Shown one piece after another: positions 1 through 64,000 of a stretch of 64,000 nt of DNA; positions within the stretch are counted from its first letter, which is position 1, and each line of letters starts with the position of its first letter. Position numbers and translations under genes: made by a program. The notes under the pieces are model-generated. The model did no database searches. It was not told where the DNA came from and saw only the letters and a list, made by a program, of their open reading frames with translations. Origin of the DNA: Geothrix sp. (GTDB lineage Bacteria > Acidobacteriota > Holophagae > Holophagales > Holophagaceae); assembly GCF_030219325.1 (NCBI RefSeq), contig NZ_CP126625.1, positions 1,166,857-1,230,856 of the forward strand, given 5' to 3'.

Positions 1-648
<648 letters not shown>

Positions 649-649
<1 letters not shown>

Positions 650-885
650 CACAGCACCTCGATGGAGGCCTTCTCCATCACAGGATTGACCAGGAGCTTT
701 TCGCACATGGCCAGGGCCCTGGCCTTCACCTCGGCGGGGTCCGTGCCCGGCACGTCCATCTCGATGAGGCGGCCGATGCGGACGTGGTCCACGGCAAAGC
801 CGAACCCATGCAGGCCCTGTTCCACCGCCTTGCCCTGGGGATCCAGGATCCCGGGCTTCAACTGCACCGACACACGCACCTTCAT
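649..885 (-). CDS. purS: Phosphoribosylformylglycinamidine synthase subunit PurS
   Basis: Small (78 residues) bridging subunit of the PurLQS FGAM synthase complex, needed for ammonia transfer between PurQ and PurL. The sequence MKVRVSVQLKPGILDPQGKAV and the later VRIGRLIEMDV match the family. The frame stays open further upstream, but the ATG at 885 gives the normal family length and a standard N-terminus, so the longer version was not used. It lies directly before purQ with a one-base overlap, in the same operon. Confidence 0.93.
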
Positions 886-923
886 GGGGCCCTCCGGCTT
901 CCAGTCTACCTGAGGGAAGCCCT

Positions 924-1274
924 TCAGCCGCGTGGCTTCCAGCGGTGGGCTTCCAGGTCCAGGTTGCCCAGGTCGTCCACCTCGATGCCCTCGTCGCGCA
1001 GGCGCCCGATCTGCTCGAAGGCGCCCCACCAGCGGCCCCGGCTGGGCACGTAGCCCCGGGTGTTGACCACGCGGTGCCAGGGCAGCCTGGTGCCCTCCGG
1101 CAGGCCCGACAGCACCATGCCCACCTGCCGAGGGCGCTGGGGGAAGCCCGCCAGGGCGGCGATCTGCCCGTACGAGGCCAGCCGGCCCTTGGGGATCTTC
1201 TTCACGATGGCCAGCACGGCGGCGCGAAAGTCCGCGGGCGGGTCTCCCGGCTCGATGCGCTTGCTGCTTTTCAC
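924..1274 (-). CDS. Alkyltransferase-like DNA-binding protein (ATL, MGMT homologue)
   Basis: 116-residue homologue of the C-terminal DNA-binding domain of O6-alkylguanine-DNA alkyltransferase. The usual PCHRV active site reads PWHRV, with Trp66 in place of the alkyl-acceptor Cys. This is the hallmark of ATL proteins (E. coli YbaZ type), which bind O6-alkylguanine, flip it and hand the lesion to nucleotide excision repair instead of removing the alkyl group. A Tyr in SYGQIAALAG and the Arg in the RQVG finger motif are kept. The start is a GTG at 1274 that overlaps the stop of the DUF2203 gene by one base (TAGTG), so it is coupled to that gene. Length and motif make the assignment firm; the repair role is inferred from the family. 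Confidence 0.88.
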   Translation of the reverse strand: MKSSKRIEPGDPPADFRAAVLAIVKKIPKGRLASYGQIAALAGFPQRPRQVGMVLSGLPEGTRLPWHRVVNTRGYVPSRGRWWGAFEQIGRLRDEGIEVDDLGNLDLEAHRWKPRG

Positions 1275-1636
1275 TAGGCCTGCACCCCCGGGCGCTGGTC
1301 TGCGGGCACGCGGGAGCAGAAGCCTCCTTCGTAGCTGTGCCAGTGGCCCAGGTCCTCCTCGGGGTACGCCCAGCACCAGTAGCCGTCGCCGGAGTCGAAG
1401 TCCACCAGCCAGAGCCCCTTCACCTCCGCCTCCAGGTCGTTCATGCTCTGCTGCCAGCTCTGCACCAGGACCTGCAGCCGCTCCCGCAGGGCCTCGGCCC
1501 GCGTCTCGTCCTTGGCATCCTCGGCCTGGCTCAGTTCCTCAGCCAGACTGGCGGCCAGTGTGTAGACAGGTTCCGTCGTGGCCTTCACTTGCGGCATCAG
1601 GACCCGCGCTTCGTCCAGGGTGAAAATGCGGCCCAT
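1274..1636 (-). CDS. DUF2203 family protein
   Basis: 120 residues, cytosolic. It begins MGRIFTLDEARVLMPQV and ends with the LVDFDSGDGYWCWAYPEEDLGHWHSYEGGF-like block typical of DUF2203 proteins: an N-terminal helical hairpin (about residues 5-80, probably coiled coil) and a C-terminal Trp/His-rich segment containing GHWH. The function of the family is unknown. The ATG at 1636 is preceded by a good GGAGG site; the long upstream extension of the frame lies antisense to the next gene and was rejected. It is coupled to the downstream ATL gene. Confidence 0.8.
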   Translation of the reverse strand: MGRIFTLDEARVLMPQVKATTEPVYTLAASLAEELSQAEDAKDETRAEALRERLQVLVQSWQQSMNDLEAEVKGLWLVDFDSGDGYWCWAYPEEDLGHWHSYEGGFCSRVPADQRPGVQA

Positions 1637-1664
1637 GGTGCCTCCGTTGCTCCATGATAAACCC

Positions 1665-2351
1665 ATGCGGTTCGTGCCCCTGATTCCGTCGAGTTTTGAT
1701 CCAGCGCCCTGGCTGGCCCTGGGTCCGGTCACGCTCCAGTGGGACGGCGTCCTGCACGGGCAGTGGCCCCAGGTTGCGCGGCGGGGGGTGGCCATCCATG
1801 CCGTCCACCTACCCGGCGAAGCGCCGGTGGAGGAGGCCCTGGAGGTGCTGCGGCACGGGCTCGGCGCGGATTTCCTGGTGATTCCCGTGCGGCATCCGGA
1901 GACGCGCGAGGCCGGCTTCCGGATCCTTGGGCACCTGGAGACCCTGCTGGAGGCCACCTCGGGGCGGGGGATCAAGCTGGCACTGCATCTGGAAGCGGGC
2001 TCGGAAGCCACGGTGCTGGACCTCCTGCACCAGGCCCGCGCCGAGGCCGTCGGCTTCTGCTGGCATCCCGCCATCCTGGACGCCGAGCCGCTGGCCGACC
2101 GGCTCTGGTGCGCCGTATGCGAGCCGCGGACAGACCTTCATCCACTCCAGGCTTTGGGCTACCGGTGGGACATGGCCATCGCCGCGACGGACCCGGAGGC
2201 CTTCCGCACCCAGGCCGAGGCGTTGGGGGTGGCGTACCCGCCGGTCATCTTCCCTGCGGAAATGCCCACCACGATGCTGGGACGACCCGTGGTGCCCGAC
2301 GACAGCCTCGTCTTCGGCCGGCACCTGAACCGGGATGGGGAGCGCGCTTGA
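1665..2351 (+). CDS. Uncharacterised protein translationally coupled to LpxB
   Basis: 228 residues, not assigned to a family with confidence. The alternation of predicted strands and helices (GVAIHAVHLPG, GADFLVIPVRHPE, IKLALHLEAGSE, AEAVGFCWHPAIL, RWDMAIAATDPEAF) resembles a sugar-phosphate-isomerase-like TIM barrel, but no catalytic signature was recognised. The ATG at 1665 was chosen because earlier in-frame codons lie inside the divergent DUF2203 gene. Its TGA overlaps the TTG start of lpxB (TTGA), so the two proteins are made from one message. That suggests, without proving, a link to lipid A or envelope metabolism. Confidence 0.6.
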   Translation: MRFVPLIPSSFDPAPWLALGPVTLQWDGVLHGQWPQVARRGVAIHAVHLPGEAPVEEALEVLRHGLGADFLVIPVRHPETREAGFRILGHLETLLEATSGRGIKLALHLEAGSEATVLDLLHQARAEAVGFCWHPAILDAEPLADRLWCAVCEPRTDLHPLQALGYRWDMAIAATDPEAFRTQAEALGVAYPPVIFPAEMPTTMLGRPVVPDDSLVFGRHLNRDGERA

Positions 2352-3475
2352 CCCGGACCCTGCTCGTCATCGCCGGCGAGGACTCCGGCGACCTGCACGG
2401 CGCGGAACTGCTGCGCGAGTTGAAGCTCCGCGAGCCCGGGCTGAGGATCATCGGCGTGGGCGGCCCCCGCATGACGCCCTTCCTGGACCGAAAGCTGGCC
2501 GACGTGAAGGACCTCGCCGTGGTGGGCTTCATCGAGGTCATCCGGCACCTGCCCCGGCTGAACCGGCTCTTCAAGGAGATCCTCGCCGCCGCGCGGGAGG
2601 AATCGGTCTCCGCGGCCCTGCTCATCGACTATCCCGGCTTCAACCTGCGGCTGGCCAAGGCCCTGCGGAGGCAGCAGCCCGGCGTGAAGCTCCACCAGTA
2701 CGTGTGTCCCCAGGTGTGGGCCTGGAAGAAGGGCCGCATTCCGGATCTGGGAACGACCCTCGATACCCTCTACTGCCTTTTCGACTTCGAGCCGGAGCTG
2801 TTCCGCGGCTACCCCGTGGACGCCCGGTTCGTGGGGCATCCCCTGGTGGAGGTGGTGAAGCCGGAGTGCGACCGCGGCACCTTCTTCGGGGAGACGGGGC
2901 TGGATCGGGCCAGACCCCTGGTGGCCCTGCTGCCCGGCAGCCGCACGGGGGAGATCCAGCGGCTGCTGCCCCCCATGGCCGAGCTGGCCCGGCGATGGCG
3001 GCAGGAGCGGCCCGAGGTCCAGTGGGTGCTGCCCGTGGCGCCGACGCTGGACCCCACCTTCGTGAGGGCCCACCTCGGCGGCGCCCCCGTCACCCTGGTC
3101 CAGGACCGGACCTACGCCGCCCGGGCCTACGCCGATGCGGCCCTGGTGGCCTCGGGGACCGCGACCCTGGAGACGGCCCTGCTGGGCACGCCCTTCGCCA
3201 TCGTCTACCGGCTGAACGCGCTCACTTACCAGATCGCCCGGCACATCGTGAAGGTGCCCCACTTCGGGTTGGCCAACGTGGTGGCCGGGCGGGAAGTGGC
3301 GGTGGAACTGCTGCAGGACGAGGTCAATCCGGAGCGCCTCGGGGTGGAGCTGACGCGGTTGCTGGAGCCCGAGACGGCTCGGCGCGTGCGCGCCGAGCTG
3401 GGGGACGTGCGCGGGCACCTGGGCGAGCCCGGGGCTGCCGGGCGCGTGGCAGAAGACCTGCTCGGGAAGCTCTGA
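2348..3475 (+). CDS. lpxB: Lipid-A-disaccharide synthase
   Basis: GT19 glycosyltransferase joining UDP-2,3-diacylglucosamine and lipid X into the lipid A disaccharide at the inner face of the cytoplasmic membrane. 375 residues, the normal length. Family signatures are visible: IAGEDSGDLHGAELL at the N-terminus, HQYVCPQVWAWKKGR, FVGHPLVE, LLPGSRTGEI and the VASGTATLETAL donor-binding loop. The start is taken as TTG at 2348, overlapping the stop of the upstream gene; no ATG precedes the conserved N-terminus in a sensible place. It is evidence for an LPS-bearing outer membrane. The other lpx genes are not in the window. Confidence 0.94.
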   Translation: MTRTLLVIAGEDSGDLHGAELLRELKLREPGLRIIGVGGPRMTPFLDRKLADVKDLAVVGFIEVIRHLPRLNRLFKEILAAAREESVSAALLIDYPGFNLRLAKALRRQQPGVKLHQYVCPQVWAWKKGRIPDLGTTLDTLYCLFDFEPELFRGYPVDARFVGHPLVEVVKPECDRGTFFGETGLDRARPLVALLPGSRTGEIQRLLPPMAELARRWRQERPEVQWVLPVAPTLDPTFVRAHLGGAPVTLVQDRTYAARAYADAALVASGTATLETALLGTPFAIVYRLNALTYQIARHIVKVPHFGLANVVAGREVAVELLQDEVNPERLGVELTRLLEPETARRVRAELGDVRGHLGEPGAAGRVAEDLLGKL

Positions 3476-3533
3476 CCGGTCCAGGGACGAACCTTCACGA
3501 CCCCTCGCGGCATCTCAGGAAGGGAGGTGTCCC

Positions 3534-4055
3534 ATGAACCCCATGCTCCTGACCGTTCCGATGCTGGTGCTGCAGGTCCCCCAGACGCCGCTGCCCGAGG
3601 TGGAGGCCAAGGATCTGGCACCGGCCCCACGGGGGCCCATGGCCCCTCGCGTCCCCGATGCCGGCGCCGAGCGCAGCGCCTTCGGCCAGGCCCGCCATGC
3701 CGCCCGCCGGGGGCCCTCCCTTCCCGCCGTGCAACTGCCAGGCGGCAGCGTCCGCGTGAAGGACCGGATCCCCGACATCAGCGGGTGGCGGGCCTACGCC
3801 ATCGAGGTGCCTGGTGGCGCGTCCGTGAAGGCGCACGTGGTGGAGGGGCGCAAGGGCTGGTTCCGCGTTCTGGGCGTGAACGCCTGGGGTCGCGAGGAGG
3901 TCGGACTGCTGCAGAACCGGATCGCCACCGGGGAACCCCAGGCCACCTACAAAAACCCCGGTCCGGAGCCCCGCACGATCTACTTCATCGTGGACACGCT
4001 GGATTCCAACATGACCGGCGAGGCCTTCACGCTGGAAGTCACTCGCGGCGAGTAG
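3534..4055 (+). CDS. Hypothetical exported protein
   Basis: 173 residues, no family recognised. The N-terminus (MNPMLLTVPMLVLQVPQ) is short and hydrophobic and may be a weak signal peptide. A Pro/Ala/Arg-rich linker follows (residues 20-65), then a compact domain with strands such as WRAYAIEVPGGASVKAHVVE, WFRVLGVNAWG and TIYFIVDTLDSN that looks like a beta-sandwich. A clear ribosome site (GGGAGGT) precedes the ATG. The last 17 bases overlap the 3' end of the convergent Ig/SPOR-like gene. Confidence 0.6.
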   Translation: MNPMLLTVPMLVLQVPQTPLPEVEAKDLAPAPRGPMAPRVPDAGAERSAFGQARHAARRGPSLPAVQLPGGSVRVKDRIPDISGWRAYAIEVPGGASVKAHVVEGRKGWFRVLGVNAWGREEVGLLQNRIATGEPQATYKNPGPEPRTIYFIVDTLDSNMTGEAFTLEVTRGE

Positions 4056-5232
4056 GTACCTGGTCGATCGCCACCGCCATCCGCTGCGGCAGGGCGTCCT
4101 GGAAGGTCTTCCGCAGGGGCTCCGGGGCGCTCTGCCAGGCTTTCAAGGCCTTGGTCCGGCTCGGGTAGGTGCCGAAGCAGGCCTGCCAGAAGCGGAGCCC
4201 ATCCTTGCGGACGAAGGGCAGGATCAGGAGGTCCGCCGCCCTGGATCCCGCTGCCCGGGCCACCAGCTTGAGGCCCTCCGAGCGGCCTGACACCACCAGC
4301 CGCATGGTCCAGGAGCCTTCCGGGGCTGCGCTCCTGAGTGCCTCGCCACGGTGGAGGGCCTCATTCAGGTCCATGCGGTCCAGGGGCTTGATGGCCTCCT
4401 CGGGGCTCTCCAGATCCTTCTCCGTGAGCATGCGCCGGGGGGCCTCCACCCGCACCTCCACACTGCGGGACGAGCCGCCCATGAGGTTGCTCACGCTCAG
4501 GGTGTAGACCGTGGTCTTGTCGGGCACCACGGCGATGCTGGACTGGCCGTCCAGCTCCAAGCCGCCGGGCTCCAGCCGGACCTTGGCATTACCCTGGCAC
4601 AGCCAGCGCAGGTCCACCTGCTCGCCGGGTTTCACCACCGTGCGGCTTGCCTCGAAGGTGCAGACCGTGGCCGTGGCCGGAGGAAGGGCCGCCGTCAGGC
4701 GCCCCAGCACGGAGACCTCCACGGTGCGGCTCTGGCCCCCGGCGGCGTTGTTGGCCGTGATGGTGTACCGCGTGCTCTCCAGGGGGGTGACGGTGACCTC
4801 GCTCTTGCCGTCCAGTTCGAGACCGCCGGGCTCCAGGCGCACCTTAGCGCTGCCGGCGCACTCCCACTTCAGGACGACGGGTTCGCCGGGCAGCACGGCC
4901 TTGGCACTGGCATCGAAGGCGCAGATCCGGGCCGGATCCCCCAGAGCCATGCCGGGCGTGACGCGCACCTCCGCCTTGCCCAACTCGGCCCCGCCAGGCC
5001 GGGCATCGAACACGCGGTAGGTGGTGGTATAGGCCGGTCGCAAGGTCACCTGGAACTTCCCGGGCAGCACCATGCCGCCTGGCTCCAGGCGGATCTGCGG
5101 CGCCTGCGGACAGGCCCAGGTCAGCAGCACCGATTCGCCGGGCCGAACTTCTCCAGGCTCCAGGCTCAGGGTGCAGGGCGTGGGGGCCTGGGCCAGGCAG
5201 AGGAGCAGGGACAGGGGCAGGAGCAAGGGCAT
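4039..5232 (-). CDS. Secreted protein with three Ig-like repeats and a SPOR-like C-terminus
   Basis: 397 residues. A signal peptide is visible (MPLLLPLSLLLCLAQAP). Three modules of roughly 80-90 residues follow, each with a Cys near its start, a PGE.V.L.W.C core, the repeated phrase RLEPGG(L/M) and a TT.Y or TRYT strand. These are probable Ig-like beta-sandwiches with one disulfide each. The C-terminal ~100 residues contain LRFWQACFGTYPSRTKALKAWQ, which resembles a SPOR peptidoglycan-binding fold, suggesting a periplasmic, cell-wall-associated protein. The ATG at 5232 was chosen because it begins the signal peptide; an in-frame start 13 codons upstream would spoil it. No function is claimed. 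Confidence 0.7.
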   Translation of the reverse strand: MPLLLPLSLLLCLAQAPTPCTLSLEPGEVRPGESVLLTWACPQAPQIRLEPGGMVLPGKFQVTLRPAYTTTYRVFDARPGGAELGKAEVRVTPGMALGDPARICAFDASAKAVLPGEPVVLKWECAGSAKVRLEPGGLELDGKSEVTVTPLESTRYTITANNAAGGQSRTVEVSVLGRLTAALPPATATVCTFEASRTVVKPGEQVDLRWLCQGNAKVRLEPGGLELDGQSSIAVVPDKTTVYTLSVSNLMGGSSRSVEVRVEAPRRMLTEKDLESPEEAIKPLDRMDLNEALHRGEALRSAAPEGSWTMRLVVSGRSEGLKLVARAAGSRAADLLILPFVRKDGLRFWQACFGTYPSRTKALKAWQSAPEPLRKTFQDALPQRMAVAIDQVPTRRE

Positions 5233-5410
5233 TTTGGGAGTGTAGCCCGGGTGATCGGATCGGTGCGCCACCGGCCTCCCGCCCGTCCGGGCACAAGACC
5301 CTGGACAAGGGGGTTAATATTCTTTCCGACTATCCCAACATCCGGAAAGGAAGGCCTCTTGCCTGTGCGGGTCGTCCCGTTGCAGTGACGCCGCCCCGCG
5401 CCGCCGCCCC

Positions 5411-8125
5411 ATGGATCCCCAGCTCCTCATTCCCCTCCTGCCCGGTGACGTGGTCGGCCGCTACCGGGTGGAGGACTTTGTCGCGGAAGGGGGCATGGGC
5501 CAGGTCTTTCGCGCCTGGGACACGACACTCGAACGTCGCGTCGCGCTGAAGGTCATCCGCGCCGAGCATGCCAGCGAGAAGGCGGCGCTCGTCCGCTTCC
5601 AGCGCGAAGCCCAGATTCTCGCCAAGCTCGACCATCCGGGCATCTGCCATGTGTACGACTGGCTGGACCATCGCAGCACTTTGGTGATGGCCATGGAGTG
5701 GGTGGATGGGGAACCGCTGTCGGCCTTGATCGAACGGGGGCCGCTGCCGGTCCAGCGGGTGATCCGGCTGGTGCGGGAAGTGGCCATCGCCCTGGCCGCG
5801 GCCCACGCGAAGGGCGTGGTGCACCGGGACCTGAAACCGTCGAACATCCTGGTCACCTGGGACGGGGCGGCCAAGATCCTCGATTTCGGGTTGGCCAAGT
5901 CCCTTGGGCAGGCCTCCTCGGAGGATACGGAACCGGGGTGGTCATCTCCCGCGGGCGAGGACGCCTCCACGGACTACTGCGGCGAACCCGTCACGTCGCT
6001 GACCCAGCCCGGCATGATCATGGGCACCCGGGGTTTCATGGCGCCGGAGCTGCTGATGGGGGAGACCGGATCGGCCAGCGCTGACCTGTACGCCCTGGGC
6101 GTCATCACGGCCATGGCCCTCACGGGGGAGAAGAACCAGCCTGATCACGGCAGGGGCAATCCCTGGGCGCGGAGCGTGCTGAAGCGGCGCTCGGGTTCGG
6201 GTTTCCAGGCCCCGGGACCACGGGCGCTCTGGAACCTAGTGGACCGCCTGCTGTCTCCCGATCCCGACATCCGCCCTGCGGCCCAGGAGGTGGTGCAGAC
6301 GCTGGACCGCCTCTCGGCGCCCGCTTCGCCCGTGTGGTGGGTCACCCTCACTGCGGCCAGCACCCTCCTGGTGGCGGGGCTTGGCTTCTGGTCCTACGCG
6401 CGCGGGGCCATCCCGGAGTTCTCCGCCACCCGCCAGGCGCGGCTGGTGGTGGTGCCGATCCGGAACCTCACCCCTGAACCGGCCCTCGACCCAGAGGCCG
6501 AGATCGTCACCACCGACCTGCTGGAGCACGTCCTCCGCTCCTTCCCGCAGGTGCGGGTGGTGCAGGATCTGGGCAAGGACGATGAACGCCCCCGGCTGAA
6601 GGGCGAGCCGTCGGAGTTTCTCCCCCGCCTGCTGGAGCGTACGGGAGCGGACCTCATTCTGTTTGGAGAACTCTCCACCCTGCCCGAGACGGGCCAGAAA
6701 GCCCTGCGGGTGAGGCTGCTGGACCGCCACGGCAGGCGGCGGGCCAGCCGTGAAGTGCTGTCCCGAGGCATGGAGTACGAGCCGGAATGGTCGGTGCCGG
6801 CGCTGGTCCAGGAACTCAGCCGTTCCGTGACGCCGCTGGGCCGGCCCCCGGAATTTCCGCCCCTGCCTTCCAAGGAGGCGCTTGAGGCTTATGGCCAGGG
6901 GCTCGACCTGCTGAAGCGGGGGGACGCGATCCGGGCCCTTCCGCTGCTGGAGCGGGCCGCGCACCTCGCCCCGCGCTACGCCCCGGCCGTCATGCGGTAT
7001 GGCCAGGTGCTCTACGAGCGGGGGGATTCCAAGGCCCTGCCCACCTTCATGTGGGCCCATACCACCGCCCGGGAGATGGCCGATCGATATGCCGAGGCCG
7101 AGTCCCTGATCGGCCTCGCCCTGCTGGCCCGCCGGAACGACAAGCGGTCGGATGAGGAGGTGCCGCTCCTGGAACAGGCGCTCAAGCTGGGGGAGGCCAC
7201 CGGGGACACCGATCTCCAGGCCCTGGTCCTGGATCACCTGGGGGTCCACTGGACCACCCGGGAGCGATGGGGCCAGGCCCAGCAGGTGCTCCGGTCCGCC
7301 GAGGAGAAGGTCACGGCCACGGGAAACCGGGGCCTTCGCGCCTCCATCCGGGTGGACCTCGCCAACCTGGCCAAATACCGGCCCGACGGTGCACCCCAGG
7401 CCCGGGCCCTGTACCAGGCCGCCTACGAAGATGCCCAGGTCAGCTTGAACCCGAAGCACCGAGCGGTCGTCCTGAACAACCTGGCGGTGATGGACCTCGA
7501 TGAGGGCCGGGTGGCTCAGGCGGAAAAGGCCATCCAGGAGGTGCTGCTGCTGCGAAAGGAGCTTGGAGATGTGGAAGGCGAGTACAGAGCCACCCTCCTG
7601 CTGGGCATCGCCGCCTACATGCAGGGTCGGCTGGACCAGGCCGCCAGCCGCTTCGAGGCCACCCTGAAGGGCGCCCGGGAGCACGACATGGTCCTTCTCC
7701 AGGGGCGGGCGCTCTATCGCCTGGGGGATGTCCTGCGAACCAGGGGAAAACCGGTCGCGGCCTCCCAGCGCCTGCTGGAGGCGCTGGATTGCCTGCGGAA
7801 GAAGGGCACGCCCCAGAATCAGGCCGAGGCCCTGGCCACCTTCGCCGAATGCAGGGCCCGCCAGTCGGATGCCACCGGCGCCGAGCGGCTCATCGAGGAG
7901 GCCCGGCGCCTGGCCGGCAGGGATATCCCGCATGTCTGGCGTGCCAGGGCCTGGGTGGACCACCAGCAAGGACGGGACAAGGCCGCGATGGAAAACCTGT
8001 CGCAGGCCCTGGCCCTGCCGAGAAGTGAAGACCCCGAGCACCAGGACGAGCTGAAGGCTCTCCTCGCTGCCTGGTCTGGCAAAGCGAGAACGCGCGCACC
8101 TTTGAAACGAAACCCGAACCCCTGA
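5411..8125 (+). CDS. Transmembrane Ser/Thr protein kinase with C-terminal TPR-like repeats
   Basis: 904 residues. The N-terminal Hanks-type kinase domain (about 18-300) is complete: glycine loop AEGGMGQ, Lys47 in VALKV, Glu66, HRDLKPSN with catalytic Asp140, DFG 158-160 and APE 211-213. One membrane helix lies at about 308-329. The outer part (330-490) contains a domain with VVVPIRNLTPEPALDPEAEIVTTDLLEHVL, resembling the TolB-like/FlgO-like N-terminal fold, followed by TPR-like helical repeats to the end. This architecture is common in Acidobacteriota and myxobacteria, where such kinases are thought to sense envelope signals. No good ribosome site precedes the ATG, so a slightly later start is possible. 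Two small tandem paralogues follow directly. Confidence 0.92.
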   Translation: MDPQLLIPLLPGDVVGRYRVEDFVAEGGMGQVFRAWDTTLERRVALKVIRAEHASEKAALVRFQREAQILAKLDHPGICHVYDWLDHRSTLVMAMEWVDGEPLSALIERGPLPVQRVIRLVREVAIALAAAHAKGVVHRDLKPSNILVTWDGAAKILDFGLAKSLGQASSEDTEPGWSSPAGEDASTDYCGEPVTSLTQPGMIMGTRGFMAPELLMGETGSASADLYALGVITAMALTGEKNQPDHGRGNPWARSVLKRRSGSGFQAPGPRALWNLVDRLLSPDPDIRPAAQEVVQTLDRLSAPASPVWWVTLTAASTLLVAGLGFWSYARGAIPEFSATRQARLVVVPIRNLTPEPALDPEAEIVTTDLLEHVLRSFPQVRVVQDLGKDDERPRLKGEPSEFLPRLLERTGADLILFGELSTLPETGQKALRVRLLDRHGRRRASREVLSRGMEYEPEWSVPALVQELSRSVTPLGRPPEFPPLPSKEALEAYGQGLDLLKRGDAIRALPLLERAAHLAPRYAPAVMRYGQVLYERGDSKALPTFMWAHTTAREMADRYAEAESLIGLALLARRNDKRSDEEVPLLEQALKLGEATGDTDLQALVLDHLGVHWTTRERWGQAQQVLRSAEEKVTATGNRGLRASIRVDLANLAKYRPDGAPQARALYQAAYEDAQVSLNPKHRAVVLNNLAVMDLDEGRVAQAEKAIQEVLLLRKELGDVEGEYRATLLLGIAAYMQGRLDQAASRFEATLKGAREHDMVLLQGRALYRLGDVLRTRGKPVAASQRLLEALDCLRKKGTPQNQAEALATFAECRARQSDATGAERLIEEARRLAGRDIPHVWRARAWVDHQQGRDKAAMENLSQALALPRSEDPEHQDELKALLAAWSGKARTRAPLKRNPNP

Positions 8126-8151
8126 ACCCGTCATCCACCCAAGGAGGCGTC

Positions 8152-8448
8152 ATGAACAGCAAGCCCTTCAGGCATGACACGATGAACGACCGGATCGACC
8201 CCGGAGGTGCGAAGGGATGGTGCTTCGATCAGGTCGACGAGAACCAGGAGAACCCTCGGAGCATCCATCTCAAGGCCCTGAAGAAGTGGCATGTGATCAC
8301 CTTCGACCACACCGGCAGGGAGATCACCACGCCGATGCCAGATGGCGAGTACACCCTTCTTTTCCCGCCCGGCTCGGCGAACCTCTCCCTGCTCATCATC
8401 GACCCGGACCCCGGCGGTGGTGAGCGGGCCGGCGTCCCCTTGCCCTGA
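8152..8448 (+). CDS. Small protein ending in IDPDPGGG motif, paralogue 1
   Basis: 98 residues, no known family. It has an AGGAGG ribosome site and begins 26 bases after the kinase gene on the same strand. The C-terminal half contains KKWHVITFD, PDGEYTLLFPPGS, LSLLIIDPDPGGG and a short tail. The next gene repeats the same plan (W.(V/I), PxG.Y.L.F.P.S, L.L..IDPDPGGG), so the two are diverged tandem copies. No signal peptide is evident. The predicted short beta strands suggest a small beta-sandwich or barrel. The link to the kinase (substrate, partner or chance) is inferred only from position. Confidence 0.65.
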   Translation: MNSKPFRHDTMNDRIDPGGAKGWCFDQVDENQENPRSIHLKALKKWHVITFDHTGREITTPMPDGEYTLLFPPGSANLSLLIIDPDPGGGERAGVPLP

Positions 8449-8526
8449 CCCGACTTCGGTCCTCCCTTCGCAGCACTGATCCTCAAGGCCCTCCCCACCA
8501 CCCCGGCCCCCATTCCAGGAGATGCC

Positions 8527-8748
8527 ATGTGCTCAGCGACGCTCTACAGGCAAAGACAGTTCGAAATGGACCCGACCGAAGCTGCGACGGTCACCATCGT
8601 GGTGCTCGGCGACTGGGAAATCCAGGGGCCGAAAGGCAAATCGCAGTGCCTCCCTCCGGGCAGGTACAAGCTCATCTTCACGCCGAGATCGATGACCTCG
8701 CTGAAGCTGATCGTCATCGACCCGGATCCCGGAGGGGGAAGGCCCTAG
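8527..8748 (+). CDS. Small protein ending in IDPDPGGG motif, paralogue 2
   Basis: 73 residues with an AGGAG ribosome site, 78 bases after its paralogue. The core VVLGDWEIQGPKGK, LPPGRYKLIFTPRS and LKLIVIDPDPGGG aligns along its length with the C-terminal half of the preceding protein, and the octet IDPDPGGG is identical. It lacks the N-terminal ~25 residues of the first copy. Function unknown. It converges on the TonB-like gene, whose stop is only six bases away. Confidence 0.62.
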   Translation: MCSATLYRQRQFEMDPTEAATVTIVVLGDWEIQGPKGKSQCLPPGRYKLIFTPRSMTSLKLIVIDPDPGGGRP

Positions 8749-8754
8749 GCGCCC

Positions 8755-9570
8755 TCAGTTCCCCAGGTACGTGAACCAGAACCGCACGCCGAGATACTGC
8801 CCCTCGTACCCCTCCGGCAGCCGCTGGAGGGGCGCGGAGCGCAGCACGGCCATGCGGGCGCTCTCGTCCATGGCCGCGTTGCCGCTGGGGATCTCCACGC
8901 GCACGCGGTCGAGGCTGCCGTCCCGGGCGACGCGGAAGTAGATCTGCACCCGGCCCTGGGTGCTGGAGACGCGGTTCCAGTTGCTGGTGATGCGGGTCTG
9001 CACCTGCTGCAGGTACCAGGTGTAGGGAAAGTCCCCGTCCACGCCCCCCACCAAGCCCACGCCGCCCTGCACGCCGGAGGTGGGGTTCAGTCCGGGGATG
9101 CCACTGCCCGCGCCGAAGGCCGCCCCGTTACCGGTGCCCACGGCCCCGGCCACGGGGGTCGGCGTGGCGGTCTTGCCCTTGGCGGCCGTGGTGCCCGTGC
9201 CCTGGCTGGCGGCGTCCTTGTTGTCGCCCCGGGCGGCGGCCGTGGTGGTCTTGGCGGCGAAGGGATCGGGGGCGGTGGCCGAGGGGGCAGTCTGGCGGAC
9301 CGGGGCCACCTCCTCCACCCGGCGCAGGCGCTCTCCGGACTTGCCCACCTCCATGGCCTCGGAGCCGCCGGAGGCGCCGGCCAAGGCCGAGGGCAGGTTC
9401 ACCCAGGTGACCTTCACTTCCTCGGGCTTCTCCGCGCCGCCCCCCCGGGGCCAGAAGAAGGCCACCCCCAGGGTCAGGTGCAGGGCCAGGCTCAGGGCCA
9501 GACCGGGGCCCCAGCGCAGCTCACCGAGGTGGGCGCGGCTGCGGAGGTAGGCCTGCAGATCCTGGCTCAT
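8755..9570 (-). CDS. TonB/TolA-type energy-transducing protein
   Basis: 271 residues. A single N-terminal membrane helix (about 21-40, LALSLALHLTLGVAFFW) includes the Ser-His spacing typical of TonB family anchors. A long Ala/Thr/Gly-rich periplasmic linker follows (50-190), then a C-terminal TonB/TolA-like domain (about 190-271: YLQQVQTRITSNWN, VQIYFRVARDGSLDRVRV, AMDESARMAVLRSAPLQRLPEG). It would transmit proton-motive force from an ExbB/ExbD or TolQ/TolR motor to the outer membrane. Its ATG overlaps the ExbD/TolR stop (ATGA). Whether it acts as TonB or TolA cannot be told from sequence alone. Confidence 0.85.
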   Translation of the reverse strand: MSQDLQAYLRSRAHLGELRWGPGLALSLALHLTLGVAFFWPRGGGAEKPEEVKVTWVNLPSALAGASGGSEAMEVGKSGERLRRVEEVAPVRQTAPSATAPDPFAAKTTTAAARGDNKDAASQGTGTTAAKGKTATPTPVAGAVGTGNGAAFGAGSGIPGLNPTSGVQGGVGLVGGVDGDFPYTWYLQQVQTRITSNWNRVSSTQGRVQIYFRVARDGSLDRVRVEIPSGNAAMDESARMAVLRSAPLQRLPEGYEGQYLGVRFWFTYLGN

Positions 9571-9995
9571 CTCAGGTCGATGGGGGGCGCCGCGGGGGCA
9601 GCGGCGGTGACGAAGCCCACCTGAGTGAAACCGGCCTCGCGGATGGCGTCCACCACCTGGATGACGCGGCCGTAGGGCACGTTGTGGTCGGCGCGGACCA
9701 GCACGGGCCGCTTGCCGTCACTCTGGGCCTTGGCTTTCAGCTGGTTGGCCAGGACGGGCAGGGGCATGAAGGCCTGGCCGAACTGCAGGCGCCCGTCGAA
9801 GGTGATGGAAACGGTGAGCGCCTCGCTCTCCAGGTTGCGTCCGGTGCGGCTCTCCGGAAGCTTCACGTCCACGCCCGTGGTCATCATGGGTGCCGCGATC
9901 ATGAAGATGATCAGGAGCACCAGCATCACGTCGATGAGCGGCGTCATGTTGATGTCGGCCATGGCGCCGCGCCTGGATCCTGGGGTGAAGGCCAT
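9567..9995 (-). CDS. ExbD/TolR family biopolymer transport protein
   Basis: 142 residues. One N-terminal membrane helix carries the essential Asp (Asp22 in PLIDVMLVLLIIFMI), followed by the periplasmic ExbD domain with VSITFDGRLQFG and LVRADHNVPYGRVIQVVDAIREAGF. It forms the stator/rotor complex with ExbB or TolQ. It is coupled to the TonB/TolA-like gene downstream. The usual exbB/tolQ partner is not adjacent: upstream lies the terminator of dctA, so the motor subunit must be encoded elsewhere. Confidence 0.92.
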   Translation of the reverse strand: MAFTPGSRRGAMADINMTPLIDVMLVLLIIFMIAAPMMTTGVDVKLPESRTGRNLESEALTVSITFDGRLQFGQAFMPLPVLANQLKAKAQSDGKRPVLVRADHNVPYGRVIQVVDAIREAGFTQVGFVTAAAPAAPPIDLR

Positions 9996-10109
9996 GCTGC
10001 TCCCGGGCTAGAGGGCTCCAGTCTAACGCGTGGCGACCCCGGCAACGGCGCGGCTGGATCCCGGGCCCTGCGGCCCCGGTCTCCGGCAGACCGCCCGCCG
10101 GCCCAAGAA

Positions 10110-10135
10110 AAAGCGGGAGCCCCGGCTCCCGCTTT
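10110..10135 (-). terminator. Rho-independent terminator of dctA
   Basis: A perfect 11-bp stem AAAGCGGGAGC / GCTCCCGCTTT closes a 4-base loop. On the minus strand it is followed by a T-rich tract (TTTTTCTT counting the stem's last bases). It lies 20 bases after the dctA stop and separates that gene from exbD. Confidence 0.85.
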
Positions 10136-10154
10136 CCTCCTGGATCAGAGAACG

Positions 10155-11462
10155 CTATTCGACTTCGCCGGCCAGGGCAGGCACTTCCGCCAAGGGTGCG
10201 GGGGACTTCGACTTGCCGAGGGTGGCGTGGAAGGTCTCCCAGTCCAGCTCCTTCTCCCAGCTGGCCATGACCACGGCGGCGATGCAGTTGCCGATGTGGT
10301 TGGTGATGGCGCGGGCCTCGGACATGAACTTGTCGATGCCGAGGATCAGGGCCATGCCGGCCACGGGGATGCCCGGCACCACCGCCAGGGTGGCGGCCAG
10401 GGTGATGAAGCCGGACCCGGTGACGCCCGCGGCGCCCTTGCTGGTGATCATGGCCACCACTAGGATGCCCATCTGCTGGCCCAGGGTGAGCTCGATGCCC
10501 AGGGCCTGGGCGATGAAGAGCGAGGCCAGGGTCATGTAGATGTTGGTGCCGTCCAGGTTGAACGAGTAGCCGGTGGGGATGACCAGGCCCACGATGGACT
10601 TCGACAGGCCCAGCTTCTCCATCTTCTCCATGAGCGGGATCAGCGCCGACTCTGACGAGCTGGTGGCCATGACCAGCAGGAGCTCGTCCTTGATGTAGCC
10701 CACCACCTTGAAGATGTTGAAGCCCGCCAACCGGGCGATGATGCCCAGAACCACGAAGATGAAGATGGCGCAGGTCGCATAGAAGAGGAAGATGAGCTGG
10801 GCCATGGGCACCAGCGACTTCAGGCCGAACTTGCCGATGGTGTAGGCGATGGCGGCGCCGGCGCCGATGGGGGCGAGGTAGAGGATCTGGTGCATGACGC
10901 CGAAGAACATCTTGCTGACGTTCTCCAGGAAGCCGATGAGGGGCGCCTTGTACTTGTCGTTCATGGCGGCCACGGAGAAGCCGAGCAGCACGGAGATCAG
11001 CAGCACCTGCAGGATGTCGCCGTCCGTGAAGGCGCTGAACATCGTCTTGGGGATCATCTTCAACAGGTGCTCCGAAACCGTCATGTGCTGCGCCTGCGCC
11101 ACGTACCCGGCCACCAGCTTGGGATCCAGCTTCGATGGATCGGCATGGAAGCTCCGGCCGGGCCCGAAGACGTTGGCCATGACCAGTCCGATCACCAGCG
11201 CCAGGGTGCTGACGATCTCAAAATAGAGGATGGCCTTGCCGCCCACGCGGCCGGCCTTCTTGATGCTGCCGGAGCCCGCGATGCCCAGCACCACGCTGCA
11301 GAGGATCACGGGCGGGATGAGCATCTTGATGAGGGCGATGAAGCCGTCGGCCAGGGGCTGCATCTTCACCGCGATGATGGGGAAGAAGTGGCCGAGCAGG
11401 GCGCCGAGGACGATGGCGACCGCGACCCAGTTGTACAGTTTCGTTGCAGCGCGCTTGATCAT
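10155..11462 (-). CDS. dctA: C4-dicarboxylate/cation symporter (DctA/GltP family)
   Basis: 435 residues, inner-membrane DAACS (SLC1) symporter importing dicarboxylates or acidic amino acids with H+ or Na+. Family signatures are visible: the serine-rich re-entrant loop [17 protein letters not shown], the [11 protein letters not shown] motif of TM7, [13 protein letters not shown] of the second hairpin and the final substrate-site segment [14 protein letters not shown]. An AGGT ribosome site precedes the ATG. It lies directly downstream of a CitA/DcuS-like sensor and its regulator, so the likely substrate class is C4-dicarboxylates or citrate. Glutamate/aspartate transport remains possible. Confidence 0.88.
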
Positions 11463-11546
11463 GGGACCTCCGGGGGGTTTTCCCTATCCTCGGCGGTCCT
11501 GGTGGAAGTCGGTCGTTCTGGAAGTTGATTCCAGGAATTGGAACTT

Positions 11547-11564
11547 TTGTAAGCGGCCTTGTAA
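11547..11564 (-). promoter_or_regulatory. Tandem TTACAA direct repeats upstream of dctA
   Basis: On the minus strand, TTACAA occurs twice with a 12-base period between the regulator gene and dctA, about 85-100 bases before the dctA start. Direct repeats spaced by about one helical turn are what CitB/DcuR-type dimeric regulators often bind. The assignment as operator is inference; no clear -35/-10 pair was seen. Confidence 0.35.
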
Positions 11565-11570
11565 CGCCGG

Positions 11571-12287
11571 TCACAGGAACCGGTGGGCCTCGCGCAGGTA
11601 GGCCCGCTGGAGCTGGAAGCGGTGGACCGGCCGGCCGCCGGTGCCATAGCCGGGTTCCATGCGGAGCACCTTCAGGGTGCAGAGGAACTCGAAGTACTTC
11701 CGGACGGACACCCGGGAGATGCCCACCTGCTGGCCGATCTCCTCGCTGGTGAACCAGGAGGGATCCCCCTGCCAGGCGGCGATGGCCTGCAGCACCTTGT
11801 CCAGGGTGTTCCGGTCCAGGCCCTTGGGGAGCCCTTGCGTCGCCGGCCGCTCGGCGGGACGGCGGGCCAGGCGCTTGTCGAGTTCGGTCTGGTCGAGGGT
11901 CTGCCCCTCCCGGATCAGGCGTCGGGTCTCGCCATAGCGCTCGAAGGCCTGCTTGAGCCGCTCGAACTCGAAGGGCTTGATGAGGTAGTCCACCGCGCCC
12001 AGCTTCAGGGCCCGGTCGATGGTCGCCGCATCCCTGGCCGCGGTCACGAAGATCACATCCACATCCAGGGCCTGCCTGCGGATCTCCTCCATGAGCTCGA
12101 GGCCGCTCTGCCCGGGCATGAAGATGTCCAGCAGCAGCAGGTCCACGGTGTGGGTCCGGAGCAGGTCCAGGGCCTCGGAGGCGCTCCGGGCGGAGGCCAC
12201 CATCTCGAAGCCCGGCACCCGCCCCAGGTACAGCCGGTTGAGCTCGGCCACCATGGGATCGTCTTCGACCAGCAGCACGCGGATCAT
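11571..12287 (-). CDS. CitB/DcuR-type response regulator
   Basis: 238 residues. Receiver domain 1-115 with Asp9/Asp10, phosphorylated Asp54 in LLLDIFMPG, Thr82 and Lys104. The C-terminal helix-turn-helix region contains WFTSEEIGQQVGISRVSVRKYFEFL and ends RPVHRFQL, as in the CitB/DpiA/DcuR family. It probably activates the adjacent dctA. The ATG overlaps the TGA of the sensor kinase (ATGA), so kinase and regulator are made together. Confidence 0.92.
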   Translation of the reverse strand: MIRVLLVEDDPMVAELNRLYLGRVPGFEMVASARSASEALDLLRTHTVDLLLLDIFMPGQSGLELMEEIRRQALDVDVIFVTAARDAATIDRALKLGAVDYLIKPFEFERLKQAFERYGETRRLIREGQTLDQTELDKRLARRPAERPATQGLPKGLDRNTLDKVLQAIAAWQGDPSWFTSEEIGQQVGISRVSVRKYFEFLCTLKVLRMEPGYGTGGRPVHRFQLQRAYLREAHRFL

Positions 12288-13882
12288 GGTTCCTCCCCGG
12301 GCAGCGGGATGGTGGCTGAGAAGCGGGCACCGCCCTCGGTTTGATTCTCCGCCAGCAGGCGCCCGCCGCGGGCCTCGAGGGTGCGGGCCACCTGCCAGAG
12401 CCCGAAGCCCCGGTGCTCGCCCTTGGTGGAGGCCCCCCGGGAGAAACCGCGGGCCCGGATGGATTCCGGCAGTCCAGGCCCTGTGTCCTCGACGGCCAGG
12501 TGCAGCCAGGATCCCTCGGGGCGGAGGACCACGCGGATCTCGCGGCGGGGCCCGTCCCCGATGGCCTCGACCGCGTTCTCGAGGAGGTTGCCCAGGATGG
12601 TGACCAGGTCGTGGGAGAACCCGTCGTCGGCGCCCGGAGATAGCGAAGCCTCCGCATCCAGCTGCATGTGGATGTTCTGCTCCCGCGCCGAGGCGAAGCG
12701 CGCCAGCAGGAAGCCGGCGACGACGGGGTCCTTGATCCGCTGGACCACGAAGCCCACCTCGTCGTCGAGGCGGCCTGCCACGCCGGTGATGAAGGTCTTG
12801 AGGCGGTCGTATTCCTCCAGCCGGACCAGTCCGAGGATCACGTGGAGCTTGTTCATGAACTCGTGGGTCTGAGCCCGGAGGGCATCGGCATAGAAGCGGA
12901 CCCCGGTCAGCTGCTCGGCCAGGCGGTTCACCTGGGTCTTGTCGCGGAAGGTGGCCACGGCCCCGGCAATGCGCCCATCCACCAGCACCGGGACGCGGTT
13001 CGTCAGGATGGGCAGGCCCAGGATGTCGCCCTCCTGGTCGTACTCGGCCTGGCCGGTCTCGATGATGGTGCGGAGCCTCGAACTGGGCAGCACCTCCTCG
13101 ACGTTGCGGCCCACCAGCTCGCCGTGGCTCCCGGCCAGCGCGAAGAGCCGCAGGGCCTCCTCGTTGACGATGGTGACGACCAGATCCCGGTTCACCCCGA
13201 TGATGCCCTCGCGGACTGAATGGAGCATGGCGTTGCGCTGCTGGAGCACGGTCGAGATCTCCTGGGGCTCCATGCCCATCAGGATCCGCTTGATGCGGCC
13301 GGCCAGGTACAGGGCACCCAGGATCCCGGCGGCGAAGCCGATGACCCCGCCCAGGGCGATGCGCTTGCGGATGCTGACGACGGCGCGGTCCACGCCGGAC
13401 TGGAGCAGCCCCACGGCCACGGCGCCCACCTGCCGGTCCCCATCCCGGACGGGGGTGAAGGCCCGCAGGGAGACGCCGAGCGTGCCCTTGGCCACGGAGA
13501 GGTAGGATCGCCCCCGATAGACATCCGCATCGTCACCACCGGCGAAGTGCGCCCCGATGAGCGACCGGTTGGGGTGGGAGAGCCGGAGGCCGTTCATGTC
13601 GATGACGACGACATAGTCCACGCCCGATTCGATCCGGATCTGTTCGGCCAGGTCCTGGACCTGACCTGGAGGGCGCCTTCCCACCAGCCCCTCCCGCACC
13701 ACTTCAGACTCGGCCATGATCCGCGACAGCAGCACGACCTTTTCGCCCAGGGCCTCCCGGGTCTGCTGCTCCATCCGCCAGTGCACCAGGATGCCGGTGA
13801 GGAGCAGGGCCAGGCCCAGAATCAAGGAGACCAGGAGGGTGATCCTGGTCCGGAGCTGGAGGATTGGGCGCACCCGCGGCAT
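12284..13882 (-). CDS. CitA/DcuS-type sensor histidine kinase
   Basis: 532 residues. TM1 at about 13-34, a periplasmic PDC/CitA-like sensor domain (VDYVVVIDMNGLRLSHPNRSLIG, YLSVAKGTLGVSLRAFTPV), TM2 near residues 170-195, a cytoplasmic PAS domain (GIIGVNRDLVVTIVNEEALRLF), the H-box RAQTHEFMNKLHVILGL and an HATPase domain with NLLENAVEA, DTGPGLP and GFGLW. This is the family that senses citrate or C4-dicarboxylates. The start at 13882 has AGGA about 12 bases upstream; an ATG four codons earlier and a GTG further out are alternatives. With the regulator and dctA it forms a substrate-induced uptake module. Confidence 0.92.
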   Translation of the reverse strand: MPRVRPILQLRTRITLLVSLILGLALLLTGILVHWRMEQQTREALGEKVVLLSRIMAESEVVREGLVGRRPPGQVQDLAEQIRIESGVDYVVVIDMNGLRLSHPNRSLIGAHFAGGDDADVYRGRSYLSVAKGTLGVSLRAFTPVRDGDRQVGAVAVGLLQSGVDRAVVSIRKRIALGGVIGFAAGILGALYLAGRIKRILMGMEPQEISTVLQQRNAMLHSVREGIIGVNRDLVVTIVNEEALRLFALAGSHGELVGRNVEEVLPSSRLRTIIETGQAEYDQEGDILGLPILTNRVPVLVDGRIAGAVATFRDKTQVNRLAEQLTGVRFYADALRAQTHEFMNKLHVILGLVRLEEYDRLKTFITGVAGRLDDEVGFVVQRIKDPVVAGFLLARFASAREQNIHMQLDAEASLSPGADDGFSHDLVTILGNLLENAVEAIGDGPRREIRVVLRPEGSWLHLAVEDTGPGLPESIRARGFSRGASTKGEHRGFGLWQVARTLEARGGRLLAENQTEGGARFSATIPLPGEEP

Positions 13883-13931
13883 GTTATGGATCATCCTAGC
13901 CGGTCCCGGCCAGGAGAGCGTCACCCCGGGG

Positions 13932-14786
13932 CTACAGGCTGACCGGCGCCACCAGGTACTTCCCCTTGGCGTCCCGGCTCACGGTGCCCGCGGGGATGTC
14001 GGGGTCGTGCTCGAAGACGCAGACCGTGCCGTCCCCCGTGACTTCCGCGAGCACTTTCTGGCGCTCGTCCACGCAGGTGACCACGTCCAGGTCGTAGCCC
14101 ATGACCCAGGCAGGTTGGATGTGGCGGGCCGTGGGGATGAGGTCGGCCAGGTACAGGAGGCGCTGACCGCCGCCTTCGACCACCACGTTCTGCAGGCCTT
14201 CGATGTGGCCGGGGGCGGGACGCACGGAGATGCCGGGCAGGATCTCGGTGGTGCCTTCCACCGTATCCAGGATGCCCGCGGCCTCCATGGGTTCCCAGTT
14301 CTGGGGCAGGTAGCTGGCCTTCACGCGCAGGTGCGGGTGCCTGGCATCGGCGAGATCCTGGGCCTGCACCACGTAGCGGGCGTTGGGAAAGCTGGGGACG
14401 ATCCTGCCGTCGGCATCGAAGCGCGTGCTGCCCCCCGCGTGGTCGAAGTGCAGGTGGGTGAGGATGCAGAGGGTGATGTCCTCGGGCTTCACGCCGTGCC
14501 CGGCGAGGCTGGCGTCCAGCACGCCCCGGCCCTGGAACTTGAAGCGGGCCATGAAGTCGTCGGTCTCCTTGTCGCCGTTCCCGTTGTCCACGAGGATGAC
14601 GTGCTTCCTGCCACCCACCTCGCCGCGGATCAGCAGGCAGTTGGTGGCCATGAGGATCTGGTTCTCTTCGTCGGCGGGGTAGATCTTGTTCCACACCACC
14701 TTGGGCACCGTGCCGAACATGGCGCCGCCATCCAGCCGGAAGGTGCCGCCGCTGACGATCTGGACATCCCAGGGACCGAACTGCAT
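13932..14786 (-). CDS. MBL-fold metallo-hydrolase
   Basis: 284 residues, metallo-beta-lactamase superfamily. The dinuclear metal motif is visible as HLHFDHAGG, with further ligands in APGHIEG and LLYLADLIPTARH. The overall layout resembles quorum-quenching lactonase-like and related hydrolases, but substrate cannot be deduced. Its AGGAGG ribosome site overlaps the stop of the E1 gene, so it is cotranscribed with the 2-oxoacid dehydrogenase. A metabolic rather than signalling role (thioester or lactone hydrolysis) is therefore plausible inference. Confidence 0.85.
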   Translation of the reverse strand: MQFGPWDVQIVSGGTFRLDGGAMFGTVPKVVWNKIYPADEENQILMATNCLLIRGEVGGRKHVILVDNGNGDKETDDFMARFKFQGRGVLDASLAGHGVKPEDITLCILTHLHFDHAGGSTRFDADGRIVPSFPNARYVVQAQDLADARHPHLRVKASYLPQNWEPMEAAGILDTVEGTTEILPGISVRPAPGHIEGLQNVVVEGGGQRLLYLADLIPTARHIQPAWVMGYDLDVVTCVDERQKVLAEVTGDGTVCVFEHDPDIPAGTVSRDAKGKYLVAPVSL

Positions 14787-14795
14787 GGAGACCTC

Positions 14796-16859
14796 CTAGA
14801 AAGCCAGGACTTTCCTGGCGGCGGCCAGCACCTTGTCGGTGTTGGGCAGGGTGGCGCGCTCGAGGATGCGGTTGAAGCCCACGGGGGTGAACTCCGAGCC
14901 CACCCGCTCCACGGGGGCATCCAGCCAGGGGAAGCACTCGGAAGCCACGATGGCCGCCAGCTCGCCGCCGAAGCCGCCGAAGACCTTGTCCTCGTGGGCG
15001 ATGAGCACGCGATGGGTTTTCTTCACGGAGGCGATGATGGCTCCGGTGTCCAGGGGACTCAGGCTGCGGAGGTCGATGACCTCTGCGGACTTCCCCTCCT
15101 TCTCCAGCTTGGTCGCGGCTTCCAGGGCGAAGTGCACCGGCGTGCCATAGGTGAGGATGGTGAGGTCGGTGCCCTCGCGGCGGACGCGGGCCTTGCCGAA
15201 AGGTACGGCGAAGTCCAGGGGGATGGTGGCGTGGGCCATCTTCGCGTTGTAGAGGAACTTCGGCTCGAGGTACAGGGTGGTGCCGCGGCTGCGCAGGGCC
15301 GTGCGCAGCAGGCCCGCGGCGTCGTCGGCGAAGGCGGGCACCACCACACGGATGCCGGGCAGGGTGGTGAGCCAGCCCTCCACGTTCTGCGAGTGGTAGA
15401 GACCGCCGCCGATGTAGCCGCCGGAGGCGATGCGGATGGTGATGTTGGGCGAGAACTGGCCGTTGCTCCGCCAGTAGTCGTGGCTGGTCTCCACGATCTG
15501 CTCAGCGGCGGGCCAGATGTAGTCGGCGAACTCGGCACCCTCCACCACCACGCGGATCTTGTCGTCGAGACGGACGAAGCCGTTGGCCGTGCCCACGATG
15601 TAGTCCTCGGCGATGGGGCCGTTGAACACGCGCTTCTCGCCGAATTCCTGCTGCAGCCCCTTCGACACGTTGAAGATGCCGCCCTTCTCCTTGTTGGCCA
15701 TGTCCTGGCCCCAGATGAAGGTGTCGGGATTGTGCCGGAACTCCTCCTTGAGGGTCTGGTTCAGGGCCGCGATGAGGCTCAGGGTCTCGCCCGTTTCGCG
15801 ATGCGTGCCATCCGGGTACTGCTCCGATACCCAGCCTTCGGGGATGACGAAGTCGTGGATGCTGGCGGGGTCCGGATTGGGCGCGGCCATGGCCTTGTCA
15901 TGGGCGGCCAGGTAGCGGGCCTGGTTGTCGATCTCGATGGCCTTCAGCTCATCCTCGCTGAGCCCGTGCTCCAGGCAGTAGGCCCGGAAGCGGGGCAGGG
16001 GATCCTTGGCCTTGGCCTCGGCGCGTTCGGCGTCGTCGCGGTAGAGCTCATGCCGGTCCGAGTTGGAGTGGCTGCCGATGCGCACGCAGGTGGCGTAGAC
16101 CATGGCCGGTCCCTTGCCGGTACGGACGTAGGCCAGGGCCTCCTCCATGGCCCGCATGGAATCCGGGAAGTCGAGCCCGTCGCACTTGATGATCCGGAGG
16201 TTCGGGAAGCCGCTGAAGTTGTCGCAGATGTGCTCGTTGGCGCTCTGGTCCCGCTTGGGCACCGAGATGCCGTAGCCGTTGTCCTGGACGACGAACACCA
16301 CGGGCAGCTGCTCGCGGTCGGCGCCGTTGATGCTCTCGAAGCAGTAGCCTTCGGACAGGGAGGATTCCCCCTGGCTGCTGAAGACGATGCTGTCGCGGCC
16401 ATAGGTTTTCACCGCGCGGGCCAGGCCCACGGCGTGCTGGGTGTGGTTCCCCGTGAGGCTGGACACGTTCTGGATGCCGATGGAGGGCTTCGCGAAGTGG
16501 TTGCTCATGTGGCGCCCGCCCCCCGCGACGTCCGTGGCCTTGGAGATGCCGTTGAGGATGATCTCCTCGGGGGTGAGGCCCGCCGCCAGGCAAGTGAGCA
16601 TGTCGCGGTAGTAGGGGAAGAGGAAGTCGCGGCCGGGCCGGAATGACAGGCCGGCGGCCAGCTGGATGCCGTCATGACCGGCGCAGGGCGCGTGGTACGA
16701 CCAGCCGATGGCCTGCTTCAGGTAGTTCGGGGCCTTGTCGTCCAGCAGACGGCCGAGGTGCATCAGCTCATACCAGTGGCAGAGATCCTCGCGGCTGGGG
16801 CCTTCGCGGCCATCCAACGCGTTGAGGGCCGTCTTCACCAGGGTCGGAGTGTCCAACAT
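14796..16859 (-). CDS. Fused alpha/beta E1 subunit of 2-oxoacid (branched-chain) dehydrogenase
   Basis: 687 residues. The first ~350 form the thiamine-diphosphate E1 alpha part (YYRDMLTCLAAGLTPEEI, GGRHMSNHF, VVFVVQDNGYGIS). The rest is the E1 beta part (GQDMANKEKGGIFNVSKGLQQEFG, FNGPIAEDYIVGTANGF, EFADYIWPAAEQIVETSHDYWRSNGQF, ending in the transketolase C-terminal domain). Such fusions are common for 2-oxoisovalerate-type E1. It decarboxylates branched 2-oxoacids and passes the acyl group to lipoyl-E2, which is not in the window. The ATG at 16859 has a GGAGGT site just upstream; the frame is open for another 1.2 kb upstream but that part is antisense to other genes. Confidence 0.9.
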   Translation of the reverse strand: MLDTPTLVKTALNALDGREGPSREDLCHWYELMHLGRLLDDKAPNYLKQAIGWSYHAPCAGHDGIQLAAGLSFRPGRDFLFPYYRDMLTCLAAGLTPEEIILNGISKATDVAGGGRHMSNHFAKPSIGIQNVSSLTGNHTQHAVGLARAVKTYGRDSIVFSSQGESSLSEGYCFESINGADREQLPVVFVVQDNGYGISVPKRDQSANEHICDNFSGFPNLRIIKCDGLDFPDSMRAMEEALAYVRTGKGPAMVYATCVRIGSHSNSDRHELYRDDAERAEAKAKDPLPRFRAYCLEHGLSEDELKAIEIDNQARYLAAHDKAMAAPNPDPASIHDFVIPEGWVSEQYPDGTHRETGETLSLIAALNQTLKEEFRHNPDTFIWGQDMANKEKGGIFNVSKGLQQEFGEKRVFNGPIAEDYIVGTANGFVRLDDKIRVVVEGAEFADYIWPAAEQIVETSHDYWRSNGQFSPNITIRIASGGYIGGGLYHSQNVEGWLTTLPGIRVVVPAFADDAAGLLRTALRSRGTTLYLEPKFLYNAKMAHATIPLDFAVPFGKARVRREGTDLTILTYGTPVHFALEAATKLEKEGKSAEVIDLRSLSPLDTGAIIASVKKTHRVLIAHEDKVFGGFGGELAAIVASECFPWLDAPVERVGSEFTPVGFNRILERATLPNTDKVLAAARKVLAF

Positions 16860-16957
16860 CCACCTCCAAAGATCCGGACTCTCACCGGCTGTACCAGAGC
16901 CTTTCATCATCCCATGGACCCGCGGACGGGGCCAACCGGCAGACCTGGGCGCAGGAC

Positions 16958-17953
16958 TCAGCCGTGGTTCCAGAGGAGGGCGGAACCCTCTCGATTGGCG
17001 TCCGTAAAGGCTTTCGCCACGCGACGCAAAGCCGACTTCATGGTCATGTCCTTGCCGTCCGGAAGCCATAGCGTGGCTCCGGTCGGATGGTTTCCGACGG
17101 TGGCGCGAAGGCGGGACAGCAGTACTTCCGCGCCCGAATCGCTGGTGTGCGGCAGGAGCAGCAGGTACTGGTCCGTGGACAGTTCCACCAGGAGATCCTC
17201 GCCACGGAGGTGGTTCATCACCGTGGCCAGCCGGCCCTTGGTGCCCGGAAGCATGGGCTGGGACCACAGGGCGAGGGCCATGGGTTCCCGCCGCCGCCGG
17301 GCCATGAAGAGCGTGGAGCGCAGCCAGATGTCCAGGTAGCGGCGGTTGGGGAGGCCCGAGCGTGCGCTGAGCAGGGCGCTGTCCTCCACGATGGCACTGC
17401 TCAGTTCCAGAGCGTCGAGGGCGGCCTGCAGCTCCCGCTTGAGGTTCTCGGATTCCAGCGTCCGCGCGATGAGATGCCCCATGGTGCGCAGCAGGGCCAG
17501 CTCGGCGCGGGTGAACGGCCGGGGGGCGTGGTGCTGCACGCAGAGGGTGCCCACCGCCTGGTCCCCCACCTTCAGGGCCACGCCGGCATAGGCGCGGATG
17601 CCGAGTTCCAGATGGCCGGGCGACTTGCGCCAGCGGGGTTCCCTGGCCGCATCGGGGATCGTGAGCGTGCGGTCCGGATGGGCGATCACGAAGGGACAGA
17701 AGCCCTTTTCCGGGGCCTCGAAGATGCGGTCCATGTTGGCGCGGGGGGCCACCGACCACCAGAACACCTCGTGGCCGAGCCCGGTGATGCGGGTGAGGAG
17801 GGCCCGGTCCACCCCGAGGGCCTGCACCAGCAGCGCCAGCCCGTGTTCGAAGAGCCGGGCCGAGTCGGTCCGACTGTCGTGCAGCAGCTCGGACAGCGAG
17901 GCAAGGTGATCCGCGGTGCCGGTGCGACGCTTGACGGGTTTGGCCACCACCAC
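16958..17953 (-). CDS. GAF-domain protein with degenerate GGDEF domain
   Basis: 331 residues, cytosolic. The N-terminal GAF domain (about 20-175) contains FCPFVIAHPDRTLTIPDAA, YAGVALKVGDQAVGTLCVQ and FTRAELALLRTMGHLIA. The second half (190-331) starts SGLPNRRYLDIWL, as GGDEF domains do, but the catalytic GG(D/E)EF loop reads LSTDQYLLLLP. It therefore should not make c-di-GMP and may bind a ligand or act as a scaffold. The GTG start at 17953 has GGAG six bases upstream. It is an isolated gene between nfu and the E1 gene. Confidence 0.78.
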   Translation of the reverse strand: MVVAKPVKRRTGTADHLASLSELLHDSRTDSARLFEHGLALLVQALGVDRALLTRITGLGHEVFWWSVAPRANMDRIFEAPEKGFCPFVIAHPDRTLTIPDAAREPRWRKSPGHLELGIRAYAGVALKVGDQAVGTLCVQHHAPRPFTRAELALLRTMGHLIARTLESENLKRELQAALDALELSSAIVEDSALLSARSGLPNRRYLDIWLRSTLFMARRRREPMALALWSQPMLPGTKGRLATVMNHLRGEDLLVELSTDQYLLLLPHTSDSGAEVLLSRLRATVGNHPTGATLWLPDGKDMTMKSALRRVAKAFTDANREGSALLWNHG

Positions 17954-18042
17954 GCGGATCTCCGGAAGTGCCTTTAGGGTGCCCGCCTTTTTGCCGGGCG
18001 CAACCCCTACCTGGGGAGAAGGTGGAACCTGGGACTTCCGTC

Positions 18043-18588
18043 CTACCAGCTGACCACACGGAGGCTGGGACTGATTTCCTCCTGGAGCAGCCCCTCGATG
18101 TAGTGCAGGGTGCCGCTGGTGGAAGAGGGGCAGGAGCCGCAGGCACCGTGATAGCTGATCTGGAGGGTCTGGCCGTCGAAGGAGATCACCTCCAGGCCAC
18201 CGCCGTCGCCGGCCAGCCCGGGGCGGATGCGGGTGTCGAGCAGGTGGTTGATGCGCTCCAGGACGGCCGCGGAATCACCGCCCGTCACCTGGCCCCCGGC
18301 CTCGCCCGTGTCGTTGTCCGGCAGGCGCAGATCCTCGATGGCCTCGCAGATGGGATCGATGAGGTCGCTCCACTCTGCCGAGGGCTCCTTGTTCACGGTG
18401 ACGAAGCGGTCCATGTAGAACACGGAGGTGACCTTGCCCAGACCGAACAGGCAGGAACCCAGGGGATCACCCACCGCGGCTCCGAAATCCTTGAATGATC
18501 GGGAACCCGCCTTCAGGATGGCCGGATGCACCAGGAACTTCAGGGCGTCGGGATTGGGCGTGGGTTCGATGTTGATGACCTTGGGCAT
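18043..18588 (-). CDS. Nfu-type Fe-S cluster carrier (Nfu N-terminal plus NifU C-terminal domain)
   Basis: 181 residues. The N-terminal Nfu domain (INIEPTPNPDALKFLV) is followed by a NifU-like domain (about 105-181) with the cluster-binding Cys150-x-x-Cys153 in GACGSCPSS. Such proteins accept [4Fe-4S] clusters from the assembly scaffold and deliver them to client enzymes. Upstream lies a 28-bp motif shared with the bacilliredoxin gene of this window, suggesting common redox or Fe-S control. Divergently transcribed from the Dph6-like gene. Confidence 0.92.
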   Translation of the reverse strand: MPKVINIEPTPNPDALKFLVHPAILKAGSRSFKDFGAAVGDPLGSCLFGLGKVTSVFYMDRFVTVNKEPSAEWSDLIDPICEAIEDLRLPDNDTGEAGGQVTGGDSAAVLERINHLLDTRIRPGLAGDGGGLEVISFDGQTLQISYHGACGSCPSSTSGTLHYIEGLLQEEISPSLRVVSW

Positions 18589-18599
18589 GGCGGTCTCCC

Positions 18600-18627
18600 G
18601 ATAAAGTTTACCAAATCCGTCAGGATT
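18600..18627 (-). promoter_or_regulatory. Candidate Rrf2/IscR-like operator upstream of nfu
   Basis: Read on the minus strand: AATCCTGAC, six bases, GGTAA, then ACTTTATC. It sits 12 bases before the nfu start. The same motif, 23 of 28 positions identical and in the same orientation and position, precedes the bacilliredoxin gene at 40502-40529. The half-site spacing (CCTGAC ... GGTAA) resembles Rrf2-family operators such as those of IscR, and fits an Fe-S gene. The regulator itself is not in the window. Confidence 0.5.
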
Positions 18628-18644
18628 TACGAGGGCCCATACTA

Positions 18645-18916
18645 AGAGTGCCTAACAACACCCCGACGAGACCGCGATGAAGCCAGGCAGGATGCACCGC
18701 AAGGAAGGGCCCGCAGGGCAACGTGGTTCGTTGTTCAAGGGACCTGACGCCGCGGGGCACCTGCCTGGCTTCATCCCTCCGGGCGAGGGCCGGCGGGCGT
18801 CGCGATGCCGCGTCACGCTCGTCGCGCGTAGTACCCGCTACGCTTTGACTCGCGTTCCTCGCCTCGCTCGCCCGGCGACCCTCGCGCGGCCCCGTGGGGG
18901 TTTTGTTAGGCACTCT
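18645..18916. mobile_element. 272-bp nested inverted-repeat element (MITE-like)
   Basis: The outer ends carry a perfect 14-bp inverted repeat, AGAGTGCCTAACAA at 18645-18658 and its complement at 18903-18916, extending as an imperfect ~32-bp repeat (about 28 matches). Just inside, ATGAAGCCAGGCAGG (18677-18691) is matched by its complement at 18762-18776, giving a second stem. No transposase-sized frame fits inside. It fills the gap between the divergent nfu and Dph6-like genes, and its right end is 15 bases from the latter's ATG. The ends also fit the GCCTAAC...GTTAGGC consensus of integron attC sites, but it is longer than usual and stands alone. A non-autonomous transposable element is the simplest reading. 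Confidence 0.6.
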
Positions 18917-18931
18917 AAGCCTGGAGACCCC

Positions 18932-19600
18932 ATGACCCGTCGCAAGGCCATCCTCAGCTGGTCCAGTGGCAAGGATGCCGCCTGGGCCCTGCATGTGCTG
19001 CGTCTGCAGGGCAAGGTGGAGGTCGTGGGGCTGCTCACCACCACCAATGAGGCCTTCGACCGGGTGGCCATGCACGGGGTGCGGGAGGTTCTGCTGGAGA
19101 CCCAGGCCGAAGCCACGGGCCTGCCGCTCTGGAAAGTGCCCCTGCCCTGGCCCTGCTCCAATGAGGCCTACGAGGCCCGCATGGCGCAGGTCTGCGTCCG
19201 AGCCGTGACTCAGGGCATCGAGGCCATGGCCTTCGGCGACCTCTTTCTGGAGGATGTGCGGGACTACCGCATCCAGAAGCTGGCTGGTACCGGGCTGGAG
19301 CCCCTCTTCCCCATCTGGGAGCCGGATACGGCCCGCCTGGCCCGGGACATGATCGGGGCGGGGCTGAAGGCCACGCTCGCCTGCGTGGATCCGAAGGTCC
19401 TCGGTGCGGCCTTTGCGGGCCGCGACTTCGATGGGGACCTGCTGGCGGCATTGCCAGCAGGCGTGGATCCCTGCGGCGAGCGGGGCGAGTTCCACACCTT
19501 CGCCTGGGACGGCCCCATGTTCCAGCATCCGGTGGCGATCCGCCGCGGCGAGGTGGTGGAGCGGGATGGTTTCGTCTTCGCAGATCTGGTGCCCGCGTGA
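18932..19600 (+). CDS. Dph6/DUF71-type ATP-binding protein (adenine nucleotide alpha-hydrolase fold)
   Basis: 222 residues. The N-terminal PP-loop ILSWSSGKDAAWALH is the mark of the DUF71/MJ0570 family; later blocks AMAFGDLFLEDVRDYRI, PLFPIWEPDTARLARDMI, FDGDLLAALPAGVDPCGERGEFHTF also match. Archaeal and eukaryotic members are diphthine-ammonia ligases; bacterial members are of unproven function since bacteria lack diphthamide. The ATG at 18932 follows a GGAG site. Its TGA overlaps the GTG of the next gene (GTGA). Confidence 0.85.
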   Translation: MTRRKAILSWSSGKDAAWALHVLRLQGKVEVVGLLTTTNEAFDRVAMHGVREVLLETQAEATGLPLWKVPLPWPCSNEAYEARMAQVCVRAVTQGIEAMAFGDLFLEDVRDYRIQKLAGTGLEPLFPIWEPDTARLARDMIGAGLKATLACVDPKVLGAAFAGRDFDGDLLAALPAGVDPCGERGEFHTFAWDGPMFQHPVAIRRGEVVERDGFVFADLVPA

Positions 19601-21093
19601 ACGGCGTCCAGGCCCCTGGAGCCCTCCTCGAGGATCCCGGCCGGCCCCTCGTCCTGGTGACGGGCGCCACGGGCTACATCGGGGGCCGGCTGATCCCGCG
19701 GCTGCTGGCGGCGGGCCACCGGGTGCGCTGCCTGTCCCGAAATCCCCAGCGGCTGGCGGGCCGGCCCTGGCCGGGGGTGGAATTCGCGCGGGGAGATGTC
19801 TCCGACCCTGCGTCCCTGGAAGCCGCTCTCGCAGGCGTGGCGCAGGCCTACTACCTGGTGCACGCCATGGGGGAGGACAGCCCGGATTTCCGGGGCCGGG
19901 ATCTGCGGCAGGCCCAGACCTTCGCGGAGGCCGCCGCGAAGGCCGGTGTGCGCCGGATCATCTACCTGGGCGGCCTGGGGGACGCCACCGGGCACCGGAG
20001 CGATCATCTGGCCAGCCGCCATGAGGTGGGGACCGCGCTGGGTTCCCTCGGCGTGCCCGTGCTGGAATTCCGGGCGGCCGTCATCGTCGGCAGCGGCAGC
20101 GCCAGCTTCGAGATGATCCGCCACCTGACCGAGCGCCTGCCAATCATGATCACGCCGCGCTGGGTGAACACCCGCTGTCAGCCCATCGGCGTCCGCGACG
20201 TGCTGGCCTACCTGATCGAGGCCCTGGAACACCCGGAGGTGAACGGCATCTTCGAGATCGGCGGCCAGGACGTGCTCGACTACCGGAGCATGATGCTGGG
20301 CTATGCCGAGGCCCGCGGACTGCGCCGCCTCATCCTGCCCATGAACGTGCCGCTGCCGGTGCTGTCGGTGCTCTGGGTGGACCTGGTGACGCCCATCCCC
20401 CTGCAGCTCGCGGGACCCCTGGTCGAAGGCATGGGCACCGAGGTGGTGGTGCGGGACGCCCGGGCCCTGGAGGTGTTCCGGGTGCAGCCCCTCAGCTACC
20501 GCGAGGCCCTGGCCCTGGCCCTGCAGCGCCTGGACGAGGATGCCGTGGAGACCACCTGGGCCTCCAGCCTCTCCGGCGAGCCGGAAGGACGGGAGCTGGG
20601 CTCCCACGAGGGCATGCTGCTGGAGCGGCATCATCGCCACGTGAAGGCGCCACCCCAAGTGGTGTTCGACACCTTCTGCGCCCTGGGCGGCGAGAGCGGC
20701 TGGCCTGCGGGAAACTGGCTCTGGCAGATCCGGGGCTTCCTGGACCGCGCCCTCGGAGGCATGGGCATGCGAAGGGGACGGCGCCATCCGACCCGGCTCC
20801 GGGCGGGCGACCCAGTCGATTTCTGGCGGGTGGAGGCCCTGGAGCCGGACCACCTCCTCCGCCTGCGGGCCGAGATGCGGATCAGCGGTAACGCCTGGCT
20901 GCAGTTCATGGTCAAGCCCGAAGGCCCGGGCTCGCGGCTGGAGCAGACAGCCTTCTTCGAACCGCATGGCCTGCTGGGCCTGCTGTACTGGTACGCCTCG
21001 CTGCCCTTCCACATCCTCGTGTTCCCGGTCCTGATCCGCACCTTGAAGCAGCGCGCCGAGGCCGCCGTGGGAGAATCGAGGCAAGGACGGTGA
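19597..21093 (+). CDS. SDR-family NAD(P)-binding protein with C-terminal DUF2867 domain
   Basis: 498 residues. An atypical SDR/NmrA-like Rossmann domain (VLVTGATGYIGGRL, residues 18-31, plus VEFARGDVSDPASLEAAL and YYLVHAM) is followed by a C-terminal domain (about 345-498) of the DUF2867 type with WLWQIRGFLDRALGG and a hydrophobic end (GLLGLLYWYASLPFHILVFPVLI). Substrate unknown; some relatives act on quinone or lipid-like substrates and the tail suggests membrane association. GTG start at 19597 overlapping the previous stop; middle gene of a three-gene operon. Confidence 0.82.
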   Translation: MNGVQAPGALLEDPGRPLVLVTGATGYIGGRLIPRLLAAGHRVRCLSRNPQRLAGRPWPGVEFARGDVSDPASLEAALAGVAQAYYLVHAMGEDSPDFRGRDLRQAQTFAEAAAKAGVRRIIYLGGLGDATGHRSDHLASRHEVGTALGSLGVPVLEFRAAVIVGSGSASFEMIRHLTERLPIMITPRWVNTRCQPIGVRDVLAYLIEALEHPEVNGIFEIGGQDVLDYRSMMLGYAEARGLRRLILPMNVPLPVLSVLWVDLVTPIPLQLAGPLVEGMGTEVVVRDARALEVFRVQPLSYREALALALQRLDEDAVETTWASSLSGEPEGRELGSHEGMLLERHHRHVKAPPQVVFDTFCALGGESGWPAGNWLWQIRGFLDRALGGMGMRRGRRHPTRLRAGDPVDFWRVEALEPDHLLRLRAEMRISGNAWLQFMVKPEGPGSRLEQTAFFEPHGLLGLLYWYASLPFHILVFPVLIRTLKQRAEAAVGESRQGR

Positions 21094-21095
21094 CC

Positions 21096-21872
21096 ATGTA
21101 CGACGCACAACGGGAGGCCTGCGTGGCTGCGGCCCAGGCCGGCGGGGAGGTGCTGCTGGGCTTCTTCCGGAAGCTCGATCCCGCCACCATCACGGAGAAG
21201 ACCAAGAACGACGTGGTGAGCGAGGCCGACCGCGCCGCCGAGGCCGCCATCCGCACCGAGCTAGCTCACCGCTTCCCCGAGTACGGTTTCCTTGGCGAAG
21301 AAGGCGGGAGTCATGGCAGCGCCGAGATCCGCTGGATCGTCGATCCCCTGGACGGAACCCTGAACTTCGTCCAGGGCTTCCCCCACTGGTGCGTGTCGGT
21401 GGCCCTGTGGGACGCGGTCGGCCCCGTGGTGGGCTGCGTGCTGGATCCCCTCCGCGGGGACTGCTTCCTGGCGGTGCGGGACCAAGGCGCCACCTGGAAC
21501 GGCAGGCCCATGCGGGTCTCCCAGCAGGCGGGTCTCGACGGCGCCTTCCTGGCCACGGGCTTCGCGTTTCAGCTGGGTGACCGCTGGCCGATGTTCAACG
21601 CCGCGCTCGGCCGCGTCTTCCCCCGCGCCAAGGGCATCCGCCGCGCCGGCAGCGCCGCCCTGGATCTCGCCCACGTGGCCTGCGGCATCTTCGACGGCTA
21701 CTTCGAGCTGGGACTCAAGCCCTGGGACATCGCCGCCGGCGCCCTGCTGGTGCAGGAGGCCGGCGGGATCATCACCGATTGGGAAGGCGGGCAGACCTGG
21801 TTCGCGAGTGGCAGCCTGGTGACGGGGACGCCAGGGGTGCAACCTGGGCTGCTGACGGAGTTGCGCGGGTAG
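21096..21872 (+). CDS. Inositol-monophosphatase family protein
   Basis: 258 residues. Li+-sensitive Mg2+-phosphatase fold: DVVSEADRAAE, GFLGEEGG (Glu metal ligands), IVDPLDGTLNFVQGFPHWCVS, and the C-terminal PWDIAAGALLVQEAGGIITDW motif are all intact. It may hydrolyse inositol phosphate, other sugar phosphates or 3'-phosphoadenosine phosphate; the family is promiscuous. Start chosen at the ATG with AAGGACGG upstream; a GTG two codons earlier overlaps the previous stop (GTGA) and is an alternative. Last gene of the operon, ending 18 bases from the convergent secretin-domain gene. Confidence 0.9.
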   Translation: MYDAQREACVAAAQAGGEVLLGFFRKLDPATITEKTKNDVVSEADRAAEAAIRTELAHRFPEYGFLGEEGGSHGSAEIRWIVDPLDGTLNFVQGFPHWCVSVALWDAVGPVVGCVLDPLRGDCFLAVRDQGATWNGRPMRVSQQAGLDGAFLATGFAFQLGDRWPMFNAALGRVFPRAKGIRRAGSAALDLAHVACGIFDGYFELGLKPWDIAAGALLVQEAGGIITDWEGGQTWFASGSLVTGTPGVQPGLLTELRG

Positions 21873-21890
21873 GCTGGTCCGCGCCGGAAC

Positions 21891-22721
21891 CTAGCGCTTG
21901 ACCCGGTGGACCGTGAGCACCACGACGACGCCGTGATCCTTCACCACGGAGGTCCCCACGACCACCCGCTCGTCTTCCCGCAGGGAGATGGGCGTGTTGA
22001 ACTTCGCGAGGGTGCCCGATTTGGTGGTGGCCTCCTCCTCCAGATCGAACCGGAAGGTTCCCACCTCCAGCGTGGAGGGCCCCTCGCCCTGGCCCCCGAG
22101 CCGGAGCCCCTGGGCACGCCACTCCACCTTCATGCGGGGAGCATCCTTGCCCTCAGCGTTGCCCAGCGCGCCCGGCAGGACATAGCCCAGTCCGGAGGTG
22201 TCGCTTCTCGCATTGTCCAGGACCTGCACCCGCTGGACGAAGCTGGCGGCCAGCGCGTAGCCGCGGTAGGTCAAGGTGCTCTTCAGCTGCTTCACCACGT
22301 CCAGGAGTTCCGGCGGCAGATTCCCATCCTGCACCGATCCCTTCGACGCGAAGAGCACGTGGAGGGTCAGCTCCATGTCCGTGGCCTTCTGGATGGCGGG
22401 GGGTGTGTCCAGGCGCTTGATCGCCTCCTCGATGGCGGCGAGGTTTTCCGGGAAATCCCGAACGGTGATGGTGCTGAAGCCCTCATCCTTGGACCAGCTC
22501 ATCCTGGCCCCCCTGGTGCCACTGCCCAGAGGTTCGAGGCTCATCTGCAACCGGAAAGGATCCCGGTGCTGGATCACGAATACCTTGCTCCGCATGGCCT
22601 TCAAGATGGCGGGATCTGGCTCGGTCGGATGGGGTTGCGCAGTGGGCGTGGCGGGGGGCGCCTGGGCCACCAGGGCCGAGGCCAGCAGGGTGGCGAGGGC
22701 GAGGGTGCGGATGATGGTCAT
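21891..22721 (-). CDS. Exported protein with NolW/secretin short domain
   Basis: 276 residues. A signal peptide is visible ([26 protein letters not shown]). Residues about 45-105 ([46 protein letters not shown]) match the NolW/secretin N-domain pattern of type II/IV secretins. The remaining part is mostly beta strand ([43 protein letters not shown]), with no pore-forming secretin domain. Its ATG overlaps the anti-sigma stop (ATGA) and has a GGAGGAG site. As third gene behind a sigma/anti-sigma pair it may be an envelope sensor or a target of the system. Confidence 0.75.
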
Positions 22722-23305
22722 GATTTCTCCTCCGTGGATGGGGTTGTGTCGGGCAGGGGCTTGCTCTGGGCCAGCCAGATGATGCGGATGGTGGGATCGG
22801 CGGTCTGGAATTCGATGCGGGCCGGGCCGGCCGCGGGCGAAGCTTCCCGTGGGGAGGCGGCGGGCCCTCGGGTATGGGGCGTAGGCGGATCCTGCCGGAC
22901 GGCCATCGTCGAAGGTGGCTGCGGAGGCTGTCGGGGGGCCCTGGGAGCTGCCGTGGGCTGTGGAACCGCAATGGTAGGGCCCTGGCGCCACAGGAAAACG
23001 GTGAGCAGCAGCGAGGCGGCGCAGGCGGCCAGCAGGGCGGAGCGGGGAATGAGGCGGCGGGGCGGCTTGGCAGCCGTTTCCGCGCGGACCTGCGCCATCA
23101 GCTGGTGGCGCAGGCGCTCCCGATCGGCGGCGTCGAAGGGCGAGGCCATCGCCTCCCGCAGCTGGATCTGGCTGGCGCGCAGATCCTCGGCGGCGGACCG
23201 GCAGTCCGGGCACTGGGCGAGGTGGTGATCCACGGCGGTCCTGTCCGTGGCGTCCAGGTCGCCTTCGACCCAGAGGGGAAGCTGATCGAGAACATGGAGT
23301 GTCAT
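22718..23305 (-). CDS. Membrane anti-sigma factor with zinc-finger (ZAS-like) domain
   Basis: 195 residues. The N-terminal His28-x3-Cys32-x2-Cys35 motif (HHLAQCPDC) is the zinc-binding anti-sigma signature. One membrane helix follows at about 89-106 ([18 protein letters not shown]), then a Pro-rich extracytoplasmic stretch of ~85 residues. It should hold the adjacent ECF sigma factor at the membrane until a signal releases it. It overlaps both neighbours by four bases (ATGA), so the three genes form a tight operon. Confidence 0.9.
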
Positions 23306-23931
23306 GGACGGCCTCCGTGGGGATGCAACAGGCGGGCACAGAAGGCCTGGACCTTGGCGCGGGCTGAGGCGGCCTGGGAACGGATGGTGACGGGACGGAC
23401 GCCGAGGATGCGGGCGGCTTCCTCCGTGGAGAGGCCCTCCAGGTCCCGTAGCACCAGGGCGGCGCGCTCGGCTTGGGGCAGGCTTTCAAGGGCTCGGTGC
23501 ACCAGGGCGCGGCGCTGGTACAACAGGGCGGTCTCTTCCGCATCCGCGGCCGCGGGATCACCGGGCAGGGTGTCCATGGCGTCGAGGGGCACGGGCAGGG
23601 GACCCCGCTTGCGGGCCAGGTCACGGCAGACGTTCACCGCGATGCGCACCAGCCAGGCCTCGAAGCGCTCGCCTAGGCGGAAGGTGTGCAGGGACCGGAA
23701 CACCCGGAGGTAGGTCTCCTGGGCGGCATCCTCGGCCAGGTGCCGGTCTCCGAGCATCCGCCAGGCCAGGGCCAGGACGCGGGCCTCGGTGCGGGCCATC
23801 AGGTCCTCGAAGGCGTCCACCTCGCCGCCGAGGATGCGCTGGATGAGCGGCGCCAGCGGATCCTCCGCCGGGGCTTCCGGGAGGGAGGCGAACCCCTCGT
23901 CCATCAGCGCGGCCTTGGATCCCGGAAACAC
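23302..23931 (-). CDS. ECF-type RNA polymerase sigma factor
   Basis: 209 residues. Region 2 contains LAWRMLGDRHLAEDAAQETYLRVFRSL, and region 4 contains ALESLPQAERAALVLRDLEGLSTEEAARILGVRPVTIRSQAASARAKV, typical of the RpoE-like group. There is an N-terminal extension of about 25 residues. The start is a GTG at 23931 with GAGGAAT upstream; an ATG nine codons in is an alternative. It is probably controlled by the membrane anti-sigma factor encoded next and likely drives its own operon, though no autoregulatory promoter could be recognised. Confidence 0.92.
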   Translation of the reverse strand: MFPGSKAALMDEGFASLPEAPAEDPLAPLIQRILGGEVDAFEDLMARTEARVLALAWRMLGDRHLAEDAAQETYLRVFRSLHTFRLGERFEAWLVRIAVNVCRDLARKRGPLPVPLDAMDTLPGDPAAADAEETALLYQRRALVHRALESLPQAERAALVLRDLEGLSTEEAARILGVRPVTIRSQAASARAKVQAFCARLLHPHGGRP

Positions 23932-23998
23932 GTCACGATTCCTCCCTCACCTATCCATACCGGGAGAGCGGGCAAAGCGTTGACTGGAAGCTTGAGAA

Positions 23999-26053
23999 TC
24001 AGGCCTCGCCCTTGGCGCGCCGGCTGTAGACGACGACGTAGAGGCAGAGGGCGATGAGGGCGCCGAGGCCGATCCACTCGCCCAGGGCCCCCTCGGCGGC
24101 ATGGGCGCTGAGGACGGGGAAGCCGTCCCGCCAGGCGTCCTTGGCCTTGATGGCCGAGGCGATGACGCCCATGATCGCGCCACCGGCCATGAGGCCGCTG
24201 GCGATGAGCACGCCGCGGTTCTCCCGGGCCTTGGCGTCGGCCTCGCTGGTGCCGGCCTTGGGCCGGTTCACCCAGTAGGACAGGAGGCCGCCCAGGAAGA
24301 GGGGCGTGTTCAGCTCGATGGGCAGGTACATGCCCAGGGCGAAGCCCAGGGCGGGCAGCTCCACCATGCGCAGCACGATGGAGAGCATGACGCCGAGGCC
24401 GAAGGCGTACCAGCGCAGGGGCATGGACACGGTGCCGAAGATGCCTTCGAGGATGGCCTTCATGGCGCTGGCCTGGGGGGCGGGCAGGGCGTTGGTGCCG
24501 ATGGCGTAGGCGCCGTCCGGCAGCTTCTGGTTGGCCAGCAGCCACATGGCCAGGCCCGTGAAGAGGGCCGCCACGAAGGTGCCCACGAACTTCCAGGCGA
24601 TCTGCCGGGCGGGCGTGGCGCCGATCCAGTGGCCGATCTTGAGGTCGGTGCTGAAGGCGCCGGAGGCCGCCAGGGCCGTGCAGACGATGCCGCCCACCAT
24701 CATGGTGAGGAACATGCCGTAGCCGCCGGTGAAGTGGAGCTTCAGCATCAGGCCGCCGGTGATGACCAGGGTCAGCATGGTCATGCCGCTGATGGGGTTG
24801 GTGCCGATGGTGGCGATGGCGCGGGCCGCCACCGGGGCGAAGAAGAAGGCGATGACCATGATGACGGCCGTGGCCACCAGGGCGGGCACCAGGGAATCCT
24901 TGATGCCCAGGCCGAAGGAGAGGAAGAGCAGGATGCCCAGGGCGCAGGCCACCAGGCCCGTGGCGATCATGCCGCCCGGCAGGGAGCGGTCGGTGCGCGC
25001 GACGGCGACGGCCTCGGCGCCGGGCTTCTCGCCGGCCAGCAGGGCCTTCATGTTGCTGATGATGGAGCGGATCATGTTGGGCATGGAGGCGAGGACGCCC
25101 ATGACGCCGGCGCCGGCGATGGCGCCCACGCCGATGATGCGGATGTAGGAGAAGAAGACCTGCTCCGGGCTCATGTCGGCGATGAGCTTGGTGCCCGGCG
25201 CGATGATGAGCGGCACGTGCTGGCCGATGGCGTGGAAGAGGGGCACCAGCACGAACATGCTGAAGATGGAGCCGGCGGCCATGACGGCGCTGTAGCGCAG
25301 GCCGATGATGTAGCCGATGCCCAGGGTGGCGGCGTTGTTGAGGAAGTTGAAGGCGAAGAAGCGTTCGCGCAGGGCGGTGCCGATCCAGACGGTCTTGAGC
25401 GTGAGGTTCTCACCCATGACCCGGAAGACGCTGGTGAGGGAGTCATACAGCATGCCGATGCCCGCGGCCACGGCCAATTCCTTGGCCTGGTTGCCGGCCT
25501 TCTCGCCCGTCACCAGGATCTCCGCGGTGGCGGTGGCCTCGGGCCAGGGGAAGATGCCGTGGTTCTCGACCATGAAGTGGTGGCGCAGGGGGAGGATGAA
25601 GAGGATGCCGATGCAGCCGCCCAGGAAGCTCACCAGGCAGACCTGCCAGAGGGTGGGATTGGGCACGCCGCTGCCCGGCGTGTTGGCCAGCACGTAGAGG
25701 GCCGGGATGGTGAAGGCCGCGCCGCTCACCACGTGGCTGCTGTTGGCGCCGATGGACTGGATGATGACATTCTCCAGGATCGTGCTCTTGCGGGGGAAGA
25801 AGCGGCTGAGGCCCACGGCCAGGATGGCGATGGGGATGGCGGCCTCGATGCCCTGGCCCAGTTTCAGGGCCAGGTAGGCGGCGGCCATGCTGAAGATGGC
25901 GCAGAAGATCAGACCCAGGACGATGGCGCGGGGCGTGGTCTCGGGCAGGCCATCCTGGGGCACCAGGGGCACGTAGGCCTCGCCGGGCTCCAGCGCCCGC
26001 CGCGCGTTCGCGGGCAGACCCTTGATCTCCTGGGGTTCGGATCCGTGGGACAT
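23999..26053 (-). CDS. OPT family oligopeptide transporter
   Basis: 684 residues, polytopic inner-membrane protein with many hydrophobic segments. N-terminal conserved stretch YVPLVPQ..., LGLIFCAIFSMAAAYLALKLGQ and the SIGANSSHVVSGAAFTIPALYVL block match the bacterial OPT group (proton-coupled import of short peptides or metal chelates). It heads or sits in a run of six same-strand genes for peptide breakdown, which supports peptide uptake as the function. A second hydrophobic half contains GMTMLTLVITGGLMLKLHFTGGYGMFLTMMVGG. Confidence 0.92.
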   Translation of the reverse strand: MSHGSEPQEIKGLPANARRALEPGEAYVPLVPQDGLPETTPRAIVLGLIFCAIFSMAAAYLALKLGQGIEAAIPIAILAVGLSRFFPRKSTILENVIIQSIGANSSHVVSGAAFTIPALYVLANTPGSGVPNPTLWQVCLVSFLGGCIGILFILPLRHHFMVENHGIFPWPEATATAEILVTGEKAGNQAKELAVAAGIGMLYDSLTSVFRVMGENLTLKTVWIGTALRERFFAFNFLNNAATLGIGYIIGLRYSAVMAAGSIFSMFVLVPLFHAIGQHVPLIIAPGTKLIADMSPEQVFFSYIRIIGVGAIAGAGVMGVLASMPNMIRSIISNMKALLAGEKPGAEAVAVARTDRSLPGGMIATGLVACALGILLFLSFGLGIKDSLVPALVATAVIMVIAFFFAPVAARAIATIGTNPISGMTMLTLVITGGLMLKLHFTGGYGMFLTMMVGGIVCTALAASGAFSTDLKIGHWIGATPARQIAWKFVGTFVAALFTGLAMWLLANQKLPDGAYAIGTNALPAPQASAMKAILEGIFGTVSMPLRWYAFGLGVMLSIVLRMVELPALGFALGMYLPIELNTPLFLGGLLSYWVNRPKAGTSEADAKARENRGVLIASGLMAGGAIMGVIASAIKAKDAWRDGFPVLSAHAAEGALGEWIGLGALIALCLYVVVYSRRAKGEA

Positions 26054-26071
26054 GGGTGCTCCTGGGGGGCG

Positions 26072-27850
26072 CTAGGCGGAATAGGCTTCGAGGACGGATT
26101 GGACCACGCGGCGCGAAAGCCCGTGGTAGCCGGGGCTGGCGGCGGCGAAGATCTCGCGGGCCAGGGCACGGGTGCGGGGTGATCCACCCAGGGCACCGTA
26201 CAGGGGGCGCAGATACTTCATGCGGCCCACCCGCAGGAGCACCTCCCGGATGCGGGCGAAGGCCGGCTCGTAGTCCGCGGCGGCGGCCAGGGTGAGCCAC
26301 TCCACGAGGATCTCGTGATTCCCGCGGCCCATGAGCTGGAAGTGCTCGTCGAGCCAGGCACAGTCGGCCTGGGTCAGCTGGCGGGGCAGCTTCTGGAGAT
26401 AGACCTGCAACTCGGCGGGCTTCCAGCCAGCGATCTGCTGGGCGCTGGGCCGTCCCCCTGCCGCCCAGCTCTCTGCCAGCTTCGTGAGGCCGTCCAGCTG
26501 GGCGCTGCGGAACTCCGGTGCGGTGTCGGGCAGGCCGGGCTGGTCCAGGTAGGCCCGGGCATTCACGGCTTCCAGGGCGCCGGGCAGCTTGGCCTCCGCG
26601 AAGGCGCAGAACTGCTCCGTGGTGATGGACGTGAAGCGGAAGGCGTCCATGTAGTCGCGGATGAAGCGGAGGAACCGCTCTTCGCCCACCTCCTGCTCCA
26701 GGGCCGCCACCAGCCGGGCGCCCTTCTCGTAGGGGATGCTGGAGAAGGCATCGTCCGGATCGATGCCTTCCAGGTGCATGCGCAGAACCGTGAGGTGGGG
26801 TTCGTTCTTGAAGCGGGCCAGGCTGTCCTCCAGGGCCTTTTGGCCCATGGCCCAGCCCAGTGCGGCGGCGTCGTCGCCGTGCAGGGTGCGGAGGATGCGC
26901 CGCTCCGCCCACACCGTGAAACCTTCGTTCAGCCAGAAGTGTTCCATGCTGGCGTTGGTGACGAGGTTGCCGGTCCAGCTGTGGGCCAGCTCATGAGCCA
27001 CCACGTCCACCAGGCTGCGGTCGCCCGCCAGGAGGGTCGGGGTGAGGAAGGTCATGCGGGGGTTCTCCATCCCGCCATAGGGGAAGGAGGGCGGCAGCAC
27101 CAGCATGTCGTAACGGTCCCAGGGGTAGGCCCCGAACAGCGCCTCGGCCTTCAGGATCATGTCCTCCACGCCCGCGAATTCCCAGGCGGCCGAGGCGACG
27201 GTTTCCGGCTCGGCCCACACGCGGGCGCGGGGGCTGAGTTCGCGGGATTCCAGCCGTCCCACCGCCAGGGCCATCAGGTACGACGGAATGGGCTGGGGCA
27301 TGTTGAAGCGGTAGAGGTGGCGGCCATTCCCGAGCGACTCATCCCCGGCTGGTCCAGCGGACATCACGGCGGTGAGGCCTTCGGGCACCGTCACTTCCGC
27401 TTGGTAGGCGATGCGGGCGACCGGCGTGTCCTGGCAGGGCACCATGGTGCGGGCATGGATCTGCTGGCACTGGCTGAAGAGGTAGGGCGCGACCTTGCCC
27501 TCGGTCTGTTCGGGCTCCAGCCACTGCAGGGCCATGGCGTCGGCGCCGGTGGCATAGGTGATGGCCACTTCCTGGGAGTCCTGGGGCACCTCGATGCGCA
27601 GGCGCTGGCCCAGGATGGCGTCCGCCTCGCCCAGCTCCCAGGCGACGGGACCGTGGCCCGGCACCTGCACCGTGCGGATGTCCAGGCCCTTGGTGTCGAG
27701 ATCGAGCGGGCCGCCGAAGGTCTTCCCGAATTCCAGGACCACCTCGCCGTCGATGCGCTTGGCCTTGAAATCCACCGCCAGCTTCAGCCGCAGCCGGCGG
27801 GCCTTGGGCTGGGCGGCATCGTAGTAGGAATGCGGATCGGGGCGATGCAT
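26072..27850 (-). CDS. M1 family zinc aminopeptidase (leukotriene A4 hydrolase-like)
   Basis: 592 residues. The exopeptidase motif GGMENP and the zinc motif HELAHSWTGN ... NEGFTVWAERR are intact. The N-terminal all-beta domain and the C-terminal helical domain with TQADCAWLDEHFQLMGRGNHEIL, typical of the LTA4H/aminopeptidase B subgroup, complete the protein. No signal peptide, so it acts in the cytosol, trimming peptides imported by the neighbouring OPT transporter. The ATG at 27850 with GAGG five bases upstream was preferred; an ATG eight codons earlier is possible. Confidence 0.93.
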   Translation of the reverse strand: MHRPDPHSYYDAAQPKARRLRLKLAVDFKAKRIDGEVVLEFGKTFGGPLDLDTKGLDIRTVQVPGHGPVAWELGEADAILGQRLRIEVPQDSQEVAITYATGADAMALQWLEPEQTEGKVAPYLFSQCQQIHARTMVPCQDTPVARIAYQAEVTVPEGLTAVMSAGPAGDESLGNGRHLYRFNMPQPIPSYLMALAVGRLESRELSPRARVWAEPETVASAAWEFAGVEDMILKAEALFGAYPWDRYDMLVLPPSFPYGGMENPRMTFLTPTLLAGDRSLVDVVAHELAHSWTGNLVTNASMEHFWLNEGFTVWAERRILRTLHGDDAAALGWAMGQKALEDSLARFKNEPHLTVLRMHLEGIDPDDAFSSIPYEKGARLVAALEQEVGEERFLRFIRDYMDAFRFTSITTEQFCAFAEAKLPGALEAVNARAYLDQPGLPDTAPEFRSAQLDGLTKLAESWAAGGRPSAQQIAGWKPAELQVYLQKLPRQLTQADCAWLDEHFQLMGRGNHEILVEWLTLAAAADYEPAFARIREVLLRVGRMKYLRPLYGALGGSPRTRALAREIFAAASPGYHGLSRRVVQSVLEAYSA

Positions 27851-27920
27851 GGGGGCCTCGTGGGAACCGCCCATGATCCCATGGCTGATCGTTCGTGCCA
27901 GTCACAAGCGCTCAGAACGG

Positions 27921-28000
27921 CGCAGGCCCCGCGATGCGGGGCCTGCGTAGGGAATGGCCTTTGGCCGTTCCTTTTCTATCTGAAAACCGCAGGTTTTCAG
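27921..28000. terminator. Cluster of three hairpins after the C69 peptidase gene
   Basis: Three consecutive perfect or near-perfect hairpins fill the gap: a 12-bp GC-rich stem CGCAGGCCCCGC/GCGGGGCCTGCG (27921-27947), a stem GGAA-GGCC/GGCC-TTCC with one mismatch (27951-27971) followed on the plus strand by TTTT, and a 9-bp stem CTGAAAACC/GGTTTTCAG (27980-28000). They lie between two minus-strand genes and probably end or process the C69 transcript. Confidence 0.6.
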
Positions 28001-28007
28001 CCCTGCG

Positions 28008-29639
28008 CTAGTCCTCGTCCGGAGCGAGCCCCTCCACCTTCTTCACCTTGATGACGTCGCCGTGCTCCTTGACGATGCAGCGCAGCCAGTCCTCGGGGGC
28101 CTTGGGGTGGGTGACCTCGCCCTTCTCGTTGCGCACGTTGCCATCCAGGTACTTCCAGATGAGGAACTCGCCCAGCTTCCGCCAGCGGGCATGCAACTGG
28201 GCAGTCTGCTTGGCGGCGTACTGGGTGAGGTAGTCCTTGGCCTGGGCCGGATCCTTCTTGAAGAGGTCGAGGGCGGTGCGGTCAACCTCGGCCTGGTCCG
28301 CCAGGTAGCGGCCCTCGTATTCACGCTGCACCTTCTGGACGTCCACGATCATGTCGCTCCAGCGGGTGTAGGTGTAGTTCGAGACGAAGTTGAAGGTCCA
28401 GAAGGCGCTGTCCCAGTTGAACTCGCTGAAGTTGCCGGTGCCCTCGGCGAAGGCCTTGGGGGGCGCCTGGATGCCGCAGGAGATGGGCACGTAGACGGTG
28501 GTGTAGGTGTCGTCCACGCCGAACCAGATGACGCCGCCGACGGGATCGGGCATCCAGGAGCGGCTCTGCGTCACGAAGGAGAAACCGGTCTGCTGGGTGC
28601 TGATGGCCCGCTCATGGACGTAGTCCTGGCCGTCGATCTTGAAGCCCATGGGCCGCCAGCGGTAGGGCAGCTTGTAGGGCCCGGCACCGATGTCCTTGGT
28701 CATGTCGAAGTCGGTGCCCTCGTAGTGGTCGCGCATCAGGGCCATGGCGTCCTGCACGGCCAGCTTCTCATCGGGCTTGATGAAGAGCGGCATGGGCTTG
28801 GCGCCCTTCTCGGCCTTCACGAAGTCCATGGGGATCTTCTGGCTCTTGGCGGCGCGGTTGAAGATGCTCCACACCCGGGCCTCGCAGGCGCGCAGGGCGC
28901 CGAAGCTGAGGGGGGCGTAGGCATCCACGAAGCTGAAGTTCTTGTCCTCGCCCTTGAACCAGCCCTTCTCCCGGGCGAAGGGGATCAGGTCCCTGCTGAA
29001 CAGGGCGGTGGCGGGATCGTTCTGGGGGAACTGGCGGATGCGGGCCTGGTTAGCGTGGGCGCTGATGGTCCCGTCGGGCAGCTTGTAGGCCACCCAGAGG
29101 GCGCCGGTCTGGCCCTTGCCCTTGCCGATCATCTCGAGAATCCACACTTCGTTGGGGTCGGCGATGGAGAAGCTCTCGCCCTCGGAGGCATAGCCGTAGG
29201 TTTCGGCCAGGCTGGTCATGACCTGGATGGCCTCGCGCGCCGTCTTCGCCCGCTCCAGGCCGATGTAGATGAGGCTGCCGTAGTCCACGATGCCGCTGGG
29301 GACGTGCAGTTCCTTGCGGCCTCCGAAGGTGGTCTCGGCGATCACGAGCTGATGCTCATTCATGTTGCCCACCCGGGTGTAGGTGAGCGCCGCCTCGGGA
29401 ATGCGGCCCAGGGGCTTGCCGGTATCCCACTCCACGATGTCGCGGAAGGTGCCGGCCTGGTGCCGTCCACCCGCCTTGAAGTAGAGCTCGCCGTAGAGGG
29501 TGTGGCTGTCGGCGGAGTAGGTGATCATCGTGGAGCCGTCCTTGCTCGCGCCCTTGGTGACGAGCAGGTTGGTGCAGGCCTCCAGGGCCGCGCCAGCGGC
29601 GAGAAGGGTGGTGAGCAGGACGAGGGGGCGCAGGCGCAT
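28008..29639 (-). CDS. C69 family dipeptidase
   Basis: 543 residues. The leader MRLRPLVLLTTLLAAGAALEA is followed by Cys22-Thr-Asn, the N-terminal nucleophile expected after self-processing in the C69 (PepD/U34, Ntn-hydrolase) family. Later conserved blocks are GSTMITYSADSH, NEHQLVIAETTFGGR, YGYASEGESFSIADPNEVWILEMIGKG and AHANQARIRQFP. The signal peptide places it in the periplasm or outside, where it would split dipeptides. It lies in the peptide-use block, 23 bases after the beta-barrel gene's upstream neighbour boundary. Confidence 0.9.
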   Translation of the reverse strand: MRLRPLVLLTTLLAAGAALEACTNLLVTKGASKDGSTMITYSADSHTLYGELYFKAGGRHQAGTFRDIVEWDTGKPLGRIPEAALTYTRVGNMNEHQLVIAETTFGGRKELHVPSGIVDYGSLIYIGLERAKTAREAIQVMTSLAETYGYASEGESFSIADPNEVWILEMIGKGKGQTGALWVAYKLPDGTISAHANQARIRQFPQNDPATALFSRDLIPFAREKGWFKGEDKNFSFVDAYAPLSFGALRACEARVWSIFNRAAKSQKIPMDFVKAEKGAKPMPLFIKPDEKLAVQDAMALMRDHYEGTDFDMTKDIGAGPYKLPYRWRPMGFKIDGQDYVHERAISTQQTGFSFVTQSRSWMPDPVGGVIWFGVDDTYTTVYVPISCGIQAPPKAFAEGTGNFSEFNWDSAFWTFNFVSNYTYTRWSDMIVDVQKVQREYEGRYLADQAEVDRTALDLFKKDPAQAKDYLTQYAAKQTAQLHARWRKLGEFLIWKYLDGNVRNEKGEVTHPKAPEDWLRCIVKEHGDVIKVKKVEGLAPDED

Positions 29640-29662
29640 GGAGATCCTTCCGGTTCGGGGGG

Positions 29663-30277
29663 TCAGAAGCGGAGGCTCGCGCCGAAGGTCAGGTAGGACC
29701 GGCGCGAACCGTAGTTGGGATGGCGGTGGAACACCAGATCACTGTTGACGAGACGCGCCTCCAGCGCGGCGTGGGGGTTGAACCGCCAGCCACCGCCGGC
29801 GCTGAGGGTGAAGCCCCAGTCGGTCTCGGTGTAGGTGCCGCCGTAGGCGGTGCTGGTGGGCCGGAGCGTTTCGTTCCACAGGGTGCCGCCCATGCCGAAG
29901 ATGCCGAAGAGGCCGCTGCGGCTGTGGTCCTCGAGATGGGGCATCCACTCGTAGGCCACGGAGTAGGCTTCCATGCGGCTGCGGGCGAACTGGGGGCCGG
30001 TGACCCAGGCAGAGCCATCCCAGGTGGTGGTCAGGCCTGTCTGGACGGCGCCCTTCGAATCCATCTGGAGGTAGTCGATGCGGATGCGGCCCAGGTGGCG
30101 ACTCTCGCGGTTGAAGTGGATCTGGAGGCCGGCCTGGAAGCCCGTGTTGAAATTCGATTCGAGGTCGTTCAGGGGGGCGACGGCCGCCAGGCCGATCCCC
30201 ATGCGGTTGCCGCCGGGGTTCTCCTGGGCGCAGAGGCCCAGGGAGGCGAGCAGGAGGAGGGCTCCGGGCGTCTTCAT
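29663..30277 (-). CDS. Small outer-membrane beta-barrel protein
   Basis: 204 residues. Signal peptide MKTPGALLLLASLGLCAQE, then alternating amphipathic strands rich in Tyr/Trp/Gly (GFQAGLQIHFNRE, LGRIRIDYLQMD, AYSVAYEWMP, GLFGIFGMGGTLW, GFTLSAGGGWRF, YLTFGASLRF). It ends in Phe, the usual terminal residue of outer-membrane barrels. About eight strands fit the length (OmpA/OmpW-like size). No ligand can be assigned; it lies between peptidase genes. Confidence 0.78.
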   Translation of the reverse strand: MKTPGALLLLASLGLCAQENPGGNRMGIGLAAVAPLNDLESNFNTGFQAGLQIHFNRESRHLGRIRIDYLQMDSKGAVQTGLTTTWDGSAWVTGPQFARSRMEAYSVAYEWMPHLEDHSRSGLFGIFGMGGTLWNETLRPTSTAYGGTYTETDWGFTLSAGGGWRFNPHAALEARLVNSDLVFHRHPNYGSRRSYLTFGASLRF

Positions 30278-30287
30278 GGGGGGCAGG

Positions 30288-32294
30288 TTACCAGATGGCC
30301 GGGCGGTCCTTTTCGGGCCGCTTCATGGGGTCACCGTCTTTGCAGCCGAAGGCGTCGAAGAACTCCGGCAGGTTGGACAGGGGCCCGTTCACCCGGAACT
30401 TGGCGGGGCTGTGGGGATCGGTGTTGGCGCGCAGGCGCGTGGCCTCTTCGCGGGTGAGGGTGCGCCAGGTTTCGGCGTAGCCCAGGAAGAAACGCTGCTC
30501 GGGCGTGAAGCCCTCGATCCTGCCCACGGCCGGCTTGCCTTTCTGGCTCAGCTTCCAGGCATCCCACGCGATCTTGAGGCCGCCCAGATCGGCGATGTTC
30601 TCGCCCAGGGTGAGGTGGCCATTCAGGTGCAGGCCGGGCAGGGGCTCATAGGCATCGAACTGTTTGGCCACGAGCTCAGCGCGCAGGTTGTAGGCCTTCT
30701 CATCCTCGGCGGTCCACCAGCTCTTCAGGTTGCCGTCGGCGTCGTATTGGCGGCCTTCGTCGTCGAAGCCGTGCGTCATTTCGTGGCCGATGGTGGCGCC
30801 GATGTTGCCGTAGTTCACGGCGTCGTCCGCCGTGGCATCGAAGTAGGGCGGCTGCAGGATGCCCGCGGGGAACACGATCTCGTTCATGGTGGGGCTGTAG
30901 TAGGCGTTGTTGGTCTGGGGCGTCATGTCCCATTCGTTCCGGTCGATGGGCCTGCCGAGGTTGGCCAGCCGGCGCTGGAATTCGAAGCGGCGGGTCTCCA
31001 GGACATTCAGGACGTAGGGCTGAGGCTGGATGTCCAGTTTCGCGTAGTCGCGCCACACGTCGGGGTAGCCGATCTTCACGCGGATGGCCGCCAGCTTCTC
31101 CTTGGCCTTCACCTTGGTGGGGGCGCTCATCCACTCGAGTCCCTCGATGCGGGCCTTGAGCGCCGTGCGCAGGTTCTCGACCATCTCCAGCACCTTGGCC
31201 TTGCTGCTGGCGGGGAAGGCGCGTTGCACGTAGAGCTTGCCCAGGGCCTCACCCAGCCCGCGATCCGCGGCGAACATCACGCGCTTCCAGCGGGGGTGCT
31301 GGGCCGTGGTGCCCTGGAGCCTGGTGCCGTAGAAGGCGAAGGCCTCCTCCTCGAAGGCTTTCGGCAGGGCCGAAGCCGAACTGCGGAGCAGGGTCCAGCG
31401 CAGGTAGACGCGCCACTGGTCGGCGGGCAGCTCCTGGATCATGCGGCCCAGCTCGGCCAGGAAGGCCGGCTGGCGGACCACGAACCGGTCCGGCGTCGGC
31501 ACGCCCAGGGCCTTCAGGTAGAGGGCGCTTGGGAAGCCGGGTGCCGCCGAGTCAAGCTGGGCGGGGGTCATGGCGTGGTAGATGGCGTTGGGATCCCGCT
31601 GCTCGACGCGGGTCATGCTGGCCTTGGCCAGGCGCGTCTCCAGGGTCAGGATGCGGTCGGCGTCCTTGGGATCCAGGCCCGCCAGGCTGAGCGTCTTGGC
31701 CACGTGGGCACGGTAGGCCGCAAGGAGTTCCCTGGATTTCGGATCGTCCTTCAGGTAGTAGTCCCGGTCCGGCAGGCCCAGGCCGCCCTGGCCCAGCACC
31801 ATGGAGTAGCGGCTGCTCTCCTTGTCATCCTGCTCGACGCTGAAGGAGAAGGCCGCGAACGCGCCCACCCGGTGCAGGTCCGCGAGGACGGCCGCGAGGC
31901 CCGCGGCATCCTTTACGCCGTCGATGCGCGCGAAGAGGGACTTCAGCGGGGCGATTCCTTTGGCTTCGATGGTCTTTTCATCCATGCCGCTGGCGAAGAA
32001 ATCGCCGACCTTCTGGGTTTCGGAACCGCGCGCAGCCTTGGCTGCGGCGGCCGATTCCATGATCTCCCGCAGGATCTGGTGGGTGCGGGTGTCGATTTCC
32101 TGGTCGACGCCATACCGGTCGTATTCGGCGGGGATGGTGGTCCGCTTCGCCCAGGAGCCCACGGCGAACTGGAAGAAATCCTGGGTGGGTTTCACCGAAG
32201 GGTCGAGATTGGCGGGATTGAAGCCCTTGTAGGGGAGCTGGGCGTTCAGGGCCAACGAGGCCACCAGGGGGAGGGCGAGGCAGGATAGACGCAT
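30288..32294 (-). CDS. M13 family zinc metallopeptidase (neprilysin/PepO-like), copy 1
   Basis: 668 residues. Signal peptide MRLSCLALPLVASLALNAQ. The zinc motif HEMTHGFDDEG, the third ligand region GENIADLGGLKIAW, the substrate-binding NAYYSPTMNEIVFPAGILQPPYF and the C-terminal Trp (RPAIW) are all present, so the enzyme should be active. It would cleave oligopeptides outside the cytosol. The ATG at 32294 starts the signal peptide; the frame's earlier codons do not. It is a diverged tandem copy of the next gene. Confidence 0.95.
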   Translation of the reverse strand: MRLSCLALPLVASLALNAQLPYKGFNPANLDPSVKPTQDFFQFAVGSWAKRTTIPAEYDRYGVDQEIDTRTHQILREIMESAAAAKAARGSETQKVGDFFASGMDEKTIEAKGIAPLKSLFARIDGVKDAAGLAAVLADLHRVGAFAAFSFSVEQDDKESSRYSMVLGQGGLGLPDRDYYLKDDPKSRELLAAYRAHVAKTLSLAGLDPKDADRILTLETRLAKASMTRVEQRDPNAIYHAMTPAQLDSAAPGFPSALYLKALGVPTPDRFVVRQPAFLAELGRMIQELPADQWRVYLRWTLLRSSASALPKAFEEEAFAFYGTRLQGTTAQHPRWKRVMFAADRGLGEALGKLYVQRAFPASSKAKVLEMVENLRTALKARIEGLEWMSAPTKVKAKEKLAAIRVKIGYPDVWRDYAKLDIQPQPYVLNVLETRRFEFQRRLANLGRPIDRNEWDMTPQTNNAYYSPTMNEIVFPAGILQPPYFDATADDAVNYGNIGATIGHEMTHGFDDEGRQYDADGNLKSWWTAEDEKAYNLRAELVAKQFDAYEPLPGLHLNGHLTLGENIADLGGLKIAWDAWKLSQKGKPAVGRIEGFTPEQRFFLGYAETWRTLTREEATRLRANTDPHSPAKFRVNGPLSNLPEFFDAFGCKDGDPMKRPEKDRPAIW

Positions 32295-32380
32295 GGGGGC
32301 TCCGGGGCATTCAGCATAGGCACCGGGCCAGGGGCGGGGGGACACACCTGGGCCCGGTTTGACGGTTCGTCAGGTTCGGA

Positions 32381-34405
32381 CTACCAGATGGCGGGGCGCA
32401 CCTTCGCGTCACGCTTCATCGGTTGGCCGTCGCCGCAGCCGAAGGCGTCGTAGAACTCGGGCAGGTTGGACAGGGGGCCATTGACCCGCTCGCGGCCAGG
32501 GCTGTGGGGGTCGGTCTTGAGGCGCACCGAGAGGGCGGCCTCGCGGATGTGGTTGCGCCACACGGTGGCGGCGCCCAGGAAGAAGCGCTGGGGCCCGGTG
32601 AAACCCTCGATGGGGGCGGGCACGGGCTTGCCCTTGAGGCTGTTCTGGTAGGCGGCGAAGGCGATCTTGAGGCCGCCGATGTCGGCGATGTTCTCGCCCA
32701 GGGTCAGCTTGCCGTTCACGTGCTCGCCCTTGAGGGGTTCGTAGGCGTCGTACTGCTTCACCACCAGGTCGGTGCGGGATTCGTAGGCCTTCTTGTCCGC
32801 ATCGGTCCACCAGTTCTTGAGGTTGCCCTCGGCGTCGAACTGGCTGCCGCTGTCGTCGAAGCCGTGGGTGATCTCATGGCCGATGACGAAGCCGAGGGAG
32901 CCGTAGTTCACGGCGTCGTCGGCCTTGGGGTCGAAGAAGGGGGGCTGGAGGATGCCCGCGGGGAAGGTGATGTCGTTCATGGAAGGGTTGTACGACGCGT
33001 TGACGGTGGGGGGGGTCCAGCTCCACTCCTTGCGGTCGATGGGCTTGCCCAGCTTGGCCAGGTTCTCCTGGATGCGGAACATGGCCGCCCGGCGCGTGTT
33101 GCCGAAGAAGTCATCCCGCTTCACCTCGAAGCCGTAGGTCTTCCACTTGTCGGGGTAGCCGATCTTCACGGCGATGGCGTCCAGCTTCTTCATGGCCTGC
33201 TGCTTGGTGTCGGTTCCCATCCAGTCGAGGTTGGTGATCCGCTCGCGCAGGGCCACCCGGATGTTCTCGATCATGTCGAGCACCCGCTTCTTGGATTCGG
33301 GAGGGAAGGCGACTTTCACGTACAACTGGCCGAGGGCATCGCCGAGAGAGCGGTCGGTGGCCGCCTCGATGCGCTTGGCTCGCGGCTCCTGTTCAGGGGT
33401 GCCGTTCAGGACCTTGCCCTGGAAGGCGAAGGATTCCTCGCCGAAGGCCTTGGGCAGGAGGCTGGCGGAGCTGTTCAGGGCGTGCCAGCGGAGATACGTG
33501 CGCCACTGGGGTGCGGGCACGGAGCTGGCGATTTTTCCGAAAGCCTCGAAGTAGGAGGGCTGGCTGAGGTTCAACTCCGTCATCTTCACGCCGCGGGCCT
33601 GGAAGTAGCTCTTCCAGTCGAAGCCCGGCGCTTCCTTGGCCATCTGCTCGAGGTTGCGCTTGTTGTAGGTCTTCTGGGGATTGCGCTGCTCGACGCGGGT
33701 CCACTGGACCTGGGCCATGCGGGTCTCGAGATCCAGCACCACCTTGGCGCGGACGGCGGCCAGGGCGGGAGCGTCGCCCGCCAGCTGGAACATCCTGGTG
33801 ATGTGCTGCTCGTACTTGGCGCGGATGTCCTTGCTGCGGGCGTCATCCTTCAGGTAGTAGTCGCGGTCGGGCAGGCCCGTGCCCCCCTGGCTGAGGTAGC
33901 CGAGATACTGGGTGGACGCCTTGGCATCCTGCCGGACGAAGAAGCTGAAACCGCCGGGCAGGCCCTGGGCGTGCAGCTTGGCCAGCAGGGCTGGCAGCTG
34001 CTTGGCATCCTTCAGTCCCTCGATGCTGGTCAGGACGGGCTTCAGGGGGGCGAGGCCACGCTTCTCGATGGCGGCCTCGTCCATGCCGGCGGCGTAGAAG
34101 TCGCCCACCTTCTGCTGGACGCTGCCTTTGGCCCAGGTGGTCTTGGCGCTGGTCTCTTCCAAGATCTGCTTGAGGATGGCCCGATTGCGCTCGCTCACTT
34201 CCTCGAAGGCGCCGAACCGGGGCTTGTCCGACGGGATGGTGTGGGTCTTGAGCCAGCCGCCGTTGGCGAAGGTGTAGAAGTCCTCGCAGGGCCGGACGGT
34301 GGTGTCGAGGTTCACGGGATCGACCCCGGGTTTGGACTGGGCGGCGAGCGAGAGAGCCGCAAGGCCCAGACACAGGCCGAGGGAGGCGCGGAGGGGGGAG
34401 GGCAT
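32381..34405 (-). CDS. M13 family zinc metallopeptidase (neprilysin/PepO-like), copy 2
   Basis: 674 residues, same architecture as its neighbour: signal peptide (MPSPLRASLGLCLGLAALSLAAQ), zinc motif HEITHGFDDSG, GENIADIGGLKIAF, NASYNPSMNDITFPAGILQPPFF and terminal RPAIW. The two copies keep long identical stretches around the active site but differ widely in the N-terminal half, so this is an old duplication with likely distinct substrate range. GAGG precedes the ATG. It is probably the first gene of the peptide-use block. Confidence 0.95.
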   Translation of the reverse strand: MPSPLRASLGLCLGLAALSLAAQSKPGVDPVNLDTTVRPCEDFYTFANGGWLKTHTIPSDKPRFGAFEEVSERNRAILKQILEETSAKTTWAKGSVQQKVGDFYAAGMDEAAIEKRGLAPLKPVLTSIEGLKDAKQLPALLAKLHAQGLPGGFSFFVRQDAKASTQYLGYLSQGGTGLPDRDYYLKDDARSKDIRAKYEQHITRMFQLAGDAPALAAVRAKVVLDLETRMAQVQWTRVEQRNPQKTYNKRNLEQMAKEAPGFDWKSYFQARGVKMTELNLSQPSYFEAFGKIASSVPAPQWRTYLRWHALNSSASLLPKAFGEESFAFQGKVLNGTPEQEPRAKRIEAATDRSLGDALGQLYVKVAFPPESKKRVLDMIENIRVALRERITNLDWMGTDTKQQAMKKLDAIAVKIGYPDKWKTYGFEVKRDDFFGNTRRAAMFRIQENLAKLGKPIDRKEWSWTPPTVNASYNPSMNDITFPAGILQPPFFDPKADDAVNYGSLGFVIGHEITHGFDDSGSQFDAEGNLKNWWTDADKKAYESRTDLVVKQYDAYEPLKGEHVNGKLTLGENIADIGGLKIAFAAYQNSLKGKPVPAPIEGFTGPQRFFLGAATVWRNHIREAALSVRLKTDPHSPGRERVNGPLSNLPEFYDAFGCGDGQPMKRDAKVRPAIW

Positions 34406-34437
34406 GGTTAACCTCGTAAGATGAGGGTAAAAGCCTA

Positions 34438-34899
34438 TCAGGAAGGCCGGCGCAGCGATATGTGGATCACCTTGTCAACTTCCGCATGGACCGAGCCTGC
34501 CTGGTCCACCAGGCGGATCGTGTAAGTCCGGTCCACCTTGGGCTGTTCCTGCAGCAGGCGCCGGATCTCCTCCAACTCGGAGGCTTCGATGCAGAAGGTG
34601 GCCGTCAGGGTGCCGCGGCCGGGCTTGCGGAACCGGATGGTCGCGGCCTTGTCCCAGACCTGGTAGTCCGGTCCCAGGTTCTTCATGAGCATGAGCATGT
34701 AGAAGGGATCCACGGCCCCGTAGAGGCTGCCGCCGAAGATGGTGCCCACGTAGTTCCGGGTGCGCCAGGACAGGGGCAGGCGAATCCGGACCTCCTGCCA
34801 GTCCGCGGCGATGAAGGTGACGCGTCCGCCCGTGCCCCGGTAGCAGGGCCACAGGTTGAAGCCCCAGCGCATGAGGCGGGTGCGGAACGACTCAGGCAA
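34438..34899 (-). CDS. DUF4442 hotdog-fold protein
   Basis: 153 residues. DUF4442/YiiD_C-like hotdog domain with NYVGTIFGGSLYGAVDPFYMLMLMKNLG, the helix and loop expected of a thioesterase-like fold. Usual partners are acyl-CoA or acyl-ACP substrates, but the family is largely untested. The start is a TTG at 34899 with AGGTGG three bases upstream; the next ATG lies nine codons in and lacks a ribosome site. It follows glpX by seven bases. A distant paralogue occurs at 43922-44407. Confidence 0.8.
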   Translation of the reverse strand: MPESFRTRLMRWGFNLWPCYRGTGGRVTFIAADWQEVRIRLPLSWRTRNYVGTIFGGSLYGAVDPFYMLMLMKNLGPDYQVWDKAATIRFRKPGRGTLTATFCIEASELEEIRRLLQEQPKVDRTYTIRLVDQAGSVHAEVDKVIHISLRRPS

Positions 34900-34906
34900 G
34901 GGCCAC

Positions 34907-35887
34907 CTAGAACCGGACGGTGACGTTCTCGCCTTCCTTGATGTGGACCGTATCGATGAAGCGAACCTGGCGGGCCCCGTAGGTGAGGATGAGGCTGGAG
35001 GTGCGCAGGCCGTGGCCGAAGTGCAGCACGCCCTTGAGCAGGTTGCCGTGGGTGACGCCGCAGGCGGCGAAGACGATCTGCTTGCCGGGACAGAGGTCGT
35101 CGGTGAAGTAGATCCTGCCGAAATCCACGCCCATGGCCTCGGCCTTCTCGCGGCTGGCGGTGTTGGTGTCCACCTTGAGGCGGCCCTGGATCTCGCCGTT
35201 GAGGCACTTCAGGGCCGCGGCGGAGAGCACGCCCTCGGGAGCGCCCCCGGTGCCCATGACTGCGTGGATGCCCGTGCCGCTGACGGCCGCGCTGATGGCG
35301 GCGCTGAGGTCGCCGTCGCCGATGAGCTGGATGCGGGCGCCGGCGGTGCGGATGTCGGCGATGAGCTGGGCGTGGCGATCACGATCCAGCACGCTGACGG
35401 TGATCTCGGAGACCTGTCGGTCCAGGGACTTGGCGATGATCTTGAGGGTCTCCCCGACGGGGGCATCGAGGCTCACCTTGCCCTTGGCCGAGGGGCCCAC
35501 GACCAGTTTCTCCATGTAGAGGTCGGGCGCATGCAGCAGGCCACCCCTCTCCGTGGCCGCCATGACTGCGATGGCATTGGGGGCGCCGGTGGCGCAGAGG
35601 TTCGTCCCTTCCAGTGGATCCACCGCGATGTCCACCTGGGGATGGTCACCGTCCAGATCGGCACCCATGCCGACCTTCTCTCCGATGAAGAGCATGGGCG
35701 CCTCGTCCCGCTCGCCTTCGCCGATGACGATGGTGGCATCCATACGGACGGTTTCCATGGCGGTCCGCATGGCTTCGACCGCCAGCTTGTCGCTGTGCTT
35801 GCGCCGGCCATGGCCGATGGAGGTGGCGCAGGCGATGGCGGCCTGTTCGACCACCCGCAGGAATTCGAGGGACAGGGTCTGTTCCAT
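34907..35887 (-). CDS. glpX: Class II fructose-1,6-bisphosphatase
   Basis: 326 residues. Gluconeogenic FBPase of the GlpX type: [27 protein letters not shown] and [17 protein letters not shown] carry the metal-binding Glu and Asp residues; [21 protein letters not shown] and [12 protein letters not shown] are also typical. It converts fructose-1,6-bisphosphate to fructose-6-phosphate in the cytosol. Together with malic enzyme in the same window this fits growth on organic acids or peptides. Flanked closely by cutA and a DUF4442 gene on the same strand. Confidence 0.95.
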
Positions 35888-35921
35888 GGGGTCGCTCCCG
35901 GGGAGTCTTGGTGGCGGTAGG

Positions 35922-36248
35922 TCAGGCCAGCCGGTTCACGCTCTGGCGGATCCAGTCAAGGAAGGGCTCGGAGCCCTCCTCGATGGGGAACATGAGGATC
36001 TCGGGGACCTCGTAGGTGTGCAGGTCGGTGATCACCTCGGAGACCTGCGGGAAGAGCTCCCGGGTGGTCTTGATGATCAGCATGACCTCCTCATCGAGGT
36101 GGGTCTCCCCCTTGAAGTAGTAGTAGCTCTTGATGCTGGGGACGATGTTCACGCACGCGGCATAGGCCTGGTCCACCAGGGCGGCGGCGATGGTGAGGGC
36201 GGTTTCCTCGCTCCCGCAGGTGGTCATGACGGTGCAGACGTCGGTCAT
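35922..36248 (-). CDS. cutA: CutA-like divalent-cation tolerance protein
   Basis: 108 residues, typical length. The trimeric ferredoxin-like CutA fold is recognised by [31 protein letters not shown] and by [20 protein letters not shown]. The family is linked to copper tolerance in E. coli, but its exact biochemical role is unclear. It is cotranscribed in the same direction as glpX, 34 bases apart. Confidence 0.93.
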
Positions 36249-36440
36249 CGTGAAGGCTCCCCGTCCGGCGAACGGAACTGGTCATTGTAGCTTGGGAGGC
36301 GCGAGGGCACGGATCACGAAAGGCGAGGTGTGGCAGGCCCTTCGGTGGGATCGTGGTCTGACCACGGTGGATGTTGGGTTTGAAGGAATGGGAGGTTGCG
36401 GTGGGGTGATGTGGGGCCGCATGTGTGGGGAGTGTTCTCC

Positions 36441-36658
36441 GTCTTCCCCGGTGACCCATGAGGGCCTTGGATTCGAACTGCGTCTGGCTGGGCCAACCGC
36501 GGTCTTGCTCCGACACTCCGCCTAACGCACCGTGCCCTGCGCGGTGCTCCCCTTCGCCACTGGCTCAGGGAGGCGGAGCCTCCCCCGCGCTGTCTCCGCG
36601 ATCCCACTCGGGCGAAGGCCTGAGGGGTGGTGAGTGCGGGCGACTAAATGTCGCCCGC
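36441..36658 (-). repeat. tRNA-linked repeat, diverged copy A
   Basis: This copy shares with copies B and C the phrase CCCCG..GACCCAT, then GGATTCGAACTGCGTCTGG and CGCGGTCTTGCTCCG, and later TGTCTCCGC..CCCACTCGG. It carries extra sequence in the middle, including a GGAGGCGGAGCCTCC palindrome, and ends with a 9-bp hairpin GCGGGCGAC/GTCGCCCGC (36636-36658). No convincing coding frame. It is the copy farthest downstream of the tRNA-Pro gene on the minus strand. Confidence 0.55.
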
Positions 36659-36702
36659 CGAACCGGGCACCCCTCGGCTTGAGCATCATTCCGGGGTGGA
36701 TC

Positions 36703-36829
36703 GGGCCGTTCCCCGTACTTCGTATTGACCCATCAGGGGGAGGATTCGAACCGCGTCTGGCTGCGCCAGCCGCCGGTCTTGCTCCGGCGCGACATCAAGT
36801 CGCGCCTCCACAAGCCCACTCGGAGGTCC
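36703..36829 (-). repeat. tRNA-linked repeat, copy B
   Basis: 127-bp unit starting GGGCCGTTCCCCGTA and containing GGATTCGAACCGCGTCTGG, a CTGGCTGCGCCAG hairpin and a CTTG...CAAG-closed stem whose core is CGCGAC/GTCGCG. Copy C has a different but equally complementary core (CAGCGC/GCGCTG), so the structure, not the sequence, is kept. GGATTCGAAC is also the T-arm segment of the adjacent tRNA-Pro (same strand sense). Confidence 0.65.
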
Positions 36830-36960
36830 GGGCCGTTCCCCGTATTTGGCGCCGACTCATCAGAGGGAGGATTCGAACTGCGTCTGGCTGCGCCAGCCGC
36901 GGTCTTGCTCCGACAGCGCCCCGCGCTGTCTCCGCAAGCCCACTCGGAGGTCCGAATCCC
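36830..36960 (-). repeat. tRNA-linked repeat, copy C
   Basis: Unit of about 130 bp with the same start GGGCCGTTCCCCGTA, GGATTCGAACTGCGTCTGG, the CTGGCTGCGCCAG hairpin, the CTTGC...GCAAG stem with core CAGCGC/GCGCTG, and CCCACTCGGAGGTCC at the end. It lies between copy B and the tRNA-Pro terminator. The stretch 36249-36440 before copy A holds nothing recognisable. Confidence 0.65.
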
Positions 36961-36973
36961 CTCGCCTGCTTCC

Positions 36974-37088
<115 letters not shown>

Positions 37089-37133
37089 CGAAGGTTTGAC
37101 TCTACTGGAAACGGGCGGGGGCGTCCAGCCTGG

Positions 37134-37529
37134 CTATTCGGACTCGAGTCCGAGGCGGATCCGTTCGAGACGGCGGGTGTGGAGGAGGCGGAGGGCGCGG
37201 CGCAGGGGGTCGGGATCCTCGTGGCGGTCCGGGGCCTCCGCGGGCGGGTCGCAGGGAATGATCTGCAGGCCCTTGAGGCTCAGGCCCAGGGCACGGTGGA
37301 TGCGGTCGCGGACCTGGGGCCAGACGGCCTCGGCGGCTTCGCGGAGGGCCGCGATGCGGGTCAGTTCCCAGCAGCCCATGACCAGGACGTCCCGTTCCAC
37401 CCGCAGGGGGCGGGTCCGGTCCGCGAGGGCGGGGCCGACCACGAAGTGCCAGGCCTGCCGCAGGCGGGCCTCGGCCTTCTGGTTGGGCTGGCGGGCCCCG
37501 ATGGGGACGAGGCGCGGGGCGCGTCTCAT
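37134..37529 (-). CDS. DUF721 (DciA-like) protein
   Basis: 131 residues. The DUF721 pattern is visible: RLRQAWHFVVGPALADRTRPLRVERDVLVMGCWELTRIAALREAAEAVWPQV. Relatives include DciA, the ancestral loader of the replicative helicase DnaB, but many DUF721 proteins are untested, so replication is only suggested. There is a ~45-residue C-terminal extension rich in Arg and Leu. The ATG overlaps the stop of the CoA-transferase gene (ATGA). Confidence 0.72.
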   Translation of the reverse strand: MRRAPRLVPIGARQPNQKAEARLRQAWHFVVGPALADRTRPLRVERDVLVMGCWELTRIAALREAAEAVWPQVRDRIHRALGLSLKGLQIIPCDPPAEAPDRHEDPDPLRRALRLLHTRRLERIRLGLESE

Positions 37530-38644
37530 GGCTTCCAGCGGGGCGGCGGCAGGGGTGCACAGGCCCGCTCGCCGTTCAGCAGCAGCGGCGAGGCCAGGGT
37601 GGGAATCATGGTGTTGGTCTCCACCTCGAAGAGGGGCTGGAGCAGGTTGTGCAGGGTGCCGCCCTGGCGGTACAGCACCTCGTCCACGCTGCGCACGCGG
37701 CTGGCGGGGATGGCGTTGGACTCGCACAGGGCGAGCACCTCCTCCACGGTGCTCTGCAGGGTGCGGGCCTCGATGAGGGGGACGAGCTCCTCCCGATCCC
37801 TGACCCGGCCGCGGTTCTTCTTCCACTCGGGACGGGCTTCCAGATCCAGGCCCAGCCACATGGCCAGCACCTCGAACTGGCGGTCGCTGCCCACGCCGAT
37901 GGCCACGTCGCCGTCCTGGCAGCGGAAGGACTGGTAGGGCACGATCTGGGGATGGGCGTTGCCCCAGCGGCGGGGCGGTTCCCCGGTCATGAGCGAGCCC
38001 GCGGCCACGTTCACCAGACCCGCCAGGGCGGCCTCCATGAGCGGCACTTCGATGTGGAGGGCCTCGCCCGTGCGCTCGCGGTGGAGGAGGGCGGCCTGGA
38101 TGCCGTTGGCGCAGTAGAGGCCCGCCAGCACGTCCACCAGAGCCACGCCCACCTTCATGGGGCGGCCGTCGGGTTCGCCCGTGATGGCCATCCAGCCGCT
38201 CTCGGCCTGGATGATGAAGTCGTAGCCGGCGCGGCGGGATGCCGCGACATCCGAGGCGAAGCCGCGCACCGAGGCCAGGATGAGCTTCGGGAATTTCGCG
38301 TGCAGCCGCTTCCAGCCCAGGCCCAGGCGATCCGCGGAATCGGCGCGGAAGTTCTCCACCAGGACGTCGGCCTCCTTCAGGAGGTCGAAGAGCTGCTCCT
38401 TGCCCTCCTCGGTGTGGAGGTCGATGGTGCGGCTGGTCTTCCCCCGATTGGCGCAGCGGAAGTACGCGCTCTCCCCGGTCTCGCCGTCCTCGAAGGGCGG
38501 GCCCCAGCCCCGGGTGGGATCGCCTTCGGGGGGCTCCAGCTTCTGCACCTCCGCCCCGAAATCCGCCAGCAGCTGCGTGGCGAAGGGGCCGGCCAGCACG
38601 CAGGACAGGTCCACGATCCTGAAGTGGGACAGGGGCTTGGGCAT
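37526..38644 (-). CDS. CaiB/BaiF family CoA transferase
   Basis: 372 residues. Class III CoA-transferase: N-terminal FRIVDLSCVLAGPFATQLLADFGAEVQKLEPPEGDPTR, FRCANRGKTSRTIDLHTEEGKE, VENFRADSADRLGLG, and the conserved Asp region in GYDFIIQAESGWMAITGEPDG. It moves CoA between carboxylic acids; the substrate pair (succinyl-CoA with mesaconate, carnitine and so on) cannot be read from the sequence. No neighbouring catabolic gene gives a hint. Confidence 0.92.
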   Translation of the reverse strand: MPKPLSHFRIVDLSCVLAGPFATQLLADFGAEVQKLEPPEGDPTRGWGPPFEDGETGESAYFRCANRGKTSRTIDLHTEEGKEQLFDLLKEADVLVENFRADSADRLGLGWKRLHAKFPKLILASVRGFASDVAASRRAGYDFIIQAESGWMAITGEPDGRPMKVGVALVDVLAGLYCANGIQAALLHRERTGEALHIEVPLMEAALAGLVNVAAGSLMTGEPPRRWGNAHPQIVPYQSFRCQDGDVAIGVGSDRQFEVLAMWLGLDLEARPEWKKNRGRVRDREELVPLIEARTLQSTVEEVLALCESNAIPASRVRSVDEVLYRQGGTLHNLLQPLFEVETNTMIPTLASPLLLNGERACAPLPPPRWKP

Positions 38645-38665
38645 CCGGAATCTCCGCTTCTCAGC

Positions 38666-40024
38666 CTACTTCATGTCCACCTGGACCTCGCCTTCGAGGT
38701 AGGCCTGGGACCTGAACCCCTCGCTGCCAGTGGTCACGGCGGCCACCCGGAAGGCCCTCAGGGTGCCGCTGAGCTGGAGGTTCGGGGCCAGCTGCCGGTT
38801 GAGGCCGGCCTGGACGGCCTCGCGCAGGCCCTGGAACTGCTGGTCCATGAGGAAGTGGGCCTTGTCCGTCAGCACCCGGCGCAGGTCCGAGTGGTAGATC
38901 CAGTCGCCCAGCCGGGCCAGCCAGCTCTGGCTGTCCAGGGTGAAGTCCAGGTCGGTGAGGCGCAGCGAGCTGGTGGCTGGATCGGACAGGGGCTTCCCGG
39001 ACAGCGTGACCTTTCCCGTGATGCGGCCCTTCAGCCCGACCTCCAGCATGGCCTTGCCCTGCTCGCCCCAGACGCGGGCGGAGGTGATCTCGAAACGCCC
39101 CTTGTCCGTGTCGAAGGTCTTGCCCACCACCTGGGCGGCGAACTGCTGGCTGGCGTGGGTGTAGGCGAGGTCCGCCTCCACCCGGAGGCGGAAGCCGGGC
39201 TTCGGGCTCGCGTTCACCTCGAGGTCGGGCAGGGGCGTCGCCTCCGCCTGGGGTTTCGCACCGAGCACCAGCCGGGGCTGTGCCTCGATCTCCGGCGTGA
39301 TGATCAGGGTCCGCCCCTGGGTGGCCAAAGGGGCGAGGCGGACGCGGCGGGGCTGGAACAGGAGGTAGAGGTCCTTTCCCAGCTCGATGGGCTGGCTGAA
39401 CTGCGTCCAGGCCTCCTGGGCCTTCTGCCGGGCCAGGGCGTTCTCGCGGACCAGCCTGCCGAGCAGGTCGGCCCCCGCCCTTAGGTTCTCTTTCATGCCC
39501 GCCGTGACCTGGTCGGTGATGTCGAAGCCGAGGAAGGTGACTTCGCAGGTGTTCAGCGGCGTGACCTCGAAGGCCGTCTGCCGCAGGTCCACCCCCCAGC
39601 CGGGAAGGACGCCGATATCGGTCCTCAGGTCCAGCAGGACCCGCCGTGGCGGCTCGGGATCACGGCCACAGGAGCCCATCACGGTGAAGTGGTTGCCGAT
39701 GGTCCGCAGACCCACGTCCATGCCGAAGTTCGCCACCACCCGCACCGCGACCTGGGCGTCCTTCACCCTCACGGTCAGGGGTTCGCGGATCAGGTTGAAC
39801 CGGAAATAGGTCCTGGGTCGGCCCTTGATCTCCGCCCAGGTCTCGATGCCGGGAGGGGACAGCGGCACCTGGGCCTCCACCTGCTTCAGCAGCGGGACGA
39901 GATCCACGCGGATGGGCAGGGCCAGGGTCGAGGGCTCGAGCTCCTCCACGAAGGCCGAGGGCGCCGGCGGGGTCTGGGCCCGCAGGGGCAGGACGAGCAG
40001 GAGGAGGATGAGGGATGGACGCAT
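38666..40024 (-). CDS. Exported DUF4403 family protein
   Basis: 452 residues. Signal peptide MRPSLILLLLVLPLRAQTPP. The body is mostly beta with repeated strand patterns (STLALPIRVDLVPLLKQVEAQVP, YFRFNLIREPLTVRVKDAQVAVRVV, GFRLRVEADLAYTHASQQFAAQVVGKTF), matching DUF4403, a tandem lipid-binding-like (BPI/TULIP) domain family found in the periplasm of many diderms. Function untested; lipid handling between membranes is inference. Confidence 0.8.
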   Translation of the reverse strand: MRPSLILLLLVLPLRAQTPPAPSAFVEELEPSTLALPIRVDLVPLLKQVEAQVPLSPPGIETWAEIKGRPRTYFRFNLIREPLTVRVKDAQVAVRVVANFGMDVGLRTIGNHFTVMGSCGRDPEPPRRVLLDLRTDIGVLPGWGVDLRQTAFEVTPLNTCEVTFLGFDITDQVTAGMKENLRAGADLLGRLVRENALARQKAQEAWTQFSQPIELGKDLYLLFQPRRVRLAPLATQGRTLIITPEIEAQPRLVLGAKPQAEATPLPDLEVNASPKPGFRLRVEADLAYTHASQQFAAQVVGKTFDTDKGRFEITSARVWGEQGKAMLEVGLKGRITGKVTLSGKPLSDPATSSLRLTDLDFTLDSQSWLARLGDWIYHSDLRRVLTDKAHFLMDQQFQGLREAVQAGLNRQLAPNLQLSGTLRAFRVAAVTTGSEGFRSQAYLEGEVQVDMK

Positions 40025-40055
40025 GGGGACCCGCAGATCCCCAAACGCTACCAGA

Positions 40056-40484
40056 TCAGCTCGCGGCCACGGTCCGGCGGTAGGCGGCGCTCAGGGTGGC
40101 GGCGATCTCCTCGGGGCTGTGGCCCAGGAAATCCTGGCGCTGCATGAGGTGCACCAGCTGCCCGTCCTTGAGGATGGCGGCCTGGGGGCTGGTGGGCATG
40201 GCACCCTCGAAGTATTCCCGCGCCTGGGCCGTGGCCTCCTTCTCCATGCCCGCGAAGACCGTGACCAGATGGTCGAACCGCAGGCCCTGGGACCGGAGCG
40301 CCTCGGTCACGCCCGGGCGGGCCCCGGCCGCCGCGCAGCCGCAGACGCTGTTCACGACCAGCAGGGTGGTGCCGGGCTTCTGCAGGGCCTCGTCCACCTG
40401 GGTGGGGGTCAGGAGCTGCTGGAAGCCGACCTGGGTAAGCTCATCTCGCATCGGGGCGACCATGTGTTCGGGGTAGTTGGACAT
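40056..40484 (-). CDS. BrxA/BrxB-type bacilliredoxin
   Basis: 142 residues, thioredoxin-like DUF1094 family. The CGC motif in VVNSVCGCAAAGARPGV is the bacilliredoxin signature used to remove bacillithiol from proteins. Also typical: FAGMEKEATAQAREYF and PTSPQAAILKDGQLVHLMQRQDFLG. Start at the ATG at 40484 with GGAGG upstream. It shares a 28-bp promoter motif with nfu and is divergent from an FMN reductase. If real, it implies bacillithiol or a similar thiol in this lineage. Confidence 0.9.
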   Translation of the reverse strand: MSNYPEHMVAPMRDELTQVGFQQLLTPTQVDEALQKPGTTLLVVNSVCGCAAAGARPGVTEALRSQGLRFDHLVTVFAGMEKEATAQAREYFEGAMPTSPQAAILKDGQLVHLMQRQDFLGHSPEEIAATLSAAYRRTVAAS

Positions 40485-40501
40485 GCCATCCTCCAGGGGA
40501 T

Positions 40502-40529
40502 GAAAAAGCTTACCAATTAAGTCAGGATT
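40502..40529 (-). promoter_or_regulatory. Candidate Rrf2/IscR-like operator upstream of bacilliredoxin
   Basis: Minus strand: AATCCTGAC, six bases, GGTAA, then GCTTTTTC, 18 bases before the bacilliredoxin ATG. 23 of 28 positions match the motif before nfu at 18600-18627. It lies in the 72-base divergent gap and could also affect the FMN reductase. Confidence 0.5.
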
Positions 40530-40556
40530 GATCCAGATCACATCTCGGGAGGAACC

Positions 40557-41096
40557 ATGCGACTGGTGCTGATGGGGGGAAGCCTCCGGCCCGCTTCGCT
40601 CAACGCAAGGCTGCTGGGGTACCTGGCCCGGACGCTGGAAGCGCGGGGCCATGAGGTCTCGACCTTTTCCGGTGAAGCCCTGCGCCTGCCGCTCTACGAG
40701 GATGGCGAGCCCCCCGCCGCTGCCGCCCAGGCCCTGCATGCCGCCCTGGCGAAGACGCAGGGCCTGCTCATCGTGTCGCCGGAGTACAACGCGGGGATTC
40801 CGGGCCACCTGAAGAACGCCGTGGACTGGCTCAGCACCATGAAGCCCAGCCCCTGGGCGGGTCTGCCGGTGCTGCTCTGCGCGGCGAGCCCCGGGGCCTT
40901 CGGCGGCGCCCGCGGGCTGATGGCCTGGCGCGCCACCCTGGCCAACATGGGGGCACTGGCGCTGCCCGAGGCGATCACGGTGCCGCATGCGGACCAGCAG
41001 CTGGATGCGGAGGGCGCGCCCACCGATGCCCGCACCGCCGCGTCCGTGCCCAGGACCCTGGACGCCTTCCTGGCCCTGGTGGCCCGGCTGCGCTAG
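40557..41096 (+). CDS. NADPH-dependent FMN reductase family flavoprotein
   Basis: 179 residues. Flavodoxin-like fold with the phosphate loop GGSLRPASLNARLL and the isoalloxazine-side motif IVSPEYNAGIPGHLKNAVDWLS, matching SsuE/ArsH/ChrR-like NAD(P)H:FMN or quinone reductases. Exact acceptor unknown. A GGAGG site precedes the ATG. Divergent from the bacilliredoxin gene, with which it may share redox control. Confidence 0.9.
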   Translation: MRLVLMGGSLRPASLNARLLGYLARTLEARGHEVSTFSGEALRLPLYEDGEPPAAAAQALHAALAKTQGLLIVSPEYNAGIPGHLKNAVDWLSTMKPSPWAGLPVLLCAASPGAFGGARGLMAWRATLANMGALALPEAITVPHADQQLDAEGAPTDARTAASVPRTLDAFLALVARLR

Positions 41097-41142
41097 GTTC
41101 GAGCCGTTTCTGCCATCCTGAAGGGTCTTCTCCGGAGCCGCC

Positions 41143-42918
41143 ATGAAGGACTTCCTCAAGAGTTTCTTCGCCACCCTCCTGGCCCTGATGGTGGCCGGGG
41201 GCTTGGCGTTCGTGCTGTTCTTCGGCCTGCTGGCGGTCATCGGGTCCTCGGGCAAGCCGACCGTGCCGGGCAAGGCCGTGCTGGTCTTCGACCTGGACAC
41301 GAGCTTGTCGGATGGCGAACGGGACACCGAACCCAGTGAGGCCATCACCGAGGCCATGGGCGGCGGCGGCGCCCACAGTCAGGTGCTGCCCGTGATCATC
41401 GAGGCCCTCGACCGGGCAGCCTCGGATTCTCGCATTACCGCCCTGTTCCTCACGGGGAACCTCCAGAGCGCGGGCCCCGCCCAACTGCGGGAACTGCGGG
41501 AGGCCATCCAGCGGTTCAAGGCGAAGAAGCCGGTGCTGGCCTACAACCTGGGCTGGGGCAAGCGGGACTACTACCTGGCCGCGGGCGCCACGACGGTAAT
41601 CATCAACCCCTTCGGCGAGATGGAGGTGAACGGCCTGGCCAGCGAGCCCATGTTCTTCGGTGAGGCCTTCAAGAAGTACGGCGTGGAGGTGCAGGTCACC
41701 CGCGTGGGCAAGTACAAGAGCGCGGTGGAGCCCTTCATCACCGACCGCATGAGCGATCCCAACCGGGAGCAGATCCAGATGCTGCTGGACGACATCTGGG
41801 GCGAGTGGAAGGACACCGTCGCCAAGGACCGCAAGAAGCAGCCCGCCGACCTCCAGGCCATCGCTGACGAGCGTGGACTGCTCGAAGCCGAGGATGCCAA
41901 GAAGCTCGGCCTGGTGGACCGCATCGCGCCCTACGACGAGGTGCTCGACGAGCTCAAGAAGCTGGCCGGGAAGCAGGCCAAGGACAAGGATTTCCCCCAG
42001 ATCACCCTGGCCACCTACGCCGGGATACCGGGTGAGGCGAAGACCGGCAAGGCCCGCATCGCCGTGCTGGTGGCAGAAGGGGAGATCGTGGATGGCGAAG
42101 GCAAATCCACCCAGATCGGTGGCGAGCGGCTCAGCCGCGAGCTGCGGCGCCTGCGCCTGGATGAGCGGGTCAAGGCCGTGGTGCTGCGCGTGAACAGCCC
42201 CGGCGGCAGCGCCTCGGCCTCGGAGCTCATCCAGCGGGAAGTCGTGCTCACCAAGAAGGTGAAGCCCCTGGTGATCTCCATGGGCCACCTGGCGGCCTCC
42301 GGCGGCTACTGGATCAGCACCTATGGCGATCGCATCTTCGCCGAGCCCACCACCATCACCGGCTCCATCGGCGTCTTCGGCCTGCTGCCCAACGTGAAGA
42401 AGCTCGCCAACGGCCACGGCATCACCTGGGACAGCGTGCAGACCGCCAAGCTGGCCAACCCCATGACCCTGACCCGTCCCAAGAGCGATCTGGAACTGAA
42501 CCGGATCCAGGGTCTGGTGGATCACATCTACGAGCAGTTCGTGGCGAAGGTGGCCGACAGCCGGAAGATGAAGAAGGAGGCCGTCCATGAGATCGCCCAG
42601 GGCCGCGTGTGGTCCGGCCGCGAGGCCGTCAAGCTGGGCCTGGTGGATGAGATCGGCGGCCTGGGCGCGGCCCTGAAGCACGCCGCGAAGATGGCCAAGG
42701 TCGAGAACGATTTCTACGTGGCCGGGCCCGAGCGCGAGCCCGATGCCCTGAAGGACCTGCTCAGGAGCCTCGGCCAGGGGAAATCGCGGAAGCTGACCAA
42801 GCCCGGGCCCGTGGATGCGCTGGCCGAAGCCTTCAAGCTGCAGCTGGAGCGGGTCTCGGCCCTGAACGACCCCCGGGGCGTCTACGCCCGCATGGCCTTC
42901 GAGATCGACCTGAAGTAA
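41143..42918 (+). CDS. sppA: Signal peptide peptidase SppA (67-kDa type)
   Basis: 591 residues, the long double-domain form as in E. coli. One N-terminal membrane anchor (about 10-35). The catalytic Lys lies in the first half (TRVGKYKSAVEPF) and the catalytic Ser in the second (LAASGGYWIS, following RVNSPGGSASASE). It degrades cleaved signal peptides in the membrane. Family tail regions (GRVWSGREAVKLGLVDEIGGL) are complete. Confidence 0.95.
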   Translation: MKDFLKSFFATLLALMVAGGLAFVLFFGLLAVIGSSGKPTVPGKAVLVFDLDTSLSDGERDTEPSEAITEAMGGGGAHSQVLPVIIEALDRAASDSRITALFLTGNLQSAGPAQLRELREAIQRFKAKKPVLAYNLGWGKRDYYLAAGATTVIINPFGEMEVNGLASEPMFFGEAFKKYGVEVQVTRVGKYKSAVEPFITDRMSDPNREQIQMLLDDIWGEWKDTVAKDRKKQPADLQAIADERGLLEAEDAKKLGLVDRIAPYDEVLDELKKLAGKQAKDKDFPQITLATYAGIPGEAKTGKARIAVLVAEGEIVDGEGKSTQIGGERLSRELRRLRLDERVKAVVLRVNSPGGSASASELIQREVVLTKKVKPLVISMGHLAASGGYWISTYGDRIFAEPTTITGSIGVFGLLPNVKKLANGHGITWDSVQTAKLANPMTLTRPKSDLELNRIQGLVDHIYEQFVAKVADSRKMKKEAVHEIAQGRVWSGREAVKLGLVDEIGGLGAALKHAAKMAKVENDFYVAGPEREPDALKDLLRSLGQGKSRKLTKPGPVDALAEAFKLQLERVSALNDPRGVYARMAFEIDLK

Positions 42919-42947
42919 TCCGCCCTTCCCATCCACAGGGGGCTCCC

Positions 42948-43262
42948 ATGCTTGGATCCAGACCCATGTCCGACTGGATCCAGGCCTATGGGGAGAGCCA
43001 CCAGCATCCCGTCAACCGCGCCTGCCACACGGTCGGCATTCCCCTGGTGACGCTGTCGATCCTCCTCCTGCTCGCGGCGCCCCTGGTTCCGTGGCTCTGG
43101 AAGGCCGGGCTTGTCCTGTTCGGGGTGGGCTGGTTCTTCCAGTTCCTGGGCCACGCCGTGGAGGGGAAGCCCCCCGAGTTCTTCAAGGACTGGCGCTTCC
43201 TCCTGGTGGGGCTCCGCTGGTGGGCCCTCAAGGTGTCGGGCCGCGTCCCTCCCGCGCCCTGA
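42948..43262 (+). CDS. Mpo1-like (DUF962) membrane protein
   Basis: 104 residues. The DUF962/Mpo1 signature YGESHQHPVNRACHTVGIPL is followed by two hydrophobic segments and FFQFLGHAVEGKPPEFFKDWRFL; the His residues are those expected for iron binding in the yeast 2-hydroxy fatty acid dioxygenase Mpo1. Bacterial function is unproven; alpha-oxidation of hydroxylated fatty acids is possible. The ATG at 42948 has an AGGGGG site; an ATG six codons later is an alternative. Confidence 0.85.
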   Translation: MLGSRPMSDWIQAYGESHQHPVNRACHTVGIPLVTLSILLLLAAPLVPWLWKAGLVLFGVGWFFQFLGHAVEGKPPEFFKDWRFLLVGLRWWALKVSGRVPPAP

Positions 43263-43313
43263 GATCCGGCGGGGGGAAGGACTGAGCAGAGCCTGAGGCT
43301 ATGCTGAAGGCCT

Positions 43314-43925
43314 ATGGACTCGTCTTCCTTCATCTCCGCCATCGTGCTCCTGGTCCTGGTCACGGATCCCCTGGGCAACATCCCGCTCTTCGTGGGGCTG
43401 CTGCGCCAGGTGGATCCCGCCCGGCGCCAGCGGATCATCGTCCGCGAGGTGCTGTTCGCCTTCGCCATCCTGGTGTTCTTCGCGCTCTTCGGACAGCGGG
43501 TGCTCAAGCTCATGCACCTCACGGACACGTCGCTGGGCATCGCGGGCGGGGTGATCCTCTTCCTCATCGCCCTGAAGATGGTGTTCCCCCATCCCGAGGG
43601 CCGCGGCGCCGACCACCCGCTCCACGGGGAGCCCTTCCTGGTGCCCCTGGCCATCCCATTCATCGCGGGCCCCTCCGCCATCGCCACGGTGCTGCTGCTG
43701 GTGAGCCGCGAGCCGAATCGCCTGTGGGAGTGGCTGGGCGCCCTGTCCGTGGCCATGGCCATCTCGGCCGTGGTGCTGGGCTTCGCGGAGAAGATCGCCG
43801 ACTTCCTGGGGGAGCAGGTCACCATGGCCTTCGAGCGGCTCATGGGCCTGGTGCTGACGGCCATCGCCATCGAGATGCTCCTGGCGGGCATCCAGAAGTT
43901 CCTGCTGCAGGTGCGGGTCGCCTAG
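43314..43925 (+). CDS. MarC family integral membrane protein
   Basis: 203 residues with about six membrane helices. Family signatures: LVTDPLGNIPLFVGLL near the N-terminus, FFALFGQRVLKLMHLTDTSLGIAGGVILFLIALKMVFP, and PLAIPFIAGPSAIATVLLL. MarC proteins were once linked to antibiotic resistance, later refuted; role unknown. Convergent with, and overlapping by four bases, the DUF4442 gene. Confidence 0.92.
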   Translation: MDSSSFISAIVLLVLVTDPLGNIPLFVGLLRQVDPARRQRIIVREVLFAFAILVFFALFGQRVLKLMHLTDTSLGIAGGVILFLIALKMVFPHPEGRGADHPLHGEPFLVPLAIPFIAGPSAIATVLLLVSREPNRLWEWLGALSVAMAISAVVLGFAEKIADFLGEQVTMAFERLMGLVLTAIAIEMLLAGIQKFLLQVRVA

Positions 43926-44407
43926 AAACGGCGCTTCAGGCTCAGCTCCAGCGTGAAGTCCGCCACGGGCTCGTAGGTGCCGTCCGGAAGCTTCACGGCG
44001 GCCTGGATGTGCATGGGCTCGGTGATGCGGTCCTCGGATTCGAGGGCCCGCCTGACCTGGTCGCGGATGGCCTGCCCCTCTTCGCAGATGAAGTAGACGT
44101 CGGATTCGGGGCGCTTGAGGAACTGGGCCTGGAAGGCCTTGAAGACCAGGTTCACCTTGGCGCCGGAGCGCTTGATCTGATCCATGGCCAGCAGGCCCCC
44201 GGCGCAGTCGGCCCCGATGGCCAGGGCCCCGAAGTACATGGAGCCAAGGTGGTTCTTCGACCAGCGGCGCAGGGGCACCTTGATCACGCAGCGGGTCTCG
44301 GACAGCTCGATGACGCTGGGCCGCACCGAGGCCAGCAGGGGGATCTTCAGCCAGCCGAAGAGGCGCATGCCGAAGGTCTGCTTGAAGCGCTCCAGCCCCG
44401 AGCCCAT
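43922..44407 (-). CDS. DUF4442 hotdog-fold protein, second copy
   Basis: 161 residues. The hotdog thioesterase-like motif NHLGSMYFGALAIGADCAGGLLAMD aligns with NYVGTIFGGSLYGAVDPFYMLML of the other DUF4442 protein in this window. It sits where trmD would be expected after rimM, only four bases from it, so it is cotranscribed with ribosome-maturation genes although its likely role is acyl-thioester chemistry. Confidence 0.82.
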   Translation of the reverse strand: MGSGLERFKQTFGMRLFGWLKIPLLASVRPSVIELSETRCVIKVPLRRWSKNHLGSMYFGALAIGADCAGGLLAMDQIKRSGAKVNLVFKAFQAQFLKRPESDVYFICEEGQAIRDQVRRALESEDRITEPMHIQAAVKLPDGTYEPVADFTLELSLKRRF

Positions 44408-44410
44408 GGA

Positions 44411-44962
44411 TCAGTCCCCGACCTGGTTCACGTCGAGCAGGCCCTCAGGCGGATCCAGTTCCAGCCGACGGTTCGGCAGGTCGAGCGTCCACCAGGCCTT
44501 GATGTAGGGGATGTCGCGCTGACCCGTGCGGCCGGGCCGCAGGTCCCGCATCACCACCATGTCGTAGCCCGCGGGGCCGGGGTCGAGGCGCAGGACTTCG
44601 CCGACCTTGCGCCCGGCGATGAAGACCTCGCAGCCGATCCACTGGTGCCGGAAGCTCTCGCCCTCGTCCAAGGTGGCCTCGGCCTCGGGCATCCACAGGG
44701 CCCAGCCCTTGAAGGGTTCCGCCGCCGTCCGGTCCGGCAGGCCGGCGAAGGCGAGGCAGGGCCGGTCCTGGTGCCAGCGGAAGCTGCGCAGGCTGATGCC
44801 CCGGGCGGGCGGGGCTGGTTCGCCCTGCTCCAGGTTCTGGTGGGGTGGGGCCAGCACCAGGCCGGTCATGCCTTCCAGGCGCTCCGGTTCGTCCATGAGG
44901 GCGTGGAACAGGAACTCGCCCTTGAGCCCCTGGACCTTGGCCAGATGTCCCGAGAGCAGCAT
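44411..44962 (-). CDS. rimM: 16S rRNA processing protein RimM
   Basis: 183 residues. RimM N-terminal barrel (GHLAKVQGLKGEFLFHAL, RSFRWHQDRPCLAFAGLPDRTAAEPFKGWALWM) and the C-terminal PRC-like barrel (WIGCEVFIAGRKVGEVLRL, DIPYIKAWWTLDLPNRRLELDPPEGLLDV). It binds S19 and assists 30S head maturation. The ATG overlaps the khpA TGA by one base. Confidence 0.92.
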   Translation of the reverse strand: MLLSGHLAKVQGLKGEFLFHALMDEPERLEGMTGLVLAPPHQNLEQGEPAPPARGISLRSFRWHQDRPCLAFAGLPDRTAAEPFKGWALWMPEAEATLDEGESFRHQWIGCEVFIAGRKVGEVLRLDPGPAGYDMVVMRDLRPGRTGQRDIPYIKAWWTLDLPNRRLELDPPEGLLDVNQVGD

Positions 44963-45216
44963 CAGGCCTCCTGCTCGTCCCCGTCGTACAGCTCGAGATC
45001 CACCGACAAGCCGGCCTTCTCACCCGCGGTCTTGCAGAGGGTGCGCAGGGCCGAGATCATGCGGCCGTGCTTCCCGATGATGCGGCCGCGATCCTGGGGG
45101 TCGGCGAAGACCAGCACGTCGCGCCTCCGCCCCTCGCCTGAGATCTCCACCCGGAGGGCGTCAGGGTGGTCCAGCAGCGGCGTCAGCACATCGCGCAGGA
45201 AGGCTTCGAGGTTCAT
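44962..45216 (-). CDS. khpA: KH-domain RNA-binding protein KhpA
   Basis: 84 residues, single KH domain with the GxxG loop as IIGKHGRMISALRTL. Usual partner of rpsP and rimM in bacteria; with KhpB it acts as a global RNA chaperone in some species. Start at the ATG at 45216 preceded by GGAGAAG; the longer reading of the frame runs through the rpsP terminator and was dropped. Confidence 0.93.
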   Translation of the reverse strand: MNLEAFLRDVLTPLLDHPDALRVEISGEGRRRDVLVFADPQDRGRIIGKHGRMISALRTLCKTAGEKAGLSVDLELYDGDEQEA

Positions 45217-45237
45217 GGCTTCTCCGGGGAGAACAAA

Positions 45238-45264
45238 GAAAGCCGGACCACTGGCCCGGCTTTC
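45238..45264 (-). terminator. Terminator or attenuator between rpsP and khpA
   Basis: Minus strand: stem GAAAGCCGG/CCGGCTTTC followed by TTTGTT. It lies inside an otherwise continuous operon, so it probably lowers khpA-rimM expression relative to ribosomal protein S16. Confidence 0.75.
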
Positions 45265-45280
45265 GTGGATCTGAGACGGG

Positions 45281-45523
45281 CTACAGGACCTGGTTCTTCT
45301 TGAACAGGTCGAGCACGGTCTTGGAGGGCTGGGCACCCTTCTGCAGCCAGGACTTGGCCTTCTCCACGTCGATGCGGACCGCCTCGCCGGCGCCGGCGAT
45401 GGGGTTCACGAAGCCCAGCACTTCCACGGCCTGGCCGGTGGGGATGCGGTCATTCTCGGAAACGACGATGTGGTAGAACGGGCGCTTCTTGGCACCATTG
45501 CGAGCAAGACGGATCGAAAGCAT
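45281..45523 (-). CDS. rpsP: 30S ribosomal protein S16
   Basis: 80 residues. MLSIRLARNGAKKRPFYHIVVSENDRIPTGQAVEVLGFVNP is the classical bS16 N-terminus. The ATG at 45523 has an AGGGAG site; 14 codons of upstream open frame are not part of the protein. Confidence 0.97.
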   Translation of the reverse strand: MLSIRLARNGAKKRPFYHIVVSENDRIPTGQAVEVLGFVNPIAGAGEAVRIDVEKAKSWLQKGAQPSKTVLDLFKKNQVL

Positions 45524-45607
45524 GGGCACTCCCTGAGCAGGAAAGTGTAGCGCGGAATGGCCCATCTCCCAAGGGTTAATTGCGCGCAGGCCGACCCCCT
45601 GACGGCA

Positions 45608-47095
45608 TCACGGCTCAAAGGCGGAAACCGGGAAGCTCCCCTCCAGCACGGCCTGCCGCTCCCGGATGTTCCGCCGCAGGGTCGGCCAGCGGGGGTGTGT
45701 CCGGACCCTGGCCAGGAAAGGTGAGGTCTCGTACCAGGCTGCGCAGCTGAACCCCTGCACGAAGGCGCGGGTGGCGCAGTCCACCCCACGGTCTGCGTCG
45801 CCGAGGATGGCGTAGGCCTCCGCCTCCTTGAACGTCCACTCGCCGTCCGGGATGTGCAGCTTGCCGCGGATCTCGTCCATCTCCCGCAACTCGATCAGTC
45901 CGTCGCTGGAGCGGCCTTCGAGGTAGGCGAGGTACACGCGGCACAGGTCGCGGAAGTGGGTCGGTATCGCCCCCGGGTCGCTTCCGGCCCTCATGAACCC
46001 CAGGGCCGGCTTGTCCTGCCCCTGGAGGAGGGCGAAGTAGCCCCTGTAGAAGAGGATACTGGCGTCCTGCCGGAGGGAACCGGTCTTTGCGAGTTCCTGC
46101 CCGAAGGCCTCCAGATCGCCCAGGTAGAGGTAGGTGGTCTCGGCAAACCAGGCGGAAGGCGAGGCCAGGGGGCCCAGCAGCCTGGCCCGTCGGGCCAGGG
46201 CCCTGCGGGCGACTTCGAGCAGGCCCGAGGTCCGGCTGGCGTAGGCGATGCCGAGATAGAGGTCCGGCAGGTCGGTCCGGAGCCGGACCGCATCCCGCAG
46301 CGCCTGCAGGGCCATGCTCTGGTTCCCGGTATCGGTCAGCATCATCGACCACAGGAAGGTGGCCCGCGGGTGGCCCGGGACGAGCTCCACGGCTTTCTGG
46401 AAGGCGTGGTGGGTGCGTGAACCCAGGCCAATGCCGGCCTGGCGGGGATCCACCCACAAGCTGCGGTAGAGGTGATCTCCCAGGACGGTCCAGCCGGTGG
46501 CGCACCGGGGCTCGGCCTCTACGAACCGCTGGGAGGCCTCCAGGTGGGCGGCGGCGCTCGGGTCATCGCGGATGGACAGTCCCTCCAGCAGGAGCCAGAA
46601 ATTCGGGGAGGACGCCGGGATCAGGGCGTCCAGCTGACGGAACCGGAGGGGCAGGGGCCAGTGCTGGACGATGTGCCTCATGGCCCGCTGGGGTTCCTGC
46701 GGGGCCAGCGCGTCCAGAGCCCAGGGTTTCCCGGCGCGGACCCGATCCACGGTGTTCCACTCCAGGGTCATGGCCAGCTGGTCCCCGCTCCGGCGCCCCG
46801 AAAACCGCAGCAGGCGGGTGTCGGGAGGCACCCGGTCGAGGTCTGCCGGGGACGGGAGCCTGGCTGCATGGGTGACGGTGGCTCCCGAAAGCACCTCGAG
46901 GCAGTCCGAGAGGAGGACTTCCATGCCCGACCCGACGTCCTTCCCCTGGTCGTCCAGGGGCGATGCCAGGATCAGCACGCGCCCGGCGGATTGACGGCTT
47001 GTGATGAAGGCAACCGTCGCCGCCAGTCCGAGCAGGACCAGGATCAGGGCGATCCAGATGCTGGGACGGGCCATGACTGAACGTGGATGGGGCAT
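45608..47095 (-). CDS. Membrane-anchored TPR-like protein between ffh and rpsP
   Basis: 495 residues, no named family. One N-terminal membrane helix (about 13-31, WIALILVLLGLAATVAFI). An FlgO/TolB-like region follows (VLILASPLDDQGKDVGSGMEVLLSDCLEVLSGATV), then helical repeats from about residue 170 (ASQRFVEAEPRCATGWTVLGDHLY, HHAFQKAVELVPGHPRATFLW, ALQALRDAVRLRTDLPDLYLG), consistent with TPRs. It resembles the outer part of the protein kinase at 5411-8125 without the kinase domain. The AGGAG site overlaps the ffh stop. Its position inside the ffh-rpsP cluster is not usual. Confidence 0.72.
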   Translation of the reverse strand: MPHPRSVMARPSIWIALILVLLGLAATVAFITSRQSAGRVLILASPLDDQGKDVGSGMEVLLSDCLEVLSGATVTHAARLPSPADLDRVPPDTRLLRFSGRRSGDQLAMTLEWNTVDRVRAGKPWALDALAPQEPQRAMRHIVQHWPLPLRFRQLDALIPASSPNFWLLLEGLSIRDDPSAAAHLEASQRFVEAEPRCATGWTVLGDHLYRSLWVDPRQAGIGLGSRTHHAFQKAVELVPGHPRATFLWSMMLTDTGNQSMALQALRDAVRLRTDLPDLYLGIAYASRTSGLLEVARRALARRARLLGPLASPSAWFAETTYLYLGDLEAFGQELAKTGSLRQDASILFYRGYFALLQGQDKPALGFMRAGSDPGAIPTHFRDLCRVYLAYLEGRSSDGLIELREMDEIRGKLHIPDGEWTFKEAEAYAILGDADRGVDCATRAFVQGFSCAAWYETSPFLARVRTHPRWPTLRRNIRERQAVLEGSFPVSAFEP

Positions 47096-47101
47096 GGTCT
47101 C

Positions 47102-48460
47102 CTAGAAGGGAAGGTTGGGGCCGCCGCCCATCTTGGCCATGCGCTGCATCTTGGCCATGAACTTGGGATCGTTCATCTGGCCCATCATCTTCTTCGTCTC
47201 CATGAACTGCTTCAGCAGCTGGTTGATCTCGTGAACCGGGCGGCCGCATCCCGCGGAAATGCGGCGCTTGCGCTTGCCGTCCAGCAGGTTGTGGTTGTTC
47301 CGCTCGGCGGGCGTCATGGAATTGATGATGGCTTCCAGATGCTTGATGCGCTTGTCGGTGGCCACCTGGGCCAGCTGGTCCTTCATCTGCCCGAGCCCCG
47401 GCAGCATGCCCAGGATCTTGTTCATGGAGCCCAGCTTCTGCACCTGCTGGAACTGCTTGCGCATGTCCTCGAGCGTGAACTGGTTCTTGGCCAGGCGCTT
47501 GGCCATGACCTCGGCTTCCTTCTCGTCGATCTTGTCCTTGGCGTGCTCGATGAGGCTGAGCACGTCGCCCATGCCCAGGATGCGCTGGGCCATGCGGTCC
47601 GGGTGGAAGCGCTGGAAGTCCTCCAGCTTCTCGCCCTCACCCACGAACTTCAGGGGCTGGCCCGTGGCCTGCTTGATGCTGAAGGCCGCACCGCCGCGGG
47701 TGTCGCCGTCGGTCTTGGTGAGCACCACGCCGGTGATGCCCAGCTTCTCGTGAAAGGCCGTGGCGCTGCGCACCGCATCCTGGCCCGTCATGGCATCGGC
47801 CACGAAGAGGATCTCGTCCGGCGCGGTGGCGCCCTTGATCCGGACCAGCTCCTCCATCAGGGGCTCGTCCAGGTGCAGGCGGCCGGCGGTGTCCAGCACC
47901 ACCACGTCCCAGCCCTTCAGCCGGGCTTCGGCCAGGGCGGCGGCGCAGATGGCGACGGGATCCTTCTCCTCCGTGTGGAAGGAGGGCACGCCGGCATCCT
48001 TCGCCACCACGTGCAGCTGCTCGATGGCTGCGGGGCGGTAGACGTCCGCGGGCACCAGCAGCGGGGAGCGCCCGAGCTTCTTGAGGAAGACCGCCAACTT
48101 GCCGCAGCTGGTGGTCTTTCCGGCGCCCTGGAGTCCCACCATCATCACCACCGTGGGTGGCTTCGACGCGAAGGCGATGGGGTGCTCGGGGGCCTGACCA
48201 CCCATGATCTCCACCAGCTCGCGGTGGACGATGTCGATGAAGGCCTGGGCCGGGTTGAGCCCCTGCATGACCTCGGCACCGAGGGCCTTCTCCTTGACCC
48301 GCTGCAGGAAGGTGCGGGCCACGCTCACGTGGACGTCGGCCTCCAGCAGGGCCATGCGCACCTCGCGCAGCACGGCCTCCAGGTTGGCTTCGGTGAGCTT
48401 CGACTGGCCACGGAGGGCCTTCATGGCCTGGCTGAGCTTCTGGGTAAGGCTGTCGAACAT
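47102..48460 (-). CDS. ffh: Signal recognition particle GTPase Ffh
   Basis: 452 residues. NG domain with [44 protein letters not shown], and the Met-rich M domain ([45 protein letters not shown], ending [12 protein letters not shown]). It binds signal sequences of nascent membrane proteins and works with 4.5S RNA and FtsY. The G-domain motifs are complete. Confidence 0.97.
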
Positions 48461-48564
48461 GGGACTCCGGTGGGGACCAAACGACCATTGTAGGTGGCGT
48501 CGAGGACTTTCCCCGTGTGGAAACAGGATCCTCAGGCATAATCCTGACCGATGGAGTCGGGATA

Positions 48565-50577
48565 ATGCCCAACCACCTTTCCGGAAGCCTCAGCCCCTAC
48601 CTGCTCCAGCACGCCCACAACCCCGTGGACTGGCATCCCTGGGGCGAGGCGGCCCTGGCGAGGGCCCGGGCGGAGCAGAAGCCCATCTTCCTCAGCATCG
48701 GCTACAGCGCCTGCCACTGGTGCCATGTCATGGAGCGGGAGAGCTTCGAGAATCCGGCGGTGGCCGCGGTGCTGAACGCCCACTTCGTGAGCATCAAGGT
48801 GGATCGCGAGGAACGGCCCGACCTGGACGATCTCTACATGGACGCCGTGCAGACCCTGACGGGGCGGGGCGGCTGGCCCATGAGCGTGTGGCTCACTCCA
48901 GACCTGCAGCCCTTTTACGGCGGCACGTACTTCCCGCCCGAGCCCCGCGGCGGGATGCCGGGGTTCATCCCCCTGCTCAAGCGCATTGCCCAGGTGTGGC
49001 AGGACGACCGCGCCGGAGTGGTGGGGCAGGCGGCGGCGCTCGCTACGGAACTGCGGCGCCAGGCCGAGGTGGAGGCGGGAACCCAGCGGCCGGGCGACGC
49101 GGTATTGGAGGCGTCCCTGGCCCAGCTGCGCCGGGGCTTCGATGGGCGCTGGGGCGGGTTCGGCCCGGCCCCGAAATTCCCCCAGCAGATGGCCGTGGAC
49201 CTGCTCCTGGCCAGGGGCACTGCGGAGGATCGGGCCATGGCCCTCCGTACCCTGGACGCCATGTGGGAGGGCGGCATGTACGACCACCTGGGCGGCGGCT
49301 TCGCGCGCTACAGCGTGGATGGCCAGTGGCTGGTGCCCCATTTCGAGAAGATGCTCTACGACAACGCCCAGCTGGCCTGCTGCTACCTGACGGCCTTCCA
49401 GGCCACCGGTGAGCCCCGTTACGCGGCGGTGGCGCGGGAGACCCTGGACTACCTGCTGCGGGACCTGCGCGACCCCAGCGGCGGCTTCCACTCCAGTGAG
49501 GACGCGGACAGCGAAGGAGAAGAAGGCAAGTTCTACGCCTTCACCCCCGCCGAGGTGCGGGAAGCACTCGGGCCGGTGGACGGGGACCGGTTCTGTGCGG
49601 CCTTCGGCATCACCGATGGCGGCAACTTCGAGCACGGGGCCAGCGTCATCCACCGCTTTTCCTGTCCTCGGGAAGCTTCGCTTTCCGAGGGAGAAGAGCA
49701 GACCCTGCGGGAGCGGCTGCGGCTCTGGCGGGACCGGCGGGTGCGGCCCGGCAAGGACGACAAGGTGCTGGCCGCCTGGAACGGCCTCGCCCTGTCGGCC
49801 CTGGCCCGGGGCGCCCAGGTGCTGGGCGAGCCGCGGTACCTGGAAGCGGCCCAGGCCTGCGCGGCCTTCCTCCGCAGGGAACTCTGGCGGGAGGGAGGGC
49901 TGCTTCGGGTGTGGCGCCGGGGCCGGGCGCACACGGCGGCCTTCCTCGAGGATCATGCGGCTGTCGTGGAGGGGCTGGTGGATCTCTTCGAGGCGGACTT
50001 CGATCCGGCCTGGCTGCGCTGGGCCGAGACGCTCGGGGAGATGATGCTGGCGCGGTTCCATGATCCGGTCGATGGCGGGTTCTTCAGCACGGAGGCGGAC
50101 CAGCCGGATCTCCTCTTCCGGCAGAAGCCCGGCTTCGACAATGCCATTCCCAGCGGCAACACCCTGGCGGCCCGGGCACTGCTCAGGTTGTCCCGCCACC
50201 TGCAGAGGGAGGACTTCCGGTCCGCGGCCGAAGGGACCCTCCAGTGCTTCGGGCCCTGGATGGAGCGGGCGCCCAGGGCCTTCCTGGGCCTGTTTGGCGT
50301 GCTGGACCTCGTCCAACGGGCACCGCTGGACGTGGCGCTGTCCGGCCATCCCGAAGATCCGCTCGTCCAGGACATGCTGGGCGAGGTGTACCGGCGCTTC
50401 CTGCCTGGCCGGGTGCTCTCGGTCTCCGGCGACCAGTTGCTGCCACTGCATGAAGGCCGGGGCCTGAGTCCGGGACGGCCCCTGGCCTTCGTGTGCCGGG
50501 GCAGGACCTGCGCCGCTCCGGTGGGAACCAGCCGGGAACTCGGGGACCTGCTGCAGGACTCACCGGTTCCGATGTGA
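48565..50577 (+). CDS. Thioredoxin-like DUF255 protein (YyaL/SSP411 family)
   Basis: 670 residues. The N-terminal thioredoxin-like domain contains the family signature [14 protein letters not shown] and [28 protein letters not shown] with a CHWC redox motif. The rest is an (alpha/alpha)6 barrel ([51 protein letters not shown]). Enzymatic role unknown in bacteria; some relatives are glycan epimerase-like. The ATG at 48565 fits the conserved N-terminus. Confidence 0.92.
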
Positions 50578-50686
50578 TCCCGTCCCCTCCAGGTGGGAGA
50601 TACACTGATTTTACCATCCAGCCCCGTCTGAACAGGAACCTGGGATCTGTCGGATCCGGGCGTGGCGTGGCAGACAAGGGGCAGCC

Positions 50687-52417
50687 ATGAAGAACTTCGT
50701 GCTCAAGATCGACCCGCTGACGGGCGAGGACTACTACGAGGTCTACCTCCGTGGGCGGCAGCTGCTGAACAATCCCCACCTGAACAAGGCCTCGGCGTTC
50801 ACCAAGGAGGAGCGGCTGAGTCTGGGGCTGGACGGCATGCTGCGGCCCGGCATCGCCACCCTGGAATCCCAGCTGGACCGCACCTACGAGGCCTTCCTGC
50901 GCAAGCCTGACGACATGGAGCGGTACATCTACCTCTCGGGCCTCCTGGACCGCAACGAGGTCCTGTTCTACCGCCTCCTCCAGGACCACCTGGACGAGAT
51001 GGTCCCCATCATCTACACGCCGACGGTGGGCCTGGCCTGCATGCAGCTGAGCCACATCCAGCGCCGCTTCCGGGGCATCTACATCACGCCCGAGAACATC
51101 GCGAACATCGACCAGATCTTCCACGGGCTGTCACAACCCCAGGTCAACCTCATCGTGGTGACCGACGGCGAGCGCATCCTGGGCCTGGGCGACCTGGGTT
51201 CTGACGGCATGGGCATCCCCGTGGGCAAGGTCAGCCTCTACGTGGCCGCTGGCGGCGTGCACCCCGGGGTCACTCTGCCCATCACCCTGGACGTGGGCAC
51301 CAACAACCCCCGCCTGCTGGAGGATCCCCTCTACCTGGGCATCCGCAAGCCGCGCCTGCGGGGCGTCGAGTACGAGGAACTGGTGGAGAAGTTCGTCCTC
51401 GGCGTGAAGCGGAACTTCCCTGGCGCCCTGCTCCAGTGGGAGGACTTCGCCAAGCAGACCGCCTTCAAGAACCTCGACCGGTACCGCGAGCGCATCCTTT
51501 CGTTCAACGACGACATCCAGGGCACGGGCTCGACGGCCCTGGCGGCGCTGATGACGGCCATGCGCATCAAGAAGAGCCGCTTCCAGGATGAGCGCTACGT
51601 CATCGTGGGCATGGGCCAGGCGGGCACGGGCATCGCCCTGAACATCCTCGCCATGCTGAAAGAGGAGGGCCTCTCCGCTGAAGAAGCCCGCAAGCGCATC
51701 TTCGCCGTGGACATGCAGGGCCTACTCCTCGAAGGCGATCCCCTGCTGGAGGACCCCCAGGAGCCCCTGGCTCAGCGCCGGGCCTGGGTGGAGGGCTGGC
51801 GGCTGGACGATCCGTCCCGCATCGGCCTGGGAGATGTCATCCGCAACGCTCACCCCACCGTCCTCATTGGCGTCACCGCCCAGCCCGGGCTCTTCAGCGA
51901 GGCGATCCTCGCGGAGACCGCCAAGCACTCAGAGCGCCCCATCGTGCTGGCCCTCTCCAACCCCACCCACAAGTGCGAATGCACGCCGGAGGCCGTCTGG
52001 AAGGCCACGGACGGCAAGGGCCTGGTCGCCACGGGCAGCCCCTTCGAGCCCATGGACTGGAAGGGACACACCCTCCAGGCCTCCCAGTGCAACAACATGT
52101 ACATCTTCCCGGGTGTCGGTCTCGGCGCCCTGGTCTGCAAGGCCACCCGCGTGACGGACGGCATGTTCCTGGCGGCCAGCCGGGCCATCAGCGAATTCGT
52201 GACGCCGGAGCAGGAAGCCATGGGGCTGCTGCTGCCGGAAATGAAGGACATCCGCAAGGTGTCCGCCTCCGTGGCCAAGGCCGTGGGCATCGAGGCCCGC
52301 AACGCAGGCCTGGGACGCCTGCTCGACGACGACCAGATCGGCGCCGTGGTGACCAAGGCCCAGTGGGTGCCGGCCTACCCGGCCTACCGGCCCGGGGCGT
52401 TGCGGTACGAAGATTGA
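50687..52417 (+). CDS. NAD-dependent malic enzyme
   Basis: 576 residues, the large eukaryote/E. coli MaeA-like form. YTPTVGLACMQLSHI, TDGERILGLGDLGSDGMGIPVGK (catalytic Lys and nucleotide region), FNDDIQGTGSTALAAL (metal-binding Asp pair), VGMGQAGTGIA and ALSNPTHKCECTPEAVW are present. It decarboxylates malate to pyruvate with NAD(P)+. With DctA it allows growth on C4-dicarboxylates. The start has an AGGGGC site. A strong terminator follows at 52549. Confidence 0.93.
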   Translation: MKNFVLKIDPLTGEDYYEVYLRGRQLLNNPHLNKASAFTKEERLSLGLDGMLRPGIATLESQLDRTYEAFLRKPDDMERYIYLSGLLDRNEVLFYRLLQDHLDEMVPIIYTPTVGLACMQLSHIQRRFRGIYITPENIANIDQIFHGLSQPQVNLIVVTDGERILGLGDLGSDGMGIPVGKVSLYVAAGGVHPGVTLPITLDVGTNNPRLLEDPLYLGIRKPRLRGVEYEELVEKFVLGVKRNFPGALLQWEDFAKQTAFKNLDRYRERILSFNDDIQGTGSTALAALMTAMRIKKSRFQDERYVIVGMGQAGTGIALNILAMLKEEGLSAEEARKRIFAVDMQGLLLEGDPLLEDPQEPLAQRRAWVEGWRLDDPSRIGLGDVIRNAHPTVLIGVTAQPGLFSEAILAETAKHSERPIVLALSNPTHKCECTPEAVWKATDGKGLVATGSPFEPMDWKGHTLQASQCNNMYIFPGVGLGALVCKATRVTDGMFLAASRAISEFVTPEQEAMGLLLPEMKDIRKVSASVAKAVGIEARNAGLGRLLDDDQIGAVVTKAQWVPAYPAYRPGALRYED

Positions 52418-52548
52418 GCGCTGGTTCCCCCTTGTAGAAGGGGCGTCCTGGCCTAGCCTGGGGGGTGGGAAGAGCCTCTCTTTCCTCCCACGGGGCGACC
52501 GTTTTCGCCAGCCCCTTCCGGCCAGCGTTTCATGAGGCCGAGACTACC

Positions 52549-52571
52549 GGGCACCCTTCGGGGTGCCCTTT
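52549..52571 (+). terminator. Rho-independent terminator after malic enzyme
   Basis: Perfect 8-bp stem GGGCACCC/GGGTGCCC with a TTCG tetraloop followed by TTTCTC, 131 bases after the malic enzyme stop. The intervening stretch can also form the hairpins CCCCCTTGTAGAAGGGG and GTGGGA...TCCCAC. Confidence 0.85.
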
Positions 52572-52582
52572 CTCAACGGCAC

Positions 52583-52632
52583 TTGACAGCTTGATCAAAC
52601 TACACAAACTGGTCTACACAATCTTATGTAGA
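52583..52632 (+). promoter_or_regulatory. Promoter/operator region of the BlaI-like repressor operon
   Basis: A perfect -35 hexamer TTGACA (52583-52588) starts a short A/T-rich stretch in a GC-rich setting. Within it, TCTACA and TGTAGA form an inverted repeat with 8 bases between (52613-52632), and a further CTACAC lies upstream. BlaI/MecI repressors recognise TACA...TGTA dyads, so autoregulation is likely. No good -10 was found at ideal spacing from TTGACA. Confidence 0.5.
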
Positions 52633-52642
52633 GGTTTCCGTG

Positions 52643-53014
52643 ATGTCATCCGTCAAACCTACGGAAGTGGAGTTGAAGTTTCTTCAGATCCTCTGGGAGC
52701 GGGGGCCATCCGCAGTGAAGGAAGTCCATGCCCAGCTGAACCGCCGGGAGGAATACACCTACACCGGGACTCTGCGGATGCTGCAGGTCATGCTGGAAAA
52801 GGGGCTGGTGATCCGGGATGAAAGCCAGCGCAGCCATGTCTATGCGGCGGCCCACAGCCGCGCCGCCATGGAGGGGGGCCTGGTCGCCGACCTGACGGAG
52901 CGGCTTTTCGGGGGATCGGCAGCGGCGCTCGTGCTGGCGGCGCTACGCTCAGGGCAGGTCAGCCTAGAGGAGAAGGCCCGCATTCGCGAGGCGCTCGGCA
53001 AGGAGAGGCGATGA
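52643..53014 (+). CDS. BlaI/MecI/CopY-family transcriptional repressor
   Basis: 123 residues. Winged-helix N-terminus with PTEVELKFLQILWERGPSAVKEVHAQL and YTYTGTLRMLQVMLEKGLVIRDESQRSHVYAAA, then a helical dimerisation domain (VADLTERLFGGSAAALVLAAL). It should bind the dyad in its own promoter. The adjacent M56 peptidase is its expected antirepressor, and the ATG of that gene overlaps this stop (ATGA). Start: ATG at 52643 with AGAGG upstream; a GTG one codon earlier is an alternative. Confidence 0.93.
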   Translation: MSSVKPTEVELKFLQILWERGPSAVKEVHAQLNRREEYTYTGTLRMLQVMLEKGLVIRDESQRSHVYAAAHSRAAMEGGLVADLTERLFGGSAAALVLAALRSGQVSLEEKARIREALGKERR

Positions 53015-54747
53015 ACGCCGGCATCCAGATTCTGGGATGGGCCTTGCTGCACGCGCTCTGGCAGGGCTGCCTGCTCGTGCTGCTGGCGGCCTTCTGCGGG
53101 ATGTTCCTGACGGGCCAGCTCCGGCACAGGATGAATGCCCTGGCCCTGGGGCTTTGCCTGATCCTGCCCGCGCTCACAGCCTGGCATTTCCACCAGCCTG
53201 TGCCCGCAGCCGCGGGTCCGGTGGAGGTGACGGAGCAGGTGGAACGGACTCCGGTCAGATCCTTGTCCCATCAGCCGCCCTCCGTACCGCTCTTGATTCG
53301 GCTTGAATCCGCACTGCAGCCACTTCTGCCGCGGCTGGTGGCGCTGTGGGCGCTTGGCGCGTCGATCATGGCGCTGCGCCTTGGCGGCGGCCTCGCGCTG
53401 AGTCTGCGCTGGAAGCGGCAGGGCCTCCCTGCGCCCGGCCCCTGGCAGGATGCGATGGATCGGGTTGCCAAGCGCATGGACCTTCGGCGGAGGGTGCCCC
53501 TGCTGCTCTCTTCGAGGGGCGGAACGCCGGTAACCCTTGGTTTGTGGAAGCCTGTCGTCCTGATGCCGGCGGTTCTGCTCACCAGCCTGCCACCGGATTA
53601 CCTGGAGGCGCTCCTGGCCCACGAGCTGGCGCATGTGCGCCGCCTCGACTACCTCGGCAACCTCATCCAGGGAATCATCGAAGCCCTGCTTTTCTTTCAT
53701 CCAGCCGTCTGGTGGCTCTCAGCGAGGATCCGCACCGAGCGCGAGGAACTGGCGGATGAACTCGCGGCACAGAGCCTCGGCGACCCGCGGCGTCTGGCTC
53801 TGGCCCTCAACGCGCTGGATGATCTCCAGCCCGACCTTCGACCCCCGATATTCCCGGCCCTTGCGGCCCGAGGAGGACGTTTGCTGACACGAATCGAACG
53901 GCTGCTTTCCACGAAGCCCATGGCGGGATCCCCGTGGGGGCTCGTCACCCTGTTGCTGCTTCCCTGCGCGGTTCTGGCCCTGCACGCAGGTGCTCCTTCC
54001 ACCACTCCGATTCCGGCGCCCACCGCCCTGGTGGCGCAGATCGATGCCCTGGCCGCCAAGGAGGGGCTGGATCCCCAGCTGCTCCGGAGCATGGCCTGGG
54101 TGGAGAGCGGCTTCAGCGCCAAGGCCAAGAGCCCTCTGGGCGCCATGGGCCTGCTCCAGGTCATGCCGGCCACGGCCGAGGCCTACGGCGCGAAAGATCT
54201 GAATGACCCGGCCCAGGTGATGGCGGCGGGCGCGAAGTATCTGCGCTTCCTCCTGGACCGCTACCAGGGGGACGTCGAGAAGGCCGTAACGGCCTACAAC
54301 TGCGGCGAGAAAGCCCTGGATGGGGGCCAGATCACTGAAGAGGCGACCCGCTACCGCACCCTCGTGATGGGGGTGCTGAAGGCGAAGGCGGTGCAGCCGG
54401 AGGCGCCGTTGGCGGAGGGGGAGGTCCAGGGTGTCATCCGTGGCATCGGGGATGAGTTGATGGTTCACCTGCGCATCAGCAGCCGCGGAGACCTGAAAGT
54501 GGAGCTCCTGTCCGACGGTGTTCCAAGCGGTTCCGTGATCGTCGGGAACAAGGAACCGGCAGGGAAACAAGGGGTCGGGCTCTGGGAGGAGGTCCGGCCC
54601 AATATCCGGATCAAAGCTCCGAAGGCTGGCGCCCCCCTCTCGATTCGCGCCGCAAATCCATTGACGGGCTGGCGGGGGGAAACCCAGGTGCTGCCGGACG
54701 CGCCCTGGAAGACCTTCAGCTTCCGAATGGAAGAGCCCAAGCCATAG
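53011..54747 (+). CDS. M56 (BlaR1/MecR1-like) peptidase fused to a lytic transglycosylase domain
   Basis: 578 residues. The N-terminal part (1-330) is a BlaR1-type membrane metallopeptidase: several membrane helices (about 8-33, 42-60, 108-130, 308-327) and the cytosolic zinc motif HELAH (204-208) with REELADELA (third ligand near 246). In BlaR1 a penicillin-binding sensor follows the last helix; here residues about 340-470 are instead an SLT-type lytic transglycosylase: catalytic Glu365 in WVESGF, SPLGAMGLLQVMPATA, and AYNCGEKAL. A further ~100-residue C-terminal beta-rich domain is unassigned. Topology predicts that the SLT part lies outside the cytoplasmic membrane. The fusion is in one uninterrupted frame. 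Confidence 0.9.
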   Translation: MNAGIQILGWALLHALWQGCLLVLLAAFCGMFLTGQLRHRMNALALGLCLILPALTAWHFHQPVPAAAGPVEVTEQVERTPVRSLSHQPPSVPLLIRLESALQPLLPRLVALWALGASIMALRLGGGLALSLRWKRQGLPAPGPWQDAMDRVAKRMDLRRRVPLLLSSRGGTPVTLGLWKPVVLMPAVLLTSLPPDYLEALLAHELAHVRRLDYLGNLIQGIIEALLFFHPAVWWLSARIRTEREELADELAAQSLGDPRRLALALNALDDLQPDLRPPIFPALAARGGRLLTRIERLLSTKPMAGSPWGLVTLLLLPCAVLALHAGAPSTTPIPAPTALVAQIDALAAKEGLDPQLLRSMAWVESGFSAKAKSPLGAMGLLQVMPATAEAYGAKDLNDPAQVMAAGAKYLRFLLDRYQGDVEKAVTAYNCGEKALDGGQITEEATRYRTLVMGVLKAKAVQPEAPLAEGEVQGVIRGIGDELMVHLRISSRGDLKVELLSDGVPSGSVIVGNKEPAGKQGVGLWEEVRPNIRIKAPKAGAPLSIRAANPLTGWRGETQVLPDAPWKTFSFRMEEPKP

Positions 54748-54762
54748 TCCCATCTGGTACAG

Positions 54763-54791
54763 CAAGAGGCCCGGCGGTGCCGGGCCTCTTG
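54763..54791. terminator. Bidirectional terminator after the M56-SLT gene
   Basis: A 12-bp perfect stem CAAGAGGCCCGG/CCGGGCCTCTTG with a 5-base loop, between the convergent M56-SLT gene and the small-protein gene. It lacks a long T-run on either side but the stem is very stable. Confidence 0.75.
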
Positions 54792-54807
54792 CATGCACGT
54801 TCTGAAA

Positions 54808-55008
54808 TCAGGCGGCGACGACGCGGCGGCTGCGATGCATCACTTCGGCTTCGAGCTCGGCTTCGAGGGCCTGGACCTGACGGAGCACGGCGAGACCGCG
54901 GGGCGAGCTGCCCATCTGGCGCTCGAGCTGGTTGAACACTTCATGCAGGCGCTCGGCGGTGGTCCAGAAGGCGGGGTTGTGCTGTCGCGCTGCGGTGTCC
55001 ATGTGCAT
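54808..55008 (-). CDS. Small helical protein of unknown function
   Basis: 66 residues, no family recognised. Sequence is mostly helix-forming and amphipathic (TTAERLHEVFNQLERQMGSSPRGLAVLRQVQALEAELEAEVMHRS, shown here only as its extent, residues 15-60), likely a helical hairpin or coiled coil. GGAGCC precedes the ATG. Codon use is like its neighbours. Upstream lies an unusually A/T-rich region with two dyads, suggesting tight regulation. Overlapping frames on both strands look less like protein. Confidence 0.55.
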   Translation of the reverse strand: MHMDTAARQHNPAFWTTAERLHEVFNQLERQMGSSPRGLAVLRQVQALEAELEAEVMHRSRRVVAA

Positions 55009-55063
55009 GGTGGCTCCGTGGGCTTCCTGGACAACATGATCGTGTTTGCTTGTGACTTAGGCT

Positions 55064-55079
55064 AGTGATAGGCATCACA
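55064..55079. promoter_or_regulatory. CRP/FNR-like dyad upstream of the small-protein gene
   Basis: Read on the minus strand: TGTGA, six bases, TCACT, one base off the E. coli CRP consensus TGTGA-N6-TCACA. It lies 56-71 bases before the start of the 66-residue protein gene. The regulator is not in the window. Confidence 0.45.
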
Positions 55080-55105
55080 AGAAATGTCATGAGTTACGAA
55101 GTTTT

Positions 55106-55126
55106 TTGTCACGACCGCCGTGACAA
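55106..55126. promoter_or_regulatory. Perfect 8-bp dyad TTGTCACG/CGTGACAA
   Basis: Two 8-base arms are separated by 5 bases. Single TGTCAT half-sites occur on either side near 55085 and, inverted, near 55148, giving a cluster of TGTCAY boxes within 70 bases. It is likely a second operator of the 66-residue protein gene. Confidence 0.5.
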
Positions 55127-55175
55127 TTTCCGAAGTCATTGAAAAACATGACATCCAGGTCGTCCAAGGGCCGGG

Positions 55176-55670
55176 TCAGGCCCTGCGGCTGGCCAGCAGG
55201 TGGCCGATGGCCACGGCCGCCGCGTCGGCCGCATCGGCCGCCAGGGGCTCCTTCAAGTTCAGCAGGGTCATCACCATCTTCCCCACCTGGCCCTTGTCCG
55301 CCCAGCCATACCCACTGACGGCCTTCTTCACCTGCATGGGGTTGTAGTCACCCACCGGCAGCCCGTGCAGGGCCGCCGTCAGCAGGATCCCCCCGCGGAT
55401 CTGGCCCAGCTTCAGGGCCGTGGCGGCGTTCTTTTCGACGAAGGGGGACTCCACCGCCATGAAACCGGGGTGGTGAGCGGCGATGGCCTCGGACAGGCGA
55501 CCGTGGATGAGCAGGGCCCGCTGGTCGAAGTCGGTCCCCCGGGGGTTGCGGATGACCCCCGCCTCCACCAGGGTCAGCCGGGACCCGAAGCGCTCCACCA
55601 CGGCCCAGCCGCAGGCCAGGGAGCCGGGATCCACGCCCAGGCAGCGCACGGGCGAGGGCGGGACGATCAC
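55176..55670 (-). CDS. ruvC: Holliday junction resolvase RuvC
   Basis: 164 residues. The acidic active site is complete: Asp14 in GVDPGS, Glu74 in VESPF, Asp146 and Asp149 in ADAADAAA. It cuts recombination junctions with RuvAB, which are not nearby. The GTG start overlaps the stop of rnr (GTGA). Confidence 0.93.
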   Translation of the reverse strand: MIVPPSPVRCLGVDPGSLACGWAVVERFGSRLTLVEAGVIRNPRGTDFDQRALLIHGRLSEAIAAHHPGFMAVESPFVEKNAATALKLGQIRGGILLTAALHGLPVGDYNPMQVKKAVSGYGWADKGQVGKMVMTLLNLKEPLAADAADAAAVAIGHLLASRRA

Positions 55671-57955
55671 CGGCCCTTCCGCTTGCCGGTGCCCCGGACG
55701 CTGCCTTTCGGCGGCTTTGGACTCGCCTCCCGGGTTTTCCCGGCGGTGGCACGGGCCTTCTTCGGTGGGCGCTGCTTTGAGGCCGTTTCGCGGCGGGGGC
55801 GTGGCTCGTCCGATCGGGTTTTCCCCCCCCGCCGGGGCTTCTCCAGATCACCTTCCCGCAGCACCGCCGGAGCCGCGAGGGTGGGCACGAACTGGAGGAC
55901 CTTGCCATGGGCATCCTGGGCCTTCGCCTCAGTGACCCAGGCGCTGATGCGCCGGAGGTCCTCATCCACGGTGGTGATCTCCACTTCCACCGCATCGCCG
56001 ATGGTGAGCACCACCATGCCCCGCTGGCCCGTGGCCTTGGTGCGGTGCTCGTCCACCCAGAAGTTGCCGCCCAGGGCCGCCAGGGGCACGCCCACCTCCA
56101 CGAAGGGTGACTCGAGCGTGACGAACATGACCTTGGCGGAGAAACCCTGGATGCGGCCCTTGAAGCGCTGGCCGATCCGGGCCTTCATGAGCAGGCAGGC
56201 CTTCCACTTGTCGTTCTCGCGCTCGGCCTCGGTGGCCTTCTGTTCGCAGTCGCTGGCGCCCTTGGCGAGCACCGCCAGCTGGCTGTGCAGGCCCTCGGGC
56301 AGCTTCTGGCCCCGGAGCACCTTGCGCAGCAGGCGGTGGACGATGAGATCCGGATAGCGCCGGATGGGGCTCGTGAAGTGCAGGTAGTCCTGCAACGCCA
56401 GGCCCGAGTGGCCGATGTTGTCGACGTTGTACTCAGCCTTCTTCAGGCTGCGCAGCAGCAGCGTGTTGATCATGGCCTCCAGGGGCCCGCCCCGGATCTT
56501 GTCGAGCATGACGTTGAGGTGCTCGGGCGTGGGCGCCTCCTTGGGCTTGAGCAGCCCGAAGGTGCGGGCCACTTCCGCGAAGATCTCGAGCTTCAGCGCA
56601 TCCGGCTCGTCGTGGATGCGGTAGATGGAGGGGATCTTCTTCCGGGTGAAGAAGCGCGCCACCGTCTCGTTCGCCAGCAGCATGAACTCCTCGATCATGC
56701 GGTGGGCGTCGTGGCGTGGATAGCGCCGCGCGTCGATGGGTCGCCCTTCCTCGTCGAAGATGAACTCGGCCTCTTCCGTGTCCAGGTTCATGGCGCCCCG
56801 GCCCAGGCGGATCTGGGTGAGCTGCCGTGACAGCACCAGGGCCTCGTCCAGCAGGGCGCACAAGGGCTCGCCCAGTTCGGCCCGCTTGCGCTTCGACAGG
56901 TCGATGCAGGCTTCCTTCACTTCGTCATAGGTGAGCCGCTTCGCGCTGCGGATGACGCTTTCAGAAAGTCGCGTCTCCATCACTTCCAGCTCCGGCGAGA
57001 TCGTCATCCAGGCCGTCATGGTGAGCCGGTCGACGCCCTCGCGCAGGCTGCAGAGGTCGCCGCTGAGGCGCTCCGGAATCATGGGAATGGCCTCGTCCGG
57101 GAAGTAGACCGAGGTGCCCCGCAGGCGGGCCTCCTCGTCCAGGGGGCCGCCCTCGGCCACGTAGTGGCTCACGTCGGCGATGTGGACGCCCAGGAGCCAG
57201 CCGCCACCTTCAGATTTCGGCAGGATCTCCAGGCTGATGGCATCGTCGAAGTCCTTGGCCGTGGGCGGATCTACCGTGCAGGTGAGGGTCTCACGGAGAT
57301 CCTCCCTGCCCTGGATCCACTCCGTGGGAATGGCCGTGGGGAAGGGTGCCAGCTCGCGCATGACCGCGTCCGCAAACTCAGTGCGCAGGTTGAACAGGGC
57401 CGCCGTGAGCCTGTTCTCGATCTTGAGGTCGGTCTTCTTCCCCAGCCTGGCGACCACGGTGCCCCGCAGCTGCTTGGCCTCGGGATCGGCGTCGAGCCTG
57501 ACGCTCACCAGCTCACCATCCTCGGCCAGGTCCGTGGGCGGCACCGAGATGATCTGGGCCAGGCGTGGCTCCAGGGGCACCACCCGCCAGCCCCAGGGCT
57601 GCTTCTGCAAGGTGCCGGGCAGGGGGACGTCACCGCGCCCCTTGATCTCGAGGACCCGGGCCTTGAGGCGGCCGTCCCAGCCCTCGCCGTTGACCTCGGC
57701 CACCACGCGGTCGCCGTGGATGGCGCCATGGGCATCCCGCCAGTCCACGAGCAGGTCCATGCGGGGCCCCTTGGGCGCCCCCAGGATCCTCAGGAAGCCC
57801 CCGGCACCCTCGGGGTGGCCCAGGAAGGTGGCTTCGAAGGTCTCGTACGGACGAAGCCCCGCAGCCAGGGGCTTCGGGGCTTCGCGGGAGGGCCGTCGGT
57901 CGGGGGTGCGGGCCGGACTGCGGACGGGGATGCGGGGAGTGGAACGGCGGGTCAT
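55667..57955 (-). CDS. rnr: Ribonuclease R (RNase II/R family 3'-5' exoribonuclease)
   Basis: 762 residues. Cold-shock-like RNA-binding N-terminus (FEATFLGHPEGAGGFLRI, VVAEVNGEGWDGRLKARVLEI), the RNB catalytic domain with the acidic centre DPPTAKDFDDAISLE and FTSPIRRYPDLIVHRLL, an S1 domain (GQRFKGRIQGFSAKVMFVTLE) and a basic tail rich in Lys/Arg/Pro (from about 695), as in RNase R. It degrades structured RNA. Coupled to ruvC. Confidence 0.95.
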   Translation of the reverse strand: MTRRSTPRIPVRSPARTPDRRPSREAPKPLAAGLRPYETFEATFLGHPEGAGGFLRILGAPKGPRMDLLVDWRDAHGAIHGDRVVAEVNGEGWDGRLKARVLEIKGRGDVPLPGTLQKQPWGWRVVPLEPRLAQIISVPPTDLAEDGELVSVRLDADPEAKQLRGTVVARLGKKTDLKIENRLTAALFNLRTEFADAVMRELAPFPTAIPTEWIQGREDLRETLTCTVDPPTAKDFDDAISLEILPKSEGGGWLLGVHIADVSHYVAEGGPLDEEARLRGTSVYFPDEAIPMIPERLSGDLCSLREGVDRLTMTAWMTISPELEVMETRLSESVIRSAKRLTYDEVKEACIDLSKRKRAELGEPLCALLDEALVLSRQLTQIRLGRGAMNLDTEEAEFIFDEEGRPIDARRYPRHDAHRMIEEFMLLANETVARFFTRKKIPSIYRIHDEPDALKLEIFAEVARTFGLLKPKEAPTPEHLNVMLDKIRGGPLEAMINTLLLRSLKKAEYNVDNIGHSGLALQDYLHFTSPIRRYPDLIVHRLLRKVLRGQKLPEGLHSQLAVLAKGASDCEQKATEAERENDKWKACLLMKARIGQRFKGRIQGFSAKVMFVTLESPFVEVGVPLAALGGNFWVDEHRTKATGQRGMVVLTIGDAVEVEITTVDEDLRRISAWVTEAKAQDAHGKVLQFVPTLAAPAVLREGDLEKPRRGGKTRSDEPRPRRETASKQRPPKKARATAGKTREASPKPPKGSVRGTGKRKGR

Positions 57956-57982
57956 GCCTTCAGGGTACAGGCCCCGGGGCGA

Positions 57983-58861
57983 TCAGGCCTTCTTTCCCTT
58001 TTTGGCGGGCTTGGCGGGGGGGGCGGTGACCTTGCCGCTCAGGAGGTCGAGCTGATGCTGGACCTTCCTGTTCTCGGGGTCGAGGACGGCCAGCCGGTTC
58101 AGCCACTGGGCCTTGCCGGACTTTTCAGTGAAGCGCTCGAGGTAGGCGGGGGTGGAGATGACCGCTTCCACCCACTTGGTCTTCTCGCCCTTGCCGGCTT
58201 TGTAATCGGCAATCTGATCGGCTTCGCTCTTGAGCTTGTCCTCCATCACCTTCACGAGCGGGTCATAGGCCTCGTTCTCCCGCTTGGTGACGTCCAGGTA
58301 GGTCTGGAAGAACTTCACCCACTTGGCGCAGTCCACCACTTCCTTCTCGACCCCAAGGGCCAGATCCAGTTCCTGGCGCTCACCGGGATCCAGCGCGCTC
58401 TTGCCCTTCAACTCCTTGATGCGGCCGTCGTTCTCGTCCAGCACCTGCTGGGCCCGGGCACCCGCCTGCTTGTAGTAGGCCACGGTCTGGGCGAAGGGTT
58501 CCTTCACGCCGACATAGGATTCATTGGCCAGGGCCTTGGCGGTCTTCGCATACTCCAGGGCCTTCTCCCAGGCTCCGGCGGAGTCCGCTGCCTCGGCGGC
58601 CAGACGCAGCGCTTCGGCCATGTCGAGGTTCGCCGCGCAACTCTGGACGAGGGTCGAGTTGTCCTTCTTGTCGAAGGCGGGACGGGTGGCAGGCAGCAGG
58701 GCCTCGGTCCGCTGCACGGCCTCGGAATACTTGAACTCGGCCAGCAGCTGTTCAACCGCAGGCCTCTCGGCCTTCACCCGATCGCCGAGGGACGGCGCTG
58801 GCGCCTGGGCCAGGAGGGCCGCAGAGAAGAGGACGGAGCAAAGGAGGGCGGATGTGCGCAT
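57983..58861 (-). CDS. Exported helical protein of unknown function
   Basis: 292 residues. Signal peptide MRTSALLCSVLFSAALLAQAPAPS. The mature part is almost wholly helical with TPR-like phases (VEQLLAEFKYSEAVQRTEALL, LDMAEALRLAAEAADSAGAWEKALEYAKTAKALA, YYKQAGARAQQVLDENDGRIKELKG) and a Lys/Ala/Pro-rich tail (PPAKPAKKGKKA). Periplasmic. No family assigned. The ATG at 58861 begins the signal peptide; a longer reading through the repeat region was rejected. Confidence 0.7.
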   Translation of the reverse strand: MRTSALLCSVLFSAALLAQAPAPSLGDRVKAERPAVEQLLAEFKYSEAVQRTEALLPATRPAFDKKDNSTLVQSCAANLDMAEALRLAAEAADSAGAWEKALEYAKTAKALANESYVGVKEPFAQTVAYYKQAGARAQQVLDENDGRIKELKGKSALDPGERQELDLALGVEKEVVDCAKWVKFFQTYLDVTKRENEAYDPLVKVMEDKLKSEADQIADYKAGKGEKTKWVEAVISTPAYLERFTEKSGKAQWLNRLAVLDPENRKVQHQLDLLSGKVTAPPAKPAKKGKKA

Positions 58862-59028
58862 CGTTTGGACCAATGATGAAAGGGGGGAGCCCCCTGGGAG
58901 AAGCTTGGATTGTCGCGGGATTCTCGGGACTTGCCTAGTCCCGTCTGGTTGGACTCCACCCCCCTGCAGGTCAGCAGGGGGACCTCCGGGCCTTTTCCGA
59001 TTGGTCTGGCCAATGCATGTGATTGGGA

Positions 59029-59107
59029 TCACCCCAGTGTTTCGGCCATTCCCTGAATCTCGGCCTTGATCCTGTCCATCTCCTCGCGCTCGATCTTCCT
59101 CGCGGGG
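59029..59107 (-). pseudogene. Detached copy of the acyltransferase 3' end
   Basis: 79 bases that match 59181-59259, the last 26 codons of the acyltransferase gene, with two substitutions, one silent and one changing Arg to Gln (ARKIEREEMDRIKAEIQGMAETLG, then TGA). It is 152 bases downstream in the same orientation. The reading frame and stop are kept but nothing gene-like precedes it. A GCAGGCTCC/GGAGCCTGC hairpin lies between the copies (59115-59135). The rest of 58862-59180 shows nothing recognisable. Confidence 0.85.
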
Positions 59108-59180
59108 TGATGAAGCAGGCTCCGGGGGAGCCTGCGGAGTCGGGACCCGGCGAGGGTGAGCATCGAGACCGTAGGCGGGG

Positions 59181-60002
59181 TCACCCCAGTGTTTCGGCCA
59201 TTCCCCGAATCTCAGCCTTGATCCTGTCCATCTCCTCGCGCTCGATCTTCCTCGCGGGGACCCCGCCCCAGGTCTCCCCCGCCCCCACCCGACTCCCGGG
59301 CAGCACCACGCTCTCGGGCAGGATGGTGGCGTCGTCACCGATAATGACGTCCCCCATGACGCAGCAGGCCAGGCCCAGGGTGGCGCGATGCCCCACGGTG
59401 ACGGGGGCGATGACCAGGTTGCCGCCGCCGCCGTAGTGGGCGAAGATGCGCACGCTGCCGCCCAGGGCCGCGTCGTCGCCTACGCTGATGAGCTGGGGAT
59501 CGCTGATGTATTCGGTGTTGATGAAGGCGTGGCGGCCGATCTTCATGCCCATGGCCTTCAGGAACCAGACCCCGAAGGGGGTGAGCGTCACGAAGGGCAG
59601 GAAGGTGAAGCGGACCAGGTAGAAGAGGCCATTGTGGAGGAACCAGGGCAGGGCATGCAGGGTGTAGTAGCCGCCCTTGAAGGGCTTCACCCGGGTGGGC
59701 AGGACCCAGTTGTAGAGGGGGACGACCAGCAGGAGCACCAGGCCGAAGATGAAAAAGCAGAGGGCCAGCGCGAACCCCGACACGATCCAGGGCAGGGGGC
59801 CGGCCAGGGGGACCGCCCAGGCATGGAGGCGGGACCAGATCCACAGCGCCGGGGCCAGAGCCAGGCCCAGGGCCGTGGAGGCGAGCGTGTACATCAGGAG
59901 GACCGCCAGGCCATAGGCGATGCGCGAAAAACGCCGCAGCAGACGGTCCAGCCAGTTCTTGGGGGGCGGGTTCTTGGTCTGGTCCTTGGCGAAGGGCTGC
60001 AT
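59181..60002 (-). CDS. Membrane-anchored hexapeptide-repeat acyltransferase
   Basis: 273 residues. Two strongly hydrophobic stretches (about 24-50 and 62-90) precede a left-handed parallel beta-helix (HAFINTEYISDPQLISVGDDAALGGSVRIFAHYGGGGNLVIAPVTVGHRATLGLACCVMGDVIIGDDATILPESVVLPGSRVGAGETWGGVPARKI described by position, residues 165-255), the O-acetyl/acyltransferase fold. Membrane placement suggests modification of a surface polysaccharide or lipid. Divergent, 35 bases from a GT9 glycosyltransferase. Start at the ATG with GGTGG seven bases upstream. Confidence 0.82.
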   Translation of the reverse strand: MQPFAKDQTKNPPPKNWLDRLLRRFSRIAYGLAVLLMYTLASTALGLALAPALWIWSRLHAWAVPLAGPLPWIVSGFALALCFFIFGLVLLLVVPLYNWVLPTRVKPFKGGYYTLHALPWFLHNGLFYLVRFTFLPFVTLTPFGVWFLKAMGMKIGRHAFINTEYISDPQLISVGDDAALGGSVRIFAHYGGGGNLVIAPVTVGHRATLGLACCVMGDVIIGDDATILPESVVLPGSRVGAGETWGGVPARKIEREEMDRIKAEIRGMAETLG

Positions 60003-60037
60003 GCTCATGCCACCAGCGTAACGAATAGGATGGAGGG

Positions 60038-61039
60038 ATGGATCTGGTTCTGCTCCGCCTCTCCGCCCTCGGCGACATCCTCCGGGTAATGCCCGCCTGG
60101 GCCAACCTGCATGCCGCATTTCCGGGAACCCGCTTCCGGGCCGTGGTGGAGGACCGCCATGCCTTCCTGCTGGAGCCACTCCCCTGGCTGGAGCCGGTGA
60201 TCGTCAAGCGCCGCCGCCTGTCGAATCCCTTCTCGGCCCTGGGCGAGCTGCGGCGAGTGGCCGGGCTGATCCGGGGGGGCGAGGCCAGTCTGGATTTCCA
60301 CGGCATTCTCAAAGCCGCCCTGATCCCGAAGCTGGCGTCCATTCCCGAGCGGTGGGGAGACGGAGTCACCAAGGAATTCGCCGGATCGCTCCAGACCCAT
60401 CCCCTGGCCTTCCACCATCAGACGCGATACGACCAGGCGCTCGGGTTGGCGGAGGCTTTTGGCCGGAGCCGGGGAGTCCAGGGCCTCGGCCGGTTCCAGG
60501 CGGTCCTGAAGGGCGTTGATCTTCCCGATCCCGGGGCCATCTGGCACGAGGAGGCGAAGCCCCGGATCGTGCTGGTCCCCGGCGCCTCCCGGCGCGGCGC
60601 CATCAAGCGCTGGCCCCTCCGGCACTGGATGACCCTGGCGGCGGGGCTGAGGGGCCGCTTCGACCTCCGCTGGTCCCTGGGACCGGAGGAGGAAGATCTC
60701 CGGACCTGGCTGCCGGAGGCCACGGGTATCGAGGCTCTGCCCCGGCTCGGTTTCTGGCAGCTGGCCTCGGCTCTCCGGCAGGCGGACCGCGTGGTCGCGC
60801 CCGACACCGGCCTGCTGCACCTGGCCGTGGTCCTCGGCGTTCCGGCGCTGGGGCTCTATGGTTCCAGCGATCCCGTGGTCGCCGGGCTGCCGGCCGGGGC
60901 GGGCCGAGTCCTGCGCACGGGCATCGCCTGCGCCCCCTGCCGGGAGCGCGCCTGCCAGCGCCGCCAGTGCCTGGAGGAGCTCCTGCCGACGAAGGTCTCC
61001 GCGGCCCTCTTGGAGGGACCGGCCGCTAGTGGAGGTTGA
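60038..61039 (+). CDS. GT9 (heptosyltransferase-like) glycosyltransferase
   Basis: 333 residues. ADP-heptose:LPS heptosyltransferase-like: LVLLRLSALGDILRVMPAWANL at the N-terminus, LDFHGILKAAL, VLVPGASRRGAIKRWP, and the donor-binding ADRVVAPDTGLLHLAVVLGVPALGLYGSSDP. Adds sugars to the LPS core at the inner membrane face. Linked by position to the acyltransferase on the other strand; its 3' end overlaps the cytochrome gene by 14 bases. Confidence 0.9.
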   Translation: MDLVLLRLSALGDILRVMPAWANLHAAFPGTRFRAVVEDRHAFLLEPLPWLEPVIVKRRRLSNPFSALGELRRVAGLIRGGEASLDFHGILKAALIPKLASIPERWGDGVTKEFAGSLQTHPLAFHHQTRYDQALGLAEAFGRSRGVQGLGRFQAVLKGVDLPDPGAIWHEEAKPRIVLVPGASRRGAIKRWPLRHWMTLAAGLRGRFDLRWSLGPEEEDLRTWLPEATGIEALPRLGFWQLASALRQADRVVAPDTGLLHLAVVLGVPALGLYGSSDPVVAGLPAGAGRVLRTGIACAPCRERACQRRQCLEELLPTKVSAALLEGPAASGG

Positions 61040-61382
61040 ACTTGAACTTCCCCTCGTGGCATTCGAGGCATTTGACGATCGGCGGCTGATGCTGGCGATG
61101 GCATTCCGTGCAGGGGATTTCGCCCAGGTGCGAATCGTGGGGGTTCGGTTTGGCGTCCTTCGTGAGGGCCTTCATGGCGGGGTAGTCGCCATGGCAGGTC
61201 ATGCAGGACTCTGAAGCCACCGCCTTCTTGGTGGGCTTCTCCTCCTGGTGGCAGTCGTAGCAGTGCACCCCCGCCTTGGCATGGTGGGCCGGCAGGCTCT
61301 TCTTCCCCTCCTGGGATTGGACGGGCAGGCCGCAGAGCAGGCTGAGGGCGGCAATGGCGAGGCAGTGGTTCACACCGGTCAT
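61026..61382 (-). CDS. Small periplasmic tetraheme c-type cytochrome
   Basis: 118 residues. Signal peptide (about 1-23). Four CxxCH heme-binding motifs at 41-45 (CYDCH), 60-64 (CMTCH), 91-95 (CTECH) and 105-109 (CLECH), with further His residues for bis-His ligation (HH at 33-34, HDSH at 82-85, H98). Size and spacing resemble the small tetraheme cytochrome/FccA N-terminal cytochrome type that shuttles electrons across the periplasm to terminal reductases. In a Geothrix-like organism such proteins serve metal or extracellular electron transfer; that link is inference. Confidence 0.92.
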   Translation of the reverse strand: MTGVNHCLAIAALSLLCGLPVQSQEGKKSLPAHHAKAGVHCYDCHQEEKPTKKAVASESCMTCHGDYPAMKALTKDAKPNPHDSHLGEIPCTECHRQHQPPIVKCLECHEGKFKFNLH

Positions 61383-61692
61383 GTCAGGTCCATGGGTTTT
61401 CCAGGGTCGGGAACGAGGAATCTGCCATCAGTCTACCGGAGGCTGGCCCGGACCCCTAGGCCCGGGTCGATCCATGCTCCGGCAGGCGTCTGGTCGCACG
61501 GTCAACCGGCAGGTGGCGTGACCTTCATCACCATTCCTGCGCTTTGTCGGATGGTCACGGCGGGCGTGTGTGCGATCATGACCCGTTGGGCGTCTAAATA
61601 TGTCCCACTCAGGAGCCATTGCTTTCAGTCTGCATCGTGAAGGCCGAAAACCAGTGGCACCCTTGATGCGGTCATCCTTCGAGAGGATTCCC
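61383..61692. other. 310-bp intergenic region, divergent promoters
   Basis: Lies between the start codons of the cytochrome (minus) and the PstS-like protein (plus). It must hold both promoters, but no -35/-10 pair, Pho box or clear operator could be picked out. A GGCCCGG/CCGGGCC-like short inverted repeat at about 61447-61468 is the only structure noticed. Confidence 0.4.
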
Positions 61693-62691
61693 ATGAGAAC
61701 ATTCCAAGCCCGGTTGGTTTCTGGTCTGATCCTGGCGGCAGGCATCTGTGGCCTCGGGACCCTGCAGGCCCAGACCGCCCAGCCTCGGGCCAAGGTGCCC
61801 GCCACCATCCCGGGCTATCAGCCCCAGGTCCAGGTCAAGGGACCCATCGACCTCATCGGCACCGATGCCCTTTCCGATCTCGGAGATGAATGGTCCAGCG
61901 CCTTCCGGAAGGTCCATCCCGAGGCCAACCTGATCTACCGGTCCAAGCTGACGACCGATGCCATCAAGGGGCTCCTGGACGGTTCGAGCCTCCTGGTCAT
62001 CTCGGCCCGGGAGTTCACGGCGGACGAGAACAAGGCCTTCCAGGCCAAGTTCGGCTACATGCCGATGCGCATCCCGGTCTGTCTCGACGCCAACATCGTG
62101 TTCGTCAACAAGAACAACCCCATCACCTCCATCACCATGGAACAACTGGACGCCATCTACTCCAAGACGCGGCTGGGTGGGTCCAAATCCGCGGCGGTCG
62201 TCTGGGGCGATCTGGGCCTCAAGGGCGAGTGGGCGAAGCTGCCCATCCAGGCCTATACCCGCGCGGCCGGTTCCGCCACCCGCTCTTCCGTCGGCGAGAA
62301 GGTCCTGCTCAACGGGGAATTCCGGACCGGCATCCAGGACCGGGAAGATGGCTCCGCCCTGGCCGAGGCCGTGATGACCGACCAGTCCGGCATCGCCATC
62401 GGTACCATGTCGTCCTGGTACTTCGCCAACAAGGTGCTCGCCGTGGTCCCCTACCACGGTGAGGACGCCCGGTTCCCCAACCAGGAGAACGTCACCACCA
62501 GCAAGTACCCCATGCCCCGGCTCTACTACGCCTACCTGAACCGGACGCCCGGCGCCCCCCTGCCTCCGGCCGTCAATGAGATCATCCACTTCATCCTCAC
62601 CCGGGAAGGGCAGAACGCCGTCGCGGATTCCGGCCTCCTGCCCGGACCACCGGAATTCATCCAGATCGCCCTCAAGCGCCTGAGCCGCTGA
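61693..62691 (+). CDS. PstS-like periplasmic phosphate-binding protein
   Basis: 332 residues. Signal peptide MRTFQARLVSGLILAAGICG. PBP-like fold of the PstS group: GTDALSDLGDEWSSAF, LDGSSLLVISAREFTADE, IVFVNKNNPITSITMEQLDAIYS, AYTRAAGSATRSSVGEKVLL and AIGTMSSWYFANKVLAVVPYHG. No pstCAB genes follow, only a terminator, so it is an orphan binding protein, perhaps a sensor or scavenging protein. Start: ATG at 61693 with GAGAGGA upstream. Confidence 0.85.
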   Translation: MRTFQARLVSGLILAAGICGLGTLQAQTAQPRAKVPATIPGYQPQVQVKGPIDLIGTDALSDLGDEWSSAFRKVHPEANLIYRSKLTTDAIKGLLDGSSLLVISAREFTADENKAFQAKFGYMPMRIPVCLDANIVFVNKNNPITSITMEQLDAIYSKTRLGGSKSAAVVWGDLGLKGEWAKLPIQAYTRAAGSATRSSVGEKVLLNGEFRTGIQDREDGSALAEAVMTDQSGIAIGTMSSWYFANKVLAVVPYHGEDARFPNQENVTTSKYPMPRLYYAYLNRTPGAPLPPAVNEIIHFILTREGQNAVADSGLLPGPPEFIQIALKRLSR

Positions 62692-62708
62692 GCGGTTCCA
62701 CCTGAGGA

Positions 62709-62736
62709 AGCAGCGGCCCCATCCGGGGCCGCTGCT
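62709..62736 (+). terminator. Terminator after the PstS-like gene
   Basis: Perfect 12-bp stem AGCAGCGGCCCC/GGGGCCGCTGCT with a 4-base loop, followed by TTGTTT. It can serve both the PstS-like gene and the convergent cysS. Confidence 0.85.
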
Positions 62737-62746
62737 TTGTTTGGCC

Positions 62747-64000
62747 TCATCCCCTCCGCCATCCCGTGGTGCCGTCCTTGCGGTCCTCCAGAACGATGCC
62801 CAGGGCCTTCAACTGGTCGCGCACGCGGTCCGCCTCGGCCCAGTTCCTGGCGACCTTGGCCGCCCTCCGGGCTTCAATCAGGGCCTCGACCTCGGCATCC
62901 AGGCTGTCGGTGGCCTGCGGCCAGGCCGAGAAGATGGCATCAGTCTCATCCAGGAAGGCCACCACGGCATCCCGCTCCTCACGCGAGAGAGCGACGTGGT
63001 CATCCTGCGCGTTCAGGTCGCTGACGAGCGTGAAGATGGCCGCCAGGGCCTCGGGTGTGTTCAGGTCATCAGCCATGGCCGCCCAGAAGGCCTCGCGGGC
63101 CTGCTCCAGGCGCGCCAGCGGATCCACAGCCTCCTTCCAGGGACCGCCACCGGGCTGTCCCTCGCCCTCCATCCGGGTGCGGAAGGCCCGGATGCGCTTG
63201 AGGGAGTTCTCCGCGGCACGGAGTCCCTCGAAGCTGAAGTTCAGCACCTTGCGGTAGTGGTTGCTCTGGATGGCATAGCGCAGGGCGAGGGGATCCACCC
63301 CCTTGTCGATGAGGTCGCGGAGCGTGAAGAAGTTGCCCAGGCTCTTGGCCATCTTCTGGCCCTCGACCATGAGGAATTCGCCGTGGACCCAGTGGTTGAC
63401 CCACTGGTGGCCCAGGCAACCCTCACTCTGGGCGATCTCGTTCTCATGGTGGGGGAAGATGAGGTCCACGCCGCCGCTATGGATGTCCACGCGCTCACCC
63501 AGCAGCTCCAGCCCCATGGCGGAGCACTCGATGTGCCAGCCGGGGCGCCCGGGGCCCCAGGGGCTGTCCCACCAGGGCTCGCCCGGCTTGGTGGCCTTCC
63601 ACAGCACGAAATCGGTGATGGAGTCGCGCTCGTACTCATCCGCATCGACCGAGGCCCCGGCCTGCATGCCCGCGCGGTCCAGGTGGGCCAGGCAGCCGTA
63701 CTGGGGCAGCCCGGCGATGCGGTAGTAGACGCTGCCCTCGCGGACATAGGCCAGACCCTTGGCTTCGAGTGCCTGGATCAGGCGGATCATCTGGGGGACG
63801 TAGGCGGTGGCCTTGGGCAGGAAGTCCGCCCGCTGGATGCGCAGGGTGTCCAGGTCCTCCAGGAAGATGGCCGTGTACCGGTCCGTGAGCGCCGTCATGG
63901 CCTCGTGTCGCTCGGCGTTGGACGCGTCCACGGGCAGGGCCCCCTGGGAGTCGCGGATGATCTTGTCCTCCACGTCCGTGATGTTCATGCAGTGCCTGAC
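62747..64000 (-). CDS. cysS: Cysteinyl-tRNA synthetase, 5' end cut by window
   Basis: 417 codons visible; about 40-60 N-terminal residues including the HIGH-type motif lie beyond the window. Visible: VRHCMNITDVEDKII, WHIECSAMGLELLGERVDIHSGGVDLIFPHHENEIAQSEG (zinc and catalytic region), and a KMSKS-type loop reading KMAKSLGN. The C-terminal anticodon-binding region ends DGTTGWRRG. It charges tRNA-Cys. Met at 63988 is internal, not the start. Confidence 0.95.
   Translation of the reverse strand, partial: VRHCMNITDVEDKIIRDSQGALPVDASNAERHEAMTALTDRYTAIFLEDLDTLRIQRADFLPKATAYVPQMIRLIQALEAKGLAYVREGSVYYRIAGLPQYGCLAHLDRAGMQAGASVDADEYERDSITDFVLWKATKPGEPWWDSPWGPGRPGWHIECSAMGLELLGERVDIHSGGVDLIFPHHENEIAQSEGCLGHQWVNHWVHGEFLMVEGQKMAKSLGNFFTLRDLIDKGVDPLALRYAIQSNHYRKVLNFSFEGLRAAENSLKRIRAFRTRMEGEGQPGGGPWKEAVDPLARLEQAREAFWAAMADDLNTPEALAAIFTLVSDLNAQDDHVALSREERDAVVAFLDETDAIFSAWPQATDSLDAEVEALIEARRAAKVARNWAEADRVRDQLKALGIVLEDRKDGTTGWRRG

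Follow-up and report, generated by a model that had tools for sequence, protein, structure and literature searches.

A BlaI-linked M56 membrane peptidase with a lytic transglycosylase domain in Geothrix, a candidate murein-state switch of the BlaI/BlaR1 design

Introduction

BlaR1 is established as the sensor of beta-lactams in the gene switch behind penicillin resistance. Its signature residues comprise the HExxH and ExxxD motifs together with Asp210 and Arg294, and the BlaI repressor of Staphylococcus aureus is cleaved between Asn101 and Phe102 (PMC9834060). A murein-related input to a system of this kind has a precedent, since a peptidoglycan fragment acts on BlaI in Bacillus licheniformis (PMC3305447). 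A survey of M23 enzymes mentions M23-M56 proteins (PMC9662197). The literature that we searched, with most subscription journals outside that search, held no description of an M56 peptidase fused to an SLT lytic transglycosylase domain.

Geothrix is a bacterium of soil and sediment. Here, we analyze a gene pair in a 64,000-nucleotide stretch of a Geothrix sp. genome (NZ_CP126625.1, positions 1,166,857 to 1,230,856; hereafter, the window); the host genome comprises 3.73 Mb in a single contig. As far as sequence can tell, the BlaI/BlaR1 design has here a real and conserved variant, whose apparent regulon is unusually small and testable and whose function we infer; the membrane protein is most likely a murein-sensing antirepressor.

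Results

The repressor gene, blaI (52643 to 53014, + strand), encodes a 123-aa protein of the BlaI/MecI family with a winged-helix Penicillinase_R domain (PF03965; 79.8 bits against a Pfam cut-off of 22.6) and the recognition helix YTGTLRMLQVM; its relatives in the PDB include 2g9w and 1sd4 (penicillinase repressor). The second gene (53011 to 54747, + strand) is one open frame of 578 aa. Its ATG starts at 53011 and the blaI stop occupies 53012 to 53014, coordinates that agree with the ATGA overlap from which the first-pass annotation had proposed translational coupling. The M56 zinc-peptidase region (residues 105 to 252; 53323 to 53766, +) matches PF05569 with 77.9 bits against a cut-off of 31 and contains H204ELAH, D213, and E245xxxD249. 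It is followed by the last transmembrane helix (residues 310 to 326 in the AlphaFold model, with a hydropathy peak at 310 to 328; 53938 to 53988, +) and by an SLT domain with the catalytic Glu365 (residues 345 to 436; 54043 to 54318, +), which matches PF01464 with 84.1 bits against a cut-off of 21.3. With all three Pfam scores above their cut-offs, and those of M56 and SLT far above, the annotated arrangement of a single frame holding M56 and then SLT beside a BlaI repressor holds up, as do the residue positions assigned to HELAH (204 to 208), E365, GAMGLLQ (377 to 383), and AYN (428 to 430). Pfam detected no penicillin-binding, transpeptidase, or beta-lactamase domain in the 578-aa fusion; SLT stands in that place. 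To this picture we add a C-terminal, all-beta, Ig-like-looking domain of nine strands after the SLT domain (residues 471 to 578; 54421 to 54744, +), which is poorly conserved.

The AlphaFold model of the fusion (mean pLDDT, 80.5) aligns with S. aureus BlaR1 over residues 8 to 293 (Z score, 20.3) and with the Pseudomonas aeruginosa lytic transglycosylase Slt (6fbt) over 132 residues spanning 330 to 463 (Z score, 14.8). Hydropathy and the BlaR1 fold match predict a four-helix membrane topology with an extracytoplasmic C-terminal domain. In sequence, the SLT domain lies beyond the last membrane helix, at the place taken by the extracellular sensor in BlaR1, and by this homology it is predicted to sit on the periplasmic side; the modeled topology thus argues against a cytosolic SLT domain, a placement that had been raised as a concern. 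The BlaR1 signature corresponds to H204/H208, E245/D249, D213, and R294 of the fusion, all of them invariant across 32 alignment rows. Loss of SLT catalytic residues, feared earlier, is excluded as well: the motifs are preserved in the fusions compared, which come from Geothrix, other Acidobacteriota, and Archangium, and SLT is the best-conserved region, with 56% invariant columns versus 47% for M56. The C-terminal beta domain is variable, and some shorter fusions (L233, for example, with 469 residues) have nothing equivalent to it; fold searches returned no decisive relative for it, with a best Foldseek E value of 0.0095 and a best Z score of 9.0 (a GH2 enzyme). The Asn-Phe cleavage site of S. 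aureus BlaI is not kept in Geothrix BlaI, where the aligned residues are Ala-Ala. The site is no general feature of the family, and its position may differ between pairs.

Full-length, one-frame fusions with 63 to 69% identity were found in 13 other Geothrix genomes from a sample of 60 genomes, and additional named Geothrix strains bear the fusion. It is not present in every Geothrix member of the sample, and G010 has a fragment. The gene order yyaL-maeA-blaI-fusion, then ruvC-rnr on the opposite strand, is conserved in the genus. Other Acidobacteriota also combine BlaI with the fusion (L211, L231, L232, L233, L138, and L139), as does an Archangium metagenome-assembled genome (MAG), in which M56 and SLT are joined by a C-terminal M23 endopeptidase (93 bits; L058:2755-4560); BlaI precedes each fusion examined outside Geothrix. 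Among Myxococcota, both domains were matched in 1 of 195 genomes, and the survey beyond Acidobacteriota and Myxococcota consisted of one pattern-based scan and a few single genomes. The proposed search for the same fusion beside BlaI thus shows that it recurs in Geothrix, in other Acidobacteriota, and in one myxobacterial MAG. Because Geothrix orthologs are intact and in synteny, and other lineages have further pairs, a frameshift or assembly error is ruled out. The MAG G528 (L060 and L211) is labeled Deltaproteobacteria yet was grouped in the Geothrix phylum, and its label may be wrong.

In a tree of SLT domains, those of the fusions form two well-supported groups, one of which lies beside stand-alone SLT proteins of Holophagaceae, a placement that suggests repeated recruitment. 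At least two changes are required on this tree, and a single change suffices in 0% of the bootstrap trees; a single origin was not rejected, however, in a one-clade test (p-AU, 0.205), and an M56 tree was also built. Independent origins of the M56-SLT fusions are therefore suggested by these sequences.

Upstream of blaI, the TCTACA-N8-TGTAGA dyad described in the first-pass annotation was located at 52613 to 52632. The promoter is predicted to hold two overlapping 16-bp operators, the first of which had gone unnoticed: O1, TACACAAACTGGTCTA, an imperfect dyad conserved in orthologs (52601 to 52616; contig positions 1219457 to 1219472), and O2, TACACAATCTTATGTA, the core of the annotated dyad (52615 to 52630), which overlaps O1 by 2 bp. 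Across 17 distinct ortholog promoters, the mean majority residue reaches 94% in the operator block versus 62 to 63% in the flanks. A dyad operator at the pair's own promoter, a trait of the BlaI/MecI family, thus appears to be present and conserved. A TTGACA hexamer (52583 to 52588, +), whose first base is the position at which the earlier annotation began, lies upstream of the operators in every aligned Geothrix ortholog promoter and is a candidate -35 element; scoring yielded no good -10 hexamer on the + strand of the window's own blaI promoter.

The window's genome has four M56 genes. Its three paralogous BlaI-M56 pairs (L001, L002, and L003) have TACGAA- or TACGGA-type dyads; their C-terminal regions differ, and that of L003 ends in a TonB-like stretch. 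Outside Geothrix, TACGAA dyads accompany 4 of 7 fusions (L058, L138, L139, and L231), and TACA-type dyads were read from the sequences upstream of the L232 and L233 fusions. The closest non-Geothrix relative, L211, has the same recognition helix, and no TACA-N8-TGTA dyad was recognized upstream of its blaI. Among the loci compared, and with kinship ignored, Thr/Ser at a single position of the BlaI recognition helix goes with TACG dyads at 46 of 46 loci and Gly/Ala there goes with TACA dyads at 14 of 15 (the exception being L089). This covariation supports the dyads as true operators, and since the operator both differs from those of the paralogous pairs and covaries with the recognition helix, the circuit looks, on present sequence comparisons, insulated from them.

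The exact TCTACA-N8-TGTAGA sequence occurs once in the host genome. A wide regulon under this dyad was considered and rejected, since allowing two mismatches gave 9 matches versus 24 for a reversed-pattern control. We then scanned six whole Geothrix genomes (~21 Mb) for TACACAA-N2-TTGTGTA with up to two mismatches. Of the 12 sites, 11 belong to the promoter of the pair and the remaining one to that of a deacetylase gene in G020. In the window's genome, the motif is confined to the pair's own promoter, contrary to the earlier expectation that the regulon would lie elsewhere.

The deacetylase target was first revealed by a perfect palindrome at its gene in G033. Close orthologs (71 to 92%) are encoded in G002, G020, G018, and G026, and a site with no more than one mismatch lies shortly upstream of the start in all five species, running into TATACT in G020, G018, and G026. 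The secreted protein matches Polysacc_deac_1 (61.2 bits against a cut-off of 23.1), with TFDDGP and HxxxH motifs visible; murein need not be its substrate, which could be another polysaccharide. All five deacetylase-bearing genomes also carry the M56-SLT fusion. The operator-bearing deacetylase is absent from the window's genome, which has just a 44% paralog at which no such site was found; with operator sites at the pair's promoter alone, the circuit therefore looks self-contained in this genome, and its output there may be just the pair itself. The 44% paralog (L281; G000:C1:1843798-1844631) lies ~1.8 kb before the M56 gene of L003, and a similar paralog in G025 is likewise near an M56 gene. 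In G019, TACACCAATTTCTGTA is found at several places in contigs C10, C11, C13, C21, C22, and C26, twice at contig base 104, and looks like a repeated element.

Discussion

We consider the odds somewhat in favor of a BlaI/BlaR1-type murein-state switch, in which SLT replaces the penicillin sensor and the circuit is self-amplifying, insulated, and wall modifying in its output. BlaI would repress its own operon while the SLT domain engages periplasmic glycan strands. A change in murein, be it strand ends, turnover products, damage, or an SLT-blocking agent, would shift M56 into a BlaI-cleaving state, and cleavage would derepress the pair, plus the deacetylase where present. The assignment of sensing to the outer domain and of BlaI cleavage to M56 follows from homology to BlaR1. 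An SLT outer domain naturally suggests a murein-related input; that it senses murein, beyond merely cutting it, is what we infer. The domain may act as sensor, enzyme, or both. A possible, more tentative elaboration is a closed murein feedback, in which an active SLT domain would gauge the digestibility of glycan, BlaI cleavage would induce the deacetylase, and operator and helix would have been retuned against other switches; if the deacetylase acts on the glycan of murein, lytic enzymes would attack the modified strands less readily.

Alternatively, the fusion could be a working lytic transglycosylase, tethered to the membrane and kept at a homeostatic dose by its own M56 domain and BlaI; SLT would then be the output and not the sensor. 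The retention of all SLT catalytic motifs, the stronger conservation of SLT than of M56, and the restriction of operator sites in the window's genome to the pair's own promoter are consistent with this idea. However, the domain at the equivalent position of BlaR1 is a sensor (PMC9834060), and a second, distinct target in five species, the deacetylase, would be superfluous for pure dose control. We regard this explanation as unlikely, though worth serious attention. It is improbable that the products of SLT, anhydro-muropeptides, are themselves the signal, acting on the fusion or, after uptake, on BlaI, with M56 in a supporting role: peptidoglycan dipeptides do bind BlaI/MecI and destabilize its DNA complex (PMC3305447), but full conservation of the M56 catalytic residues favors proteolysis as the main step. 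A different BlaI paralog might control the operator-bearing deacetylase, leaving the SLT pair to control itself alone, and Geothrix genomes do hold several BlaI-M56 pairs each. Yet the three paralogous pairs in the window's genome are of the TACG type, the TACA type accompanies the SLT-linked recognition helix, and every genome that bears the deacetylase has the SLT pair, making this arrangement distinctly improbable. An assembly or frameshift artifact, or an incidental fusion with no function, for which we found no support, has a negligible chance of being correct given one-frame orthologs, synteny, and conserved operators in Geothrix and the fusions in other lineages.

The murein-state switch that we prefer joins a murein-cutting outer domain with a distinct operator and with an apparent regulon of one or two promoters. 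This combination suggests that the BlaR1-type design serves, in addition, to monitor the cell wall in the absence of antibiotics. A regulon of this size lends itself to direct testing in Geothrix strains that are culturable and harmless.

Among described proteins, M23-M56 proteins resemble the Geothrix fusion in joining M56 to a murein hydrolase; they have an M23 endopeptidase instead of SLT, and the passage of the survey that mentions them does so without repressor, operator, or target analysis (PMC9662197). The Archangium fusion has both SLT and M23, unlike that of Geothrix. The paralogous pairs of the window's genome have the identical two-gene layout, with other C-terminal regions and TACG-type operators. 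The lytic transglycosylases Slt, MltF, MltC, and MltE share the SLT fold and the motifs E, GxxGLxQ, and AYN with the Geothrix domain, whereas the latter rides on a four-helix signaling protein of the BlaR1 type. The BlaR1/MecR1-BlaI/MecI systems of S. aureus and B. licheniformis share with the Geothrix pair a repressor, an M56 membrane peptidase with its C-terminal domain outside, the HExxH/ExxxD motifs and supporting residues, and dyad operators at their own promoter. The Geothrix pair differs from them in its operator, in the residues at the cleavage site, in having no adjacent beta-lactamase gene, and in an outer domain that is SLT and not a penicillin-binding domain.
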